Assembly (NCBI RefSeq): GCF_018860635.1
Contig: NZ_JAHKPT010000022.1
Location: 1-64,000, forward strand
Reading direction: 5' to 3'
Origin: Aliiglaciecola lipolytica
GTDB taxonomy: Bacteria; Pseudomonadota; Gammaproteobacteria; Enterobacterales; Alteromonadaceae
DNA: 64,000 nucleotides
In this document: positions 1 through 64,000 of the stretch, one piece after another
How positions within the stretch are numbered: the first letter of the stretch is position 1
How the letters are laid out: each line of letters opens with the position of its first letter
Program-made: the position numbers and the translations under genes
The notes under the pieces: model-generated
Databases searched by the model: none
Told to the model about the DNA's origin: nothing
Seen by the model: the letters and a program-made list of their open reading frames with translations, nothing else

Positions 1-163
1 GATCCCTCAGGCTTTAGCCCGTGGAAAATATATATCGATCACTAGGTTAGGTGCATAAAAGTTGTATTCATCAGCATTCTAATGATAATTTCACGTCTAC
101 TAAAAAAATCATTAGAAAAATTCTTAGTTCTAATGATGTTGGGAATTTACATAGGAATAAAAA

Positions 164-940
164 ATGGATAATAACGAAAATAGCCCGTATCAAGCTCCCG
201 AGTCTGATCTTACTTCAACAGAGGCACCTACTGGATCTTGGGTTTATACCGGCCCATCAAATAAAGCTGTCGGCGATGGAATGACATGGATATCAGAAGG
301 TTTTAGTTTATTTAAGCAAGATATTGGTATGTGGATAGTGACCATGATTGTTGGCTTCGTTGTCGCAATTGTGATCAATATTATTCCTTTCATCGGCTCA
401 ATCATTAGCATGTTTTTGACCTATATTTGGGTAGGTGGATTGATGTTAGGTTGTCAGGCTGCAGCAGAGGGTAAGCCCTTTGACATCAAATATTTGTTTG
501 CTGGATTCTCATATCGCGCAGGCAGGCTAGTGGGCTTATCTGCAATTGGTGCTGTTATCAGTATTGTCGTTATGTTTGTAGCTATGGGTTCGGTATACAT
601 GGACATCCTCGCAGGAGAGAGCAGTCCTGAAATGATGGGTGCGCAATTTTGGTTATCATTTTTAGTCGCAATGGCGTTAATGTTGCCAATGGTAATGGCA
701 GTATGGTTCGCTCCAGCATTAATCGTATTACAAGATATGCCGGTTTTTGCTGCGATGAAGGAGAGCTTTATCGGTTGCTTTAAAAACGTGATGCCATTCT
801 TAATCTACGGCATAGTGATGTTGGTGCTATACATTGTAGGCGCTTTACCATTAATGTTAGGTTTGTTAGTGGTTGTACCTTTGCTGTTCACATCAATGTA
901 CGCATCTTATCGTTCAATTTATTTGACCGAAGCTGCATAA
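164..940 (+). CDS. BPSS1780-like multi-pass inner-membrane protein
   Basis: The 258-residue protein has a soluble N-terminus of about 45 residues, rich in Pro, Ser and Asn, then a motif resembling the BPSS1780 family (GDGMTWISEGFSLFKQDIGM), then five or six hydrophobic segments spread to the C-terminus. The family is membrane-embedded and has no assigned biochemical role. The ATG at 164 is preceded by AGGA with about 8 nt spacing. An overlapping frame at 51-284 has no such signal. The gene stands alone and runs into a hairpin shared with the convergent gene at 986-1405. The family call is by recognition of the N-terminal pattern; function is unknown. Confidence 0.75.
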   Translation: MDNNENSPYQAPESDLTSTEAPTGSWVYTGPSNKAVGDGMTWISEGFSLFKQDIGMWIVTMIVGFVVAIVINIIPFIGSIISMFLTYIWVGGLMLGCQAAAEGKPFDIKYLFAGFSYRAGRLVGLSAIGAVISIVVMFVAMGSVYMDILAGESSPEMMGAQFWLSFLVAMALMLPMVMAVWFAPALIVLQDMPVFAAMKESFIGCFKNVMPFLIYGIVMLVLYIVGALPLMLGLLVVVPLLFTSMYASYRSIYLTEAA

Positions 941-953
941 GCTAGCAACAATA

Positions 954-977
954 GCTGGAGTCATTCGTGACTCCAGC
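954..977. terminator. Bidirectional hairpin between convergent genes
   Basis: Ten-base perfect arms (954-963 and 968-977) close on a TTCG tetraloop, between the stop codons of two convergent genes. There is no long T tract on either strand, so it is a stable 3' end hairpin rather than a textbook intrinsic terminator. Confidence 0.6.
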
Positions 978-985
978 GTTCAAAT

Positions 986-1405
986 CTAGGATATGTAAGT
1001 GCCCATAAGTGCGATCAAAATGATTAGTAAATGAGGAACTAAAACAGTTGGAGTTAAAGCGTTTGTCGCATAACTCACAATCAATTTCATGCTACTAGGA
1101 CGGTTAAACTCCCATTGGCTATTGTATTGCATACCAGTGTCTTGCATCGGATTTAGTAATGCTTTTTCAACTGCCAAAAGTCGCTGACTAATTCTCCCCT
1201 GAAAGGTTTTCCAAATTCCATCGAGCATCCAAAACACGATACACAGTGAAGGTACGATAAAATCAAGCTGTACATGAAACACTAAAAAGCTGCATAAGAT
1301 CACACTGAAAACTTTAATCAACAATGAAAATTTCTCATAACTGTCGTATTGGTACTGTAATGTTGTCCATTCTTGTTGCAGGGAGCTAGGGTTAACTATG
1401 TCCAA
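986..1405 (-). CDS. Hypothetical membrane protein
   Basis: The 139-residue protein has an acidic and aromatic N-terminal helix, two closely spaced hydrophobic segments around residues 28-62, a polar middle, and a third hydrophobic segment near the C-terminus (about residues 118-138). I do not recognise the family. The start is a TTG at 1405 with an AGGA seven bases upstream; no ATG gives a better fit. The layout suggests a small cytoplasm-facing membrane protein of the DUF-type found beside other small membrane proteins in marine Gammaproteobacteria. No function can be inferred from its neighbours. Confidence 0.6.
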   Translation of the reverse strand: MDIVNPSSLQQEWTTLQYQYDSYEKFSLLIKVFSVILCSFLVFHVQLDFIVPSLCIVFWMLDGIWKTFQGRISQRLLAVEKALLNPMQDTGMQYNSQWEFNRPSSMKLIVSYATNALTPTVLVPHLLIILIALMGTYIS

Positions 1406-1478
1406 AATTTATTCCTATTTATACCGGCGCTAGGTTCAAAAGTATTTGTAATTCAACCTCAGTATTACAGACAAAAAA

Positions 1479-1498
1479 ACGGCTCGCAATGGAGCCGT
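1479..1498 (-). terminator. Intrinsic terminator of the DUF3718 gene
   Basis: Seven-base arms (1479-1485 and 1492-1498) with a six-base loop are followed on the minus strand by a run of seven T (1473-1479 read in reverse). It lies about 57 bases past the stop codon of the gene at 1556-1951. Confidence 0.85.
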
Positions 1499-1555
1499 CA
1501 AATTTTGTTGTTGGTATTGCTTAGCTAATATTTATCTCATCATGTTGATGAATAA

Positions 1556-1951
1556 TTAAATACGTTCGTTCAAAACGCTGGCAATTGCAGAATCCATCAA
1601 ACCTTGTTCAGAAACCCAAGCTCGCAAGGTTTTACCGTCAGATTCAGGCGCATTCAACTGACTTTTTGGCATTTTTTTAACTAACAAAGTCCCAGTTTCA
1701 ATTGCGCCGGCTTTAAATGCAGTGCGAATTAGGCTTTCTCCATTACAACTTACAGAAGCGTAATAGTCTTGAAGTTTAAGTCTGTAGTCGGTTTGAACGA
1801 CTTTCATTTTTTTACGTAACTCGGTTTTATCATCCGCTTGAACAATAGTGCAGATATTTTTCAATGCTTCATTCACGTCAGCTTGAGCTTGCCCAGCGAA
1901 CACAAATGATAAGGCAACAATAGACAGCGAAGTTTTAACTATTTTCAACAT
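1556..1951 (-). CDS. DUF3718 family exported protein
   Basis: The 131-residue protein has a clear signal peptide (charged N-terminus, hydrophobic core, cleavage after AQA near residue 24). The mature part, with two cysteines (CTIVQADDKTELRKKMK and VSCNGESLIRTAF), matches the DUF3718 pattern typical of Alteromonadales. It is predicted to be periplasmic, and the two cysteines may form a disulphide. It is monocistronic, with its own T-rich terminator. The molecular role of the family is unknown. Confidence 0.75.
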   Translation of the reverse strand: MLKIVKTSLSIVALSFVFAGQAQADVNEALKNICTIVQADDKTELRKKMKVVQTDYRLKLQDYYASVSCNGESLIRTAFKAGAIETGTLLVKKMPKSQLNAPESDGKTLRAWVSEQGLMDSAIASVLNERI

Positions 1952-2247
1952 GGTTATTTCCTCAATAAATTAAAGTTTAAATTTTAAGCGTGTTTCGATG
2001 GCGCGCATTAAACGTGAAAACCCTAGTTGCCGATAGCATTGGGAGAATACATTCGTATGTCAGTGGATACCTTAAAAATACTATCTAGTCCTTTAATCCA
2101 TTTGGTATTACTGAGTATGATAGACAGCATTTTTTTAACATGTTGATTTGTATGAATATTGAACCGGTGTAAAAGGTGATGATTAGCGCATAATGGTGAA
2201 ATAAAGCTCATCAGCAACCACGAGAATTAAAATTATTTCTTCTGAAT

Positions 2248-2802
2248 TTAGGCTAAAGCATCAATTTTCGTTAAGCGTTTAGGTCGTTGTTTGTTCAAAT
2301 AGATAAAGCGTCCCCATGTCCCAGCTAGCACTAGGGTTTGTAAAATTACTTGCGTCAGCCAAAGACTCTCGCCACCTTGCTTGATAAAAGATAACCCTGC
2401 AAATCCAACCAAGCCTAACCACAGAGCAGTTAAAATCACTGCGCTGACTTTCCAGTAGTACACTTGGTTGCTTAGTTTTTTACGTTTGAATTCTAATAGC
2501 TGATTGATATCCAGACTGTGCTCGAAAGGTTGCGATTGACGTAAACGAAACGCCCAAAGGCTAAATGCCAAGGGAATAGGACTTAACGCCGCGAACAATA
2601 GCTTGCCAAGAGTTGTATCAGCATAAACTAATAAAAAGTACACGCAAAAAACGCTAACGCCGCAACCTGTAATTAAATCAATCCAGGCTTTTAGCTTTTC
2701 CCGTTGGTTGTTTCTGGCAACTTGCAGAGCTAATTTGTGTACGTCTATTTTAGGCGTATTTTGTTGAAAGGCTTGCTGCCATTGTTCAAATTTCGGATCC
2801 AT
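2248..2802 (-). CDS. Membrane protein paired with ECF sigma factor (possible anti-sigma)
   Basis: The 184-residue protein has a soluble, basic N-terminal section (about 35 residues) followed by two hydrophobic hairpins (about 42-80 and 118-165). It starts 10 bases after the sigma-factor gene ends, on the same strand, where anti-sigma genes usually sit. I see no HxxxCxxC ZAS motif, so it is not a classical zinc anti-sigma. The N-terminal cytosolic tail plus membrane segments is the architecture expected of a membrane-anchored sigma partner. The anti-sigma role is an inference from position only. Confidence 0.6.
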   Translation of the reverse strand: MDPKFEQWQQAFQQNTPKIDVHKLALQVARNNQREKLKAWIDLITGCGVSVFCVYFLLVYADTTLGKLLFAALSPIPLAFSLWAFRLRQSQPFEHSLDINQLLEFKRKKLSNQVYYWKVSAVILTALWLGLVGFAGLSFIKQGGESLWLTQVILQTLVLAGTWGRFIYLNKQRPKRLTKIDALA

Positions 2803-2812
2803 GATTGTTCCT

Positions 2813-3292
2813 CTACAACAATTGTTCTAGTTGTTGCCGAGCTCTACTGGCGCGCTTGGCAATAGCGGCTTCAGACAAACCTAAAACACTAGCAATCTCT
2901 AATTGGGTAAAACCTTCCAATTGCATAGTAATAATTTGTCGATGGCCAAGGGTTAGTTGACGCAGCGCTGACATTAGGTCTAATTGTTTATCTTGATGGG
3001 TGGCATTTGACGACATTGTTTGCAAATCATCAATATTCTCATCTGACAGGTTGTTATTGCGTCGGCTTTCGCGCAGTACATGATCAACTGAACGATTGTG
3101 AGCAACTCGTGCAATAAAGGTTTTTATGCTGCTGTCACCCCTAAAAGTCTCCAGAGCTCGCCAAACCGCCAAACTAATATCTTGAATCAAGTCTTCTCTT
3201 AGCCCCAAATCGGCTTCATAAGTTGCTGCAATACGTGCCAATAACGGCGCGTATTGCGACAAAATATCTTCAATCCTTGCAGTTTGAGTCAC
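2813..3292 (-). CDS. ECF-type RNA polymerase sigma factor
   Basis: The 159-residue protein has sigma region 2 (about residues 12-75, with the core-binding DLIQDISLAVWRAL stretch and RVAHNRSVD) and region 4 (about 103-155, with a helix-turn-helix at GFTQLEIASVLGLSEAAIAK). A short linker joins them and there is no region 3, as in ECF sigmas. It should direct RNA polymerase to a small regulon, probably including its own operon. The start is a GTG at 3292 with a good GGAAGG upstream. It lies in a three-gene operon (3999 to 2248) with membrane proteins on either side, spaced 8 and 10 bases. Confidence 0.9.
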   Translation of the reverse strand: MTQTARIEDILSQYAPLLARIAATYEADLGLREDLIQDISLAVWRALETFRGDSSIKTFIARVAHNRSVDHVLRESRRNNNLSDENIDDLQTMSSNATHQDKQLDLMSALRQLTLGHRQIITMQLEGFTQLEIASVLGLSEAAIAKRASRARQQLEQLL

Positions 3293-3300
3293 GCACCTTC

Positions 3301-3999
3301 CTATTGATCGTTGGTGAGATCTTTAAATGCCACATAGTTTATACAAAGCAACCATGGACCGAGTAATAATGCGCTAAGTAAAAACGTAAATGGCACAGCC
3401 ATTATTGCCAGTAGATTGATAGCGAAAACTACTGTTAGGGGTTTCCATGCGCGAAGTGCTAAGCGAATTCCGTTGTTAATTGAAGTCGGTATATTTTTGT
3501 TTTCTAACAAAAGGTATGCAGGTACAAACATCAACAATATGCTAACCGGGGTAGCTGAGGCAAATATAATGGATAACTGCGCAGGCGTCACATCTACCAT
3601 TTGAGCATAAAACAATAATTCGAGGCCACTGCTCCCCAACATAGCAACAGCTGTGAGCACTTGCGCCGCAGTCGGGAGTAACAATAACAAACTCAACAAT
3701 GGTAGTTTCGACCAACCTGTATAGAGTCTTAAACTTTTGAATGTAAAAGATTTATGCAGTGATATTTGATCTAATACTGGCCACAACGAAGCGATTAGTA
3801 TGGCCATCACTAATTTAGATGTGATGACACCAAAAGGAGCGGGTAATAATTGAAATAGACCTTCAATAATGATTGTTGCCAACATTAAAAAGAATATCTT
3901 AAACGGTGCTTTTAAGCATAAATTTAGCCCTTGTTTTAACCAAATAAAACTTTGTGATGGTGTGGTTTTTTCATGCATTTTTAACGTTGCAGTGTTCAT
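3301..3999 (-). CDS. Multi-pass membrane protein, first gene of the ECF operon
   Basis: The 232-residue protein has about six hydrophobic segments: roughly residues 33-52, 58-76, 98-120, 128-165 and 188-222. The N-terminal SFIWLKQGLNLCLKAPFKIF motif recalls the BPSS1780-type membrane proteins, like the product of 164-940. It ends 8 bases before the sigma-factor gene, so it is very likely co-transcribed with it and may be its sensor or target. The specific function is unknown. A candidate ECF promoter lies just upstream (4037-4060). Confidence 0.65.
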   Translation of the reverse strand: MNTATLKMHEKTTPSQSFIWLKQGLNLCLKAPFKIFFLMLATIIIEGLFQLLPAPFGVITSKLVMAILIASLWPVLDQISLHKSFTFKSLRLYTGWSKLPLLSLLLLLPTAAQVLTAVAMLGSSGLELLFYAQMVDVTPAQLSIIFASATPVSILLMFVPAYLLLENKNIPTSINNGIRLALRAWKPLTVVFAINLLAIMAVPFTFLLSALLLGPWLLCINYVAFKDLTNDQ

Positions 4000-4036
4000 A
4001 TCAAATCTCTCGTTTTAGTGAATTACTTAAATAGTC

Positions 4037-4060
4037 GAGACAAATGAAAATAACCTGACA
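4037..4060 (-). promoter_or_regulatory. Candidate ECF-sigma promoter
   Basis: On the minus strand TGTCAGG (4060-4054) is followed after 12 bases by GTCTC (4041-4037), about 40 bases upstream of the first gene of the sigma operon. This resembles the TGTCA / CGTC-type elements of some ECF groups, and autoregulation is common in ECF operons. The spacing is slightly short, so this is only a candidate. Confidence 0.3.
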
Positions 4061-4164
4061 TTTTTTTCAATTTTTTTAAAAAGTATTTTCCACGACATTA
4101 AAAACTGTTTTTATATACAGCTTGTAGATTGGTGTTATACTTATTTTTGGAATCTAAAAGAGAC

Positions 4165-4656
4165 ATGGAAATGCACAATCTTAAAACCATTTTAGTGATA
4201 GCTTGTTTCTGTATTTTAGGGTTGGTTGTTGTTCCTTATGCCCAAGTTGTTTATTCAGGAGATCCAAATTTGAATACTGAAAATGTAACAGGCGAGTTCG
4301 AAGTAATCATGCAACCGCAAACGGATGCCGAATTTTCAGTTGCAAGAATGACCTTGGATAAAACTTATCATGGTGAACTTGACGGCCAATCGAAAGGACA
4401 AATGCTAAGTCATATGACCGAGGTTAAAGGTTCTGCCGGTTATGTGGCATTAGAATCGTTCACAGGTACTTTAGACAGCAAACACGGCAGTTTTGTGTTA
4501 ATCCATCAAGGCATTATGAACAAAGGCGAACCGTCTTTAGCGATTACCGTGGTACCTGATTCCGGCAGCGGCGAATTGACCGGTATTGTGGGTACTATGA
4601 ACATTGAGATTAAGGACACAAAGCACTTCTATATTTTTGATTACAAGCTACCTTAG
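4165..4656 (+). CDS. DUF3224 family protein, membrane-anchored or exported
   Basis: The protein is 163 residues from the ATG at 4165, which has an AAAGAGA Shine-Dalgarno. A start at 4129 is possible but has no ribosome-binding site. The first 25-30 residues form a hydrophobic segment, so the protein is exported or anchored. The rest matches the DUF3224 beta-barrel pattern: GEFEV near the start, KTYHGELDGQSKGQML, the GSAGYVALESFTGTL stretch, and GTMNIEI near the end. Family members are usually cytoplasmic and about 130 residues, so the N-terminal export segment is unusual. Biochemical role unknown. Confidence 0.75.
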   Translation: MEMHNLKTILVIACFCILGLVVVPYAQVVYSGDPNLNTENVTGEFEVIMQPQTDAEFSVARMTLDKTYHGELDGQSKGQMLSHMTEVKGSAGYVALESFTGTLDSKHGSFVLIHQGIMNKGEPSLAITVVPDSGSGELTGIVGTMNIEIKDTKHFYIFDYKLP

Positions 4657-4771
4657 TTGATTTACTTGGTGTTGAATGAACCACCTTCAACACTTCTATC
4701 CTTAAGCTAAACGCCCTTTATATCTAATCCCTGCAAATACACCTATGTTTAATCGTCGTCTTTCTACTTGC

Positions 4772-4806
4772 ATTTATATATAAGTGATTATATAAATGCT
4801 TATATA
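4772..4806. promoter_or_regulatory. Overlapping AT-rich inverted repeats, candidate MarR operator
   Basis: Two inverted repeats overlap just before the MarR-GNAT start codon: ATTTATATA (4772-4780) with TATATAAAT (4789-4797), and TATATAAG (4777-4784) with CTTATATA (4799-4806). MarR proteins usually bind palindromes over their own promoter. AT-rich sequence makes chance matches easier, which lowers confidence. Confidence 0.45.
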
Positions 4807-4815
4807 GAGGTGCGT

Positions 4816-5823
4816 ATGAACAAAGATTTTCTAAATGAATTAGGTGAACTGGCGTTAGGCAGTCGCTTAAAACGAGTCAGTGAACGAATGATGGCAGATG
4901 CTGCCGCGGTGTATCAGCATTTTGATATGAACATTCAGCCCAAATGGTTTACTTTGCTGGCTTTATTAGATCGAAAAAAGCAAGTAAGCGTAGTAGAAGC
5001 TGCTAATTTGCTGGGATTAACTCAACCAGCCCTGAGTCAATTCAGTCGACAGTTAGAATCTAAAAAATTAATTGAGATTCAGTTAGACACTGAAGACTCA
5101 AGAAAAAGAGTACTGAGCTTATCAACGCTAGGGCATCAAAAAGTCGCGGAAATGCGACCTGTATGGGCGGCCGTTGATAAAGCGGCCAAAGATTTATGCA
5201 GTGAGTTTGAAAATCACTTTTACGCTTCATTGCAGACTTTCGAAAAAGCCCTTGATAAACGCTCGTTACTTGAGCGCAGCAAAGATCATTTTGAGCCATT
5301 AAATACCTCCCAAAACACCAATATCGTGGATACAACTATGTTAGAAAACAGCCTCACTTTTTTAGATTTTGAACCGGATTTAGCGCCATTTTTTGAGCAA
5401 ATTAACAGCCAATGGATAAAAAGCATGTTTGTGCTTGAAGATGTCGACAAACAAGTATTGGGTCAACCTCAGGAAAACATTATCGATAAGGGAGGCAAAA
5501 TTTGGTTTGCTAAGCATTCCCAATTAGGTGTCGTTGGCGCTTGCGCATTATTAAATAAAGGAGATGGCGCATTCGAACTGACTAAGATGGGCGTGTTGGA
5601 GAACGCCCGCGGTTTAAAAGTAGGTGAAAAATTGCTTCAGCATGTCATCGCCCAAGCGAAACTATTGCCTATCGACTGCCTATTTTTATTAACCAATGCC
5701 AAATGCGAAGCCGCCATTCATTTGTATGAAAAAAATGGCTTCACACATGATGCGTTGATTATGGATAAATACGGTAAGAGTTATCAAAGGTGTGATGTGG
5801 CTATGCGTTGGAGCGACGCATAG
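4816..5823 (+). CDS. MarR-GNAT fusion: transcriptional regulator with acetyltransferase domain
   Basis: The 335-residue protein has an N-terminal MarR winged helix (about residues 1-140; VVEAANLLGLTQPALSQFSR is the recognition HTH and DTEDSRKRVLSL the wing) and a C-terminal GNAT acetyltransferase domain (about 180-330; LTKMGVLENARGLKVGEKLL is the acetyl-CoA-binding motif A, and IHLYEKNGFTHDAL is motif B). It probably represses its own gene and acetylates a small molecule or protein; the substrate cannot be told from sequence. The ATG at 4816 follows AGAGG by 5 bases, which makes it preferable to the upstream in-frame start at 4768. Confidence 0.88.
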   Translation: MNKDFLNELGELALGSRLKRVSERMMADAAAVYQHFDMNIQPKWFTLLALLDRKKQVSVVEAANLLGLTQPALSQFSRQLESKKLIEIQLDTEDSRKRVLSLSTLGHQKVAEMRPVWAAVDKAAKDLCSEFENHFYASLQTFEKALDKRSLLERSKDHFEPLNTSQNTNIVDTTMLENSLTFLDFEPDLAPFFEQINSQWIKSMFVLEDVDKQVLGQPQENIIDKGGKIWFAKHSQLGVVGACALLNKGDGAFELTKMGVLENARGLKVGEKLLQHVIAQAKLLPIDCLFLLTNAKCEAAIHLYEKNGFTHDALIMDKYGKSYQRCDVAMRWSDA

Positions 5824-5844
5824 CTTAGGGATACTTGCTGCTAG

Positions 5845-6597
5845 TTAGAGATTTGCGCACCACTGAGACAACTCGTCGGCTACTGGGCGTTTATGTTCGG
5901 CTAAAAAAGCCAAATAGGTTTTTGCATCACGATTTACAATTCGTTCAATGGGAAAATTAATTGATTGCGCATGACCAATACTCTTTTCGTAATTACCTAA
6001 ATCAAAAGCGATATGCGCATCACTTGAAAATACAACTTTCCAATCATGCTTATCTATTAGTTCCAGAATGCGAACGCAATTAGGTTCGCTGCCTTGCCGT
6101 GAATGAGTGAAGGAGCTGTTATTTATCTCCAGTACAACATTATGTTCCTTGGCCGCAATAATTACTTCTTCGTAGTTTATCGGAAAGTTTGGGTTGCCCG
6201 GATGACCGATTATCTGGCAGTCTCCACCGGCAATAGTGTTTATTAGTGCTTTGGTGTTGATGGTTTTACTCGCTGGTGCGAATACCGGTTCATGGAAACT
6301 CGCAATAACAAAGTCTAAGTAAGGTTTCATACCATTTGGCACATCTAACCCCCCTTCAGGTGGCAATATATTTGCCTCAATGCCTTTAAGACAGGCTATT
6401 CCATCGACAATTCGTGGTATCACATTACGATTTCCAAAGTGCCAAGGGTGAGGCGAGTCAGGCATTTCAGGTCCATGATCGGTTAATGAAAACATTTGTA
6501 ACCCTTTCACTTTAGCTTGCACAAAATAATCATGAACGGTGCTATATGCATGTGTGCTGGCGATGGTGTGTGAGTGGGTGTCTACAAGAATTTTCAT
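5845..6597 (-). CDS. ycdX: PHP-domain phosphatase, YcdX family
   Basis: The 250-residue protein matches E. coli YcdX (245 aa) from end to end. It has the first metal-binding pair DTHSH (residues 7-10), the TDHGPEM loop, GIEANI, FHEPVFAP, HPGNP, LEINNSSFTHSR and SDAHIAFDLG, which supply the His/Asp/Glu ligands of a trinuclear metal site. YcdX is a zinc-dependent phosphoesterase whose deletion affects swarming in E. coli; the natural substrate is not settled. It is monocistronic here, convergent with the MarR-GNAT gene (21-base gap). All expected ligand motifs are present, so it should be active. Confidence 0.93.
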   Translation of the reverse strand: MKILVDTHSHTIASTHAYSTVHDYFVQAKVKGLQMFSLTDHGPEMPDSPHPWHFGNRNVIPRIVDGIACLKGIEANILPPEGGLDVPNGMKPYLDFVIASFHEPVFAPASKTINTKALINTIAGGDCQIIGHPGNPNFPINYEEVIIAAKEHNVVLEINNSSFTHSRQGSEPNCVRILELIDKHDWKVVFSSDAHIAFDLGNYEKSIGHAQSINFPIERIVNRDAKTYLAFLAEHKRPVADELSQWCANL

Positions 6598-6909
6598 TGC
6601 TTTTGTTATCCTTTTGGCGTTTAACTGCAGATAAATAACAACATCACTTTAGATGGATCTTGTTATTGTTCAGTAATTTATATAGCGAATTTATTGCGCA
6701 TCAATGACAGGGATATTGGAAACTTAAAATACATGGAAATTGAGCGTTGATACGACGTTAAATGAATGCTTCAAAACTATACACTAGCAGTGTATCAATT
6801 TATGCTAGATTGGTGAAATAAAGCAGGGAGACAGATTAATTGTAAGGCTAAACAGCTAACCTCCTTGCTAACATTAAGTGCGCGAAACTAACCATAATGG
6901 GAGAGCAAA
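6598..6909. other. Intergenic region between divergent genes
   Basis: No gene is supported in these 312 bases. They hold the promoters of the divergent ycdX-like and deaminase genes, including a 17-bp palindrome listed separately. Confidence 0.6.
6779..6806 (+). promoter_or_regulatory. 17-bp palindrome next to a -10 box upstream of the cytosine deaminase
   Basis: ATACACT (6779-6785) and AGTGTAT (6789-6795) form a perfect inverted repeat with a 3-base centre. It ends 5 bases before a TATGCT hexamer (6801-6806). A repressor bound there would cover the -35/-10 spacer. No obvious cognate regulator gene is adjacent. Confidence 0.45.
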
Positions 6910-7350
6910 TTGGACATATTCATGCGAGCAGCCATTGATGAAGCTATCAAAGGCAAACAGGAAGGCGGTATCCCTATTGGTTCAGTTATTGTTTATCAAA
7001 ACCAAATCATTGGTCGTGGACATAATCGCAGAGTGCAATCTGGTAGTCCCATTTTACACGGTGAGATGGATGCCTTCGAAAATGCTGGGCGACAACCTGC
7101 AAGTGTATACCGTGAGTGCATTTTGTATACAACATTGTCACCCTGTTCAATGTGTTCAGGGGCAATTCTGTTGTATGAAATTCCTAAAATTATCATTGGT
7201 GAAAATCAAACCTTTATTGGTGAAGAGCAATTGCTTAAACGCAGAGGTGTTGAGCTAGAAGTTCTGCAGGATCCAGAATGCATTCAACTGATGGAGCAAT
7301 TTATTACTGAATCTCCCGAATTATGGAATGAAGATATTGGTACTGAATAG
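6910..7350 (+). CDS. Cytosine deaminase, yeast Fcy1-like
   Basis: The 146-residue zinc-dependent deaminase has the HGEMDAFENAG motif (His ligand and catalytic Glu) and PCSMCSGA (two Cys ligands). Unlike guanine or tRNA-adenosine deaminases, the C-terminal half follows yeast cytosine deaminase closely: IGENQTFIGEEQLLKRRGVE, then a tail ending ELWNEDIG. This predicts cytosine to uracil conversion for pyrimidine salvage, rather than the unrelated amidohydrolase CodA used by E. coli. The TTG at 6910 has GGGAGAG just upstream; the ATG at 6922 is the alternative but would place the ribosome-binding site 16 bases away. No transporter is adjacent. Confidence 0.82.
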   Translation: MDIFMRAAIDEAIKGKQEGGIPIGSVIVYQNQIIGRGHNRRVQSGSPILHGEMDAFENAGRQPASVYRECILYTTLSPCSMCSGAILLYEIPKIIIGENQTFIGEEQLLKRRGVELEVLQDPECIQLMEQFITESPELWNEDIGTE

Positions 7351-7458
7351 CTAGAAAAAGTAACTTTAGGTCTTTGAATGTTTACTCTATGTTAATAATT
7401 TTTGACATTGAGTTTGTTTAGGTATACATTTCTTCCAGCTTAGTTGGGAGGAACTTGC

Positions 7459-7929
7459 ATGGACATGTCATTTAAAGAGAAAAGTCATTGGATTTCATTA
7501 GTCAGCACAATTTGTATATTTGGTTACTACTTTTATAGCATTGTGATGCTCACTGGTATCCCGATTGAAGAGGCTAAAGAAAGTGCCAAAGATTTACTGA
7601 TTCAAGCTATTGGTCTTAGTGTATTGGTAGAAATAGTGCTGCACAGCATGTTGGCAGCCACCAATCATAAAGCAGCTGAAATGGGCGCTGACGAAAGAGA
7701 CAAACTGTTTGAATATCGCGGTAATCAAGTTGGCTATACCATTTTGGTGGTCGGCGTAGTTTTTACCCTTGGACGAATAATTACAGTTGAATATAATCCT
7801 GAATTTGCCGACCACTATAGTTCTATGCAAATTCCACTGTTAACTGCGCATATATTGATGTTGAGTTTCATTTTGTCTGAAGTCGCTCGATTTTCTGTCA
7901 CCTTGTTTAATTATCGTAGAGGATATTAG
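7459..7929 (+). CDS. Four-helix membrane protein paired with XRE regulator
   Basis: The protein is 156 residues from the ATG at 7459, which has GGGAGG seven bases upstream. Hydrophobic segments lie at about residues 10-30, 45-66, 92-110 and 124-146, with a charged loop ADERDKLFEYRGNQ between segments 2 and 3. This architecture, followed one base later by a small Cro/XRE regulator, is a common pair in bacteria and archaea (DUF2178-like membrane proteins). The regulator probably controls this operon. The role of the membrane protein is unknown. Confidence 0.75.
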   Translation: MDMSFKEKSHWISLVSTICIFGYYFYSIVMLTGIPIEEAKESAKDLLIQAIGLSVLVEIVLHSMLAATNHKAAEMGADERDKLFEYRGNQVGYTILVVGVVFTLGRIITVEYNPEFADHYSSMQIPLLTAHILMLSFILSEVARFSVTLFNYRRGY

Positions 7930-7930
7930 G

Positions 7931-8146
7931 GTGGCAGACATACCTATTACTAATCGCATACGTGAAAAGCGCTTTTTTGCTAACGAAATGACGCAACAAG
8001 CGCTAGCGGACAAAGTTGGGGTGACCAGACAAACCATTATGGCGATCGAAAAAGGCAAGTATTCCCCTTCTTTGGAAGTTGCCTTTAAAATGGCTGAAGT
8101 GTTTGAATGTCACCTAGATGATATTTTTCAATATCAACCCAAATAA
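7931..8146 (+). CDS. Small XRE-family helix-turn-helix regulator
   Basis: The 71-residue protein is a bare HTH domain: NEMTQQALADKVGVTRQTIMAIEKGKYSPSL is split over helices 2-4, followed by AFKMAEVFECHLDDIFQY, the YozG/Cro-like ending. It is a dimeric DNA-binding protein with no sensor domain. The GTG at 7931 starts one base after the stop of the membrane-protein gene, with GAGGA upstream, so the two are translationally linked. Likely target: its own operon. Confidence 0.88.
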   Translation: MADIPITNRIREKRFFANEMTQQALADKVGVTRQTIMAIEKGKYSPSLEVAFKMAEVFECHLDDIFQYQPK

Positions 8147-8174
8147 ATAGTACACTTTTAGATCATCAGCAAAG

Positions 8175-8180
8175 TATAAT
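8175..8180 (+). promoter_or_regulatory. Consensus -10 hexamer upstream of speA
   Basis: A perfect TATAAT lies 107 bases before the speA start, with only a poor -35. Transcription from it would begin near 8187 and run through the hairpin at 8227-8256. Confidence 0.4.
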
Positions 8181-8226
8181 GCTGGCAATTAACAATGAAT
8201 TTAAGTTGTTTGAGCAATATTAGAAT

Positions 8227-8256
8227 GGGGCAATTCCTTTTGAATTGCCCCTTTTT
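8227..8256 (+). terminator. Strong intrinsic terminator, between the XRE gene and speA
   Basis: Ten-base perfect arms (8227-8236 and 8242-8251) close on a 5-base loop and are followed by five T. It is 80 bases past the XRE stop and 30 bases before the speA start. It either ends the upstream operon or acts as an attenuator in the speA leader. Confidence 0.9.
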
Positions 8257-8286
8257 ACAAATATTGGCAAACCTCGGAGCAAATAA

Positions 8287-10209
8287 ATGAGCAAACCCGA
8301 TAACTGGACAATTGAAGACGCAGAGAAGTTGTACGGCGTTAAGCGCTGGAGTAGCGGCTATTTTGAGATTGGTCCTAACGGAAATTTGCATGTTACCCCT
8401 GATGTAACGAATGCTGAAATGCGCATCGATTTCAAAGATGTTATTGAAGAGATCAAAGAAGAAGGAATTCAGTTTCCTGTTGTTCTTAGATTTCACGACA
8501 TTCTGCGGTCACAAGTTGCGTTGTTAAATGAAACTTTCATCAAAACCATCAAAGATTTTGGTTATCGCGGAGAGTATCGCGGTGTTTATCCTGTGAAAGT
8601 TAACCAAATGCGCGAAGTGGTGGAAGAGATTGTCGATGCGGGTAATAAATATGCTTACGGCTTAGAAGCAGGTTCTAAAGCTGAACTACTGACGGTTCTA
8701 GCCTACAACACCAACCAAGACTCACTAACCATTTTAAATGGTTATAAAGATGAGGAGTTTATGCGTTTGTCATTAATGGCGCGTAAACTTGGACGCAAAA
8801 TAATTGTCGTCATTGAAAAGTATTCTGAGCTTTTGTTGTTAGTCAAACTGGCCAAAGAATTAGACATTGAGCCGATTATTGGCCTGCGCTCGAAAATGAC
8901 CGTGAAAGGTCAAGGCAAGTGGGAAGGTTCTGGTGGTGATCGGGCTAAATTTGGCCTCACCAATACCGAGATTATTCAAGCGGCTCGTTATCTTGAAGCT
9001 CAAGGCATGGGGCAGTGTTTTAAACTACTGCATTTCCATATTGGTAGTCAGTTGACGGATATTCGCGCCGTTAAAGACGCCATCAGCGAAGGTGCGATGA
9101 TCTACTCCGAATTACACCATATGGGCTTTCAGCTCGATTATGTTGATGTTGGTGGTGGACTTGGTATTGATTACGACGGCAGTAAATCTACCAATGATTC
9201 ATCTCGCAACTACACCATTGCTGAATATGTAGCAGACGTTGTGTTTGGTATGAAGGAAGTTTGTGATCTTGAACAAGTGCCTCACCCAACTTTAGTAACC
9301 GAGAGTGGTAGAGCTATCACCGCTCATCACAGTTGTGTTGTGGCAGAAATTGTTGGTGAAATTCGCTCTAACAGTGCGGAAATGGAAACTGATTTCGAAG
9401 AGCACGAGCATATTTTAGTTACCAATATGCGAGACCAAATTCGTTTATTGTCAACCCAAGATAACTTACAAGAAATTTTCAACGATGCTTCTCAATACAA
9501 AGAGCAAGCGGTATCTGCGTTTAAACTGAGAGTTATTAGCTTTGAAGAGTTAGCGAAAATCGAAACCCTTTATTGGCAAATTATGGTTAATTTGCAAGAG
9601 CGTTTGCAAAATGCTGATTTTATTCCTGAAGAGATGCAAGAGCTTGATTACAACTTATCATCGCAATATTTGTGTAACTTCTCGGTATTCCAATCAGCTG
9701 CTGATACATGGGCGATTGATCAAGTATTACCGATTGTGCCGCTTTCTAGAATGAATGAGCGACCAAATGTAAACTGTTCGCTGGTGGATATAACCTGTGA
9801 CAGTGACGGTAAAATTGACCAATTTGTATTGGGTAAAGGTATTTCAGATGTATTGCCTATGCACAAACTGAACAAAAACGAAGACTACTATTTAGGTATG
9901 TTCCTCACCGGAGCGTACCAAGATGTAATGGGTGACATGCACAATTTGTTTGGTCGTTTGAATGAAGTGCATATCTTCAGTCATGATGATGACCCTCTCG
10001 ATTTTTATATCGAAGAAGTTGTCACCGGATCGTCTGTAGATAATGTGTTATCTATCATGCAATACAACCCAAGCTTTATGGCGCAATCCGTTAAAAAATT
10101 GATTGATGCTAAAATTGCCGAAGGTGAAATTAAGCCTAGAGAAGGCGTTAAGTGGACGGATTTTTACGAAAATTGTTTGAAAGGTTATACCTACCTAAAA
10201 ACCTCGTAA
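8287..10209 (+). CDS. speA: Biosynthetic arginine decarboxylase
   Basis: The 640-residue PLP enzyme converts arginine to agmatine, the first step of the agmatine route to putrescine. It follows E. coli SpeA (about 632-658 aa) throughout: the PVKVNQMREVV stretch carries the PLP lysine, HIGSQ and VDVGGGLGIDYDG are phosphate-binding loops of the alanine-racemase-like barrel, and VNCSLVDITCDSDGKID carries the second-subunit active-site Cys. The ATG has CGGAGC seven bases upstream. It is a single gene here with no speB adjacent, so agmatine must be processed elsewhere. The leader holds a terminator hairpin. Confidence 0.97.
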   Translation: MSKPDNWTIEDAEKLYGVKRWSSGYFEIGPNGNLHVTPDVTNAEMRIDFKDVIEEIKEEGIQFPVVLRFHDILRSQVALLNETFIKTIKDFGYRGEYRGVYPVKVNQMREVVEEIVDAGNKYAYGLEAGSKAELLTVLAYNTNQDSLTILNGYKDEEFMRLSLMARKLGRKIIVVIEKYSELLLLVKLAKELDIEPIIGLRSKMTVKGQGKWEGSGGDRAKFGLTNTEIIQAARYLEAQGMGQCFKLLHFHIGSQLTDIRAVKDAISEGAMIYSELHHMGFQLDYVDVGGGLGIDYDGSKSTNDSSRNYTIAEYVADVVFGMKEVCDLEQVPHPTLVTESGRAITAHHSCVVAEIVGEIRSNSAEMETDFEEHEHILVTNMRDQIRLLSTQDNLQEIFNDASQYKEQAVSAFKLRVISFEELAKIETLYWQIMVNLQERLQNADFIPEEMQELDYNLSSQYLCNFSVFQSAADTWAIDQVLPIVPLSRMNERPNVNCSLVDITCDSDGKIDQFVLGKGISDVLPMHKLNKNEDYYLGMFLTGAYQDVMGDMHNLFGRLNEVHIFSHDDDPLDFYIEEVVTGSSVDNVLSIMQYNPSFMAQSVKKLIDAKIAEGEIKPREGVKWTDFYENCLKGYTYLKTS

Positions 10210-10214
10210 TTGAA

Positions 10215-10244
10215 ATCTAGGTGGTGTATTTGCATCACCTAGAT
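10215..10244 (+). terminator. Hairpin after speA
   Basis: ATCTAGGTG (10215-10223) pairs with CACCTAGAT (10236-10244) six bases past the speA stop. No T tract follows, so it is a 3' stabilising hairpin or a Rho-assisted end. Confidence 0.5.
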
Positions 10245-10350
10245 GATCCCATTTCTGAAATGCTTTTACTGCAGATAGTGATTTACTCAATTCACTGCAT
10301 TAAAGGTTTTTGCAATTGTCAGCGCATGTCAGTAAAGCGCTAAGCTGCGG

Positions 10351-11514
10351 TTAGCCCCCAGTTTGTTTTGCCAATTGCAGTTTTTGAGTTTCTTCATAAG
10401 ATTCAAAATAAGCCTGCCAGAATTTTGCAGTAAAACTATTGATAAGATTTGATTCGGCATTCATCAGCATCGCGTAACCTACTTTCTGATCTGGTGCAAA
10501 AGACACGTCCGCGCGATAGCCCTTCACCCAACCACCATGATAGTTTAATTTGTGGCCTTTAAAGTCGTAAATCCGCCAACCTAAGCCATAATGGGCATCT
10601 TTCAAGAACCGTCGCCAATCTCGTCTGCGTAACTCTCGTGTTGTTTTGATTTTTTCTGAGGTGACCGTATCAACTATTTCTGGGGGAATAACCTCTGGAT
10701 ATTCTCCTAACATTGCGCGCACCCAAATCGCCATGTCTTCAATACTGGCGTTTACTCCCGCTGCTGGACCATAACGATAATAATCATCTTGAACTTTGGT
10801 TTCTCGCCATTTCGAGCGGGTGATTGCCACATGGGGTTTTGCCCATTTTGGTGAGCTTTGTAAACCTTGTCTTCCTGTACTGGCGTGCGGCATTTTTAAT
10901 GGTTTAAAAATGCTCTCGCTTAATTCTTTACCATAACTACTTTTATGGTTGATGTAATAATCTTCAAGTACGCCAAATAATGCATTTTGATAGGTGTAAC
11001 ATTTGCCTGGAGAACACAAGGGCTCTAATTTCGCTAACTGTCCTAGAACACGTTTTAACGAGTAATTCGCTTCAATTAAATTGTCGTAAGCATTGGGGAT
11101 ATATCCACTGGACTGGCTTAACAAATGTCCAAGGGTTATCGGATTGGGATCTAACCGATTAAAGCCGTATTCGGGCACAATCTCTAGTATCGGTGTTTGC
11201 CACGTAAACTGTTTTTCTGCGACTTTTTTGGCCATTAACACACCGGCGAATGTTTTCGACACAGAGGCCAATCTAAACACAGTATCGGTATCAATTTTTT
11301 GACCAAAATTTTCAGTCAAACCATAACTAATCACCTTAGCCGGTTCGCCTTTACGAATAAAAACAAGAATATAACCAGGCACATTGTGCTTCATAGCTTG
11401 TGCTTGGGTTTTGGAGGCAAAGTCGTAAAGCCAGCTATCTTCTTCAGCGAAGGCCGGCGGGCAGACAATTATTGTCAACCAGAAAAGGACAATTAACGTT
11501 AAACATCTCATCAT
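10351..11514 (-). CDS. Exported beta-lactamase-family serine hydrolase
   Basis: The protein is 387 residues from the ATG at 11514, which gives a normal signal peptide ending at AFA; an upstream TTG at 11547 is possible. The class C/penicillin-binding fold is complete: SVSK (about residues 84-87) with nucleophile Ser and general-base Lys, YQN (175-177), and HGG (about 326-328). Such proteins are DD-peptidases, esterases or D-amino-acid hydrolases; the substrate cannot be predicted. The protein is predicted to be periplasmic. The two Cys at about 167 and 172 could form a disulphide near the active site. The gene is divergent from the alkylation-repair genes. Confidence 0.85.
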   Translation of the reverse strand: MMRCLTLIVLFWLTIIVCPPAFAEEDSWLYDFASKTQAQAMKHNVPGYILVFIRKGEPAKVISYGLTENFGQKIDTDTVFRLASVSKTFAGVLMAKKVAEKQFTWQTPILEIVPEYGFNRLDPNPITLGHLLSQSSGYIPNAYDNLIEANYSLKRVLGQLAKLEPLCSPGKCYTYQNALFGVLEDYYINHKSSYGKELSESIFKPLKMPHASTGRQGLQSSPKWAKPHVAITRSKWRETKVQDDYYRYGPAAGVNASIEDMAIWVRAMLGEYPEVIPPEIVDTVTSEKIKTTRELRRRDWRRFLKDAHYGLGWRIYDFKGHKLNYHGGWVKGYRADVSFAPDQKVGYAMLMNAESNLINSFTAKFWQAYFESYEETQKLQLAKQTGG

Positions 11515-11661
11515 GACAAGGATACTAGTTGAAGGTGGCTGAAACAACAGGGAAATGAATTCACTCTAATAAGGGACTAATTTCATATCACTTCCGTTTT
11601 CAGCGCGTTTTATTGATCTTTTGCGGTTAAACTTGCTCTAAGTTGGCTAAAAGTAACCTTT

Positions 11662-13041
11662 ATGAATACCAAGCAAATATACCAACAGGCGCGCAAATCC
11701 CGTGACCCTCGATTTGACGGACAGTTTTATGTGGCAGTGAAAAGCACGGGCATATTTTGTCGGCCAATTTGTCCTGCGCCTTCACCAAAAGAACAAAATG
11801 TCGAATATTATGAACTGGCACCTTTGGCAATTCAGGCGGGCTTTCGTCCGTGTTTACGTTGCCGCCCTGATAGTGCACCGGGTTCTTTTGCTTGGAAGGG
11901 CACCACTACTACACTCGAGCGGGGCATCAAATTACTGCGTGCTCACCCCGAGTTAAATGTTGAGGATATTTGTGAAAAATTGGGTGTCAGCGATCGCTAT
12001 CTGCGTGATTTGTTTCAAAAGAAGCTGGGAATATCACCTAAAAAGTTTCGTTTGTTTGACCAGCTATTGATGGCTAAAAATTTATTACACAACAGCACAT
12101 TATCGATTGACGATATAGCTATCGCCAGCGGCTTCACTAGTGCCCGTCGGTTACAAGCTAACCTGCAATCCAACTTGCAACTCACGCCGACTCAGATTCG
12201 TAAGAGCGCAGCCAGAAAAATCACCTCGCCCCACGGTAGTGAGCAGGGAATGAAGTCAGCCTCATTACACATTCAGTTGGCGTATCGAGCCCCTTACAAC
12301 TGGCCGCATTTACGTGACTTTTTAAAACTACGGGCGATTGCTGAGATAGAAACCGTGACTGAAAATAGTTATAGCAAAGGATTCACCTATGGCAATGCGC
12401 TAGGGCATTTTACTGCTACTTTAAACGCTACCAAGAATTGTTTTGACGTGTCGCTCAGCATCAATGATTTGAGTTGTTTTCAAGCTGTGGTAATGCAAAT
12501 CCGGCGTTTATTGGATTTGGATTGCGATCCGCATATCATTCACACGAGTTTGCAGGCCACCGGGCTACCCCATGACATTATTGTTCCAGGAATTCGAATT
12601 CCTGGTGTATGGAGTGGTTTTGAGGCTGCTTGTCGAGCCATTTTAGGGCAACAAATTTCAGTTAAAGCCGCGGTCAATCTGGTTTCTCAATTAGCTCATG
12701 AACTTGGCGGAAGTTATCAGCAGCAACGACTTTTTCCTTCCCCTGAGGCTATTGCCGAGTCAGATTTGAGCTTTCTTAAAATCCCTGACAAACGCCGACA
12801 GTGTTTACGGGATCTTGCCAAGTTCCAGGTTCAAAATGGGCTGTTAAGTGACTGGCAAAGTATCAAAGGAATTGGCCCTTGGACGGTGGCTTATGCCAAT
12901 ATGCGCGGGCTTTCCAATCCGGATATCTGGTTAGATTCTGATTTGGTGATCAAAAAGCAAATTCAACAACACCTTTTAAATCCCGATGCAGCGGCTCCAT
13001 GGAGGAGCTATCTTACTTTTCAATTGTGGAGCATGGCATGA
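11662..13041 (+). CDS. Ada-AlkA fusion: methylation sensor/regulator and 3-methyladenine DNA glycosylase
   Basis: The 459-residue protein has four parts: an Ada-type zinc domain with Cys 33, 37, 64 and 67 (Cys33 corresponds to the Ada methyl-phosphotriester acceptor); an AraC helix-turn-helix (about 85-185); an AlkA N-terminal domain (about 200-310); and the HhH-GPD glycosylase domain with IKGIGPWTV (401-409) and catalytic Asp427 in the SDLVIK motif. It should sense methyl phosphotriesters, activate transcription and excise alkylated purines. Its stop overlaps the start of the ogt-like gene (ATGA), so repair of base and O6 damage is coupled. Confidence 0.93.
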   Translation: MNTKQIYQQARKSRDPRFDGQFYVAVKSTGIFCRPICPAPSPKEQNVEYYELAPLAIQAGFRPCLRCRPDSAPGSFAWKGTTTTLERGIKLLRAHPELNVEDICEKLGVSDRYLRDLFQKKLGISPKKFRLFDQLLMAKNLLHNSTLSIDDIAIASGFTSARRLQANLQSNLQLTPTQIRKSAARKITSPHGSEQGMKSASLHIQLAYRAPYNWPHLRDFLKLRAIAEIETVTENSYSKGFTYGNALGHFTATLNATKNCFDVSLSINDLSCFQAVVMQIRRLLDLDCDPHIIHTSLQATGLPHDIIVPGIRIPGVWSGFEAACRAILGQQISVKAAVNLVSQLAHELGGSYQQQRLFPSPEAIAESDLSFLKIPDKRRQCLRDLAKFQVQNGLLSDWQSIKGIGPWTVAYANMRGLSNPDIWLDSDLVIKKQIQQHLLNPDAAAPWRSYLTFQLWSMA

Positions 13042-13511
13042 CGCATAGCAGTGATTTATTTTATAGTTATCTCGAAACGCCCATAGGGCAAATAGAAGTT
13101 TGTGCAAATAGTCAGTGTATTGTTTCTATATTTTTTTCAGAATCTCAACAAGACATTTATCAAGGCAACCCCATAACGGAAGAGGCTGTAACTCAATTGA
13201 ATGCCTATTTCGAAGGTAAGTTAACCCGTTTTCAATTACCTTTGGGTGCTGTAGGTACTGACTTTCAGCGCCAAGTTTGGCAGGCATTAGCAAATATTCC
13301 TTTTGGTGCGACATGCAGTTATGCTGATATAGCCAATCAATTACACAACCCCAAAGCCGTTAGAGCTGTAGGGGCGGCAAATGGCAAAAACCCACTTTCT
13401 ATCGTTGTTCCTTGTCATCGAGTGATTGGCAAAAATGGCACACTTACCGGTTACGCCGGCGGATTAGAACGTAAGTCATGGCTATTAGAATTTGAACAAA
13501 AAGGTCAATAA
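13038..13511 (+). CDS. ogt: Methylated-DNA-protein-cysteine S-methyltransferase
   Basis: The protein is 157 residues from the ATG at 13038, which overlaps the stop of the Ada-AlkA gene by ATGA and has GGAG six bases upstream. It transfers the methyl group from O6-methylguanine or O4-methylthymine to its own cysteine. The active-site PCHRVIG (Cys at about residue 126) and the DNA-binding helix SYADIANQLHNPKAVRAVG are present. The longer frame from 12999 would overlap the upstream gene without a ribosome-binding site. It has no Ada N-terminal domain; that sits in the upstream partner, so together they rebuild the Ada functions plus AlkA. Confidence 0.95.
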   Translation: MTHSSDLFYSYLETPIGQIEVCANSQCIVSIFFSESQQDIYQGNPITEEAVTQLNAYFEGKLTRFQLPLGAVGTDFQRQVWQALANIPFGATCSYADIANQLHNPKAVRAVGAANGKNPLSIVVPCHRVIGKNGTLTGYAGGLERKSWLLEFEQKGQ

Positions 13512-13556
13512 CTCCTACTTGTTATTAAATCGGAGTGAGCAAAGGTAAATGATGTA

Positions 13557-14435
13557 ATGAGATTAAAAGACGTATTCGAATTGGTGATGTTAGGTGCAAT
13601 TTGGGGATCATCCTTTTTGTACATGCGTTCTGCCACACCAGAGTTTGGTGCTTTTGCCCTTGTCGCAGTGCGCACAGGAATTGCCGCCTTGTGTTTATTA
13701 CCACTGCTATTTCTTCGTAAAAAGGTCTCAGTTGTTAGGCAGTATTGGCGTCCCATTTTATTTGTAGGATTAGTTAACACTGCCATCCCTTTTGTTATGT
13801 TTAGTTACAGTACCGTGTTATTGGGGGCTGGCATGGCCTCTATTCTGAATGCTACCGCCCCAATGTTTGGCGCTATTGTTGCCTTTTTGTGGTTGAAGGA
13901 ACGACTAACAGGCTTGTCGGTTTTTGGCCTATTTATTGGCTTTAGTGGCGTGGTTGTGATCAGTTTGGTTCGTACTGGAATTGACTTACATTTGTCTGTG
14001 TTACCTATTTTGGCGGCGCTAGGCTCAACATTCGCTTACGGAATTGCTGCTTGTTACACCAAAAAACATCTTACCGGAATCAACACTCTTGCCATAGCAA
14101 CTGGCAGTCAAGTCTTTGCTACGCTTGCTTTAATTCCCTTTGCCGTAATGCTTTGGCCGCAACAAATGCCATCATTTGATGCGTGGGTGCAAGTGATAGT
14201 GCTAGGTGTCGTTTGCACCGGTTTTGCCTATATTTTGTATTTCCGGTTAATTGCTAATGTGGGTGCATCCAAAGCCATTACCGTTGCGTATTTGGTGCCA
14301 GTATTTGGGGTGTTATGGGGCGTGTTATTTTTACAAGAAATGCTAACTCTAGGCATGTTGTTGGGCGCAGGATTAATTCTATTCGGAGTGAGCCTCACAA
14401 CAGGTGTGATTAAGTTTAGACTCAAACTCGCCTAG
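13557..14435 (+). CDS. EamA/DMT-family transporter
   Basis: The 292-residue protein has ten hydrophobic segments in two EamA repeats of five. The start of repeat 1 is ELVMLGAIWGSSFLYMRSA, and repeat 2 includes GFAYILYFRLIANVGASKA and the VPVFGVLWGVLFLQE signature. The drug/metabolite transporter superfamily exports amino acids, metabolites or drugs; the substrate is not predictable. The gene is downstream of ogt on the same strand (45 bases), but a link to DNA repair is unlikely. Confidence 0.9.
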   Translation: MRLKDVFELVMLGAIWGSSFLYMRSATPEFGAFALVAVRTGIAALCLLPLLFLRKKVSVVRQYWRPILFVGLVNTAIPFVMFSYSTVLLGAGMASILNATAPMFGAIVAFLWLKERLTGLSVFGLFIGFSGVVVISLVRTGIDLHLSVLPILAALGSTFAYGIAACYTKKHLTGINTLAIATGSQVFATLALIPFAVMLWPQQMPSFDAWVQVIVLGVVCTGFAYILYFRLIANVGASKAITVAYLVPVFGVLWGVLFLQEMLTLGMLLGAGLILFGVSLTTGVIKFRLKLA

Positions 14436-14469
14436 CAATATACAAGCAGGTAGCAAGTGGAACTACTTA

Positions 14470-15927
14470 CTACTCTGATTTTGATAATTGCATTCTGACA
14501 ATGTTACGACCGTCTCGTTTGGCCTGATACAAAGCATCGTCTGCATAACCTAACACTTCGGTTAGAGGGCGCAGCGTGTCGGTGTGTGATACGCCAAAGC
14601 TAGCCGTTACTTGAACTGCAGCTGAGCCGGTGGAAGCGGTCATATTCGACATGCTTTCACGTAACTTTTGTGCCACTTCGTAGGCTTGCTCAGGACTTGT
14701 GTCTGGCAACAACAGTACAAACTCTTCACCACCCCAGCGACCTACAACATCACCGTGTCGTAACTGATTACTTAACATATTTGAGATTTGACGAAGTACA
14801 TTGTCACCCGCGTTGTGGCCGTGGGTGTCATTTACCGCTTTGAAGTGATCAATGTCAATCAGAATCACCCCTACTTGCAGTCCTTTATCCATCATTTCAG
14901 CAAAGCGTAATTCGACTTTATTACGATTCGGCAAACGTGTAAGAGGATCGGTCTGGAAGTTTTTCTGCATGTCTTGCTTAAAATAATACAGCAGGTGATA
15001 AATCAGCATAAATAATACAAATATAATCACCAACAACGTGACAACACTAATGATAAAACTACGGCTAATTTCAGTTTGTCTTGCTTCCAAAGGCGTCAGC
15101 AAATACATAGTCCAGCCGAAAGGCTCAACTTTCACTTCCGCAATGAGCGCATCTACACCGGAGGTTTTAACTAACAAATTATTCAGTGAACCATCGGGTA
15201 ATTTGCTGATGTCTAGCGTTTTATACCAATCTAAACTTTCAAGGGTTTTAAATGTGGCATTCTCAACGATTAAATTAGGATCTGAAGAAAGTGCGATATT
15301 ATTGTCTTGGTCCACAAAAATAAAATCGTAGCCATATTCGCGTTTGTACTGATCAAAAATTTCCACGAAACTGTCGAGGCTTTTACTGATCCCAAAAAAG
15401 CCGAGAAAGTTATCATCACCGTCATACACTTTTAAATCGATATAAAAATGTGGATCTTGCCATTGACCAATATCAGCTATAGCGTCATTAGGAGCAGCTT
15501 TGTAGCGAAAATACCAATCCACTTTGTCTTCGACTAATGCCAGTTTTGTCTTGTCTGAGTTGTATTGCATACGGCTGCTTTCACTGGCAATAAAAAACTC
15601 CATATCAAACTCGCTTTCGAGTCTTGTGAGCATAGAAAACATTGCTTCTTCATCAATGTCTTTGTCTTTCATTAAATCTTTGAGTTCTTTGGCTTTGGCT
15701 AATGTTTCGGATACATGAAGGGGTTCAAGAAGCTGATCAATAATTAAAGTAATGGCAGGAGAAATGGATTGCTGTTGAGCTCGGCTTTGCTCAGCAACAA
15801 TTTTTGACGCTGTAAAATGAACAAGGGTTACTATTGAAATAACCACTACGGCAAACAAAATTAAAATACTACGATGTAAAGTTCGAAAGGCGTTCAAAGA
15901 AATCCAATTTCCATTCATTAATTTCAA
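14470..15927 (-). CDS. Membrane diguanylate cyclase with periplasmic Cache-type sensor
   Basis: The 485-residue protein has a transmembrane helix at about 19-41, a periplasmic dCache-like sensor (about 45-285), a second helix at about 290-312 and a C-terminal GGDEF domain. The catalytic loop is RWGGEEF and the metal site IDIDHFKAVND is intact, so it should make cyclic di-GMP from two GTP. I do not see the RxxD inhibitory site at the usual position five residues before GGEEF, so feedback inhibition may be absent. The ligand of the sensor is unknown. The gene is divergent from glmU. Confidence 0.9.
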   Translation of the reverse strand: MKLMNGNWISLNAFRTLHRSILILFAVVVISIVTLVHFTASKIVAEQSRAQQQSISPAITLIIDQLLEPLHVSETLAKAKELKDLMKDKDIDEEAMFSMLTRLESEFDMEFFIASESSRMQYNSDKTKLALVEDKVDWYFRYKAAPNDAIADIGQWQDPHFYIDLKVYDGDDNFLGFFGISKSLDSFVEIFDQYKREYGYDFIFVDQDNNIALSSDPNLIVENATFKTLESLDWYKTLDISKLPDGSLNNLLVKTSGVDALIAEVKVEPFGWTMYLLTPLEARQTEISRSFIISVVTLLVIIFVLFMLIYHLLYYFKQDMQKNFQTDPLTRLPNRNKVELRFAEMMDKGLQVGVILIDIDHFKAVNDTHGHNAGDNVLRQISNMLSNQLRHGDVVGRWGGEEFVLLLPDTSPEQAYEVAQKLRESMSNMTASTGSAAVQVTASFGVSHTDTLRPLTEVLGYADDALYQAKRDGRNIVRMQLSKSE

Positions 15928-16079
15928 GACATCATCTTAACGATAAGCGTCCAATACTTCTACGGATAAAATCCGCACAGGTTTTAGCCAAACAAATAAT
16001 ATATGCTTTGTGTGATATTACTAGACCTTTTAGTGAGCTTAGTTAGAATAAATAGAATTTTATGATTTAAGGATACTCA

Positions 16080-17441
16080 ATGACGTTTTCAGTAGTTGTA
16101 CTTGCAGCGGGCAAAGGCACGCGCATGAAGTCTAAATTACCCAAAGTACTTCACCCCATTGCCGATAAACCTATGGTGCAACATATTATCGATACTGTGA
16201 ACACGCTGGGCGCTGAAAGCATTCATTTAATTTATGGCCATGGTGGCGAGCAACTGCAATCGGCATTGGCGCATAATCAACTCAATTGGTGTTTACAATC
16301 AGAGCAATTGGGTACTGGCCATGCGGTTCAGCAAGCGGTTCCTCATATTAAAGATGACGAAGACGTTTTGATCTTGGTGGGTGATGCGCCTTTAATTAAA
16401 GCGCAGACATTGCAGCAACTAATTGATGTTAAACAACAATCAGATCTAGCACTGTTGACCGTTGAATTGGATGACCCCACAGGAATGGGACGTATTATTC
16501 GAGATGGTGAAAATGTGACCGCCATCGTAGAACATAAAGATGCCACAGATGCTCAACGTCAAATAAAAGAAATTAATACCGGCATGATGATCATGGGCGG
16601 CGCTGACCTGAAACGTTGGTTATCAGCGCTAAACAGTGATAACGCACAAGGTGAGTTTTATCTCACAGACGTCATCGAGATGGCTGCAAACGAAGGTAAA
16701 GTGATTAAAGCATCACACCCCACGAGTTCGGTGGAAGTTGAAGGGATTAATAATCGCAAGCAATTAGCGATGATAGAACGTGCTTATCAGCTAGAAAATG
16801 CCGAAAACTTGCTGATGGAAGGTTTGTATATTTTAGATCCTCATCGTTTTGATCTGCGTGGTAAATTATCATTTGGCATAGATTGCAGCATTGACGTTAA
16901 TGTTATCGTTAAAGGCAAAGTGGAGTTAGGCAATAATGTAAAAATTGGTCCTAATTGCATTTTGATTGACTGCCAAATCGGCGATGATTCGGTAATAGAA
17001 GCGAACTCTATAATTGAGCAAGCTGAATTGCATAGTGGCTGCAGTGTTGGTCCATATGCTCGACTCAGACCAGGGGCTGTAATGCATGATAAGTCTAAGG
17101 TTGGTAATTTCGTAGAAATGAAAAAAACCGTATTAGGCAAAGGTTCTAAAGCCAACCACCTAACCTATTTAGGCGATACGCTGGTTGGAGAAGGAGCCAA
17201 TATTGGTGCGGGCACCATTACTTGTAATTATGACGGTGTGAATAAATCCAAAACTATTATTGGAGACGGCGCGTTTATTGGCTCTAATAGTGCGCTAGTC
17301 GCGCCAGTGACGATCGGGAAAATGGCCACAGTAGGCGCTGGTTCAACGGTAAATACTAATGTCGATGATCACGAATTGGCGGTTGCTCGGAGCAAACAGC
17401 GAAATATACAAGGTTGGAAACGACCGACCAAAAAGACTTGA
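16080..17441 (+). CDS. glmU: Bifunctional UDP-GlcNAc pyrophosphorylase / GlcN-1-P acetyltransferase
   Basis: The 453-residue protein (E. coli 456) has an N-terminal uridylyltransferase domain with [17 protein letters not shown] (residues 8-24) and a C-terminal left-handed beta-helix of hexapeptide repeats (about 250-450) with the acetyl-CoA site. It catalyses the last two steps to UDP-N-acetylglucosamine for peptidoglycan and LPS. Its ATG follows a TTAAGGA sequence. glmS, which makes its precursor upstream in the pathway, lies 2.2 kb downstream on the same strand, separated by an HDOD gene and a DeoR regulator. Confidence 0.98.
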
Positions 17442-17578
17442 AAGAATAGGTAACAGGATTCTAGCGACAATTTTTATCTTTAAGTTTTTGCTAACTAATA
17501 TTAGATAGAAATTGATTCAGGTTGTTATCGTGTATTTCAATAGGCCTTAAACAAAATTACTGGTTTGCAAATTCGAAT

Positions 17579-18697
17579 ATGTTTGAAAAATTGATCTCTC
17601 GCTTGTTTAAGCGCTCAACACCCAAACCAGCGGTTAAAACTCCGTTAATCAAGACGTCTGCGGTTATAGATTCGGCAAAAAGTGGCTTACCGGAAGTAAC
17701 AAAACAAGCGAGCCCTGCTGAATCTAATTTACCTGATATTCCAGTACCTGCAAAAAGTATCACTCTTAGCGTTGCTTCATTTAACCGCTTGGAGTTTCTG
17801 TTCTACGATTATTTGTTAGGGCCATCTGAAACCAGTACCACCTTAAATCCACTAGAACAATATATCTTAACTCGGGTGAATCACGCCCTTAAAAATCCGC
17901 AAGACGTGTTAACCCATTTCCCAGTTCTGCCGCAGTCTGTGCTGACCTTAACTAATTTATTGAACGATCCCGACTTTAACTTGACTGAATTCATCAAAGT
18001 GATTGAACAAGAGCCGAGTATTGCAAGCGAGCTGATGAAAAAAGCCAACAGCCCTGCTTATAAACGTGGAAATAATGAAATCACCGATCTGCAAAAAGCG
18101 TTTATGTTGATGGGGGCAAAAGATATAAAAGAATTTGTTTTAAATGGTTTTGTAAAAAACTTATGTCATCAAAAACCGATTTATTTTAAAGCATTTGGAG
18201 AAAAAGTTTGGTTGCATAGCCAAGAGGTAGCGGTGCTTGCCAAAACCCTAGCCCAAGCGCGCAATTTGAATGCTGATGCTGCCTATATTATTGGCTTGAT
18301 GCATGATTTAGGCAAAATCGTTATTTTCCAATTTATGGTTGAAGCGTTTCAAAAAAGTCATCCAGACTTCAAACAAGATTCATTGGTGTTTAAGAAATTT
18401 CTCAGTCAGCGCTCTATGTTGCTCAGTGTTGAGCTAATGAAAATATGGGAAATGCCTTCTTTAATAATCGAAGTGGTAAAAGACCAAACTATATCCATAT
18501 CTAAGATCTCAGAGCTCTCGCCACTCTCGGCGACACTTTTTGAAGCTAACTTAATGAGTGAGATCAGTCTTACCTTCCAAGCAGGTGATTACGACGAGTT
18601 GGCGTTAGAAGAAATGCTTGCAGAAGCATTATTGAGTGACCAAGCCAAAGACCTGCTAAAACAAAACCTTGGAATATTGCCGCCTACCGAGAATTAA
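17579..18697 (+). CDS. HDOD-domain signalling protein
   Basis: The protein is 372 residues from the ATG at 17579 (an upstream TTG at 17522 is less likely; neither has a good ribosome-binding site). The N-terminal 70 residues are low-complexity (Pro, Ala, Lys rich). Then comes the HDOD fold: LPQSVLTLTNLLNDPDFNL, IEQEPSIASELMKKANSPAY and HSQEVAVLAKTLAQ, with the HD-like LMHDLGKIVI. HDOD proteins act in c-di-GMP-linked or stress signalling, without proven catalysis. The conserved HD pair of true HD-GYP enzymes is only partly kept. It lies between glmU and the DeoR gene. Confidence 0.85.
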   Translation: MFEKLISRLFKRSTPKPAVKTPLIKTSAVIDSAKSGLPEVTKQASPAESNLPDIPVPAKSITLSVASFNRLEFLFYDYLLGPSETSTTLNPLEQYILTRVNHALKNPQDVLTHFPVLPQSVLTLTNLLNDPDFNLTEFIKVIEQEPSIASELMKKANSPAYKRGNNEITDLQKAFMLMGAKDIKEFVLNGFVKNLCHQKPIYFKAFGEKVWLHSQEVAVLAKTLAQARNLNADAAYIIGLMHDLGKIVIFQFMVEAFQKSHPDFKQDSLVFKKFLSQRSMLLSVELMKIWEMPSLIIEVVKDQTISISKISELSPLSATLFEANLMSEISLTFQAGDYDELALEEMLAEALLSDQAKDLLKQNLGILPPTEN

Positions 18698-18799
18698 TCT
18701 TGATTGGTGGCAAATTGTTTATCTCAGCTTTTCTCCTTTTGATCGAAAAATACACAGGTATGAAACTAAATACTTGCAATTCGTAAATTATTGTCTATT

Positions 18800-18818
18800 A
18801 TTTCTTTCGTTTCGAAAC
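18800..18818 (+). promoter_or_regulatory. Candidate DeoR-type operator upstream of the regulator-glmS operon
   Basis: A run of TTTCTTTCGTTTCGAAAC-type sequence ends in a perfect 10-bp palindrome (18809-18818). It resembles the TTTCGTTTC-rich sites bound by AgaR/DeoR family repressors and lies about 28 bases before the proposed regulator start. Confidence 0.45.
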
Positions 18819-18846
18819 TTAAGTGCTTTCATCGGTGGATACAATA

Positions 18847-19623
18847 GTGCAAAAACGCAATACCCAACAACGTCGTAGAGCTATCATTGAGCGTTTAAAC
18901 GAACGTGGAGAAGTCGCTGTAGACGCTTTATCTAAGCTGTTTTCAACCTCTGAAGTAACGATTCGAAAAGATTTATCAGAACTCGAAAGTAACGGGTTAT
19001 TGCTCAGAAAATTTGGTGGCGCTGTCTTATTGCCGTCAGAATCTTCTGAATTAACCAATGAAAAGCTTTCGAGTCGAAAGAAAGCTATTGCCATTGCCGC
19101 AGCTACTCTTATTCAAGATCATAATCGCATTATTATTGATAGTGGCAGCACTACTGCTGCATTAATACCGCATTTACCTGCCAAGCGGGGCTTAGTTATC
19201 ATGACTAATTCGCTGCATGTGGCGAATGATTTATTAGAACGTGAAAACGAACCTCAAGTTTTGATGACTGGTGGAACTTGGGATCAGCAGTCCCATTCTT
19301 TCCAAGGTCAAATGGCTGAACAAATGCTCAAGGCTTACAATTTCGATCAGGCATTTTTAGGTGCTGCAGGTTTAGATACACAGCGCGGTTCTACAACTTT
19401 CAATGAGTTAACCTCATTGAGCCGCACCATGGCAGAAGTATCAAAACAAGTGATTGTGATGGCGGAATCAGAAAAATTACAGCGCAAAATACCCAATGTG
19501 GAATTGCCCTGGTCAAAAATCTCAATATTGGTGACTGATGATGGCATTGATGAACAAGCCAAACATCAAATTGAACAACACGGCGTAAATGTGATTTGCG
19601 CTCCAACCCTTGAAACACATTAG
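18847..19623 (+). CDS. DeoR/GlpR-family regulator, likely controls glmS
   Basis: The protein is 258 residues from the GTG at 18847; GTGs at 18835 and 18823 are alternatives. It has an N-terminal DeoR winged HTH (RRRAIIERLNERGEVAVDA, then FSTSEVTIRKDLSELES) and a C-terminal sugar-phosphate isomerase-like sensor (DSGSTTAALI, MTNSLHVAND, LMTGG and FLGAAGLD motifs) that binds phosphorylated sugars. It ends 9 bases before glmS, so the two form an operon. It probably represses glmS, with an amino-sugar phosphate as the effector. The regulatory role is inferred from context. Confidence 0.9.
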   Translation: MQKRNTQQRRRAIIERLNERGEVAVDALSKLFSTSEVTIRKDLSELESNGLLLRKFGGAVLLPSESSELTNEKLSSRKKAIAIAAATLIQDHNRIIIDSGSTTAALIPHLPAKRGLVIMTNSLHVANDLLERENEPQVLMTGGTWDQQSHSFQGQMAEQMLKAYNFDQAFLGAAGLDTQRGSTTFNELTSLSRTMAEVSKQVIVMAESEKLQRKIPNVELPWSKISILVTDDGIDEQAKHQIEQHGVNVICAPTLETH

Positions 19624-19632
19624 GAGAAGATT

Positions 19633-21465
19633 ATGTGTGGGATAGTAGGCGCAATTGCCGAACGCAACGTAGTTGAAATATTGTTAGAAGGACTGAGACG
19701 ACTCGAGTATCGCGGATACGATTCAGCTGGAGTGGCAGTGTTGGATGGCAACGGCAACTTGACCCGTGAACGTCAGATTGGAAAAGTAAAAGCACTAAGT
19801 GATGCGATTGAAGCGAATCCAGTGAAAGGTTCTACCGGTATAGCGCATACTCGCTGGGCCACCCATGGCGGTGTTACTCAGAAAAATGCACACCCACACT
19901 TTTCAAATGACCGGATTGCCGTGGTGCATAACGGCATCATCGAAAACTATGAAGATCTGCGTGCCGATTTACAAGCCAAAGGTTATACCTTTGGTTCAGA
20001 TACCGACACTGAAACCATTGCTCACACGGTTCATGAAGAGCTTAAAAATGGCAAAGATCTGCTACAAGCAGTGCAAGATTCTGTGAGCCAATTTCATGGT
20101 GCTTACGGTACCGTGATTATGGACAAAATGGACGCAAATCGCGTTATTGTTGCTCGTTCAGGCAGTCCATTGGTAATAGGTTTAGGGATTGGCGAGAATT
20201 TTATCGCATCAGACCAAATGGCTTTATTGCCGGTTACTCGTCGTTTTATGTTCTTAGAAGAAGGCGACGTCGCAGAGATAACTCGTACAAGCATCAAAGT
20301 ATACGATGCTACAGGTACGTTGGTAGAGCGCGATGTATTCGATTCAGATATTGAACATGATGCTGGCGACAAAGGCGGATATCGTCATTATATGCTCAAG
20401 GAAATCCATGAGCAGCCCATAGTTGTGCGCAATACTCTGCAAGACCGCTTAGGTGAGACTGACTTAGTTGAAGGGATATTTGGGGCAGGTTCTGAGGCCA
20501 TCTTAAAAGATATTAAACATGTGCAAATCATCGCATGTGGTACTAGTTATCATGCCGGTATGACGGCGCGCTATTGGCTGGAACAATATGCCAACGTATC
20601 TTGTAACGTTGAAATTGCTTCTGAGTTTCGTTATCGCAAATCAGTGGTACACCCCAACAGCTTGTTGGTGACTATTTCTCAATCTGGTGAAACTGCCGAT
20701 ACCTTAGCCGCGCTAAGATTAGCCAAAAACGTCGGTTATATGTCGAGTTTGGCGATATGTAATGTGCCAGGTTCATCGTTAGTGCGCGAATCTGACATGG
20801 CGTTTATGACCTTAGCAGGTGCAGAAATAGGCGTTGCTTCTACCAAAGCGTTCACCACTCAGTTGACTGGTTTCTTGATGCTGACATTGGCCCTAGGTAA
20901 GTACAATGGCATATCTGAAATAGATAAGAAGTCGATTGTTAGCGGTTTACACAGCTTGCCAGCTAAACTTGAAGAAACCTTAAGTTTAACCGCTGGAATT
21001 GAAGATTTAGCCGAAGAGTTTGCCGATAAACAACACAGCCTTTTCTTAGGCCGTGGTGACCAATACCCGATTGCTATGGAGGGTGCGTTAAAGCTCAAAG
21101 AAATTTCATACATCCACGCTGAAGCTTACGCATCTGGAGAATTAAAACACGGACCTCTGGCGTTAATCGATGACGAAATGCCAGTAATAGTCGTTGCTCC
21201 TAATAACGAACTTTTAGAAAAGTTAAAATCCAATGTAGAAGAAGTGCGCGCCCGAGGCGGTATTATGTATGTGTTCGCCGATAGGCAAGCAAAATTCGCC
21301 AGTGACGACACCATGCGAGTTATTAATGTGCCTCATTGTGAGCCAGCTATCGCACCAATCGTGTACACACTGCCCTTACAATTACTTTCCTACTACGTAG
21401 CCGTAATTAAAGGTACAGATGTTGACCAACCGCGAAACTTGGCCAAGTCAGTTACTGTTGAATAG
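19633..21465 (+). CDS. glmS: Glutamine-fructose-6-phosphate aminotransferase (isomerizing)
   Basis: The 610-residue protein (E. coli 609) forms glucosamine-6-phosphate from fructose-6-phosphate and glutamine, the first committed step to UDP-GlcNAc. The class II glutaminase domain begins with the nucleophile Cys2 ([10 protein letters not shown]). Two SIS domains follow, with [14 protein letters not shown] and [18 protein letters not shown], and it ends LAKSVTVE as usual. The ATG follows TAGGAGA. The 3' end of this gene and its downstream region are the canonical attTn7 recognition target, relevant because a mobile-looking island begins just after it. No glmS riboswitch is visible. Confidence 0.98.
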
Positions 21466-21472
21466 AAACTAA

Positions 21473-21490
21473 AAGGGCCGAAAGGCCCTT
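21473..21490. terminator. Hairpin just after glmS
   Basis: AAGGGCC (21473-21479), GAAA loop, GGCCCTT (21484-21490), eight bases past the glmS stop. There is no T tract on the plus strand, so termination would be imperfect. Confidence 0.55.
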
Positions 21491-21500
21491 GTGCGAGCAT

Positions 21501-21541
21501 ATTAAAGTTTGAAACTAGACATTAAAGTTTGAAACTCGCAC
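21501..21541 (+). repeat. Two 16-bp direct repeats within a short inverted repeat at the island edge
   Basis: ATTAAAGTTTGAAACT occurs at 21501-21516 and 21521-21536 (period 20). The pair is bracketed by GTGCGAG (21491-21497) and CTCGCAC (21535-21541). A 17-bp version of the same sequence recurs inverted at 28667-28683 (16/17 identical), on the other side of the defence island. Confidence 0.7.
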
Positions 21542-21808
21542 AGCCACGTCACTAGGTTTTGGTTGGGTTTGTGCCAATTGCCGACATTTAGGCTTAAATA
21601 TTATTTGTATTGTTGAAGAAAGCGGCCGTTTCAAATCAGTCACCAGATGAAATGCAAAAGGTTGTTTACCGATAATTGATTAAACTAATTGTAGGACGGC
21701 TTAGAGCGATTAGGAGTCATTTAAAAACCTGGCTTTTGGGGTTAAATTCTAGCCCTAAACCGGTCATTTGGAACTGAAAGGCTAATTAGTTCTAGGTCAA
21801 AAGTATGT

Positions 21809-23047
21809 TCAACTCGCTAAAAATGCAGCATAAGGGATTGCAAATAAGCGGTCACCAAAAGAGAGTATTGTATCTCCGTCGTAAAATACAACACCATTTG
21901 CAAAACAGTCGTTAACCGCATCACGTAACTTAATGAGTCCCTTGAAATCACTTAATTGGATGGTCGCAGACGCTTTCACTTCTATACCAGTAATATACTT
22001 GCCGTCTTGTATAACGAAATCGACCTCTACTTTGTCTTTGTTCCTGAAATGGTAAATATCTATATTGTTGTCTTGCCAACTGGCATATTTTTGTAATTCT
22101 TGATACACGTAAGTTTCAAGAAGCTGTCCTAACAAACTTCTATCTTTCTCCAAGTCATCACTTTTTACGTTAAGTAAGGCACACGCTAATCCCGTGTCTG
22201 CTAAATGTATTTTGGGGGTCTTGATTAAACGACTCAAGCGGTTAGTGTGCCATGGCTGAATTTGCTCAACTAAGAATATTTGTTCAAGTAATGTAATGTA
22301 TTCTTTTATAGTGGGGCGGCTTACTGAAAAGGGGGACGCTAAGTCAGATACGTTGAACAATCTAGCAGTCTGACTGGCGCAGAGCTGAAGTAATTTCGGG
22401 AGTATGCTTATATTCTGAATACTGGCAATATCCTGAATATCTCGTTGAATAATAGTGTTAGTAAAATCTCGATACCATGCCATTTTCCTGTTTTCACTAG
22501 TTCGGCTAAGTGCAGAAGGGTAGCCGCCAGCAGTGATTAACGTGTTAATCTTTTTCCCAAGTTTTACATATCCAGTTGTTTTGACATTTTGATCTAAGGT
22601 GCGTGTAAATATGCTTAGCATGACGCTGGATTGGCGACCAATAATTTCAGCTTTCGATAACGCTCTTAGATGAATAATTTCTACCCTACCCGCGAGCGAA
22701 TCCGATAACTTTGGAAGGAGTAAAACGTTTGCCGAGCCAGTTAGTATAAAACGTCCAGGTTTTCTATTTTTATCAACGCTAGCCTTAATACTTGTAAATA
22801 TTTCTGGAGCACGCTGGACTTCGTCGATAATGACTTTTTCTGGTAAATTATCGATAAAACCCACAGGGTCGTTTTTTGCAGAGTTGAGTTGGTTAGTATC
22901 ATCAAAGGTCAGATAGTAATAGCCCTGCTTTTCACCTACAAGTTGTGCGAGCGTTGTTTTACCACATTGACGAGAACCATGAATTAGCACAACAGGTGTG
23001 TCACTAAGCGCATCTAATAAATTTTTTTTAGCGAAACGTTCAAACAT
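21809..23047 (-). CDS. AAA ATPase with DUF4143 nuclease-like domain
   Basis: The protein is 412 residues from the ATG at 23047; an in-frame TTG at 23059 is less likely. Residues 1-170 form an AAA_14 domain: Walker A GSRQCGKTT, Walker B KVIIDEVQ, sensor LTGSAN. The C-terminal DUF4143 region carries VEVDFVIQDGKYITGIEVKA, a PD-(D/E)xK-like nuclease signature. The family is common in accessory regions and often mobile; its function is not established and a role in defence or DNA transactions is only inferred. It has no partner gene here and is the last gene of the minus-strand island, 511 bases downstream of the ABC-3C cassette. Confidence 0.88.
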   Translation of the reverse strand: MFERFAKKNLLDALSDTPVVLIHGSRQCGKTTLAQLVGEKQGYYYLTFDDTNQLNSAKNDPVGFIDNLPEKVIIDEVQRAPEIFTSIKASVDKNRKPGRFILTGSANVLLLPKLSDSLAGRVEIIHLRALSKAEIIGRQSSVMLSIFTRTLDQNVKTTGYVKLGKKINTLITAGGYPSALSRTSENRKMAWYRDFTNTIIQRDIQDIASIQNISILPKLLQLCASQTARLFNVSDLASPFSVSRPTIKEYITLLEQIFLVEQIQPWHTNRLSRLIKTPKIHLADTGLACALLNVKSDDLEKDRSLLGQLLETYVYQELQKYASWQDNNIDIYHFRNKDKVEVDFVIQDGKYITGIEVKASATIQLSDFKGLIKLRDAVNDCFANGVVFYDGDTILSFGDRLFAIPYAAFLAS

Positions 23048-23098
23048 TATGCGACTCAATTGGGTTAAGTATGATTCTGACTAATAGTAGAATTTATT

Positions 23099-23158
23099 TC
23101 GTCCAATTGAAAGTTTAATGTCGTCCAATTGAAAGTTTAATGTCGTCCAATTGAAAGT
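23099..23158 (+). repeat. 22-bp direct repeat, 2.7 copies
   Basis: The 22-bp unit beginning TCGTCCAATTGAAAG is perfectly repeated at 23099-23120 and 23121-23142, and partly (16 bases) at 23143-23158. Related TTAATGTCGTTCAA sequence lies at 23225-23238, and an inverted CCCAATTGA sits next to the DUF4143 start. The 22-bp period fits protein-binding sites such as transposon ends or an operator array. Confidence 0.85.
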
Positions 23159-23401
23159 GCGCGAGTACGAATACTTATTTAATAGCTTACTCAAACCAGT
23201 TTTTGTCGGCATTATCACTGCAAATTAATGTCGTTCAATAAAATATTTTGAACGGCAGATAAGCTTATCGAGGAACGGTCATTTCATTTTCTTCTGTGCT
23301 ATTTTCTAAAGCAGTCATTTAGCCTTGGGAACCTGTTCGACGCATGCACTGCTTGAACGGATAGTTTTACGTTAATTCTGACTGAGAACTTTGTGCCATT
23401 T

Positions 23402-23435
23402 GCAGTCACTGAGTTTGACGTAACTCACTGACTGC
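23402..23435. repeat. Long hairpin with 14-bp arms
   Basis: GCAGTCACTGAGTT (23402-23415) and AACTCACTGACTGC (23422-23435) pair with 13 of 14 matches around a 6-base loop. There is no T tract, so it does not look like a terminator; a recombination site or mobile-repeat remnant is possible. Confidence 0.6.
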
Positions 23436-23558
23436 TGTGTACGTGAAGCGGACGGCCGCTTTCGCTTTTTAGTGGCCAAAAACGAGCTAACGTTGGAATT
23501 AGCTTTGGATCATAAAGCACCCTGTTTGTATGGATACAGCGGATTTACGATCCTTAAA

Positions 23559-25379
23559 TTATGTTACTGGAAAGAATCCATATCGACCAATTTCCTTATT
23601 TTTTGAAAAGTGGTAGTAAGTCATTTTTGGTTTTAAAGCTTCTTCAGGCTCTTGGTTCTCAAACACGATTATTTGTTTATCATTAAATGAATCACAAAGA
23701 TCGATGTAGAAAGCAAAAATCATATCTTTCTGTAGTTGAACCTCATCATCATTCTCATCATTATCACCCGCACGATAAGTGGTCAAAGGCGAGTCCAAAA
23801 TTACAAACTTTGGATGGCGCTCAAACTTAGACAAATACTCCATTAAGCCTAGTGAGAAAGCTGCATACGAAATTGCTCGATATCCTTTACCAAAATGAGA
23901 TCTTGGCTTACCACCAATTATCAAATCCCTAGCTTTCATATCAAAAGTAACATTTTCATGCCCGGGAAATGACCAACGCTTTAAGATTTCACTTATATTC
24001 TTGCAAAGTGTGGTTAACTCAACACTAAAATCAGGGAATACATATTTTTCAGTTCTGTCTTCAAGCTGAACCCGCAACTCACCAATTTCTTTCAATAGGC
24101 TTTCACGAGAGTCGACTTTGGCTCTTTGCTTTAAAAATTCATTCTTTTTACTATTTAATAATCGAATAGCTACGTTATAGTCTTTGAACTTCGAAGATAT
24201 ATTCCCTTCGATTAACTCCGATAGCTCTTTAACTGTTGCTTCTTTTTGAACTATTTCTTTTGCAAGCAATTGGTACTCTTGTTTTAGGTCTTCAATTGAA
24301 TCCGTTAACCCTGTAACTTGAAATTTATTTTTATTGATTTCCGCTTCAGTGCTTTGCATTAATTGCTTTAGCTCTTCTACATCTTTTTCTTTTTCAAACT
24401 CTTGGCCGCATGTAGGACAATTTGCCATCTCGTATAGTTCTACAAAAGAAGCCGCTTCAGCTCCTGCTTCTAACCTTTCCAAATCTGAATTATATTTATC
24501 AATTAAAAGACTAAATCTTCCCTGAAGTAGAAGGTTTTCTTTTTCTGTTTCACGTAATTTGCTTAGCTCACCCCTAAATTTATTCCGTCTAGAATCAAGT
24601 TCACTATTGGCTTCAACCAGAGCACTTAGTTCGTCTTGAGCCTTAGATAGAGATTTCTCTAACTCATTCAATTCTGAGTCTAACTTTTCCGCTGTAGACT
24701 TTACTTCTTCATGGTTAGAAAATTTCTTGGCGACATACTCCTCCAAAGCTTTGACACGCGACTCTACAGCTCCTTCTGTATCTTGTTGTTGTTTTAACTC
24801 TTTCACCGCTGAGTCATCTGCGCCAGTAAGCAAAGTCTTAAGTAATGACGTTTCTTGTGTATGTTCTCGCTGACCTTCACCCAAAGGTGAAGATTCGGTA
24901 ATTATTCGTCCCTCGTCGACCAAAAATAGTTTACTCAGAACGCGCAAAGTCAAAGAAGAGGTTTTTAAACTCTGTACACCATTTACTAATACCTTGTCAT
25001 TTAGGCCCAATTTTCCGAGCACATGTGCCGATAGGTTATTTTTTCCTTTGTGGCTTGGGTTTAAAACAATAGTTTCTGATGCTGTACCATCTGGCTCAAG
25101 CTCAATTAGAGTAACCTTAGGCTTGGTAGCCGATATCTCCCTTCGAAGAATAAAGCTTTCTTTTTCGTCTACTTGAATCTCTGTTTCAACAGTATTATAA
25201 CCTTTAGCTTCATCAATATTTTTAGGAGGTTCTTCGCCACCAAAAATGTATTGAAAACACTTAATGACATATGACTTGCCCGTATCTGATGCACCAGCGA
25301 CAACATTTAATCCTTTATCAAAGCAAAGTTCAGCCTTTGGTTTTCCTTTTCCTGTTACGGATATTCTTTTGATAATCAT
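23559..25379 (-). CDS. ABC-3C SMC/Rad50-like ATPase with zinc-hook motif
   Basis: The 606-residue protein starts with an ABC ATPase N-lobe, Walker A GASDTGKS (residues 29-36). Coiled coil follows from about 190 to 440, broken by a CPTCG zinc-hook motif at 321-325. The C-lobe has GKGYRAISYAAFSLGL in the signature position (498-512) and Walker B FVILDSPL (525-532). This split head and hooked arm is that of Rad50/SMC-like ATPases, and with the two upstream partners it matches the ATPase of ABC-three-component (ABC-3C) systems. Its start overlaps the middle-component gene by four bases (ATGA). It probably powers DNA sensing for the nuclease partner; no activity is proven from sequence. Confidence 0.85.
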   Translation of the reverse strand: MIIKRISVTGKGKPKAELCFDKGLNVVAGASDTGKSYVIKCFQYIFGGEEPPKNIDEAKGYNTVETEIQVDEKESFILRREISATKPKVTLIELEPDGTASETIVLNPSHKGKNNLSAHVLGKLGLNDKVLVNGVQSLKTSSLTLRVLSKLFLVDEGRIITESSPLGEGQREHTQETSLLKTLLTGADDSAVKELKQQQDTEGAVESRVKALEEYVAKKFSNHEEVKSTAEKLDSELNELEKSLSKAQDELSALVEANSELDSRRNKFRGELSKLRETEKENLLLQGRFSLLIDKYNSDLERLEAGAEAASFVELYEMANCPTCGQEFEKEKDVEELKQLMQSTEAEINKNKFQVTGLTDSIEDLKQEYQLLAKEIVQKEATVKELSELIEGNISSKFKDYNVAIRLLNSKKNEFLKQRAKVDSRESLLKEIGELRVQLEDRTEKYVFPDFSVELTTLCKNISEILKRWSFPGHENVTFDMKARDLIIGGKPRSHFGKGYRAISYAAFSLGLMEYLSKFERHPKFVILDSPLTTYRAGDNDENDDEVQLQKDMIFAFYIDLCDSFNDKQIIVFENQEPEEALKPKMTYYHFSKNKEIGRYGFFPVT

Positions 25380-25831
25380 GCCGAACTCGATACTCCTTTT
25401 CTTAACTCCATTATTGGTATCTGGATAATCCGATTGTAATGCTCAGACAACCAACTTAATCGTTCCCAAATTTTGATGAAATAATTCGAATTTAAGCAGC
25501 TAACAAAGCTATTTGTATTTTCATTCGCACAAAAAGACTTTCCATTTTCATCATAGTGAACATCAATAAGCCCTTTTTTAATAAAAAACAAAAGCGACTT
25601 AGGAAGAAGCTCTCTTCGTTGCGCAATTTCAGCCAAATGATTTGGTACAGCCGGATGCAAATTTGATGGCCCATTGAATTCACTTGAATACAATAGTGCG
25701 TAGTCTAGTAAGACCAATGCATCTATGTCGAATTTCTTACCTTCCATACTCGATAGTATTAGTGCAACTCTAGTCGCCAATTCGACATCACTATTGAATA
25801 TTTGAGGGACTTTAAGTTTTACTTGTTCCAT
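25376..25831 (-). CDS. ABC-3C middle component
   Basis: The 151-residue, largely helical protein has the features of ABC-3C middle component (MC2-like) proteins: a winged-helix-like N-terminal half (DVELATRVALILSSMEGKKF, ALVLLDYALLYSSEF), then ELLPKSLLFFIKKGLIDVHY and a C-terminal segment NYFIKIWERLSWLSEHY. Such proteins bridge the effector and the ATPase. It overlaps the effector gene by 13 bases and the ATPase gene by 4, indicating tight translational coupling and probably a fixed stoichiometry. Recognition is by pattern and gene order; a profile search should settle the subfamily. Confidence 0.75.
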   Translation of the reverse strand: MEQVKLKVPQIFNSDVELATRVALILSSMEGKKFDIDALVLLDYALLYSSEFNGPSNLHPAVPNHLAEIAQRRELLPKSLLFFIKKGLIDVHYDENGKSFCANENTNSFVSCLNSNYFIKIWERLSWLSEHYNRIIQIPIMELRKGVSSSA

Positions 25832-26892
25832 TTTAAAGCTCCTTTATTCACCAGTTGGTGGCAAGCGCCTTTCTTATCCCGAATACTCATGTATAGATTT
25901 AATGGATGCGATGAAAATGAAACTTGTGTTACGTGACTTGAGATCGCCAAATATTTATCCCAACCATTGTTGTGAACCATCAAAACAAGGCTAGACATTG
26001 CTTCATAACAATCTTCAAGCAAATTTTCGTATGTATCAGGAGGCATTGAGTCTCTGGAAAATTTCTCTAAACTTTCTGCTGAATAGAAGTTTTTACGCGC
26101 ACTTTTTAGTTCCATCAAAAACTCAGGAAATGCTTTCAAATCATCAACAGAACTCACCTGAGATTCTATAGACTCTATTGCCTTTAATAACTCTGCAATA
26201 TATTTCAATTCATTATTTTGAATATCGCTTGGAGGTGTTGCAGGGGCTGGTCGATCAAACTCTAATGCTCCAAATCTTCTTATGTAATAAGGAGTATGAT
26301 TTTTATGTAATTCGATAAGCTTCAACTGTGGGATTTGATCAAATATTGTAAAATCAACATCATGCTCAACAAATTTAAGAAAATCACCTTCTAGGCTTAC
26401 ACTCTTTTTCTTGGTGATTTTGTCTTTGCACTTTTTATCCCAACCAGAAATGAGTTCTGCTTTCAGCTTATTAGAATCTTTAAGGGCATTAAGGCTAACG
26501 CCATTTAAGCCACTCTTAGCAACAAAGTAGTATTTTGCAGGCATAGAAAAATGCCCTTGATGTGAGTGATAACAAAGCTTACCAATTTCTAAAAGAATAT
26601 CTGTCAAATTCAATGGTGAGCTATAATATTTACACTGAAAGTTTTCCCAACTCTCATCTGGGGTGTAAGCAATAACATCACGCCCCATATCACCAGCGCC
26701 ACCAACTCTGTTTACTCTTAAATATTGCGTCTTCCAGCAAGTCGCTAATTCGGCGGTAAAGTCTTCCCAGTCACCCTCATTCATCTGCTGTAGTCGCTTT
26801 AAGGGCGGAATAATTTCTCCAGCCAATGCTGATACAGCTGATAGAGGAGCACTATCTGCTTTCGGGGAAGGCATTTCACTTTCTAATTCCAT
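25819..26892 (-). CDS. ABC-3C effector with Mrr-like restriction endonuclease domain
   Basis: The 357-residue protein has an N-terminal nuclease-like domain (about 35-165): WEDF with Glu43, GGAGDMGRDV with Asp68 and Asp72, and FQCKYY with Gln86 and Lys88. These fit the E...D...QxK pattern of Mrr-type PD-(D/E)xK nucleases. Its C-terminal part (about 215-357), with helical ELKYIAELLKAIESIESQ and the RDKKGACHQLVNKGALKW ending, fits the dedicated C-terminal domain of ABC-3C effectors that docks on the middle component. Predicted role: cleave DNA when triggered by the ATPase, as an anti-phage or anti-plasmid effector. It starts 54 bases after the toxin gene. Confidence 0.78.
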   Translation of the reverse strand: MELESEMPSPKADSAPLSAVSALAGEIIPPLKRLQQMNEGDWEDFTAELATCWKTQYLRVNRVGGAGDMGRDVIAYTPDESWENFQCKYYSSPLNLTDILLEIGKLCYHSHQGHFSMPAKYYFVAKSGLNGVSLNALKDSNKLKAELISGWDKKCKDKITKKKSVSLEGDFLKFVEHDVDFTIFDQIPQLKLIELHKNHTPYYIRRFGALEFDRPAPATPPSDIQNNELKYIAELLKAIESIESQVSSVDDLKAFPEFLMELKSARKNFYSAESLEKFSRDSMPPDTYENLLEDCYEAMSSLVLMVHNNGWDKYLAISSHVTQVSFSSHPLNLYMSIRDKKGACHQLVNKGALKWNK

Positions 26893-26946
26893 CTACTTCA
26901 TCTGTTCCATATTATTATTTTTACTAAATAATTTTCATATAGCAGG

Positions 26947-27912
26947 CTAACGTTTTTGCTCTATGTAATCCAACACTTCATTAGCCAACTTTAGAAAAAC
27001 AGCTAGTGCATCGAACCATTGAGTGGGATCGTCGGCATACACCATAGGGCTGACATAGCTATTGTAGCGTTCGATAAACTTTTCCTCTTCCACCAATAGT
27101 TTCAGTCCATAGCGGAGTTCATCAATAGGAGAGTCAACCATCTGTGGGTGCTGGTTACCGTAACGTCCGACATCAGATTGAATGGCTTTCGCGACTAATG
27201 GGCCAAGTATTTCAATTTTGGAAGGTTGAGCAAGTTGAATGTGGTAAGTATCATAGATATGCCTGATGAGCGTTTCATCATCACCCCGCTCAGCGTTTCT
27301 TGCAGCACTGGCTGTTCTGCGCATCATCGAAAGTAATTTCTCTGCTTGGGTATCTATGATTGCCGCACATCCCAACTTTTCCACTTCGATGTTAGTTTTT
27401 ACAACCTCAGAATAAATCGACTGGATACTTCTTGTTTGTGGCTCACTTAAAAGGTCTGACTCAATGAACTCCAATTTTATAAACGGCCTCAAGCAAGGCG
27501 CTTGTTGGTGCTCTTGTGGATAACGAATGTTAAAAACGAAATAACGGTACTCATCCCTAACTATCGCCTTTTCCTCAATGACGAAAAGCGAATGTTGTTC
27601 GAGCAATGATGCAATAAATTGCTTCACAGCCTTTCTAACTTGCTTCCTGCTATTTCGTGAGGTCAACTCAGAATAGTTTTCCTTAGGAATGAGCTTAATA
27701 TCAATGTCTTCTGACATTCGGTACGTTTTGATTGCAGACTTAGCAAGTGCGGTTCCACCAGAAAACACGATCTGGTGATATTCGAGGTCAAGAGATGAGA
27801 TAAGCTGAAGCAGTTGAACAACGTAATAGTCCTTCTCAACAATTGCCGGGTTGCCTAAGCCTATGGCATCGGCAACATCGACAAATAAGGAACTATCGAG
27901 CTTCGTTGACAC
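26947..27912 (-). CDS. AbiEii-type nucleotidyltransferase toxin
   Basis: The 321-residue protein of the AbiEii/AbiGii family has EKDYYV (26-31), the nucleotidyltransferase signature SGGTALAKS (51-59) followed by RMSEDIDI (65-72, the catalytic Asp pair), KLEF, and a later AEKLLSMMRRTASAARNA segment. Characterised homologues add nucleotides to tRNA ends or block translation, causing abortive infection; they are antitoxified without direct binding (type IV). The GTG at 27912 lies inside the antitoxin gene (20-base overlap). The predicted active-site motifs look intact. Confidence 0.88.
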   Translation of the reverse strand: MSTKLDSSLFVDVADAIGLGNPAIVEKDYYVVQLLQLISSLDLEYHQIVFSGGTALAKSAIKTYRMSEDIDIKLIPKENYSELTSRNSRKQVRKAVKQFIASLLEQHSLFVIEEKAIVRDEYRYFVFNIRYPQEHQQAPCLRPFIKLEFIESDLLSEPQTRSIQSIYSEVVKTNIEVEKLGCAAIIDTQAEKLLSMMRRTASAARNAERGDDETLIRHIYDTYHIQLAQPSKIEILGPLVAKAIQSDVGRYGNQHPQMVDSPIDELRYGLKLLVEEEKFIERYNSYVSPMVYADDPTQWFDALAVFLKLANEVLDYIEQKR

Positions 27913-28297
27913 ACTGTTTCCCTACAGCAATTTTACGGGTAAAGCGCGGATCTTTTGGAATGATCTTCACGTTTGCAGGAATTTGCGTGCTCTCGCCTGA
28001 AAAGTTCATACTCGACAAGTCATCGAACTTGTAATCAACACCTAGCCTTTCCATCGCCTCTATAAGCACGCCATCAGCACCAGCAGTATTATCAGGCATC
28101 AACTTACCCGTAATACGATTCACCCTAGCTCGCGCATAAAGACCATAACCAATTTTAATCAGCAAGCCCTCACGAACAAGGCTTCTAATCCCTCGCCCTA
28201 CTTGGTCATAGTCAGCGATATCTTTAAAATCAGAACGCAAGAAAACAGAACGCTTACAGCGTTTCACTCGTTTCTGTATTCTATCTTGTATCGTCAT
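27893..28297 (-). CDS. AbiEi-like antitoxin/regulator (DUF6088 family)
   Basis: The protein is 134 residues from the ATG at 28297, which has a GGGGG run about 10 bases upstream; the open frame extends to 28417 but crosses the operator repeats. The N-terminal winged HTH is SVFLRSDFKDIADYDQVGRGIRSLVREGLL, followed by KIGYGLYARAR. The C-terminal part has FSGESTQIPANVKI and ends with basic residues. AbiEi-like proteins both neutralise AbiEii and repress their own operon. The upstream palindrome and 24-bp repeats fit that role. It is the first gene of an operon with the toxin and perhaps the ABC-3C genes. Confidence 0.82.
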   Translation of the reverse strand: MTIQDRIQKRVKRCKRSVFLRSDFKDIADYDQVGRGIRSLVREGLLIKIGYGLYARARVNRITGKLMPDNTAGADGVLIEAMERLGVDYKFDDLSSMNFSGESTQIPANVKIIPKDPRFTRKIAVGKQCVNEAR

Positions 28298-28308
28298 CTG
28301 AGACCCCC

Positions 28309-28323
28309 TATACATACTGTATA
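28309..28323 (-). promoter_or_regulatory. Palindrome overlapping the abiE promoter region
   Basis: TATACA and TGTATA form a 15-bp inverted repeat with a 3-base centre, 12 bases upstream of the antitoxin start and next to TATA-rich -10-like sequence on the minus strand. It is a candidate antitoxin-binding site. Confidence 0.5.
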
Positions 28324-28334
28324 TATAATACGCA

Positions 28335-28416
28335 AAAATACGACATTTATCAATCTCTAAAATACGACAATAGAAAGCTACAAAAATACGACATAATATA
28401 TATTGCAAAAATGACA
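28335..28416 (-). repeat. Four direct repeats on an exact 24-bp period upstream of abiE
   Basis: AAAATACGACA (plus strand; TGTCGTATTTT on the coding strand) occurs at 28335-28345, 28359-28369 and 28383-28393, with a degenerate fourth copy at 28407-28416. Start positions are spaced exactly 24 bases, while the 13-base spacers differ. This is an iteron-like protein-binding array, not a simple tandem duplication. Confidence 0.85.
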
Positions 28417-28441
28417 TAATTTTTTGAATTTAAATCATATT

Positions 28442-28519
28442 TTATCTTATTCTAGCAGCAGGGTGCGACTTCTCGTAAGCGCGTTCAAGCTCAGGGTTGG
28501 TTACGTGGGTATAGACCAT
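28442..28519 (-). pseudogene. C-terminal remnant of a tyrosine recombinase (integrase)
   Basis: The minus strand encodes 25 residues, MVYTHVTNPELERAYEKSHP and five more, ending in a stop at 28442. Just before it in frame are the residues V-L-T-T, so the stretch reads TTMVYTHV...LERAYEKSHPAAR. This is the C-terminal pattern of XerC/D-like tyrosine recombinases, including the catalytic Tyr. Two stop codons lie immediately upstream, so the rest of the gene is gone. It marks past site-specific integration at the promoter side of the defence genes. Confidence 0.6.
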
Positions 28520-29042
28520 TGTGGTCAATACTCCTTATTAACTCATTCTGGGGCAATGATGAGTTAGCGGCAAGGTCAGCTTTTTGTCTTAAGCAGACCA
28601 CCACCATCGCGGTGGTCACGGTCCGCTTTTCGCTCAAACCCGCCTGTCAGTTTATTTAGTAAGTCTGAGTTTCAAACATTAATCAGTCGAATTTTTATAA
28701 AGTTTTAGCTTTGGTTTTTCCTAGTTACAAACATTGGGTAATTTAGGCAAAATCTAAGTACACAAAATTGCGGGTTTGAAACTGACTCAAGTTTTTGATG
28801 TGTGGTTGCATTGACAAAAGATGGGTATTTTCATGCCTATCGAGACGTCCTACAGGGCGCACCAACAAACAAGAATTAGCTGTGCTTATAGAGAAGTCGT
28901 CGGCATTTACATGGACAGCCACAAACTTGATTCTTAAGAAAAGCGAAGCAACTAAGTTTGTGTCATCTTTTCAAAGTGTGAATCTGGCCGCTTGAGGCTA
29001 TCGAGTTCAATCAGGTTTAAACTCATCGTAAATCTTATGCAT
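28520..29042. other. Gene-free right junction of the island
   Basis: No gene is supported in these 523 bases (a 66-codon frame at 28795 lacks a ribosome-binding site or recognisable product). They contain a hairpin (28591-28599 paired with 28620-28628, with an inner stem) and the inverted copy (28667-28683) of the repeat at 21521-21537. A further GGTTTGAAACT lies near 28773. Confidence 0.6.
28667..28683 (-). repeat. Right copy of the island-flanking inverted repeat
   Basis: Read on the minus strand, these 17 bases match 21521-21537 at 16 positions. The two copies face each other across 7.1 kb of accessory genes. Confidence 0.6.
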
Positions 29043-31304
29043 TTAAACGACTGCAGAGGAATCTAAAGGGAGTTCGAAATTCATTTTACGGTTAAGTGAG
29101 TCAACGTCTTTTAAAACAACCGTGACTTCATTCCCTATTTCAAATTCATGATGGTTGTTGGTTAATTTTTGCTTATTTGCGTCAAAGTTAAATCCTTGAC
29201 CGGGCAAACTTGCAATGTGCACTAGGCCTTCGGCACCAGATTGCGCTAACGTAACAAATAAACCTGAGCTGTTCATTCCCGATATACATGCTTCAAAAGA
29301 ATTGCCGATAAAAGGTTGCATATACTTGCACATCATTGCGTTTTCAACTTCGCGACTAACGATGTCTGCTAAGCGCGATTGGTTAGAGCAATGCACTGAT
29401 AAAAGCTCAATCTCTTCGGGGTTATAGGGATATGCCGTTTTAGGCAGTGTCTTATTTTGCAATTTATCCAACTTCAATTGGCGTAATACCCATTGCAACC
29501 CCGTTCTTTTTTGTTGTTTTCGAATCTTTGCGCGAATTGCTCGGTGAGTTAATAAATCAGGGTAGCGCCTAATTGGCGAAGTGAAATGGGCATAGGCGTC
29601 GTAAGCTAAACCAAAGTGTCCTTGATTATTTGGCGAATATTCCGCCTGACTTTGTGAGCGAAGTAACAAGGTTTGAATCACCTTTGCATCCGCTCTTTTA
29701 CTCACCTTTTTTAATAAATTATTATAGTGATGAGGTGTTGGCTTATCTCCGCCGCCGAGGTGTAAACCTTTGTCTGACAAAAATGCGCGAAGTGCCGTTA
29801 ACTTTTTCTGTTGCGGACCGGCATGTACTCTAAATAAACTCGGAATTTTGTTACGTTCTAAAAACTGCGCAGTGGCGACATTGGCGCAAAGCATGAACTC
29901 TTCTATCATTCGATGCGCGTCGTTGCGCTTCAGCGGTGATATGTTGGCGATGTTTTTATTTTTGTTGAGTTTAAGCGCGAGTTCTTGTGTTTCGAATTCA
30001 ATTGCACCTCGTTGTTTGCGTTGTTTGCCTAAAACTCTATACAAAGAGTGTAAGTTTGCAACATGTGGCACTATTTCTGGATTGGAATCGGAAATTGTCT
30101 TACCCAGCTTACTACCTGGTTTAGTAACAAGTGCATTAGCTTGATTGTATGTTAATCGAGCATGAGACTTAATCAAGCCCTCAGAAAACTGAGCGTTGCT
30201 AACTAGCCCTTTTTGATTAATTGTCATTTCGCAAACCATCACTAAGCGATCTTCATCTGGGTTTAGCGAGCAAAGTCCGTTGGACAAGGCTTCAGGTAAC
30301 ATAGGAACAACCTGATCTGGAAGATAAATTGATGTCGCTCGTTGTTGCGCCTCAATATCTAAATCATCGTTTGGCAGAACGTAGTGAGAAACATCTGCTA
30401 TTGCAACCAATAGACGCCATTCGCCAGTTTCTAACTTTTCACAATAAACCGCATCATCAAAGTCTTTCGCATCGGCACCATCAATGGTCACAAATGGCAG
30501 AGAGCGATAATCTACGCGCTGGGTTTTATCTTTTTCAGACACTTGCGTACCCAAAGCGCTTGCTGCTTCAAGTAGGGTGTTATCCCATTGAGCTGAAATA
30601 CCGTGTCGATAAAGGGCAAGTTTGCTGTCTATTCCGGCATCGCTAACGTTACCTAGTACGTCAGTAATTTCAACTTGTGTGTGTTGGCGAAAATTAGGGT
30701 AATTTAGGATTTTTGCATTCACATACTGACCGACGCGTGCTTGATTGAGTTTACTCTTATCAACCTGGATAATGTGTGAAATCTTGCTGTTATCTGACTG
30801 CAAGACGTAACCTTTACTCTCACGTTGGAGCAAACCAACAATGTGAGTGGTGTTGCGTTCGAGCACTTTAATCAGCGTATTGAAAGCACGTTTTGCGTTT
30901 TTTGTGGGTTCAATAAGTACCTGAACAATATCACCGTCAAATACGTGATTTAATTGGTTTTTGGGTAGAAATAAGTCTTTTTCAGACTCGCTATAAGTGA
31001 CGAATCCGAAGCCATCCGGGTGAATATTGATGACGCCACTTACCAGTGATTCTGGATCGATGAGTTGATAGCCCTTGCGCTGAAATGATAGCTGACCATC
31101 ACGTTCCATGGCGCGCAAACGTCTTCTTAGTGCTTCTTTATCTTGTGAGGAGTGCAATGCCAATGCATCGGCGATTTGTTCGCGGTTTAGGTGTTTTTTG
31201 ACGTTGCTAAACAGGCTTAATATAAATTCACGACCAGGAATAGGGTTGTCATAGGTTCTAACATTTGCAGGGTGAGTTGCTGAAATTGATGCGGTTTGAT
31301 TCAA
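29043..31304 (-). CDS. rnr: Ribonuclease R (short form)
   Basis: The 753-residue 3'-5' exoribonuclease degrades structured RNA. Domains in order: an N-terminal winged helix (about 25-85), cold-shock OB folds (SGVINIHPDGFGFV near residue 90), the RNB catalytic domain (TIDGADAKDFDDAVYC with the metal-binding Asp cluster near 275; HFTSPIRRYPDL near 585), and an S1 domain (SFEACISGMNSSGLFVTL). It stops just after S1, so the lysine-rich tail seen in E. coli RNase R (813 aa) is missing. It sits beside a cold-shock gene rather than with nsrR and rlmB, and may be a second, cold-linked copy. Confidence 0.92.
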   Translation of the reverse strand: MNQTASISATHPANVRTYDNPIPGREFILSLFSNVKKHLNREQIADALALHSSQDKEALRRRLRAMERDGQLSFQRKGYQLIDPESLVSGVINIHPDGFGFVTYSESEKDLFLPKNQLNHVFDGDIVQVLIEPTKNAKRAFNTLIKVLERNTTHIVGLLQRESKGYVLQSDNSKISHIIQVDKSKLNQARVGQYVNAKILNYPNFRQHTQVEITDVLGNVSDAGIDSKLALYRHGISAQWDNTLLEAASALGTQVSEKDKTQRVDYRSLPFVTIDGADAKDFDDAVYCEKLETGEWRLLVAIADVSHYVLPNDDLDIEAQQRATSIYLPDQVVPMLPEALSNGLCSLNPDEDRLVMVCEMTINQKGLVSNAQFSEGLIKSHARLTYNQANALVTKPGSKLGKTISDSNPEIVPHVANLHSLYRVLGKQRKQRGAIEFETQELALKLNKNKNIANISPLKRNDAHRMIEEFMLCANVATAQFLERNKIPSLFRVHAGPQQKKLTALRAFLSDKGLHLGGGDKPTPHHYNNLLKKVSKRADAKVIQTLLLRSQSQAEYSPNNQGHFGLAYDAYAHFTSPIRRYPDLLTHRAIRAKIRKQQKRTGLQWVLRQLKLDKLQNKTLPKTAYPYNPEEIELLSVHCSNQSRLADIVSREVENAMMCKYMQPFIGNSFEACISGMNSSGLFVTLAQSGAEGLVHIASLPGQGFNFDANKQKLTNNHHEFEIGNEVTVVLKDVDSLNRKMNFELPLDSSAVV

Positions 31305-31548
31305 ATTAATAAAATTCTCTTTGAGCCGCCTTGCGTTTTACGTGTTTTTTCAAAAATGGGGATGTAAACCAGTATGTTGGAAATAGAACTTATGAAAAAC
31401 AGGGCGGTGTGACTCTGAAAATGAGTCGAAATAATAAAACGAGTAAAAGTATTGATAACTCGTTGGACTTAATTGTATGTCAGTCTTCTGCTCACATTTA
31501 CATATGAGCAAAATCTGACATTAGCTTTATCTGTTTAGTTAAAGCGGT

Positions 31549-31758
31549 TTAGATACAAACAATGTTTTCTGCTTGTGGGCCTTTTTGACCTTGAGTAACA
31601 GAGAATTGTACGCGCTGTCCTTCAGCTAACGTTTTAAAGCCATCGCTAACGATTGCGCTGAAGTGAGCGAAAACGTCAGGGCCAGATTCTTGTTCGATAA
31701 AACCAAAACCTTTACCTTCGTTAAACCATTTTACTGAACCAGTAGTTGTATTAGACAT
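31549..31758 (-). CDS. Cold-shock protein, CspA family
   Basis: The 69-residue single OB-fold protein has both RNA-binding motifs, KGFGFI (RNP1) and VFAHFSAI (RNP2). It acts as an RNA chaperone that melts structures at low temperature. It lies 244 bases upstream of the RNase R gene on the same strand; RNA unfolding and degradation are complementary cold functions. A long AT-rich 5' region (31759-31900) would allow the leader-based control usual for csp genes. Confidence 0.96.
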
Positions 31759-32092
31759 AATAGATATCCTAGAAATAATTAAAATTGTGCCAAAAAAATT
31801 GGCAATTTAGCGTGAAAAATGGAGATTGTACTGAGGATAACGCGAAGTATTACAAATAAACTATTATGACTAGATTACTACAAATGGAAAACAACGAGGG
31901 ATTCACAAAAACAGGCCTTTTCTCAAACCTTGGGACTAAAGTACTCTCAATATGCAGGGTAGTCAAGGTGTATTTTTATACCGAACACCAACAAAATTCC
32001 TAAGGTCGAATAAGTTTGTTATATTTTGCTCCCTTGGTTATTACCTTTGTATCGGCCTTGTAAATTCCCGAACAAGCGAAAAAAGGAATAAA
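31759..32092. other. Gene-free region including a duplicated promoter segment
   Basis: The first part is the csp leader and promoter. From about 32015 to 32092 the sequence is a diverged copy of 34427-34502, the promoter region of the intact lipoprotein hydrolase (shared GTTATATTTTGCTCCCTTGG). Confidence 0.65.
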
Positions 32093-32362
32093 TATGGTGT
32101 TTCACGTAGAGGACAATGTGCCGTTTTTATTTCGCTGTTAGTGCTTTTGCTATCTGCTTGTTCTTCCAGTCCCAAATTAATGCCGACACCGAATGGTTTT
32201 ATCAATACGCCTTTTTTAGAAAGCGATATTCCCGAAGCACTGCGTGAAACCAGTATGGAACTGATATATGTGACAGACCGAGGTAGCTCTGAGCAAAAAG
32301 GGGTTATATACGATGCGAGTCGTTTGCCATCAATTGCTTATGGTTTACTCATTGTCATTTGA
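32093..32362 (+). pseudogene. Truncated, frameshifted copy of the DUF900-type lipoprotein hydrolase
   Basis: This stretch encodes the same signal, lipobox and N-terminal region as the gene at 34503-35771: SACSSSPKLMPTPNGFINTP, then ALRETSMELIYVTDRGSS, as far as SIAYG (residue 83 of the intact protein), after which homology stops and the frame ends. Between the ATG at 32093 and the signal peptide the copy has a net two-base insertion relative to the intact gene, so the start is out of frame. The catalytic domain is absent. It is a dead fragment from a local duplication. Confidence 0.88.
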
Positions 32363-32453
32363 AGCGTGATCCGTAAGCGGCTAGACCAATCAGGGATTTT
32401 CTGCTATTCCTTAAATACCAATTGAAGTCTTTATTCTTCATGGAGGCTAACCC

Positions 32454-34049
32454 ATGACAAGGTCACAAAAAAGTCTACAAAAGTATGCTCTGGGAAGACA
32501 TAGCGTTTTCAGGAATCTAAAGTTCATTATGGCCTCGGTCATTTCACTTTTTTTGCTGTCATCTCCTTCATTCGTTGCTGCCCAGAGCAAAGCTATTGAA
32601 CACATTCTGCTTCAGACTGATAAATTAAAACTTATGCCTTACGATAATGGTTCGTTGTCTGGTTGGTGTAAGTTGGAATATAAAAGAAGTTTTCCCAAAA
32701 CGATCCCTGTGCGGGTAGAGCATAAGCTCAGCCCCCAACAACGAACACAGTTGTTCAAACCAAATCTCGAACAATTTGTGCTTCAACAGGTTATCCCTGC
32801 TATCGAAAAAACCTGCTCTGGAGCGGAAGGTTTTCGGACAAACTATAACATTCGCCTGTCTATGCAAGATTGGTCAGATTCTTATGGATATTACGACTTT
32901 GATAACTTTGTATTTCGCTATCGTGATGGCATCGTCACTCGCACTCAGTATAACCCATCAAGTGCAGCTCGTACCGCGCTCGGGGAGGACGGTATAAACG
33001 CATTAACACCCCCAAAACAGCTAGACCGCGTAGATAAAGTCATTGGCCAAATCGGTCCTTTCTTGCTCTATCCTCGCAATGATCCGTTTTGTTACGGCTC
33101 TATAGCTCACGTCGATGCAGAGTTCGATAGCACCATAGATGAGCGTGATGAATGGGTTAAGGCCAATTATAAAGGGAATGATAAAATCGGATTTGAGGGA
33201 TTTGTTAGTGAAGAGGTGTTGCCAAGGGTGCGTGAGCACTGCAAACGTTTTATGGCTATAGAGCTACATTTTTATGAACGAGGTTCAGTTAACCGGTGGG
33301 AGTCCATGAGGTTTAATCTTAGTTATCAAGGTTCAGTATCCATCGCCCAACATAATATGAGCGAAAAAGCTAAATCATTTGCACGCATGAAGATTAATCA
33401 GCGAGTATTTGGCACCTGTGATTCCTCCCCTTATTGTTCAATGCTCGGTGGTGTGTATCTAGATGCTATCTACCGCTACGACACTCAAAAGATTGCTCAA
33501 ATAAATCAACAATTGGAAGCTGAGTATGCCAAACAGGCGGGAACTGCCGATCTTCAACGATTTTTTAACCTAGCCGCTGAAGCAGGACTTAATGGTGCCC
33601 AAAATGTTGATGTAAAGATGAAGTTCCCAACACTTTTGATCAGCAAATACATTTATGACTTTAGTCGCTTCGCGGTAAGTAAGGCTAAACTCACAGGCAA
33701 TCGTCAGGATGCTTGTTTTCGTGAAGGAACTAAAGTAGTCGATACCCGCACCACCACTCGCGTGATCGACTATCAAGACCAAATGGGCAACTACGCGGGT
33801 AGTGCTGGCGGCATTAAAATAGGCAAGGTGTATCGTGTAAACCCTGAATTTGTTGAACTATGTGAAAGGTTCTGCGGCCCCGCGAGCGGCGAATTTGCCG
33901 ACTTTTTAGATAGCTTCTTCACACTGGAAAAAAGCGGGCATATCCTTGCTGGTCTTGACCAGTCAATTAAAACCATGGACTGCAAAAGCAAAGAAGTTTT
34001 GCAATTCGAAAAGAACTTAATAAGGCTTACAAATAGCGTAATTCAGTAA
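32454..34049 (+). CDS. Exported protein of unknown family with internal duplication
   Basis: The 531-residue protein starts at an ATG with a strong GGAGG seven bases upstream. A long N-region leads to a signal-peptide core (about 25-42, ending VAAQ), so it is periplasmic or secreted. Two similar units follow: about 58-165 with Cys72 and Cys121, and about 200-300 with Cys213 and Cys263. Each has FV..QVIPxx or FV..EVLPxx before its second Cys, with near-identical Cys spacing (49 and 50). The C-terminal half is helical with more Cys. I recognise no known domain. It lies between the hydrolase fragment and a small membrane-protein gene. Confidence 0.7.
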   Translation: MTRSQKSLQKYALGRHSVFRNLKFIMASVISLFLLSSPSFVAAQSKAIEHILLQTDKLKLMPYDNGSLSGWCKLEYKRSFPKTIPVRVEHKLSPQQRTQLFKPNLEQFVLQQVIPAIEKTCSGAEGFRTNYNIRLSMQDWSDSYGYYDFDNFVFRYRDGIVTRTQYNPSSAARTALGEDGINALTPPKQLDRVDKVIGQIGPFLLYPRNDPFCYGSIAHVDAEFDSTIDERDEWVKANYKGNDKIGFEGFVSEEVLPRVREHCKRFMAIELHFYERGSVNRWESMRFNLSYQGSVSIAQHNMSEKAKSFARMKINQRVFGTCDSSPYCSMLGGVYLDAIYRYDTQKIAQINQQLEAEYAKQAGTADLQRFFNLAAEAGLNGAQNVDVKMKFPTLLISKYIYDFSRFAVSKAKLTGNRQDACFREGTKVVDTRTTTRVIDYQDQMGNYAGSAGGIKIGKVYRVNPEFVELCERFCGPASGEFADFLDSFFTLEKSGHILAGLDQSIKTMDCKSKEVLQFEKNLIRLTNSVIQ

Positions 34050-34135
34050 TGTATTACTTTATTAATCGGCCAATTCGAGTCCACAGTATAAGAAGGCGGG
34101 TAAAGTAAGATGGAAAGTAAGATAGACAGGCATTG

Positions 34136-34336
34136 TTATGAATTCTTTTGTCGACGTTTTTGTCTTTGCTTTTTCCGCAATTCGCGTTTTTTCTGTTGTT
34201 TTATTTTGTCTCGCCATACCGAGATAATGATTGCTGCTATTATGCTGATAAATAAAACCGCGATGCCCACGCCAGACCAGAAACATAGCTGTTCATACAC
34301 GCAAGGTAAACCAATTCTAATTTCCATATTGTTCAC
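34136..34336 (-). CDS. Small single-pass membrane protein, copy A
   Basis: The 66-residue protein has a short N-terminus with CVYEQLC, one transmembrane helix (about residues 18-40), then a very basic tail (WRDKIKQQKKRELRKKQRQK). It is about 75% identical over the first 50 residues to the product of 37378-37569, with the differences mostly conservative and third-codon positions freely changed, which argues it is a real, selected gene. The start is a GTG at 34336 after AGAGG. The basic tail should face the cytoplasm. Function and family are unknown to me. Confidence 0.75.
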   Translation of the reverse strand: MNNMEIRIGLPCVYEQLCFWSGVGIAVLFISIIAAIIISVWRDKIKQQKKRELRKKQRQKRRQKNS

Positions 34337-34502
34337 GCTGCCTCTTTATCTGTAAGTGATATATAAGACCTGAATCTCCAACAAAAAATTTCCGACAAAC
34401 CTGTTGGGGCACAGATTTGAAATCTGTTATATTTTGCTCCCTTGGTTATTACTTTTTGTATTGGCCTCCTAAACTCCCGAATAAGTGTAAAAAGGAATAA
34501 CT

Positions 34503-35771
34503 ATGTTTTACCACAGAGCTCAACGCTCAGTTTTTATTTCCTTTTTCGTTCTGCTGATATCTGCCTGTGCTTCCGCTCCAAAATTAATGCCCACACCGAA
34601 TGTGTTTATCAATACGCCTTATTCAGAAAGTGATGTCCCCGAAGATCTGCGTGAAACCAGTATGGAGCTGATATATGTCACGGACCGTGGTACTTCTGTC
34701 AATAAAGAGGTTATTTACGATGCGAGTCGTTCGCCATCCATTGCCTATGGTGTTGCCAAAGTAAATTTTGGAGATAAGTTATTACCCTGGGATGAATTAT
34801 TGGCGCAAAGTAATATACAAAAGCGGTCGGCTGATTTAACTTATGTGCTAGAAAATGTAGATGAACAGGGGCGCTTTCCTTTATCACCGTATAAATTTAG
34901 ACGAGTAGGCGATCGACTTCAAATTGATGAGGAAATCCTAGAGCAAAAGTCTTTTCATGAAAACCAACTCAACAACCACATCAACCAGCGTTTAAAACAA
35001 AGTAAAAATAAAGACGTTATTTTATTTGTTCACGGGTTTAATAATACCTTTAACGAGTCTGTCTTCACCCTAGCGGGTATTTGGCATTTTCTGAAACGAC
35101 AAGGTGTACCTATTGTGTATTCTTGGCCAGCGGCAGCAAAAGGGGTAACTGCCTATTTTGCAGATAAAGAGTCGGGTCAATTTACGATATTCCATTTAAA
35201 AGAAACCTTACGGCTACTGTTTAAAAACCCTGAAATCGAAAATATTCATATTGTTGCCCACAGTCGAGGCACCGATGTGGTCACCACAACTCTGCGGGAA
35301 TTGATCATCGAAAACAGAGCCAGTGGTGGCAACCCAAGGAAAGACTTACGTATTGAAAACCTCATTCTAGCTGCGCCAGATCTGGATTTTGGGATTATTA
35401 AACAACGCTTAATGGCTGAACAATTTGGGCCAGCCTTTGGGAAAATTACTATTTACACATCTCAAGAAGATAGCGCCTTGGGTATCTCTCAATGGTTAAC
35501 AAACAGCTTGAGTTTTGGTCGATTAAATACCAAAGATGTGAATATAAATGAGCGTAATATCTTTAATTCCGTGGGAAATGTGAGCTTAATCAAAGTACCT
35601 AAGTCAGTAAACTTTATAGGGCATGATTACTTTCATAGCAATCCTGCAGTAAGTTCAGACCTTATCAATCTGATTTTATTCAATGCCGAACCTGGTTCGA
35701 AAGAACGACCATTGAAAAGACTTGAAAACAACTTTTGGTCACTGGATTCTGATTATCTAATTGGAAAATAA
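34503..35771 (+). CDS. Lipoprotein alpha/beta hydrolase, DUF900 family
   Basis: The 422-residue protein has a lipoprotein signal (LISAC, lipidated Cys22). The DUF900 esterase-like domain follows: MELIYVTDRG (about 54-63), ILFVHGFNNTF (oxyanion region, 173-183), VYSWPA, and the nucleophile elbow AHSRGT with Ser254. APDLDF probably holds the acid residue, and GHDYF near 385 the His. It probably hydrolyses an ester or lipid at the outer membrane or periplasm. The promoter and first 83 codons are duplicated, in degraded form, at 32015-32345. Confidence 0.87.
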   Translation: MFYHRAQRSVFISFFVLLISACASAPKLMPTPNVFINTPYSESDVPEDLRETSMELIYVTDRGTSVNKEVIYDASRSPSIAYGVAKVNFGDKLLPWDELLAQSNIQKRSADLTYVLENVDEQGRFPLSPYKFRRVGDRLQIDEEILEQKSFHENQLNNHINQRLKQSKNKDVILFVHGFNNTFNESVFTLAGIWHFLKRQGVPIVYSWPAAAKGVTAYFADKESGQFTIFHLKETLRLLFKNPEIENIHIVAHSRGTDVVTTTLRELIIENRASGGNPRKDLRIENLILAAPDLDFGIIKQRLMAEQFGPAFGKITIYTSQEDSALGISQWLTNSLSFGRLNTKDVNINERNIFNSVGNVSLIKVPKSVNFIGHDYFHSNPAVSSDLINLILFNAEPGSKERPLKRLENNFWSLDSDYLIGK

Positions 35772-36034
35772 GTCTTTTAACTACAAATGATTCTAAGCAG
35801 AATCTTTTCGTTAGTCTTAACGCCTAGCTTTCAATAGACCTGATAATCTCAGGTATCTAGGCTAGTGCTCAATACATATCGACTTCATACTTTCAAACTA
35901 ATGTGACCGGATTTATCATAATCTGTATCGTTTTTTTCACGCTATTTTGTCTTATCGTTACTATCAATTCGTATTATTTCCATGAAAAGTTGTATAGTAA
36001 AAATACAATAACATTAATAAAAGGTATCTAAACT

Positions 36035-37327
36035 ATGAAAGGATTTCAGCTTATTCGCTGCATGTTATTTTCTGTTTTTGGCGTATTCACGGTAAATACT
36101 CTGGCTATAGCAGACACTCAGTTCGTTTATGCAGATGCCTTTGTGAATGTTAAAAACGGTAAATTAATAACACGTCCCTTATTAGAAATTCAAGACGGTA
36201 AAATTGTCAAGATTACCGCCAATAATCGTGCACCATTACCTCAAAATACCGTCGATTTGAGCGGTCATACACTTTTACCCGGTCTGACCGATATGCACGT
36301 TCATCTTACTGCCGATTCACAACAACATGGTTATAGTGGCTTAGCTGACTCTTTACCTAGAGTGACATTAACGGGCGCAAAACATGCGAAAGTAACTTTA
36401 ATGGCTGGCTTTACTACCGTGCGGGATGTAGGCGCTCCAGGTTTTTCCGATGTGGCACTACGTGATGCGATTAACGATGGTGACATTGAAGGGCCACGAA
36501 TGTTTGTATCTGGTCACGCTTTAGGGGTGACAGGTGGGCACTGTGATAACAATCTGTTGCCTGCTGAATATAAAGTGACAGCCGATGGCGTAGCAGATGG
36601 TCCTTGGGGAGTGCGCAAAAAAGTACGTGAGAATATTAAATATGGTGCAACGGTGATTAAGTTTTGCGCTACAGGTGGTGTGTTATCTAAAGGCACCAAA
36701 GTAGGCGTTCAGCAATATACGCTAGAAGAAATGCAAGCCATAGTCGACGAAGCTCATATGCGCGGATTAATAGTGGCGGCTCACGCACACGGAACCGACG
36801 GCATTGTCAGTGCGATAAAGGCGGGTGTAGATTCAATAGAACATGCTTCATTTCTTAATGACGAGGCGATTTCTTTAGCTAAGAAAAACGGAACTTACTT
36901 TTCTATGGATGTTTACGTGACAGAATTTATTCTAAGTGAGGGTGAAAACGCCGGCATTTTAGAAGAGAGTTTAGCTAAAGAACGTACGGTAGGTAAAAAG
37001 CAGCGTGATAACTTTAGAAAAGCCGTAAAAGCTGGAGTGAATATGGTATTTGGCAGCGACGCAGGGGTTTACCCCCATGGTGACAACGCCAAACAGTTTT
37101 CGCGAATGGTAGAGTTTGGTATGACACCACTGCAAGCCCTACAAGCAGCTACTATCAACTCGGCGAAGCTTCTCCAGCAAGAACAGCTATTTGGCAGCAT
37201 TGAAGAAGGGAAAATGGCCGACATAGTCGCGATCAAAGGCAACCCATTAGATGACATCAGTTTACTTGAGAACGTTGTTTTTGTGATGAAAGAAGGTACT
37301 GTGTATTTACAACCAGCGCTTAAGTAA
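36035..37327 (+). CDS. Exported amidohydrolase-superfamily enzyme (prolidase/Xaa-dipeptidase-like)
   Basis: The 430-residue protein has a signal peptide (to about residue 26) and a metal-dependent amidohydrolase fold: DMHVHLT (HxH metal pair), VIKFCATGGVLSKG (probable carboxylated Lys), AAHAHGTDG, IEHASF (two more His) and FGSDAGVYPHG (catalytic Asp). The pattern follows imidazolonepropionase-like enzymes and the exported Xaa-Arg/Lys/Pro dipeptidases, so a periplasmic dipeptidase role is likely. No operon partner is seen. It ends just before the second small membrane-protein gene (convergent). Confidence 0.88.
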   Translation: MKGFQLIRCMLFSVFGVFTVNTLAIADTQFVYADAFVNVKNGKLITRPLLEIQDGKIVKITANNRAPLPQNTVDLSGHTLLPGLTDMHVHLTADSQQHGYSGLADSLPRVTLTGAKHAKVTLMAGFTTVRDVGAPGFSDVALRDAINDGDIEGPRMFVSGHALGVTGGHCDNNLLPAEYKVTADGVADGPWGVRKKVRENIKYGATVIKFCATGGVLSKGTKVGVQQYTLEEMQAIVDEAHMRGLIVAAHAHGTDGIVSAIKAGVDSIEHASFLNDEAISLAKKNGTYFSMDVYVTEFILSEGENAGILEESLAKERTVGKKQRDNFRKAVKAGVNMVFGSDAGVYPHGDNAKQFSRMVEFGMTPLQALQAATINSAKLLQQEQLFGSIEEGKMADIVAIKGNPLDDISLLENVVFVMKEGTVYLQPALK

Positions 37328-37377
37328 CCTGAAAAACCGCGGCACAAAACTCGTTGATCAGAAAAACGCACTGTTAA

Positions 37378-37569
37378 CTATTGCAACTTGCTTTTTCGTT
37401 GCCTTAGCCGCTTTTCGCGCTTTTTCCGCTGTTTTATTTTGTCTCGCCAAACAGAAACAACGATTGCCGCTAGTATGCCAACAAATAAGGCAGCGATTCC
37501 TACTCCAGACCAAAAACACAATTGCTCATATACGCATGGTATGCCAATTTGAATCTCCGTATTGTTCAC
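37378..37569 (-). CDS. Small single-pass membrane protein, copy B
   Basis: The 63-residue paralogue of the protein at 34136-34336 has the same CVYEQLCFWSGVG motif entering one transmembrane helix and the same WRDKIKQ junction into a basic tail. It starts at a GTG (37569) in the matching position; its ribosome-binding site is weaker. Upstream sequence (about 37660-37695) also resembles that of copy A (TATATA..AGACCTG, AAAATTTCCG), so promoter and gene were duplicated together. Function unknown. Confidence 0.72.
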   Translation of the reverse strand: MNNTEIQIGIPCVYEQLCFWSGVGIAALFVGILAAIVVSVWRDKIKQRKKREKRLRQRKSKLQ

Positions 37570-37924
37570 AATATTTGGTTACTCCATGCATATAGGACAG
37601 TGTCAATTGGTTAGCTATGAGTGAGTTGTCACCCTAATAGCTTTTGTACTATCGATATATTAGACCTGTTGTTTGTAGATAAAATTTCCGGCACTGCGCA
37701 GTGGCGGTCAAATTCAGTTGTAACCAGCACTATTCTATAATTCGACTACAATTAATTAAATCAAATGCCATTGCCACAAACAGGTTGCATACTTAGGAAA
37801 TTAGCAGCGCTATAAGTTCAGCGTTTTATCACCCTAAACCTGACCTAGATCAATATGTAAGACTACCTAATCAGTACACTGAAGTTAATCCAATTAGAGC
37901 GATAAACATAAGGTAAATTTCAGC
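37570..37924. other. Gene-free region between copy B and the ydcH-like gene
   Basis: The first 130 bases contain the duplicated promoter of the small membrane protein. The remainder is AT-rich leader for the ydcH-like gene; I see no further gene or repeat. Confidence 0.55.
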
Positions 37925-38176
37925 ATGCAAATAGAAAAACATACACTAACTAATGACTTTCCAGAACATCATCATACTATTCGTCATCTTAAAATGAACG
38001 ATAGACATTTTGCTAAACAATTTGATCAGTATCATGATGTAAATAAAGAAATTCATCATATTGAAGAACAGAATGAAGCTGTTTCAGACGATTATTTAGA
38101 GTCGTTAAAAAAACAACGTGTGGTACTTAAAGATCAATTATTCGCGCAAATAACCGAGACTGAGAAAGCGCTGTAA
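37925..38176 (+). CDS. YdcH/DUF465 family protein
   Basis: The 83-residue, all-helical protein has the DUF465 pattern: HTIRHLKMNDRHFAKQFDQYHDVNKEIHHIEE then a short turn and YLESLKKQRVVLKDQLF. The fold is a small coiled-coil hairpin. Role unknown. The start is in a ATTTCAGC context with AAGGTAA upstream. The gene after it is 40 bases downstream on the same strand and may be co-transcribed. Confidence 0.85.
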   Translation: MQIEKHTLTNDFPEHHHTIRHLKMNDRHFAKQFDQYHDVNKEIHHIEEQNEAVSDDYLESLKKQRVVLKDQLFAQITETEKAL

Positions 38177-38216
38177 TTTTTCGCTAACTTTTTGATAATG
38201 ATAAGGCGGCTATAAG

Positions 38217-38684
38217 ATGAAAATGCACAAAAGTTTATTTGTATTCTCCGTTTCCCTGCTGTTTTTCAGTATTACGTTAATTCAGGGATGCTCAAGTCAG
38301 ATGGCCGCTAATCTCAGAAAAGTAACCTACCCACCTGATTTCAAATACGTGGAGCCGTCACAGCTACGTTCGGATATGGATCGTCTCGCGCAACAAATGC
38401 GGGTATTGGAGTTTGCGTTAAGCCAGCAACATGAGCCGCAAAGTGTCGGTTTTGCTAAGCAACAACAGCAAGTATTATCTACTTTGCAGAATATTGAAAA
38501 GATAGCTTCTGGATTGCGCGCAGGAGATGCGGGGGCCAGTCACCCTTTTCTTCAAGACTATATGCGTGACTTTGTAAGTAAAGTAGACAATGCACGCATT
38601 GCCGCGTCTTTGGAAAAACCGAGTTATTACTTGGCTGGGAAAGTGTCTGGTGCCTGTACTAACTGTCATAGCGTAAATCGCTAA
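38217..38684 (+). CDS. Cytochrome c'-like lipoprotein with C-terminal CxxCH
   Basis: The 155-residue protein has a lipoprotein signal (LIQGC, Cys about 25). The helical mature part ends with a haem c attachment motif CTNCH at about residues 148-152. A four-helix protein with CxxCH at the very C-terminus is the layout of cytochrome c'. It should sit in the periplasm, anchored by lipid, binding one haem c. It is convergent with an SCO/YHYH operon, which also belongs to redox and metal metabolism; the two share a terminator. Confidence 0.8.
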   Translation: MKMHKSLFVFSVSLLFFSITLIQGCSSQMAANLRKVTYPPDFKYVEPSQLRSDMDRLAQQMRVLEFALSQQHEPQSVGFAKQQQQVLSTLQNIEKIASGLRAGDAGASHPFLQDYMRDFVSKVDNARIAASLEKPSYYLAGKVSGACTNCHSVNR

Positions 38685-38706
38685 GCTCGTTCAAAAATAG
38701 CAAAAA

Positions 38707-38728
38707 CCTGCGGGGCAGATCCCGCAGG
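38707..38728. terminator. Bidirectional intrinsic terminator
   Basis: CCTGCGGG (38707-38714) and CCCGCAGG (38721-38728) pair around a 6-base loop, flanked by A-run and TTTT on either side, so it works for both convergent genes. Confidence 0.9.
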
Positions 38729-38739
38729 TTTTGTTGGTC

Positions 38740-39411
38740 TTATTGTTTTGCAGTGTTTGTCTTTTTTAAGCTTTCAATGTCGGCTATTAGATAGGCCACA
38801 GAGGCTTTGTTAAGACCATTGTATATGCCACGAACATGTCGGTTTTGATCAATCAATAACAGACTTTCGGTATGTAAAAAATCATCTGTGTTTTGAATGT
38901 TACCCAAATCTTCACTGGCAAAATAGGCCGACTTGGCAAGTGAATATATCGCGTCCCTATCTCCGGTGGCTAAATGCCATTTGCCACTAACGATGCCATT
39001 GGTATCCGCATAATCTTTCAACAAAGCAACTGAATCAGAGGTTGGTCTAATAGAGTGTTGAAGAATTTTCACTTCAGGATCATCAATGAACCTTTCTTGA
39101 ACCGCAATCAATTTCGATCTAATCGATGGGCAAATTCCTGGGCAAGTACTAAAGAAGAATCCGGCAACATAGATTTTATTTTCAAAGGTTTTTTCGCTTA
39201 CTTCTTTGCCATCTTGATCAATAAAACTAAACGGCGGAATTTGATGAAAGTTTTCAAGCTCTTTACTATCTGGCTCTAGCCAGATAGGCGTAAATTCTTC
39301 ACTATTATAGTAAGGTAAAGTATCGGATGCGTGAGCAAACGCACTTAATACTAATCCGCTAAAGAGAATTGTTTGCTTGATTTTGGTAGTAATCTGGTGA
39401 AACGACTTCAT
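38740..39411 (-). CDS. SCO1/SenC-family protein
   Basis: The protein is 223 residues from the ATG at 39411, which gives a signal peptide ending AHA; the longer frame from 39474 would bury it. The thioredoxin-like fold has the copper-binding STCPGICPS motif (CxxxC), and a His (HTESLLLID) late in the chain completes the site. SCO proteins deliver copper to cytochrome oxidase or act in periplasmic redox. The start lies 53 bases inside the upstream MORN gene. It is the last gene of a three-gene overlapping operon. Confidence 0.9.
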   Translation of the reverse strand: MKSFHQITTKIKQTILFSGLVLSAFAHASDTLPYYNSEEFTPIWLEPDSKELENFHQIPPFSFIDQDGKEVSEKTFENKIYVAGFFFSTCPGICPSIRSKLIAVQERFIDDPEVKILQHSIRPTSDSVALLKDYADTNGIVSGKWHLATGDRDAIYSLAKSAYFASEDLGNIQNTDDFLHTESLLLIDQNRHVRGIYNGLNKASVAYLIADIESLKKTNTAKQ

Positions 39412-39997
39412 CTTCAACCCCAACACAGTTATTTGCTTTTCTAAGACCATAAATCCGTCCATTTTTGTATTCAAAATTGGAAAATAGTTTTCCGTTTAAT
39501 CGCCAGGCTTGTTGTAACCCTATGGGTTTGCCCGCGAGATAGTTAAATTTCTTAAACTTGGCACCGTTCCTATACCAGCGCCAAGCGGTGCCTTCTGCTT
39601 TGCCATTGACATACACAAAGTGAGACCGTGGATTACCATTGATCCACCATGTTTTGGTGTCACCGTCACGTTTACCTGAAACATAGTGGGACTCATAACC
39701 TAAAGTCCCATTTTCAAACCATTTCCTTGCATGGCCCTGACGCCTACCATTCACGAATTGGTCGCTGGTCGCGATACTTCCCGATGGGTGATAACTCACC
39801 ATGTCACCATTAAAGGGTTCGTCTTGGTATACCCGCTGCCCTTGGCTGTTTATCGAAATTTCTGATTTTTCAATAACAAGCGGCGTAACAGGTGCTAATG
39901 TCGTAGCCGCCGTTATAGCGCCCACCATCAGCACTGCCAGTACACATATTGAGCGCAGGCCTAAGCAAAAAAACCTTTGCTTATCAGTTGATATCAC
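39359..39997 (-). CDS. MORN-repeat exported protein
   Basis: The 212-residue protein has an N-terminal hydrophobic signal (about 12-32) and five or six MORN/YwqK-type repeats of about 23 residues (FNGDMVSYHPSGSI, RRQGHARKWFENGTL, KRDGDTKTWWINGNP, KAEGTAWRWYRNGAK, KPIGLQQAWRLNGKL). These form an elongated beta sheet for protein or membrane contact. It overlaps the YHYH gene by 14 bases upstream and the SCO gene by 53 bases downstream, so the three are made together. Exact function unknown. Confidence 0.85.
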   Translation of the reverse strand: MISTDKQRFFCLGLRSICVLAVLMVGAITAATTLAPVTPLVIEKSEISINSQGQRVYQDEPFNGDMVSYHPSGSIATSDQFVNGRRQGHARKWFENGTLGYESHYVSGKRDGDTKTWWINGNPRSHFVYVNGKAEGTAWRWYRNGAKFKKFNYLAGKPIGLQQAWRLNGKLFSNFEYKNGRIYGLRKANNCVGVEDEVVSPDYYQNQANNSL

Positions 39998-40850
39998 TCG
40001 GTGTACCCTGAAAGTTACCTGGGAAGATTAAATAGTAGTCACCGTTCAAGTATTGTTCGGTTGAAACATGATAATGATATTCAGCATCTTCTTCTGATCC
40101 GCCAGTGTACAGAGTGACCGACGTATGGCCATTGGACTCATCTAGATCCGTTGGGTAGCCAGCTGTTGAATAGCAGCGTCTTCCAAATATAAAAAATCCA
40201 TCGGCCATAATCCCAACCAGTGAATCATCATCATATGAAACTGCCCTAGGCTCTAAATGATAATGGTAGGTTTCGGGCCCTGTGTGAGCACCATTGCGGT
40301 CGAATCCTTGAATAACTCCTAAAGATACGTCACCGTTACCTTCTGAATCATTGAATATGGGAGCGCCGCTTATGGCAATACCAATAGCGCCAAGAGGTGT
40401 GGCAGACGAAGTTGCGGCAAGCTCAGGATTTACCGGAACGGTTAAATCATAGTCGTTAATATAATCTTCAATATCACCCGGTGAGCGTTGCTGATCAAAT
40501 AATTCAGCATCTTCAGGTTCAACATATAAACCACTTTCGTTGCCTGAATCCCAATAGGACGATGTGTGGTCGGGTTTACCTGCTGATTCAAGCGCGACTG
40601 TGCAGCCATCTTCAGACAGCACAACGGTAACATTTGGTGCAGCTACGAATTCAAGAAAAGCGCTGGATAGCTCTGTCATCGGAGTGTCGCAGGTGCTGGT
40701 ATCTGAACCTGTATCTGTTCCTGAACCTGTATCAGTGTCACTATCATCTTGGGCAAGCGCAGTATCTGATGAACTGCCTCCGCAAGCGACCAACAATGAC
40801 AAAACACTGGCAATGCATAGTTCTCTTATTCGATATTTTTTTTCAAACAT
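39984..40850 (-). CDS. YHYH-domain lipoprotein
   Basis: The 288-residue protein has a lipobox LLVACGG (Cys about 23), a Ser/Asp/Thr-rich linker (DTDTGSGTDTGSDTSTCD), then the YHYH domain: GIAISGAPIFND, TYHYHLEP (about 193-200), GIMADGFFIFGRRCY and EYHYHVSTEQY (about 258-268). The two YHYH motifs probably bind metal. The family is linked by gene context to SCO and copper or cytochrome proteins. It heads the operon with the MORN and SCO genes. The low-complexity linker suggests display at the cell surface. Confidence 0.9.
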   Translation of the reverse strand: MFEKKYRIRELCIASVLSLLVACGGSSSDTALAQDDSDTDTGSGTDTGSDTSTCDTPMTELSSAFLEFVAAPNVTVVLSEDGCTVALESAGKPDHTSSYWDSGNESGLYVEPEDAELFDQQRSPGDIEDYINDYDLTVPVNPELAATSSATPLGAIGIAISGAPIFNDSEGNGDVSLGVIQGFDRNGAHTGPETYHYHLEPRAVSYDDDSLVGIMADGFFIFGRRCYSTAGYPTDLDESNGHTSVTLYTGGSEEDAEYHYHVSTEQYLNGDYYLIFPGNFQGTPSDIN

Positions 40851-41115
40851 AATTCACTCACTTTTCTTCACAAAGCTACTTGTTATTCGCATTCATGCGT
40901 TTAATTCGTGTGCAATTTAGCATTAAATAAAACGCGGAAATGTGCATTTTTGGAGGAGATTTAGCGCACAATGCTGCAAACTTTATTCGACTATCCCTAT
41001 ATTTTGACTCATAAGAATTCTGGCTATACCGGTTTACAGGGCGTTGTATGCTGGGTAATCTTGAAAGGGTGAGAAACGAGTTTTTATACAGTTGGCAACA
41101 AAAGAGAGTGAATAG

Positions 41116-41742
41116 ATGATACCCATTGAGACCTTATTCATGTTTTTGGCAGCTTCGGCGGCACTTTCTGTTGCACCTGGACCGGATAATATCTTTGTTT
41201 TAACCCAGTCGGCATTGAATGGTCGTAAAGCTGGGATTTTAGTGACACTAGGACTCTGCACTGGGCTCTTAGTGCATACTGCTGCTGTGTCACTAGGTGT
41301 CGCTGTCATTTTTCAAACCTCCGAACTGGCGTTCAATATTCTTAAAGTCGTGGGCGCAGTGTATTTGCTTTACTTAGCTTTTCAGGCTTTTCGCGCAGGT
41401 GCCACTCGATTAGAAGCAGCAGGAAACGCAAAGTTAGCTTGGCAGCAGCTCTATTCACGGGGCATTATTATGAATATTACCAATCCTAAGGTAGCGATAT
41501 TTTTCCTTGCTTTTCTTCCTCAATTTGCCGATCCCAGTAAAGGCTCAGTTACCCTACAAATGTTAGTTTTTGGCGCTGTTTTTATTATTACCGCGCTTGT
41601 TATCTTTAGCTTGATTGCATGGTTTGCGGGCTATCTAGGAGATTGGTTAAAAGGATCGACAAAAGCACAGGTGATTATGAATAGAATTGCTGGAACCGTG
41701 TTTACCGCGCTCGCATTGAGACTTGTTTTAAGCGAACGTTGA
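41116..41742 (+). CDS. LysE/RhtB-family amino-acid exporter
   Basis: The 208-residue protein has six hydrophobic segments. The family signature is present: SVAPGPDNIFVLTQSALNGRKAGI near the start, ALGLC-like GLCTGLLVHTAA, then GIIMNITNPKVAIFFLAFLPQF. It exports amino acids such as homoserine, threonine or lysine by proton exchange; the specific substrate is not predictable. The ATG at 41116 follows AAAGAGAG. No regulator is adjacent. Confidence 0.92.
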   Translation: MIPIETLFMFLAASAALSVAPGPDNIFVLTQSALNGRKAGILVTLGLCTGLLVHTAAVSLGVAVIFQTSELAFNILKVVGAVYLLYLAFQAFRAGATRLEAAGNAKLAWQQLYSRGIIMNITNPKVAIFFLAFLPQFADPSKGSVTLQMLVFGAVFIITALVIFSLIAWFAGYLGDWLKGSTKAQVIMNRIAGTVFTALALRLVLSER

Positions 41743-41761
41743 TCAGTTCCATTCGACGACT

Positions 41762-41783
41762 CATGGGGTAAAGTTACCCCATG
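41762..41783 (+). terminator. Hairpin after the LysE-family gene
   Basis: CATGGGGTAA (41762-41771) and TTACCCCATG (41774-41783) form a 10-bp stem 20 bases after the stop. No T tract follows. Confidence 0.5.
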
Positions 41784-41993
41784 CAACCCATAGCAACTGA
41801 TAATTCCCGCAAACGCAATACCCAAAACATCGTTTAACGATTTTATATAAATAATGGCGTGCAAAATTCTTGTTGGTTTTCCGAAACAAAATATTCGCAG
41901 CACACATTAATGAAAGCAGAAAGCGACTTTCCTGTTCTTTATCTTAGAGTGCCACATTTTGGTGGGTCTACGATTGTTGTTTGAAGGATGTTT

Positions 41994-42581
41994 ATGAAAA
42001 CTATTTTGTCTGCGCTGATATTCAGTGTGTCGATTTTTACGGCGAATGTGCAAGCTGATGAGACTATCCTAGCGGGTGGTTGTTTTTGGTGTATGGAGTC
42101 TGATTTTGAGAAATTAAATGGCGTATCTGATGTGGTATCAGGTTTTACCGGTGGTGATACGCCTAATCCCACATACAACGGCAATCATCGTGGACATTAT
42201 GAAGCGGTTAAAATTACTTATGATGCTAATGTGGTGAGTTATCAGCAAATTTTAGATCACTACTGGGTTAATATTGACCCTTTCGATGCTAAAGGACAAT
42301 TTTGCGATAAAGGTCACAGCTACTTAAGTGCAATTTTTGTTGCTAATGATGAAGAGAGAGCGATTGCTGAAAAATCAAAAGCTGCTGTACAGACTCAATT
42401 TCCCGCACAAAAACTGGTAACTCCTGTATTAGTGGCAAGCCGTTTTTACCCAATTAAAGGCGAAGAGATTGGCCATCAAGATTTTTATAAAAAAAGCCCC
42501 GTTCGCTACAAAATATACCGTTGGAACTGTGGTCGTGATCAGCGTTTAGAAGAAATTTGGGGCGAAAATGCTAGCCATTAA
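41994..42581 (+). CDS. msrA: Exported peptide-methionine (S)-S-oxide reductase
   Basis: The protein is 195 residues from the ATG at 41994, which is preceded by GAAGGA at 5 bases; the ATG at 41988 overlaps that site. A signal peptide (to about residue 22) precedes the catalytic GGCFWCMESDFE motif. GFTGG, GHYEAVKITYD and DQFC-like KGQFCDKGHSYLSAIF follow the family. It reduces methionine sulphoxide in periplasmic proteins. It is a single-domain MsrA without MsrB; a periplasmic reductant must recycle it. Confidence 0.95.
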   Translation: MKTILSALIFSVSIFTANVQADETILAGGCFWCMESDFEKLNGVSDVVSGFTGGDTPNPTYNGNHRGHYEAVKITYDANVVSYQQILDHYWVNIDPFDAKGQFCDKGHSYLSAIFVANDEERAIAEKSKAAVQTQFPAQKLVTPVLVASRFYPIKGEEIGHQDFYKKSPVRYKIYRWNCGRDQRLEEIWGENASH

Positions 42582-42815
42582 AAAACACAAAAATCGCCAC
42601 CTTTGTGTCATGCAGTGAAAACAATAGACGCCAGGAAACCGCAAAACTTAGCTATTTATGTGGCAAGGTTTTGCTTTACTCGTTGTTTGTTGTTTAAAAT
42701 CACCGAGGTTGCGGGCTAGGTTCACTTTCCCTTATCATTCATCAAATGGCACTTGTCGGCATTTTAAATCCTTGAAATTTGTGCTGACCCCTTCACTGAT
42801 ATTAAGGAATATAGA

Positions 42816-44162
42816 TTGAAAAAATCACCGATTCTGGTCGTTCTCATCGCCAGTTTATTTGGCTGCAATACTACCACTGAAAGTAACCAAGCCGTCGCCA
42901 ATCAAGATGTTAAAAGTAAGATTGTGCAACGGGATTTAAATAGTATCGCCACAGACTATGTAAAACTGGTATTACAGGTAGGGCAGTTTGACGGTGATAT
43001 TGTTGATGCCTATTACGGACCAGAGGAGCTCAAGCCGGATGACTTAGAGCAGGGGGCTGCTTTTCCTGCCGATGAGTTAAGCGCAACTGTCGAAATATTA
43101 ATTCGTGAGATTAAAGAGCTGGCAGACGATGCTATTCCAACAGACCAGCAAGCCCGGCGAGAAATGCTAGAAAAACAGCTAATTGCGATCAAAACAAAAG
43201 TAAATATGTTAGCTGGGAAAGAGTATAGCTTTGACCAAGAAGCGAACTTGTTATATGACGCCGCACCACCCAAATTTGAGCTTGAATACTTTGACGCTCT
43301 GCTTGCTCAGCTAAACGGCTTATTGCCAGGAGAAGGGGCTTTATCGCAACGCTATGTTGATTTTACCAGCCAATTTGAAATTCCAAAAGATAAGATAGAT
43401 ATAGTATTTAAAACCGCAATTGCAGAGGCGCGCAAACGCACCTTAGCTAAAATTTCTCTGCCTGAAAACGAAAACTTTTTATTGGAATATGTTACCGATA
43501 AGGCGTGGAGCGGATATAACTATTATCAAGGTAACGCGCAAAGTCTTATTCAAATTAATATTGATTTTCCTATTTATATCACCCGCGCAATAGACCTTGC
43601 TGCCCACGAAGGATACCCAGGACATCACGTATACAATGCTTTGTTAGAACAGAAATTGGTGAAGGAAAATCAATGGATAGAATTTTCCGTTTATCAATTA
43701 TTTTCGCCCCAGTCTTTAATTGCTGAAGGCAGTGCTAATTACGGGATCGACGTTGCCTTCCCTGGCGAATCACGACTTAACTATGAAAAAGAAGTATTGT
43801 TTCCCTTAGCTGGTTTAGATGTAAGTAAGGCCGATTTGTATTACCAAGTACATGAGCTAATCGGAAAATTAACTTATGCTGGAAATGAAGCTGCAAGACA
43901 ATATTTGAACGGGATGATCACAAGAGATGAAGCGGCTGAAATAATGCAAAAATACCAGCTGTATAGCCAAGAAAAAGCTTATCAAAGAACACGTTTTATC
44001 GATAAATATCGCAGTTATGTTATCAATTACAATCTTGGCAAAGACTTGGTAGCCGAGTATGTAACATCAAATGGAGGCACTGCAAATAACGTCGATACAC
44101 GTTGGCAAGTATTTGAAGAGTTATTAAGTAACCCCAAAACCGCTAGTATGATCGCGAAATAA
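42816..44162 (+). CDS. DUF885-type metallopeptidase lipoprotein
   Basis: The 448-residue protein starts at a TTG (42816) with AAGGAA upstream. A lipoprotein signal ends LFGC (Cys about 17). The gene encodes a largely helical protein with LAAHEGYPGHHVYN at about 268-281, which carries the HExxxxHH-type zinc site of DUF885 peptidases, and LIAEGSANYGIDVAFP, which holds a third ligand Glu. It is likely an outer-membrane-anchored peptidase. The family often carries two domains and about 600 residues, so this member is short. Tandem repeats follow the stop. Confidence 0.8.
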   Translation: MKKSPILVVLIASLFGCNTTTESNQAVANQDVKSKIVQRDLNSIATDYVKLVLQVGQFDGDIVDAYYGPEELKPDDLEQGAAFPADELSATVEILIREIKELADDAIPTDQQARREMLEKQLIAIKTKVNMLAGKEYSFDQEANLLYDAAPPKFELEYFDALLAQLNGLLPGEGALSQRYVDFTSQFEIPKDKIDIVFKTAIAEARKRTLAKISLPENENFLLEYVTDKAWSGYNYYQGNAQSLIQINIDFPIYITRAIDLAAHEGYPGHHVYNALLEQKLVKENQWIEFSVYQLFSPQSLIAEGSANYGIDVAFPGESRLNYEKEVLFPLAGLDVSKADLYYQVHELIGKLTYAGNEAARQYLNGMITRDEAAEIMQKYQLYSQEKAYQRTRFIDKYRSYVINYNLGKDLVAEYVTSNGGTANNVDTRWQVFEELLSNPKTASMIAK

Positions 44163-44168
44163 ACTGAT

Positions 44169-44216
44169 TTGACCCTGCAGGTTTCAACGGCTTTGACCCT
44201 GCAGTTTTCAACGGCT
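44169..44216 (+). repeat. Tandem 24-bp duplication after the metallopeptidase gene
   Basis: A 24-bp unit starting TTTGACCCTGCAG is present at 44169-44192 and, with one or two changes, at 44193-44216. A related GACCCCGCAGGTT follows at about 44229. This looks like slippage of a short intergenic sequence. Confidence 0.75.
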
Positions 44217-44417
44217 GACTTATGGGGGACCCCGCAGGTTATCACCAGCATTTAGCTGGGCTAATTTGCTGATCTGATAGGGTTAAGATATATTGTCTTG
44301 CATATCAAATATATTGAAAAGTGACTTCCTGTAGTATTGAATTTTGGAGGAGTTTTCCTCTAAGGCTCGTTCAAGTATAGCAGTTTTAAGCTAACCAATT
44401 GGTTTTAAAGGGCTTTT

Positions 44418-45359
44418 ATGTCTAAACGTTTGCCACCGCTAAACACTCTTTGGGTATTCCTCACCGCATCTCGTTTATTAAGTTTTACCAAAGCCGCCGA
44501 TGAACTCTTCATTACTCGATCTGCAGTAAGTCGGCAGATTAAAAATTTGGAAGAGTATTTTGGATTTAAATTATTTGAACGCCATAAAGTGGGCTTAGAG
44601 TTGACTGAGCAAGGAGTCATTTACGCGAACTCCATATCGAATGTTTTTGCAGATTTAAAGGTTGCCACCGATACAGTGCATCATGGTAGCGAAAACCGAA
44701 AACTAAAGTTGGGGATCTCGGCTACTGTTAATTCAACGTGGTTAATGAGTCGGCTTTGTAGGCTTGAGCAACACCACCCTGAACTTACTTTGTCATTTTT
44801 TACCAACAGTTTCGATACCGGTAAAGATTCAATTGATTTTTCTGGTGAAAATATGAATGCGGCTATTCGTCTTGGAACAGAAGATCAATGGCAAGGTTGT
44901 CACTACGACAAGCTAATCGACGTATATGTGCAACCTGTGTGCTCCCCATCTTTGCTCGACGAATCTCATGATCCTGAAGATATCACCGCGTTAGCTAACT
45001 ACAATTGGTTGCACTATGGTCATTTGTCGAAGTTATGGGCTCAATGGTTGTCAATGAGTCGCTATCCCGCGCTACAAACGGATAAAAAAAATATTGTCTT
45101 AGATAATGTTGCTGTGGCTACTCAAGCCGCTGTTGATGGTTTAGGGATTATCCCCATGTATCGACCACTAGCTGATCCTCTTTTAAAAGAAGGCAAATTA
45201 GTGGTCGCCCATAATTATATGATGCTGAAAAAAGAGTCTTACTATTTTGTTTGCCCTGAAAATTATGAAAATAATCAGACCCTCAAGATTTTTCGAGACT
45301 GGTTAGTTAACGAGTCTCAGCAAGCACAACAACAGTGGGATAAAGACTTTTTAGACTAA
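44418..45359 (+). CDS. LysR-family regulator, GcvA-like
   Basis: The 313-residue protein has the N-terminal HTH PLNTLWVFLTASRLLSFTKA followed by ELFITRSAVSRQIKNLEE, a linker helix and a type 2 periplasmic-binding effector domain (from about 95). The SLLDESHDPEDITALANYNWLHY region is typical of the GcvA/AmpR subgroup. It is convergent with the catabolic cluster that begins at 53311 and ends at 45402, so it may control it, but convergent placement gives only weak support. Ligand unknown. Confidence 0.9.
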   Translation: MSKRLPPLNTLWVFLTASRLLSFTKAADELFITRSAVSRQIKNLEEYFGFKLFERHKVGLELTEQGVIYANSISNVFADLKVATDTVHHGSENRKLKLGISATVNSTWLMSRLCRLEQHHPELTLSFFTNSFDTGKDSIDFSGENMNAAIRLGTEDQWQGCHYDKLIDVYVQPVCSPSLLDESHDPEDITALANYNWLHYGHLSKLWAQWLSMSRYPALQTDKKNIVLDNVAVATQAAVDGLGIIPMYRPLADPLLKEGKLVVAHNYMMLKKESYYFVCPENYENNQTLKIFRDWLVNESQQAQQQWDKDFLD

Positions 45360-45401
45360 TGCTAATGGTAGTTGTGGTAGGTTAACTACCGTCAACCTAA
45401 T

Positions 45402-46859
45402 TTATATGCCACCCATACAGAGATATTTTATCTCGATGTAATCGTCGATACCGTATTTAGAACCTTCTCTACCGTTACCCGATTGTTTTATTCCACCAAA
45501 AGGTGCTACTTCTGAAGAAATAATGCCTTCGTTTATACCGACTATGCCATTTTCTAAGTTTTCAGAAAATCGCCAAATTCTTGCATAATTTTGGGTGTAT
45601 ACATAAGAAGCCAATCCTGCTTCAGTGGCATTGGCTAATTCAAGGGCCTGTTCTTCAGTATCAAATGGAATTATAGGGGCAACAGGGCCAAAAATTTCTT
45701 CTTTGAATATGCGCATTTGAGGGGTGACATTGGTTAAAATTGTTGGCAGATAATAATTAGCACCCAAGTGGGTTGCTGCTCCGCCTAGTACCTTAGTTGC
45801 GCCATTTTTTTCAGCATCTGTCACCAATGCGTGTACATTTTGTGCCGCCGCAGCATTAATCAATGGCCCGATAGTAATACCCTCATCATTGCCATTTCCC
45901 ACTTTTAGTTTCTTGGCTTCGGCAACAAACTTATCGGTAAATTCTTGATAAATACTCCTTTGCACAAGAAACCGGTTTGCGCAGACGCAAGTTTGACCTG
46001 CATTGCGAAATTTGGAAGCGATAGCACCTTGCACTGCTTTATCAATATCTGCATCTTCGAACACCACAAAAGGAGCATTACCGCCCAGTTCCATTGAGGT
46101 TTTTTTAACCGTATCGGCACATTGTTTAATTAACAGCTTTCCTACCTTAGTAGAGCCAGTAAAGGATAGTTTTCTGACCAGTGAACTATCGGTTAACGCC
46201 TTGCCTATTTCTATGGCATCAGCACCCACAACAATGGAAAGTAACCCTTTGGGTAAACCGGCCCTTTTTGCTAATTCGGCCAGCGCCAGAGCACTTAACG
46301 GCGTGGCTTCTGCTGGCTTCAGTACAACCGCGCAACCAGCTGCCAATGCTGGTGCTACTTTGCGTGTGATCATCGCATTTGGGAAATTCCAAGGAGTTAT
46401 AGCTGCAACCACACCAATGGCTTGTTTGATGGTTAATAGTCTTTGGCTAGCGTTATTACTTGGAATAACATCGCCGTAAATACGTTTGGCTTCCTCTGCA
46501 AACCATTCGATATAAGCAGCGCCATAGAGTATCTCGCCTTTGGCTTCTGCTAAGGGCTTTCCTTGCTCTGCACAAAGAATTGATGCCAAATCGTCTATGT
46601 TTTCTATAATCAGGGCATGCCACTTTTGCAATATTTTTGCTCTATGTTTTGCTGTGGTTTGACGCCATTTTTGCATGGCACTTTGAGCGCCCTGTATAGC
46701 AATATTGGTATCATTTTTATTGCCGCTAGCCAGCTTACATATTTCTGCACCAGTGGCTGGATTGAGTATTGGAAAGGTGCTTCCTGAGTCACTTTTCACC
46801 CATTCTCCATTAATAAAAAGTTGTGTTTTTAACAACAACGGATCGTTTAGCGATAGCAT
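45402..46859 (-). CDS. gabD: NAD(P)-dependent succinate-semialdehyde dehydrogenase
   Basis: The protein is 485 residues from the ATG at 46859, which follows GGGG; a TTG at 46883 is less likely. It oxidises succinic semialdehyde to succinate. The aldehyde-dehydrogenase motifs are complete: EQGKPLAEAKGE, TPWNFP, FTGSTKVGK, general base Glu257 in MELGGN, and catalytic Cys291 in AGQTCVCANR. The match to E. coli GabD is high throughout. It is the last gene of the minus-strand cluster that also holds an alcohol dehydrogenase, so 4-hydroxybutyrate or GABA-type C4 compounds are likely substrates. Confidence 0.92.
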   Translation of the reverse strand: MLSLNDPLLLKTQLFINGEWVKSDSGSTFPILNPATGAEICKLASGNKNDTNIAIQGAQSAMQKWRQTTAKHRAKILQKWHALIIENIDDLASILCAEQGKPLAEAKGEILYGAAYIEWFAEEAKRIYGDVIPSNNASQRLLTIKQAIGVVAAITPWNFPNAMITRKVAPALAAGCAVVLKPAEATPLSALALAELAKRAGLPKGLLSIVVGADAIEIGKALTDSSLVRKLSFTGSTKVGKLLIKQCADTVKKTSMELGGNAPFVVFEDADIDKAVQGAIASKFRNAGQTCVCANRFLVQRSIYQEFTDKFVAEAKKLKVGNGNDEGITIGPLINAAAAQNVHALVTDAEKNGATKVLGGAATHLGANYYLPTILTNVTPQMRIFKEEIFGPVAPIIPFDTEEQALELANATEAGLASYVYTQNYARIWRFSENLENGIVGINEGIISSEVAPFGGIKQSGNGREGSKYGIDDYIEIKYLCMGGI

Positions 46860-46953
46860 TTTAACCCCATTTGATATTGGCAAAGAACATCGATGATTAA
46901 CCTTTATGGGTTAACCGCGATGAACAAATAAACGTTTATTTGGTTGACGATTG

Positions 46954-48309
46954 TTACTTAGTTGACGACTCTTCTAGCGAAACTAAAGTTGCGCGATAAT
47001 GAGGTAAACATTTTCCTAGCAATAGAGCTGAGCCTGCCATGGCAAAAAATGAGACTAACAACAACGAATATCCCACCATCTCCGGTGAACCGAAAATGTA
47101 ATCTGTAGATAAAGCAACCAAAGTTGGACCTAGCCCTAAGCCGATTAAATTTACGATGAATAGATACAAAGCACTAAATTGTCCTCGCATATTACTCGGA
47201 ACAACTTCTTGAATTGCTGCAGGCCCTAATCCCATCATGAAGTTTGCGAAAAACGTTGAAATTGCCAGGATGAGCAGAACCACTGTGAGATCAGAAATAA
47301 GGGGGTAAATTAAGGTTGGAACAATACCAATGATCATTGCCCACATCGCCACTCTTATTTTTGCATCACTTTGGCCTTTCTTGAAACGTCTATCAGCGGC
47401 TATTCCGCCAGCAATGACACCGCCAGCACCACAAATTAAAACGATTAAACCAAAAGCTAAACCAACTTCACCACTTTCCATTCCATGTACCCGAATTAAG
47501 TAGCTGGGTACCCAAGCCAACGCACCATAACCGGCAACCGAAGCTAGGGCTGCGCCAAAATTATGTAATAAAATTGTCTTTTTATTATTTTTAAAAAACT
47601 GAACAACTTCGGCTACTGGTACCGCCTTTTCTTGTTTTTCACTTCGTGCAGGTTCTTTTAGGGTAAACAGAAAGGGTACTAGCAGCAGCCCTGGCAGACC
47701 GACGGCTAAAAATACCGCTTGCCATGCATAAACTTCACCTATAATCGGTAAGGAGATGGACGAAAATGTAGAAGCCCATTGGATAACCATGCCGCCAACA
47801 ATTAACGCCATACCACCACCAAGATAGATACCCATGGTGTAAACTCCAATGGCTTTGGCTAAGTGTTTTTTCGGTACGCTATCGGCGATAAGTGAATACG
47901 CTGCTGGAGATAGTCCGGCTTCACCAACACCTACTCCCATGCGTGCAAAAAACAACGACCAATAACTTTTTGCTAAACCACAAGCTGCGGTCATTAAACT
48001 CCAGATGAAAATGGACCAAGCAATTATGCCTCTGCGACTTTTACTATCAGCGAGGCGACCTAAAGGCAGTCCCATGAGAGTGTAAAATAACGCAAACGAC
48101 AAGCCTTGTAACAAACTCATTTGCGTATCGCTTATGTCCAAATCGCGCTTCATAGGTTCAACTAATAAGCTTAAAATTTGTCTATCGATAAACGAAAATG
48201 TATAGGCTAATAATAAAATAAAAATTAAATAGGCAGCATAAATACTCTGCTTCGGAGATTCGCTTAGTATTGCACTTGATTCTACTTTGCTCAGTGTTTT
48301 TTCAGTCAT
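46954..48309 (-). CDS. MFS transporter, spinster-like
   Basis: The 451-residue protein has 12 hydrophobic segments. The loop 2-3 signature appears as MGLPLGRLADSKSRRGII, and the FARMGVGVGEAGLSPAAYSLI stretch is typical of the Spns/spinster-like group of bacterial MFS importers. It probably moves the released monomer or a carboxylate across the inner membrane. It lies 30 bases after the alcohol dehydrogenase gene and 94 before gabD on the same strand, within the catabolic cluster. Confidence 0.9.
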   Translation of the reverse strand: MTEKTLSKVESSAILSESPKQSIYAAYLIFILLLAYTFSFIDRQILSLLVEPMKRDLDISDTQMSLLQGLSFALFYTLMGLPLGRLADSKSRRGIIAWSIFIWSLMTAACGLAKSYWSLFFARMGVGVGEAGLSPAAYSLIADSVPKKHLAKAIGVYTMGIYLGGGMALIVGGMVIQWASTFSSISLPIIGEVYAWQAVFLAVGLPGLLLVPFLFTLKEPARSEKQEKAVPVAEVVQFFKNNKKTILLHNFGAALASVAGYGALAWVPSYLIRVHGMESGEVGLAFGLIVLICGAGGVIAGGIAADRRFKKGQSDAKIRVAMWAMIIGIVPTLIYPLISDLTVVLLILAISTFFANFMMGLGPAAIQEVVPSNMRGQFSALYLFIVNLIGLGLGPTLVALSTDYIFGSPEMVGYSLLLVSFFAMAGSALLLGKCLPHYRATLVSLEESSTK

Positions 48310-48339
48310 TTCACTATCTCATCTAACAATTAGAAGGAA

Positions 48340-49497
48340 CTAATAAGCGGCTTGATAAATGGCTAGAATATCTGCTTCATTCATCGGTCTGGGGTTATTA
48401 ATCAACAATCGTTCTTGTTTCATTGCATCTTTGGCCAGTGTGACTAAAGAGTCTTGGGTAACCGCCACACTCTCCAAGCGAGTGGGAAGTCCTATATCTG
48501 TAATTAGGTATTCTAAATGTTGGATAAAGGCTTCTGCTTTTTCGGTATCTGAATCAAGCGTGGAGCAGGTATCAGGAATGATGGCTTCGGCTAACTCAGC
48601 ATACAAGTGCGCTGCAGAGGGCATATTAAACTTCAGTACGTGGGGTAATACTAGGGAATTACTCAAACCGTGGGGAATATGGTAATGACCACCTAATGGA
48701 TAAGCCAGAGCATGAACAGCGGCTACGGGCGCATTGGCAAATGCCTGACCAGCCAAAGTTGCACCTAGCATCATATTAGAGCGTGCAGCTAAATTCTCTC
48801 CTTGATGCACAGCAGTTTGAATATTTTTCGACATCAACGTTAAGGCTTGCAGCGCGAGCATATCTGAATAAATGTTTTTCTTAATCTTACTGGTGTACGC
48901 TTCAATGGCATGCACCATGGCATCGATGCCTGTGGCAGCAGTGATATGCGGAGGGAGTTTGATTGTCAGAGTGGCATCCAGCAGCGCTATATCGGGTAGT
49001 AGTACACTCGACACTATTCCCATTTTCATTGCTTCACCTGTGGTGACAATAGAAATTGGCGTCACTTCAGATCCTGTGCCAGCAGTGGTTGGAATTTGAA
49101 TTAATGGCAGTCTTGAGTTTTCAAGTTTGTCGATACCAAAGACGTCGTTTAGGGATTGCTTAGAATCAGTAAGTGCCGCGATTAATTTTGCCGTATCTAA
49201 TGAGCTACCTCCACCTAGACCAATTACGCCATCGATATTGTTGTTTCTGGCAAATGATATTGCGTTTTCAATGACTTCTGTTGGAGGATCTACCTCGACC
49301 TCACTGAACACCACAAAGTTTATTGCGTTGTCTTGTAAACTGGTCGTTATTTTTTGATGTAGCCCAAGGCTGACAATACCTGGATCTGTCACTAGCAAGA
49401 CATTTTTAATGTTGAGCTTGTAACAATATTCAGCTATCTCGGATGCAGCGTTAGGTGCATTAACAATTGATTTGGTGGTATTGAAAACAAATGACAT
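48340..49497 (-). CDS. Iron-containing alcohol dehydrogenase (4-hydroxybutyrate dehydrogenase-like)
   Basis: The protein is 385 residues from the ATG at 49497. The class III fold is clear: the GGGSSLDTAK NAD loop, TTAGTGSEVTPISI, and the metal site ATGIDAMVHAIEAYTS (Asp and His), then AVHALAYPLGGHYHIPHG (two more His). All ligands are present, so it should be active. With gabD two genes away, 4-hydroxybutyrate to succinic semialdehyde is the most economical reaction, though other short alcohols are possible. Confidence 0.85.
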   Translation of the reverse strand: MSFVFNTTKSIVNAPNAASEIAEYCYKLNIKNVLLVTDPGIVSLGLHQKITTSLQDNAINFVVFSEVEVDPPTEVIENAISFARNNNIDGVIGLGGGSSLDTAKLIAALTDSKQSLNDVFGIDKLENSRLPLIQIPTTAGTGSEVTPISIVTTGEAMKMGIVSSVLLPDIALLDATLTIKLPPHITAATGIDAMVHAIEAYTSKIKKNIYSDMLALQALTLMSKNIQTAVHQGENLAARSNMMLGATLAGQAFANAPVAAVHALAYPLGGHYHIPHGLSNSLVLPHVLKFNMPSAAHLYAELAEAIIPDTCSTLDSDTEKAEAFIQHLEYLITDIGLPTRLESVAVTQDSLVTLAKDAMKQERLLINNPRPMNEADILAIYQAAY

Positions 49498-49517
49498 ATT
49501 TTTTAACTTATTGTTGG

Positions 49518-49540
49518 AAAGAGGGGGAAGCCCCCTCTTT
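49518..49540 (-). terminator. Hairpin after the TonB receptor
   Basis: AAAGAGGGGG (49518-49527) and CCCCCTCTTT (49531-49540) form a GC-rich stem with a 3-base loop, 26 bases after the receptor stop on the minus strand. It may reduce read-through into the dehydrogenase gene. Confidence 0.65.
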
Positions 49541-49565
49541 GATTTCTGCAACCATGGGATCGAAT

Positions 49566-52208
49566 TTAGAATGCTAATTTCACTTTCGCATAGAGTACAC
49601 GGCCTAGTGGGTTATGTTGTTTAGGATCATAACTTAAGCTGCCTTCAGCAATATAAGCACGTGGTGGCATTTTATTGAGTAGGTTTTTAATACCTAAGGT
49701 TAATACAGCTTCACTGTCATCGGTAATATAAAAATTAGCCGAATATTGCATATCTACAGTTGTAAATGCGTCTACTGTTGAACTTTCGTTTGGTAAAGCG
49801 GACACATCTACTCCAGTGTCATAGCTTGATACATAGTTAACATTAATTGAAGCTCTTTGGCTTTCACCCAACCAATTAAAGTTTACAGAGCCTTTGGTTT
49901 CAGGCATTGAGCGAGCAAAGTTATCAATATTAAACGAGCCAGCTGCTTCAACTACTTCACCGTTATCTTTAGTCAGTTCGTACGAATTAAAATGCGATGC
50001 ATTTAAACTAATATTAAACTGATCTGATAAAGTCCATGTCGATTCGAAGTCAATACCTTCAACACTTACCGACGATGAATTAAAGTAGTTAACTTTGACA
50101 GAAGATAAGAAACCAGCATCAGTACGAATAATATCTACACCATTTGGATCATCAATCAACTTCCCCTGAGCATTTTCAACAGTGATCAAATTGGTATAAT
50201 CAACACGCCAGAAGTCTACTTTAAAATCCAAGTTATCAGTTGGTTTAAAAATCAAACCTATATTGTAGTTGTCAGATTCTTCAGGCTTTAAATCCTCGTT
50301 ACCAGTAGCGATAACACCAACAAAGGCACTGGATTTTGCGGTACCGTCATCATTGTAATCGGTAATACTGGTAATAACTGCCGAAGAAGCATTTTTCTGT
50401 GATAACGATGCGTCTCTAAAGGCGGTACTTGCAGATGCGCGCATAATCCATTGATCAGATATTTGCCAGCGAACGGCTATTTTCGGATCGACACTTGAAT
50501 CATTTTCTAATTTTTCGTAACGCAGTGCCGCTTTTATTTCAATGTCTTCTGTAACAGGGATAACACTTTCAGCAAACAGGGCAAAGGTGTTTTTATCAGC
50601 ATCAACTTCTGACAAACCTTGTAGAAAGATTAAATCAACTGGGATAGGGTTGCCTTGGTCATCAAATTTGATTTCATTGACATCATCGGTTTCAACTTTA
50701 AAGCTTTCAGTTCGCGCTTGAATACCAGCCGCAAAACCAATTGTTCCGGCTGAAACTTCATATAAATCACCGCTAACAACCGCATCGAGTACCAACAAAT
50801 CGGTGGTTTTCTCTGATTCTGTCATATAGGTAAAGTCATCGATAACTGATTGGCTAAGGCTAGAGCGATCAAAAGGGTTAAACAGCTCATCGTTATTCGG
50901 ACCACCAACCCCTGCTAATGCTGCTACTAGTCTTGATTTCAATTGGTCTTGCTGATACTGCTTATAGTTATTTTTACTGTAAGTTAATGCTGTGTCCCAA
51001 CTCCAACCATTATCAAAGTCACCTACTAAACTTAACGAGGTGCGGAAGGTATCATTTTCACGGGGTGATAAAGCGGGTTCATAATCAGCTCCTAATGGTC
51101 GACCTAACCAAACGACACCGACACCAAATGGGTTACCTGAGTCTGTAGGACCAATGTATGGAAACGTTAAGTCTGGGTAACTGGGTGATTGAGGGTTATC
51201 TTTTACCTCATTTGAGCTCCAACTAAGATCCGCAGATAAGGCAATTCCGTTGTCAAAATCATGAGATATATTGCTATACAGTTGTGCACGGGTTTCAGTA
51301 TTCACTAAGTTATATAAAGGCCCATAGTTAAAACCGCAGCGTGAACCATATGCTTGGGGAATGATCATGCCTAAGGTATCATCTAAGCAGGTGGGGTCAG
51401 GTACGTTTTCATAGGCACCATAGCTCCCAGCGTAGGGTCCATCGGCTACCTCAGCATCAGCCAAAAGTAAGAATGAATTACCCAAAGAGCTAAATGCTAC
51501 ATCACCCAACTCAGGTCTATCAGCAATGGTTAGCGGTGTTCTGTCTAAGTAATGACCCGATACTACAATCGAGGTGTTGTCAAATTCAGCTCCCCATAAA
51601 AAGCCTATGTCAGTGTCTTTTTGACTACTATCGTCGGCTTTGCTGATTGAAGCGTTAATTTCAAACCCTTCAAAATCTTTACGTAATATAAAGTTAACTA
51701 CACCGGCAATGGCATCCGAACCATAAGTAGAAGCGGCACCTTCTTTTAACACTTCAACTTGCTCAATAGCATCAATAGGAATATGACTGGTATCCACAAA
51801 TACACTGCCATCATTGGTCAGTGCTCCTGAAATTGTTTGACGACGACCATTGATGAGCACCAATGTTGAACTTAAGCCTAAGCCGCGTAAATTCACATTA
51901 CCTGTTCCTTGGCTAGCGGCTTGTGAAAAAGAGTCAGCTTGGTTTTCAGCACCAGAAGAAATCGCTAATTTTCCGATCAGCTCTGAAACCGTGGTGGCAC
52001 CGGTAGATTGAATGTAATTGTAATCTAGTACTTGTACTGGCTCGGCGGCATCCACTGAGGTACGTTTAATGTATGAACCTGTAACTTGAATTTTTTCAGG
52101 TTCGTCTTCACTACTTGTGTTTTGTTGAGCACTTGCTGAGAAAGCTAGTGCAGCCGTGATAGAAATAGCGAGTAACTTTTTTGTAGTTAATATTTTAGTT
52201 GTTTTCAT
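49566..52208 (-). CDS. TonB-dependent receptor of the catabolic cluster
   Basis: The protein is 880 residues from the ATG at 52208, giving a signal peptide ending ASA; the upstream frame to 52322 overlaps the next gene and lacks a start signal. The plug domain (QVTGSYIKRT, TVSELIGKL, NVNLRGLGLSSTLVLINGRR, VEVLKEGAASTYGSDAIAGV) precedes a long beta-barrel that ends in aromatic-terminated LYAKVKLAF. It is an outer-membrane active transporter of the type used for oligomers and polymers. Its placement suggests import of the ester or oligomer that the hydrolase cleaves. Confidence 0.93.
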   Translation of the reverse strand: MKTTKILTTKKLLAISITAALAFSASAQQNTSSEDEPEKIQVTGSYIKRTSVDAAEPVQVLDYNYIQSTGATTVSELIGKLAISSGAENQADSFSQAASQGTGNVNLRGLGLSSTLVLINGRRQTISGALTNDGSVFVDTSHIPIDAIEQVEVLKEGAASTYGSDAIAGVVNFILRKDFEGFEINASISKADDSSQKDTDIGFLWGAEFDNTSIVVSGHYLDRTPLTIADRPELGDVAFSSLGNSFLLLADAEVADGPYAGSYGAYENVPDPTCLDDTLGMIIPQAYGSRCGFNYGPLYNLVNTETRAQLYSNISHDFDNGIALSADLSWSSNEVKDNPQSPSYPDLTFPYIGPTDSGNPFGVGVVWLGRPLGADYEPALSPRENDTFRTSLSLVGDFDNGWSWDTALTYSKNNYKQYQQDQLKSRLVAALAGVGGPNNDELFNPFDRSSLSQSVIDDFTYMTESEKTTDLLVLDAVVSGDLYEVSAGTIGFAAGIQARTESFKVETDDVNEIKFDDQGNPIPVDLIFLQGLSEVDADKNTFALFAESVIPVTEDIEIKAALRYEKLENDSSVDPKIAVRWQISDQWIMRASASTAFRDASLSQKNASSAVITSITDYNDDGTAKSSAFVGVIATGNEDLKPEESDNYNIGLIFKPTDNLDFKVDFWRVDYTNLITVENAQGKLIDDPNGVDIIRTDAGFLSSVKVNYFNSSSVSVEGIDFESTWTLSDQFNISLNASHFNSYELTKDNGEVVEAAGSFNIDNFARSMPETKGSVNFNWLGESQRASINVNYVSSYDTGVDVSALPNESSTVDAFTTVDMQYSANFYITDDSEAVLTLGIKNLLNKMPPRAYIAEGSLSYDPKQHNPLGRVLYAKVKLAF

Positions 52209-52282
52209 AAATTGTGTCCCGAAAGTGTGTGTCCTGAAAATTCGTTTTAAAACAAAACGCGTCTTACTAATTTTTTGGCCTA

Positions 52283-53311
52283 TTAGCTCTGGTACATCAC
52301 TGAATTGAGCACCATCGCGCACTCAGTGACAGCGTCTTTTGATTGTTGCAATACGCCAAAGTTGATAAACCCATGAAACATGTCGGTATAACAAGAGTGT
52401 TTCACTGCTACACCATTTTCGGTGAGTTTATCTACAAACATTTGCCCTTCATCCCTAAGGGGATCAAAGCCACAAGTTAAAATAAATGCAGGAGGAAGGT
52501 GTGCAAACTCCTCGGCATTTAATACGTTAAAACGGGGATCGTTTTCATCTTCTTTACTGATGTAATGTTGGTGAAACCATTTTAATAAATTTTCAGTTAA
52601 CAGAAGATCTTTAGAGAATGCCTCTCGACTTGGAGTGGAATTGTTACCGACAATACTGGGATAGATTAATAACTGAAAATAAGGTTTAAATTTGTTTTTA
52701 TTGAGTAAGCAATAAACGATAGCTAAATTAGCACCTGCACTATCCCCCCCTAACCCAATGCGTGTTGAATCAAGCTTTAGAGATAGTGCATTTTCCACAA
52801 TCCAATCTGTAGATTCTTGGGTGTCTTCAATGGCTCCAGGAAAGACCGTTTCTGGAGCGAGTCGATAGGCAACGGAAATAATCACAACATTTGATTGCAC
52901 ACATAGTTGTGCAAGGAATTTGTCATAAGAATGAATGTCACCAAGGACAAAACCTCCCCCATGAAAATAAATAAGTGTAGGGTACAGATTTTCATGTGAG
53001 GAGGCTGGCCTATAAACTCGCGCTTCTAATTCATGGTTTGCACACGGAATGCTTATATCTTCTCTGGTGATATCGGTAACATCCTCATGTTCGTAGGGAT
53101 TCTTCCGAAATTGCCTAACATATTTAGGTTCGAATTCGTATGCTGGAGGTAAAGAATGAATATAGTTAAGCACTTCTTGAGCATGGTCATCAAGACCAGT
53201 ACTTGATGCTTCGGCTTTGTCTGAGACATTTTCTTTTGCCGTATTTTGACTTCCAAAAAATGTTTCTTTTTCAGTCTGACCTATTTGTTTATTTGCATCT
53301 TTTGACAACAT
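52283..53311 (-). CDS. Alpha/beta hydrolase, hormone-sensitive-lipase family
   Basis: The 342-residue protein has HGGG (117-120, oxyanion hole), GDSAG with Ser191, Asp283 in DPLRDEG, and His313 in MFHGF, the complete triad of the HSL family. It lacks a clear signal peptide, although the first 45 residues are a polar extension not usual for the family. It likely cleaves short-chain esters or lactones. It is the first gene of the cluster with a TonB receptor, alcohol dehydrogenase, MFS transporter and gabD. Confidence 0.88.
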   Translation of the reverse strand: MLSKDANKQIGQTEKETFFGSQNTAKENVSDKAEASSTGLDDHAQEVLNYIHSLPPAYEFEPKYVRQFRKNPYEHEDVTDITREDISIPCANHELEARVYRPASSHENLYPTLIYFHGGGFVLGDIHSYDKFLAQLCVQSNVVIISVAYRLAPETVFPGAIEDTQESTDWIVENALSLKLDSTRIGLGGDSAGANLAIVYCLLNKNKFKPYFQLLIYPSIVGNNSTPSREAFSKDLLLTENLLKWFHQHYISKEDENDPRFNVLNAEEFAHLPPAFILTCGFDPLRDEGQMFVDKLTENGVAVKHSCYTDMFHGFINFGVLQQSKDAVTECAMVLNSVMYQS

Positions 53312-53739
53312 TATTCCTAGCCACTGTTATTTTTTTGTTATTTTTTTGTTTTTTGGAAGTGGTAGTTTTTACATCTTAAAAATTGCGCGCTCAAGTAACA
53401 TATATGAAACACGCTGTTGACATATACTCAACAGTGATGAAAAGTGCATTTGAAACAGTGGGTTATATTATGTTTTTGTATGGTTGCAAGCTAGTTTAGG
53501 TAAATAAATTGTTTGATTTATTTTGTGGTAAGTGACAAGGCCAATAACAAATAGAGGGATTATTCTTAATGCTTGTTGAATAAAATACCCAGCAAAGCCA
53601 GTTAAATTAAATGGATGGCTAGGGTCTGTAGAAAGCCGATAAAAACAAATTAGCAAAGATAAACGCAGGTTTACCTTTGCTGTGGTATTTAATCGTGAAT
53701 GGCACGCTAATTTTGTTACGTCTTAAGGTGATTATCACC
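53312..53739. other. Gene-free region upstream of the catabolic cluster
   Basis: No gene is supported; a 62-codon minus-strand frame at 53468-53656 has no ribosome-binding site. A 21-bp palindrome is listed separately. Confidence 0.55.
53414..53434 (-). promoter_or_regulatory. Palindromic operator candidate upstream of the hydrolase-TonB-gabD cluster
   Basis: CTGTTGA (53414-53420) and TCAACAG (53428-53434) pair perfectly around 7 bases, 103 bases before the first gene of the cluster. Confidence 0.5.
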
Positions 53740-54333
53740 CTAGTTCCCAGGCATTGAAATGTAACCTGGTAACTGTTCTATTCGATCCATCCATGCGGTG
53801 ATATTGGTGTACTTAATCATTGTGATATTTCCCTCATGGGCGAGGGACACATAGGGGTATACAGCACAGTCTGCTATTGTTGGTCGACCCGCCGCCAACC
53901 AGTCATTGTTTAAAAGGTGGTTATTGATTAACTCTAGAATTCGCTCGGAGCGCTGCGCGCACAGGGCCATATCACTTTGTATGTTGAATTTCTCAATGAG
54001 TCTTGCAGTGTTGGGGCCGTGTTGAATTTCATTTGCCGCAACTGACAGCCACTGCATCACATCCGCTTTTAGGTGGGGTTCACTTGGCCACCATGCCTCA
54101 CCGCCAAATTTACTGGCTAAATAGACTAGTATGGCTTGAGCATCTCGCAGAACCACTTTGCCATCCTCTAAAATTGGAATTTCCCCCCATGGATTTAAGT
54201 CAAGTATGTGTTTTTCCTTATGTTCACCTTGCATAAAATCCACAGGAACTATGGTCAGAGGTATCTCTGCTAATGAAGCAAATAACCTTACTTTGTAACA
54301 GTTTCCTGAAAGTTCTAAATCATATAGTTTCAT
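53740..54333 (-). CDS. Glutathione S-transferase
   Basis: The protein is 197 residues from the ATG at 54333, preceded by GGAAGGAAAC. The thioredoxin-like N-domain (MKLYDLELSGNCYKVRLFA, then NPWGEIPILEDGKVVLRDAQAI, which holds the cis-Pro and the DAQ glutathione contact) is followed by the helical C-domain with DWLAAGRPTIADCAVYPYV. It conjugates or reduces small electrophiles with glutathione. It overlaps the VOC gene by 14 bases and forms a two-gene operon with it, divergent from a LysR regulator. Confidence 0.93.
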   Translation of the reverse strand: MKLYDLELSGNCYKVRLFASLAEIPLTIVPVDFMQGEHKEKHILDLNPWGEIPILEDGKVVLRDAQAILVYLASKFGGEAWWPSEPHLKADVMQWLSVAANEIQHGPNTARLIEKFNIQSDMALCAQRSERILELINNHLLNNDWLAAGRPTIADCAVYPYVSLAHEGNITMIKYTNITAWMDRIEQLPGYISMPGN

Positions 54334-54766
54334 TGTTTCCTTCCTCAGGTAGTAATTGATTAAATTCAAGAACGTTTCCATCTGGATCGCGAATAAACAG
54401 TGATATTCTCCGTGGTCCTAGTCTTTTCGGTCCTTCAGTAATCATAATTCCCTCTTTTGCTAACCATGCTTGGAATTCACTCATGTCGTTAATAATGAAT
54501 GCTGGATGGGTAACACCGGGTCGTTTAATTGGTTCGTCTAATAAGACATTCTTTTGCTCTTTTGATTTTGCGCCGTTAAATATCAGATTAATTCTGACGC
54601 CAGCGGAGGTGACCATTTCATTGGCTTCACCTTCTGGGATCCGATAGGTTTCTTTAAATCCAAGGCGTTCATAAAAATGGATTGCAGTTTGTCTGTTGCT
54701 AACCCTAATTCCAACATGATCATAAGCAAGGGCTGCCTGAGGATTGATAGGAGGCACAAAGCTCAT
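54320..54766 (-). CDS. VOC/glyoxalase-family protein
   Basis: The 148-residue protein has two beta-alpha-beta-beta-beta modules: YDHVGIRVSNRQTAIHFYERLGFKE (first His ligand) and THPAFIINDMSEFQAWLA then ISLFIRDPDGNVLEFNQL (second His and final Glu). These metal ligands fit glyoxalase or dioxygenase-like enzymes. It is co-transcribed with a glutathione S-transferase, so a detoxification role on an aldehyde or aromatic compound is likely. Confidence 0.9.
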   Translation of the reverse strand: MSFVPPINPQAALAYDHVGIRVSNRQTAIHFYERLGFKETYRIPEGEANEMVTSAGVRINLIFNGAKSKEQKNVLLDEPIKRPGVTHPAFIINDMSEFQAWLAKEGIMITEGPKRLGPRRISLFIRDPDGNVLEFNQLLPEEGNNETI

Positions 54767-54866
54767 TTTTTTGTCCTTCTGTGTTTAAACTTAAACTATG
54801 ACACTTTGTGATTTAAAAGATAATACGGTAAATTTGGTAAAGATATTTTCATAAAGTGAAATAATA

Positions 54867-55778
54867 ATGGATCGATTAGAAGCGATGTCAATGTTGATAA
54901 AAATCTTGGAAGCGGGCAACTTCTCCAAAGCGAGCAAAGAGTTGAATGTGCCTTTACCAACATTAAGCCGGAAAATATCGGAACTAGAGGCTCAACTGGA
55001 TGTTCGCCTGATACATCGAACCACGCGAAAACTGTCATTCACTGAGTCTGGGCTTGAATATATCAAGGCTTGTAAACGCATTCTGGAACAAGTAGAAGAA
55101 GCTGAAAGTGATTTAAAAGGCGAGTATTCAGAGCCTAAAGGGGATTTAGTGATTACGGCTCCGGTCATGTTTGGTCGCTTATATGTTTTGCCAATAGTGA
55201 CGGAGTTTTTATCTTTGTATGCCAATATAAATGTGCAACTTGTGTTGGCTGATGGAAATGTCAATTTGTTTGAAGATGAGGTGGATATGGCGATTCGCAT
55301 TGGTAAGTTACCGGATAGTTCCTTAATCGCAACACCAGTCGGAAAGATGCGTATCGTTACTTGCGTCAACCCTAGCCTGTTAGAGGAGTATCCGCCGTTA
55401 GCTTCCCCAGAGGATTTAGCTGGTTTTCCTTGTGTGACGTTAAAAACGAATATGACAATTCCCCATTGGAGTTTTCGACTTGCTAAGTCTACTTCCCCCG
55501 TAAGTATGAATATTGCCTCTCGTTTAACGGTTACCGACAGTGAATCAGCCGTGTATGCGGCAATAAATAAAGTGGGGGCGACACAGCAACTTCATTACCA
55601 AGTGATGCAGGGGGTGCAAGCAGGTACTCTAAAAATCGTCTTGCCTGAATTCGAACCAGAATCTGTGCCTGTGCATTTACTCCATAAAACCAGAAAATAC
55701 ATGCCGCAAAAAATGAAAAGCTTCCTTAATTTCGCAGCTCCCAAACTAAAAGATCGTGTTCAGGCGCTTTGTTCTTAA
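54867..55778 (+). CDS. LysR-family regulator of the GST/VOC operon
   Basis: The 303-residue protein has an HTH (MLIKILEAGNFSKASKELNV followed by PLPTLSRKISELE) and the CrgA-like effector domain (GDLVITAPVMFGRLYVLPIV, MAIRIGKLPDSSLIA). LysR genes that are divergent from a target operon usually regulate it, and here the divergent operon is VOC-GST, 100 bases away. The ligand is probably the compound detoxified. Confidence 0.93.
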   Translation: MDRLEAMSMLIKILEAGNFSKASKELNVPLPTLSRKISELEAQLDVRLIHRTTRKLSFTESGLEYIKACKRILEQVEEAESDLKGEYSEPKGDLVITAPVMFGRLYVLPIVTEFLSLYANINVQLVLADGNVNLFEDEVDMAIRIGKLPDSSLIATPVGKMRIVTCVNPSLLEEYPPLASPEDLAGFPCVTLKTNMTIPHWSFRLAKSTSPVSMNIASRLTVTDSESAVYAAINKVGATQQLHYQVMQGVQAGTLKIVLPEFEPESVPVHLLHKTRKYMPQKMKSFLNFAAPKLKDRVQALCS

Positions 55779-55857
55779 ATGAAAGACCATTACATTTTCT
55801 ACCCTTACAGGTAAAACTCTATTCGCTTCATTTTTCAATTTAACATTGGCAATGGGA

Positions 55858-56172
55858 CTAAGTATTGTCCGTCCACTGTACGTTACTATCGTTTTTTATT
55901 GCAGCCTTTAGTAAATCGATTAAAGGTAAAGCACGGTGAGAAAGGCTAACATCAGGCGTTTCTTCGTTATCGTCAGTAAGCTCTTCTGATTCGGCGTGTT
56001 GCGTTGCTACTCCGAGCGCAGCCTCCAGGTTCGCAAGAGCTGCAGGGACATCTTTTGCTAGAATTGCACTGGGTACCGTGCCGCTATGCCCCATCATTTT
56101 TAGTAATTGCACTGCGATATCTCCGAACATAGTAATGTTGGCACCTGCTTGACTGGAAAAAATTATTAACAT
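55858..56172 (-). CDS. DUF1840 family protein
   Basis: The 104-residue protein has the DUF1840 pattern: MLIIFSSQAGANITMFGDIA, then VPSAILAKDVPAALANLEAAL and a C-terminal VSLSHRALPLIDLLKAA. It is a small cytoplasmic protein of unknown function widespread in Proteobacteria. It is convergent with the LysR gene and stands alone. Confidence 0.85.
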   Translation of the reverse strand: MLIIFSSQAGANITMFGDIAVQLLKMMGHSGTVPSAILAKDVPAALANLEAALGVATQHAESEELTDDNEETPDVSLSHRALPLIDLLKAAIKNDSNVQWTDNT

Positions 56173-56663
56173 GATGATTTAACTCTTCGGGTTGTTCGAA
56201 AATGTAAGATAAGTGTACACCATACAACACCCTATACTTCAACTAACGAGTTTCACTGCATTGGGTTAAATACCTTCCTATCTGAAGTCTAAACATCGAG
56301 GTTATGAAAGGAATTATAAAGACACCCATGTTTAGGAGTTACCAAGACACCCAGGAGGAGATACCAAGACACCCATGTTTAGGAGATACCAAGACACCGA
56401 GATACCAAGACACCCATGTTAAGGGGGGGAGCTTCGATTAGCTTTAGTTGATAATCGCGCAGCGTGAGGCCGCAGGTTATAAGGAGTTCGTCCAAGTAGA
56501 TTGAGTTATAAAAATTCGTGAGCAACCACAAAATTAAGAAGTGTGCTTTAACCTAATGGCTATGCATCTTGTATGATTGCTACCTTGTGCTATACCTTAA
56601 TTTACTTTTAGTATCGGTTAACTCAAACGCTCATATAAATTTTATTCAGTAAGGGAATACATA
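56173..56663. other. Gene-free repeat-bearing region
   Basis: No gene is supported in these 491 bases. They contain the repeat array at 56318-56430 and the promoter of the serine hydrolase gene. Confidence 0.6.
56318..56430 (+). repeat. Array of about five ACCAAGACACCCATGTTTAGGAG-like units
   Basis: Units begin at about 56318, 56341, 56363, 56388 and 56404. They share AAGACACC; three carry the CCATGTT extension and the rest are shorter. Lengths vary from 16 to 25 bases with no uniform spacer, so this is not CRISPR. The GACACCCATG core resembles short repeats I associate with REP-like or transposase-linked elements, but I see no such gene here. Confidence 0.8.
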
Positions 56664-58655
56664 ATGAATCACTTTATCTCTTTAGCCGTTTTAGTCACTT
56701 TGTCTGCGCCATTCAATCTTAGTGCTAAAGATACGCATGTTCTACAACGACTCCAAAGCGTGAAAAAAGAATTAAAAGAAGGGGAGTCGCATAATTACTT
56801 TATCAAGGCGGCAGAAAATCACTTTATTTTTGGAGAAGTTGAGCAAGACACAATCGATGTGAAAATTCAGTTATTTGACCCTAAAGGGACAGAAATTAAG
56901 GCCTACAATAGCACTGAAATTGGTAGTGAGCCTTTTACATTAGATACTAAAAAGGCTGGCGATTATAAAGTCGTTGTCAGATCGTTTGATGAAAGTACCG
57001 CTGGCCGTTACTCAATACAATTAGTTCGTAATGAGGCCATCCCTGAGGACCCTGATAAACGCCTCGAACAATTACTCAGCCCATACGATAAGGAAGCGAC
57101 TCCTGGTGGGGTCATTGGTGTGTTTGAAAAGGGGCAGACTACCCACGTTCATTCTGCAGGTATGGCAAATATTGCCCATGGCGTTGCATTTACCCCCGAC
57201 ATGCCAACCAATATTGGTTCTGTTTCAAAGCAGTTTACTGGGATGGCGATGCTACTACTTGAACAGCAAGGAAAGTTAAGCTTAGACGATAATCTTCGGC
57301 AGTATTTTCCGGAACTGCCAGATTTTAGCGCAGACATTACCATCAGAAACCTTCTTACACATACCTCGGGTTTACGTGAAATATTTGATTTTTTAGGGAT
57401 GCGGGGGTGGACGGGCGAAGAATTCATAGACAAGCATCAAGCTATCGAAATAGTGAAAAAGCAAGCAAAGTTACAATCCGCGCCTGGCGAGAAAATGAAT
57501 TATAACAACACAGGCTTTATTTTAATGGCACTGCTTGTTGAACGCGTTAGTGGACAGCCATTTTCAGACTGGATGCAGGCAAATATTTTTGAGCCACTCC
57601 ACATGAAAAACACTTATGTAAGACGGGATCCTGGCCATATTATCCCAAATGGGGTTCAAGGATACGATAATGATAAAAATGGCTTTCGAGAAGCTGGAGA
57701 TTTGTATTCCGCACCGGGAGCCGGTGGTATTTATACTACTGTTGCTGATATGGCAAAGTGGTCGCAGAATTACATCACTGGCGAGTTGGGTGGAAAGGAG
57801 CTGATCACTAAATTAACGACGCCTGGCGTACTTAATAACGGTGAACCGCAAACTTATGCATTAGGTTTGGGCGTCGAAGATTATAAGGGATTATTACGCT
57901 ACGAACACGGTGGTGCTGATATGGCGCATTATACTAACTATGCATTCTTTCCCAAACTTGAAAAAGGGGTGTTTTTAAACACCAATAATACAGCTTTTAA
58001 CATGGCTATGTGGAATCAAGTCGTTGACTTGTTTTTTGGCAAGGATTTTACCGAGTCATCGAAAGAAATTGATAATCAAGAAGATATAAGCAGTCTTAGT
58101 TTATCCCCAGAATATTTAGCGCAGTTAGCAGGGAAGTTCAAATCAGAATTGCTCGGAATGACTGTGGAGATAATGGCTTCAGACTTACAGCTTAAAATGG
58201 TCTTTGACGATAGTAACGCCATGCCCATGATAGCGCTCTCTGAAACGGAGTTTGCGGTGAGCGATGGACAATTCAATGTGCGCTATTCGATGAAAAATGA
58301 AAAAATAAGTGGCATCTCCATTAAACCCGGTCTCAGTTCGGATCGTTACGAGTTCACAAAACTCGACATATTTGAACCTACAAAAAAGCAATTGGCTGAC
58401 TATACAGGTAAGTACTTTTCGAATGAGTTAGAGGTACTTTACACCATCGGCATGAATGAAGAGGATAGCCTCACGCTAAAACTGTACAATCTCCCTGAAT
58501 TGACCTTAGTTCCGTCGGAACCAGATGTGTTCAGCGAAACGACTACTATATACAGTGATTTGAGTTTCATTCGAGATGCAAGTGGCAAGGTAACTGGAAT
58601 AAGCCTCAGTAATGGCCGTACCCAGGACGTGATGTTTGAGCGTATGTCCTTGTAA
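56664..58655 (+). CDS. Large exported beta-lactamase-family serine hydrolase
   Basis: The 663-residue protein has a signal peptide (to about residue 21). Then a beta-sandwich domain of PPC type (about 30-120), the serine-hydrolase domain with SVSK (about 188-191), YNN (about 281-283) and HGGAD (about 416-420), and a C-terminal lipocalin-like extension (about 475-660). It is likely a periplasmic or outer-membrane peptidase or esterase acting on cell-wall-like or D-amino acid substrates. The N-terminal PPC-type domain is unusual beside this enzyme class and may bind a surface. It is monocistronic. Confidence 0.85.
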   Translation: MNHFISLAVLVTLSAPFNLSAKDTHVLQRLQSVKKELKEGESHNYFIKAAENHFIFGEVEQDTIDVKIQLFDPKGTEIKAYNSTEIGSEPFTLDTKKAGDYKVVVRSFDESTAGRYSIQLVRNEAIPEDPDKRLEQLLSPYDKEATPGGVIGVFEKGQTTHVHSAGMANIAHGVAFTPDMPTNIGSVSKQFTGMAMLLLEQQGKLSLDDNLRQYFPELPDFSADITIRNLLTHTSGLREIFDFLGMRGWTGEEFIDKHQAIEIVKKQAKLQSAPGEKMNYNNTGFILMALLVERVSGQPFSDWMQANIFEPLHMKNTYVRRDPGHIIPNGVQGYDNDKNGFREAGDLYSAPGAGGIYTTVADMAKWSQNYITGELGGKELITKLTTPGVLNNGEPQTYALGLGVEDYKGLLRYEHGGADMAHYTNYAFFPKLEKGVFLNTNNTAFNMAMWNQVVDLFFGKDFTESSKEIDNQEDISSLSLSPEYLAQLAGKFKSELLGMTVEIMASDLQLKMVFDDSNAMPMIALSETEFAVSDGQFNVRYSMKNEKISGISIKPGLSSDRYEFTKLDIFEPTKKQLADYTGKYFSNELEVLYTIGMNEEDSLTLKLYNLPELTLVPSEPDVFSETTTIYSDLSFIRDASGKVTGISLSNGRTQDVMFERMSL

Positions 58656-58804
58656 GTTTTTAGAGCGGTTGTATGGGAAGCTCAGCATGCACAGTTATTG
58701 GCAAATAACTTGGGGTGAATGAGTACTTTTCCCTACAAGCAGCTTGGCAGACGAGGTCGAAACCTATTCAACCATCAAGTTAGCTCTGGATCAGAGGGAC
58801 TAAA

Positions 58805-59527
58805 TTACCTATTTAATCGCTCTAGTCGATTTAATCTGGTTAGAGCGATTTTAGCCTTGGCATAGCCTCTTTCTGCCGATTCTTGATACCAGCGTTTTGC
58901 TGTAGCGCGATCTTGAGCCACGCCTTTTCCGGCCTCATAGCTGAGCCCTAATTGGTACTGGGGAATGGCATCGCCTTGCTCTGCTGCCTTGAGCCACCAC
59001 TTTACCGCTAACTCATGGTTTTGTTCAATTCCCGCTGCGAAAGCATAAGCGTTTCCTAAATTATGTTGTGCCAATGTGTTACCCAGTTTGGCTGCTCGTC
59101 GATACCATTCAACGGCTTCTTGTGAGTTCTCATTTTTCCCTAGCCCTTCGGCATAAGCGGTTCCCATCAAAAATATGGCCTCGGGAACCTGTTGCTCAGC
59201 TAATTCTTCTACTTTAGAAATCACACTCTTAGCAATTTCCTTTGCCTTGTCTTTATCTGCTGGATATCCCATTCTGCCGGTTGAATATACCCTTGCTATC
59301 CACATAACCGCTAGTGGATCTTTGGTCAAAGCTGCGGTCTCTAGCAGTGTTTTAGCCTTGCCATCATCCACTTTTCCCGTGGCACCTATGTACCATTTAA
59401 TTGACTCATCTAAATTAGGGTCAATTTCATATTGCTGTGCAGCATGAGTGCGGAATGAAACAGCAATGAAAAGCACAATGAGTAATGAAAGTGATCGAAG
59501 AATAGATAATTGAAAGTAGTTTTTCAT
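58805..59527 (-). CDS. Sel1-repeat exported protein
   Basis: The 240-residue protein has a signal peptide (to about residue 29) and at least four Sel1-like repeats of about 36 residues (AIFLMGTAYAEGLG, QEAVEWYRRAAKLG, AQHNLGNAYAFAAG, PQYQLGLSYEAGKG, AKRWYQESAERG). Such repeats form a helical scaffold for protein interaction in the periplasm. It is convergent with the large serine hydrolase gene. The partner is unknown. Confidence 0.88.
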   Translation of the reverse strand: MKNYFQLSILRSLSLLIVLFIAVSFRTHAAQQYEIDPNLDESIKWYIGATGKVDDGKAKTLLETAALTKDPLAVMWIARVYSTGRMGYPADKDKAKEIAKSVISKVEELAEQQVPEAIFLMGTAYAEGLGKNENSQEAVEWYRRAAKLGNTLAQHNLGNAYAFAAGIEQNHELAVKWWLKAAEQGDAIPQYQLGLSYEAGKGVAQDRATAKRWYQESAERGYAKAKIALTRLNRLERLNR

Positions 59528-59807
59528 TTTACTCCTAAGGCTTATGCTTTAATGATTGAATTGTGATGGTTGAGTTGAAAATTAAACTCTGACGAATTGT
59601 GGATTGGCAGATTGTTCAACTTATTTTTAGAGTACAAGTTAATAAAGCGCGGCTCAATATACTTTTTAAAATTGAGACGGTTTGTGACCAGAAAAGAAAG
59701 AGTACGAAGGTTAGTGTTAGATAATTACCGCCCTTGTTGCGCTATGTAAACAAAGGCGGCAATGGTAAACCTTTAGCTGATTGGCTCAGCCAAAGGTTGA
59801 TTCGGAT

Positions 59808-61898
59808 TTAGAATGAGGCTTTTACTGCAAGTCTTGCAGTTGCACCATCACCAATAGTAACGTTATTCGTGCCGCCACCAGCTAAGTAATCTTTATCCAA
59901 AAGGTTTTCAATGTTCAAACGAAAATCAACATCTTTACCCATTAGGTTTGCGCGGTATGTAGCACCTACATCGACTCTGGCATATGAATCTTTAGTGACC
60001 GTATTCGCATTGTCGGCGAAACGCTCACCTTGATAGAAAATACCCGCATTAAGCGCTAGTTTTTCAGATAATTCGTAACGTGACCATATGGAAGCCGACC
60101 ATTTAGGGGCATCTGCAGGAGTGTTACCTTGATAGGTTTCATCTACTTCATACTCTGCATGCAAGTACATCGCTGATGTCATTACAAACCACTTGTCGGT
60201 AACGGCACCTTGTGCGGATATTTCAAACCCTTTATGGGTTTGTAAACCAGACTGAGTGGTAACAGTCTCATAATCTGGATCGTCATTTAATTGTTCAGAA
60301 ATGAGTGTTCCCGATTTTTCAATGTTGAAAATGGCAGTATTTAATAATAGACGATCTGATACTTCCCATTTAGCACCTATCTCAATTTGTTTAGAGGTAG
60401 TTGCATCGATTTCCATACCGAAGTTTCTATCTAATTCATCTTCAATAGTTTCACTTGATTGTGGTTCAAAACCTTCAGAATAGTTCACATAAATAGTGCT
60501 GTTTTCTGCAGGGTGATAAAGCACACCAACTTTAGGTAATAATGATTCGTTGTCTGCACCTTCACGATTTTGCTTGTCGTAACGACCACCAATAGCTACT
60601 TGCCATTGTTCATTTAAGGTCATTAAGTCTTGGAAATAAACGCCATAATAATCATATTCAGTGGTGCTTAACGTTGTATCTCTGTGATAATCAAGGTCTG
60701 GAACCGTTGGTTCAACTTCACCTGGAGTAAAAGTGATTGAATCACCTCTTTCGATTAATTGACCGTAATAATAATCAAGACCGTTAGCACCAAACAATAG
60801 GTTATGTTCAATACCACCGAAGGTGAATTCACCATTTAAATCTATAAAGGCGGTTTTAAACTGCCAATCATCAAAACGATCATAAGGATTGGAAGTATAG
60901 CTATCACCCTGTTGATAACCAGAAGGTAAGGAAGGTGAAGATTCAAAACGCTGACGTTCAAATGTCTGTTCGTTATAACCAAGTTTCACTTGCCATTCCG
61001 GGGTAAAGAAATAAGTTACTTTAGCGCCGATATTTTCTACAGTTATATCAGTAAATGCCCATGAAAAGTCATTAATGGTGTGCTTCTCACTGACGATATC
61101 ACCATTGCTATCTAGCCAAGCGCCTGTATCTAAACCAGCTTTATCATTAGTGCGGTCATAATAAGCACTTATCACTAAGTCGTCGCTGAACTTGTGCTCT
61201 AGGGCAAGAGAGCCCAAAAAGCGATCTCGTTCACGGGTTTCACCGTTTTGATATTCGCGATCAAAATTAACGTCTTGTTTAACCACAACTGCACGGTAAG
61301 TTGTGTCAGCCGTGATTTCGCCACCGGCATCAAGCATAAAGCGAGTTGAACCCTGTTGATCGGTATCCGCGCTTATTTCTAACAAGCGTGTATTGGTGGG
61401 CTTTTTGGTAACCATGTTAATTAAGCCGCCCGGTGCAGATTGGCCATATAGAATACTTGAAGGCCCTTTGATAACTTCGACACGGGATAAGGTTTCAATG
61501 GGTTGTTGGTAATGGGACCAATGCTGATGGCCGTCACGTAAATAACCGGTAGATGAACTTAATTCAAAACCTCTGGAGCTAAAGACTTCACGATTTCTTT
61601 GTTTAGTTCCTGGTGACAAACTTGCGTCATTGTGCAGTACTTCACCGAGTGTCGTGGCTAACTGTTCATTGATAATCGTATCAGGAATTACGGTTACTGC
61701 TTGGGCTGTTTCTAGTAACGGAATGTTGCTACGCATGGCACCAGATGCATCTTGCACCTGATAATCATTAAAATATGTTCCATTTACACTAATGACCTCA
61801 AGGTCTTTTTCACTATCGCTGGAATCTGGTGTTTGAGCGGCACTTGAAAGAGACATTAGTCCTAAACTAACACCAACAAAAATCTGGTTAAACTGCAT
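59808..61898 (-). CDS. TonB-dependent siderophore receptor
   Basis: The 696-residue protein has a signal peptide (to about residue 21), a plug with RSNIPLLETAQAVTVIP, the siderophore-receptor stretch SSRGFELSSSTGYLRDG and RVEVIKGPSSILYGQSAPGGLINMVTKKP, and a 22-strand barrel ending in RLAVKASF. It imports a ferric siderophore, driven by TonB. No Fur box is clear; a weak candidate lies at 61957-61971. No siderophore synthesis or ABC transporter genes are nearby, so it may take up foreign siderophores. Confidence 0.93.
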   Translation of the reverse strand: MQFNQIFVGVSLGLMSLSSAAQTPDSSDSEKDLEVISVNGTYFNDYQVQDASGAMRSNIPLLETAQAVTVIPDTIINEQLATTLGEVLHNDASLSPGTKQRNREVFSSRGFELSSSTGYLRDGHQHWSHYQQPIETLSRVEVIKGPSSILYGQSAPGGLINMVTKKPTNTRLLEISADTDQQGSTRFMLDAGGEITADTTYRAVVVKQDVNFDREYQNGETRERDRFLGSLALEHKFSDDLVISAYYDRTNDKAGLDTGAWLDSNGDIVSEKHTINDFSWAFTDITVENIGAKVTYFFTPEWQVKLGYNEQTFERQRFESSPSLPSGYQQGDSYTSNPYDRFDDWQFKTAFIDLNGEFTFGGIEHNLLFGANGLDYYYGQLIERGDSITFTPGEVEPTVPDLDYHRDTTLSTTEYDYYGVYFQDLMTLNEQWQVAIGGRYDKQNREGADNESLLPKVGVLYHPAENSTIYVNYSEGFEPQSSETIEDELDRNFGMEIDATTSKQIEIGAKWEVSDRLLLNTAIFNIEKSGTLISEQLNDDPDYETVTTQSGLQTHKGFEISAQGAVTDKWFVMTSAMYLHAEYEVDETYQGNTPADAPKWSASIWSRYELSEKLALNAGIFYQGERFADNANTVTKDSYARVDVGATYRANLMGKDVDFRLNIENLLDKDYLAGGGTNNVTIGDGATARLAVKASF

Positions 61899-62287
61899 GG
61901 AAAGCCCTGAAATTATTTAAACTAAATTACGTGGAAGAGGATGTTAACACAAACGCGAATGATATCAATTCCTATTTGGAGGTTTTAAATAAATATAAAG
62001 GAATGAAAAAATATAAGGAAAATACACAGAAACAGTGGCGTTGGAGACAAAGGATTCAAAAAATCACTATCATTGCGTTGGGTTTGACAAAGTTAGATTC
62101 TTCATACGTTGAATAATCAAACTGCTAATAACGGCTTAATACCTTGAATTTGGAAAAGCACAATAATCATTTATATGTATAGGGAGATTTAAGTTTGAGC
62201 AATTGTGTGATTCATTGCTCAGCGTGAATTTTTATTAACGACAAGGCGGGGCTATTCTCTTTTATGATAGAGATTTAGGCCGATTAA

Positions 62288-62461
62288 CTAGGCGTAATAC
62301 ATTATCAGTTGAATCACTACCATTACCACTAATAAGGGTAATATCCAGCGACTCATTTTAGACATTTGTTCACTAGACAATCTAAAGTTGGAACGTTCAA
62401 GTAACGGAATGACAACCAAAAGACTAATAAACAAAACACCCAATATAATTAAAACTGTCAA
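62288..62461 (-). CDS. 57-residue two-helix membrane protein
   Basis: A TTG at 62461 is preceded by AGGAG at 6 bases, a strong ribosome-binding site. The product starts MTVLIILGVLFISLLVVIPL, forming a first helix (residues 3-20), then has a polar loop with ERSNFRLSSEQMSKMSR and a second hydrophobic helix (about 39-56). It is a small hairpin membrane protein; the loop probably faces one side with about 18 residues. The gene is too short for a 60-codon threshold. I do not recognise the family. Confidence 0.65.
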   Translation of the reverse strand: MTVLIILGVLFISLLVVIPLLERSNFRLSSEQMSKMSRWILPLLVVMVVIQLIMYYA

Positions 62462-62734
62462 TTTTCACTCCTGTTTGTGCCAACTTAAATTGCAATGCAT
62501 AAGCAATTTTCAAGCGACTGTTGTTGACTTTAGCTCAAGGCGTCAATTCATACATACAAATATGGGGGGAGCGCTGCTAAATTCAAGCTAAATGAAACCG
62601 CAGGCTACAGCTTCTTCAGTCAACCGTCATTGGCAATCTACATTAACAACTTTTGGATTAGCTAATTTACTTTTTTTTCTTTGGGGCATACGACATACTT
62701 GCGCCAACTTAATTTTAGGTACAACAACGATGTC

Positions 62735-63673
62735 ATGGTAAAACGAAGTATTTTGACACTGGTTAGCGTCTCGATAGTCATTGCAGCAATATTAATTGGC
62801 TCATCTATTCATACTCTTTACAGTAAAAAACACATTAATATTGACCCAAAGTTGCATGAAATTTCAGGGATAGAAATTGATAAAAGAAATCGTTTGTGGG
62901 CGATCAATGATAGTGGCGACGATCCTAAGCTCTATCAAATAAACACAGACGGTTCTATTGCCAAAGAAATATTAGTGACTAACGCTAAAAATATAGATTG
63001 GGAAGACATGACTCAAAATAGTTTTGGGCATTTTTTTCTTGGTGATTTTGGTAATAACGACAATTCACGCAGATGGCTAACTATCTATAAAATAGAAAAT
63101 CCCATTGATATTAAAGGCAATACCACTGAAGCGGAAATTATTAAGTTTACCTATCCTGAGTTAGATGAAAATCCTGTCACGCCAGATAAGAGGAACTACG
63201 ATTTAGAAGCTTTTGTTGAATTTGATAGGCATCTGTATTTGTTCACTAAGAATAGAACCGAACCTTTTGATGGTATTACAAATGTTTACAAGGTCGGTGA
63301 TCATGCAGCTAACTTTGATGCTGAATTAATTGGTTCATTTAAAACCTGTACCACAATGGGCAAGTTATGTTGGATTACATCTGCCGCGTTAAGCCCTAAC
63401 CGCAAACAGTTAGCCCTATTAGATTCAACTAGCATTTGGCTATTTGAAAACTTCGAGGGTGATAAGTTTTTTGACGGTGATGTGTCGCGCATCGACTTAG
63501 GTATTGTGACCCAAAAAGAAGCTATCACATTCTTGGATGACAATAGCATAGTGTTCACAGATGAATCATTTCGTGGTATCGGCGGAAATGCTTACGTTAT
63601 TAAATTGGATGAAGTCTCAAAAATATCAATTCGTCACCGCATTAAAAAAGTCGCTAGTGACGTAAACGATTAA
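62735..63673 (+). CDS. Membrane-anchored or exported beta-propeller-like protein
   Basis: The protein is 312 residues from the ATG at 62735, which opens with a hydrophobic anchor or signal (residues 4-24); the upstream TTG at 62681 adds no conserved sequence. The pattern LHEISGIEIDKRNRLWAIND, then SGDDPKLYQI, NIDWEDMTQ, FFLGDFGNND, and RWLTIYKIENP belongs to a family of extracytoplasmic propeller-fold proteins with no assigned activity, seen also in Bacteroidetes exoproteins. It is convergent with a chemotaxis receptor gene. Confidence 0.7.
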   Translation: MVKRSILTLVSVSIVIAAILIGSSIHTLYSKKHINIDPKLHEISGIEIDKRNRLWAINDSGDDPKLYQINTDGSIAKEILVTNAKNIDWEDMTQNSFGHFFLGDFGNNDNSRRWLTIYKIENPIDIKGNTTEAEIIKFTYPELDENPVTPDKRNYDLEAFVEFDRHLYLFTKNRTEPFDGITNVYKVGDHAANFDAELIGSFKTCTTMGKLCWITSAALSPNRKQLALLDSTSIWLFENFEGDKFFDGDVSRIDLGIVTQKEAITFLDDNSIVFTDESFRGIGGNAYVIKLDEVSKISIRHRIKKVASDVND

Positions 63674-63692
63674 ATTGCTTAGCAATATAAAA

Positions 63693-63730
63693 CCTAGCCA
63701 AGCCAAACTATCAAAGTTGGTTTAGCTAGG
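63693..63730. terminator. Hairpin between convergent genes
   Basis: CCTAGC (63693-63698) pairs with GCTAGG (63725-63730), with partial pairing inside. It lies between the propeller-like gene and the chemotaxis gene. Confidence 0.45.
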
Positions 63731-63751
63731 CTCGCAATTACTATTTGGTCA

Positions 63752-64000
63752 CTAACTTGTTTTAAAGAAACCGACTTCTTTATTTAGTTTTTCCGCGAGT
63801 TTATCTAAAGCAATGGTTGCTGCGTTATTCTGCTCTAACGAATAAACGGTTTTTTTGTTGATTTCATCAATTTGAGCGACAACCTCATTTATTGTGCCAA
63901 TTATGACAACTTGGTCAGAAGCCGTATCTGCCACTATGGTCGCATTATTAAATGAATTGTTCGCATTTTCTTCAATTTCTTGCAGTAAATCCATGGCATT
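63752..64000 (-). CDS. Methyl-accepting chemotaxis protein, C-terminal part (cut by window end)
   Basis: The frame is open through the window edge; 83 residues are visible. They read as the C-terminal end of an MCP signalling domain: NSFNNATIVADTASDQVVII, then GTINEVVAQIDEINKKT, SLEQNNAATIALDKLAEKLN and the ending EVGFFKT. A full MCP would extend beyond the window. It may be a membrane receptor; the sensor domain is not visible. Confidence 0.8.
   Translation of the reverse strand, partial: NAMDLLQEIEENANNSFNNATIVADTASDQVVIIGTINEVVAQIDEINKKTVYSLEQNNAATIALDKLAEKLNKEVGFFKTS

Follow-up and report, generated by a model that had tools for sequence, protein, structure and literature searches.

Immediately upstream of a small DUF6088 gene in Aliiglaciecola lipolytica lies a series of regularly spaced DNA repeats, which raises the question of which protein reads them and what their recognition controls. 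In the stretch analysed here (64,000 nucleotides, hereafter the window), the array lies on the minus strand, which is the coding strand of the gene, and consists of three good sites and one decayed site of a 13-letter unit, TGTCGTATTTTTG. Copy 1, proximal to the gene (28333..28345), and copy 3 (28381..28393) carry this unit, and copy 2 (28357..28369; TGTCGTATTTTAG) differs from it by one mismatch; copy 2 lies 24 bp upstream of copy 1, and copy 3 lies 24 bp upstream of copy 2. The first-pass annotation had described four sites on an exact 24-bp period. This description holds for three copies, in which the exact 11-mer AAAATACGACA starts at 28335, 28359 and 28383, but not for the fourth (28405..28416, minus strand; TGTCATTTTTGC), which is decayed and off register: its TGTC is located 23, not 24, bases from the TGTC of copy 3, two core bases are absent, and the proposed start at 28407 matches only by way of a run of A. 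The 11-base core reported earlier is indeed present exactly three times, but the unit kept in relatives is longer and corresponds to the 13-letter TGTCGTATTTTTG. The spacers between the copies are unrelated sequence, as had been observed, and those of relatives are likewise unconserved.

Across the full 64-kb window, the 11-mer AAAATACGACA has no exact matches other than the three array copies, and at least three copies of any 11-mer arose in 17 of 20,000 dinucleotide shuffles of the region 28300-28420. The window by itself thus provides moderate evidence against chance, and the comparative evidence described below is strong. A second proposed element, a 15-bp palindrome between the array and the gene (28309-28323; TATACATACTGTATA), turned out to be at chance level. 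Its 6-bp arms flank 3 bases and score 12/15, a value equalled or bettered by 411 of 2,000 shuffles, and no such palindrome was seen upstream of relatives when these regions were read by eye. Searches for an RNA element gave no Rfam match at the gathering threshold in 27000-30000.

The gene downstream of the array (27893..28297, minus strand) encodes a DUF6088/AbiEi-like antitoxin of 134 aa, which we propose as the repressor (Pfam PF19570, E 2.5e-9; PADLOC AbiEi, E 9.6e-49; winged-helix model). With a 20-bp overlap, it is followed by a gene for an AbiEii nucleotidyltransferase toxin (26947..27912, minus strand; Pfam PF08843, E 7.8e-28; PADLOC AbiEii). The pair shares two features with type IV systems of the AbiE kind, namely a toxin gene directly after the antitoxin gene and an AbiEi-type antitoxin with an N-terminal winged helix (supported by PADLOC, the structure model and Foldseek). 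Further along the same strand, domain and PADLOC matches point to homologues of three Lamassu genes: an LmuA-like effector (25819..26892; CTD6, with a weak Mrr-like match), an LmuC-like protein (25376..25831; MC2) and an LmuB-like SMC-type ATPase (23559..25379). The LmuA-like gene starts 54 bp past the end of the toxin gene, and the region 26600-27300 contains no minus-strand terminator-like site, although it does contain a weak promoter-like site. The LmuA-like gene is probably read through from the toxin-antitoxin operon, and the Lamassu genes are likely co-transcribed with DUF6088-AbiEii.

Lamassu as a constant partner of DUF6088 was considered and rejected, as no Lmu match was found in 48 loci with a DUF6088 match (the window's loci excluded), whose searched flanks spanned 1.5-6 kb and were in some cases ended by contig ends. 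In five of 18 plasmid loci (L243, L247, L249, L252 and L253), DUF6088-AbiEii is followed, in the same orientation, by genes for type I restriction-modification. The DUF6088-AbiEii pair may often head defence operons, with Lamassu in the window and type I restriction-modification in the plasmid loci.

The repeats overlap the predicted promoter of the antitoxin gene, an arrangement also characteristic of AbiEi-type operators. A consensus scan predicts a sigma-70-like promoter with a -35 box, TTGATA (28348..28353, minus strand), located 2 bp upstream of copy 1, and a -10 box, TATTAT (28325..28330, minus strand). Copy 1 fills the spacer between the two boxes, and the remaining copies lie upstream. 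The same scan found three promoter-like sites compared with 3.4 expected in shuffles, which is weak alone; the predicted promoter therefore rests on its position. Among relatives, 13 of 54 site-bearing entries have a TTGAn(A/C) box no more than 10 bp to the 5' side of their proximal site; most of these are near relatives, and it is for these that the promoter geometry is supported.

The first-pass annotation had made its reading depend on similar arrays being present at homologous operons. Loci of relatives were gathered by protein similarity and not by motif. In a first set of 45 homologous genes, obtained after removal of seven duplicates (loci of the window itself, or genes already represented from another source), 38 have at least one coding-strand site with at most two mismatches in the 200 bp before the gene. 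This set contains 72 coding-strand sites versus 2 on the opposite strand, whereas shuffles average 0.8 over the two strands together. A larger set, which added further genomes and the 18 plasmid loci and was reduced at 95% identity to 124 proteins, was examined for sites within 120 bp upstream, with close relatives defined by at least 160 bits to the profile of A1. Here, a site precedes 54 of 62 close relatives, 3 of 31 intermediate and none of 31 distant DUF6088 proteins; at 70% identity, the corresponding values are 25/27, 3/18 and 0/28.

Neighbouring sites in these relatives are direct repeats with a period of 23 (12 cases), 24 (34 cases) or 25 bp (one case), which does not equal a whole number of helical turns, and this layout persists down to about 40% protein identity. 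Sites carry 1.76-1.85 bits of information per column and spacers only 0.46-0.68 bits, in agreement with the earlier argument that a core kept while spacers vary speaks against recent duplication. Among loci with an organism in the title, members with direct repeats come from Pseudomonadota (19), Bacteroidota (6), Cyanobacteriota (3) and Bdellovibrionota (1), many of them being metagenome bins. Similar arrays at homologous operons are thus present, spanning at least four phyla. Such near-identical recurrence ahead of related genes in widely separated bacteria makes the array very likely to be the switch that the antitoxin binds to control its own operon.

The association was also recovered from the opposite direction, by searching for the DNA pattern. 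A pair of TGTCGTATNTTTG with a gap of 0 to 30 occurs 18 times in 17 of 390 Bacteroidota genomes, always with a period of 23-25, and the reversed control pattern is absent from all 390. Seventeen of these pairs directly precede a DUF6088 gene or gene fragment, and the remaining one lies in the right orientation 54 bases from a contig end. In one Bacteroidota genome (G754, contig C25, 26165-38679), about 12.5 kb of a single contig hold three DUF6088 matches, of which two have exact operator pairs and one is interrupted by a stop. In Gammaproteobacteria, the exact two-copy pattern was found in none of 331 genomes, including the window's own. Since copies deviate in this group, as seen in copy 2 of the window and in two genomes (G424 and G459) where the sites before close DUF6088 relatives deviate or occur singly, the exact-pair search is too strict there. 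A wider regulon in the window's own genome was rejected, with 14 exact 11-mers (3 in the array and 11 scattered) compared with 10 for the reversed control pattern.

In a viral collection, the pair is present in eight contigs (the identical eight after the gap was widened to 0-30), with DUF6088 immediately downstream in five, the others being three related phage contigs without DUF6088 nearby; the inverted arrangement of the motif was not found in viral contigs. Two or three tandem copies of TGTCGTATTTTTG with a 23-bp period occur in L095 (1025-1060), L096 (6898-6954) and L097 (6693-6728), in non-coding DNA behind a terminase large subunit gene and with DUF6088 absent nearby. These phage arrays could represent a decoy operator, a phage promoter or a coincidence. 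A phage-wide promoter gains no support from the records at hand, fragments of 15.7, 7.8 and 6.9 kb, which contain no more copies at up to three mismatches.

Other DUF6088 clades are preceded by other elements. The upstream element TGTCGTAnAnTGACA is found in 9/9 genes of the KIGQGIYVRA clade, TGTCCATTTTTGGCG-like elements in 4/7 of the RQ[VIL]SR clade and GACTATTT repeats in 2/2 of the NREQLRLNR clade; for the SQSQISR clade, no common motif was pinned down, the pattern tried being present in 1/6. Three Bacteroidota genomes (G679, G754 and G781) contain both clade-1 and KIGQGIYVRA-clade genes, and each kind has its own element there. When mapped on the protein tree, the layout label requires 17 changes versus a shuffled mean of 48.6, and none of 200 shuffles gave a value as low, with the qualification that the tree is based on few columns, has many open forks and contains near-copies that favour clustering.

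These data bear on the strongest alternative, namely that the repeats constitute a promoter or host-activator element, such as a sigma-factor box or a UP-like element, and not a DUF6088 site. Such an element would fit an AT-rich array located on a promoter. In addition, the -7 consensus of Bacteroidota promoters is TAnnTTTG, which TATTTTTG fits, and in Bacteroidota the site may double as a promoter box. However, the same element occurs in Pseudomonadota, Bacteroidota, Cyanobacteriota and Bdellovibrionota, its paired form is found essentially only before DUF6088 in the 390 Bacteroidota genomes, clade-1 and clade-2 DUF6088 genes differ in their element within the same three genomes, and the window has separate -35 and -10 candidates. 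As the site follows the DUF6088 clade, also within one genome, a cognate binding site is likely, and we consider a host element improbable.

Eight of the 62 close relatives lack the motif as defined. Five Vibrio/Shewanella-type proteins have the variant TGCCGTAT(T/C)TATTCC in its place, and a single weak site is present in L043. No site precedes two plasmid copies from Alteromonas (L240 and L244), which lie directly behind an Xre-RES pair and have no annotated AbiEii adjoining; L021 also has no site and lies behind a RES gene. In these three loci, DUF6088 without AbiEii and operator behind a RES gene resembles an antitoxin taken into another toxin-antitoxin operon. Three other loci (L011, L018 and L038) keep their sites and have no downstream match to the window's AbiEii, and the toxin is thus seemingly not needed for site upkeep. 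In five further loci (L012, L013, L019, L024 and L255), the DUF6088 gene and operator are intact but the adjacent AbiEii gene is split or has lost part of its sequence, so that antitoxin and switch seem to outlive the toxin.

Traces of mobile elements are found next to several arrays. Positions 28442-28525 of the window (minus strand) contain the remnant of a tyrosine-recombinase C-terminus (TTMVYTHVTNPELERAYEKSHPAARIR), closely similar to one before the DUF6088 gene of L022. The DUF6088 genes of L009 and L016 likewise have recombinase-like ends ahead of them, and those of L247 and L250 are preceded by Phage_integrase genes. The array could accordingly be bound by another partner of the module, either the AbiEii toxin, which adjoins in many loci, or a mobile-element recombinase, given the tyrosine-recombinase genes or remnants just upstream of the array in the window and the five loci just named, and not be the antitoxin's operator. 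Yet the sites are retained in the three loci without a match to the window's AbiEii, they change with the DUF6088 clade, and a recombinase-like end was detected in only three of 11 other loci whose flanks were searched, making this possibility very improbable.

Least credible of all is a recent tandem duplication, or a replication or recombination iteron array, without a regulatory role, which would explain the regular period and the 11-mer identity in the window but not the variable spacers between conserved sites, the persistence of the layout at about 40% identity, the position of the array before DUF6088 wherever that gene is found with it, or the lack of an identified replication initiator alongside. 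The term 'iteron-like' used in the first-pass annotation is thus misleading as regards replication: the array is located on a promoter, and the identified genes flanking it, to which the initiator check applied (DUF6088-AbiEii-Lmu in one direction, an RNB-domain, rnr-like gene in the opposite one), include no replication initiator.

Based on these sequence comparisons, we consider the array highly likely to serve the DUF6088-AbiEii operon as its autoregulatory operator, with DUF6088 as the binder. Counting against this reading are the eight close relatives without the motif, the absence of the exact pair from the 331 gammaproteobacterial genomes, the three phage contigs with an array but no DUF6088 gene nearby, the small share of entries with the -35-like box, the period that does not fit whole helical turns, and, for the link with protein length described below, the inverted repeats seen for only 11 of 30 long proteins and the direct repeats of 3 of 26. 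The recurrence of arrays at homologous operons supports the operator assignment made in the first-pass annotation, with binding itself as a proposal. The structure model of DUF6088 displays a winged-helix arrangement (pLDDT 91.5), and its helix 30-42 (YDQVGRGIRSLVR) includes five residues that are invariant in 24 aligned sequences (Y30, D31, Q32, G34 and R35). In Foldseek, the top two solved structures are AbiEi chains (6y8q) with weak E values of 0.026 and 0.048, and Rv2827c (1zel) ranks 12th; a second alignment with 1zel covers 124 residues at Z 5.4, a score that unrelated winged-helix proteins equal or exceed. A sequence search of solved structures returned only Vipp1/PspA (E 0.42 or more), which we took as chance. 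The modelled fold thus points to an AbiEi-like protein that binds DNA but does not go beyond that.

In the proposed autoregulatory mechanism, each TGTCGTATTTTTG would be one asymmetric site for one DUF6088 winged-helix domain, with approximately residues 30-42 acting as the recognition helix. With the proximal site placed in the spacer of the predicted promoter and further copies 24 bp apart upstream, the bound protein should exclude RNA polymerase, and the antitoxin, the toxin and probably the Lamassu genes would be shut off together. When free antitoxin falls, the promoter would open again. The position of the array thus suggests repression by promoter blocking, and the Lamassu genes would also come under its control.

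The layout of the sites is linked to the form of the protein. The first-pass annotation had pointed to direct rather than inverted repeats, and these are seen both in the window and across relatives. An inverted TGTC...GACA repeat of 28-30 bp precedes 11 of 30 distant, mostly long (~200 aa) DUF6088 proteins and none of 94 other proteins; it is found before none of the 62 close relatives, which accordingly lack the inverted repeats of AbiEi-type operators. An independent repeat scan of 67 nonredundant upstream regions detected significant direct repeats for 20/41 short and 3/26 long proteins, and significant inverted repeats for 1/41 short and 7/26 long proteins. The single 'short' inverted case, L208, is a long protein cut by the region end (open frame of 206 aa). 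With L208 counted as long, the table comprises 20 direct and 0 inverted cases for short proteins and 3 and 8 for long ones (Fisher p 2e-5, a rough test restricted to entries whose repeat reached a p value of at most 0.05, as estimated from 20 shuffles per entry). A TGTC-anchored site thus recurs across DUF6088, arranged head-to-tail every 23-25 bp for short proteins (~135 aa) and often inverted over 28-30 bp for long ones (~200 aa), AbiEi likewise having inverted repeats; this provides a rule linking protein form to operator layout. The common TGT(C/T) start suggests one ancestral half-site, and the C-terminal part absent from short proteins may explain the difference between direct and inverted layouts.

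DUF6088, a little-studied antitoxin family, now has a concrete candidate DNA target, and DUF6088 operons can be found by DNA pattern. Unrelated mobile elements with the same operator are predicted to cross-regulate each other. Since one nearly invariant operator is found in several phyla, on chromosomes and plasmids as well as in prophage-like records, short DUF6088 modules might even form one cross-talking group, in which a resident DUF6088 silences or neutralises an incoming operon, toxin-less copies serve as immunity genes and the phage arrays of L095-L097 act as repressor-titrating decoys; we put this forward as a speculative and rather unlikely extension. In the open-access literature searched, we found no description of the TGTCGTATTTTTG motif or of a DUF6088 operator, and in PMC6581861 the 11-mer is present only within a primer. 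Autoregulation itself is known for AbiE; what appears to be new, judging from the conserved DNA, is an AbiE-type autoregulatory operator whose sites run head-to-tail and are nearly identical in sequence from one phylum to another.

Among the systems comparable to the window's array are the long DUF6088 proteins (PF19570, ~180-240 aa) of the genomes analysed, which belong to the same Pfam family and have a TGTC-anchored upstream site. Unlike the window, these show the 28-30 bp inverted repeat in 11/30 cases, and direct TGTCGTATTTTTG (at most two mismatches) in 0/31 distant proteins. In Mycobacterium tuberculosis, the Rv2827c (MenA3) operator comprises two pairs of 23-bp inverted repeats (PMC7319586). 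Both systems place several repeats over a toxin-antitoxin promoter and share a related fold (124 residues, Z 5.4), whereas Rv2827c has inverted pairs and 293 aa, and the window has direct repeats and a protein of 134 aa. For AbiE of Streptococcus agalactiae, PMC3985639 reports demonstrated negative autoregulation and repeats that overlap the promoter, with two inverted repeats of the AbiEi half-site TGTTGCTTTTA, N27 apart and with an 11-bp core. The window likewise combines a winged-helix antitoxin gene before an AbiEii-type toxin gene with repeats over a promoter, here a predicted one, and the AbiEi half-site resembles the window's TGTCGTATTTT at 7/11 positions. In contrast to the two inverted repeats of S. 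agalactiae and to the 184-195 aa of solved AbiEi chains, the window pairs a DUF6088 protein of 134 aa with three or four direct repeats on a 24-bp period.
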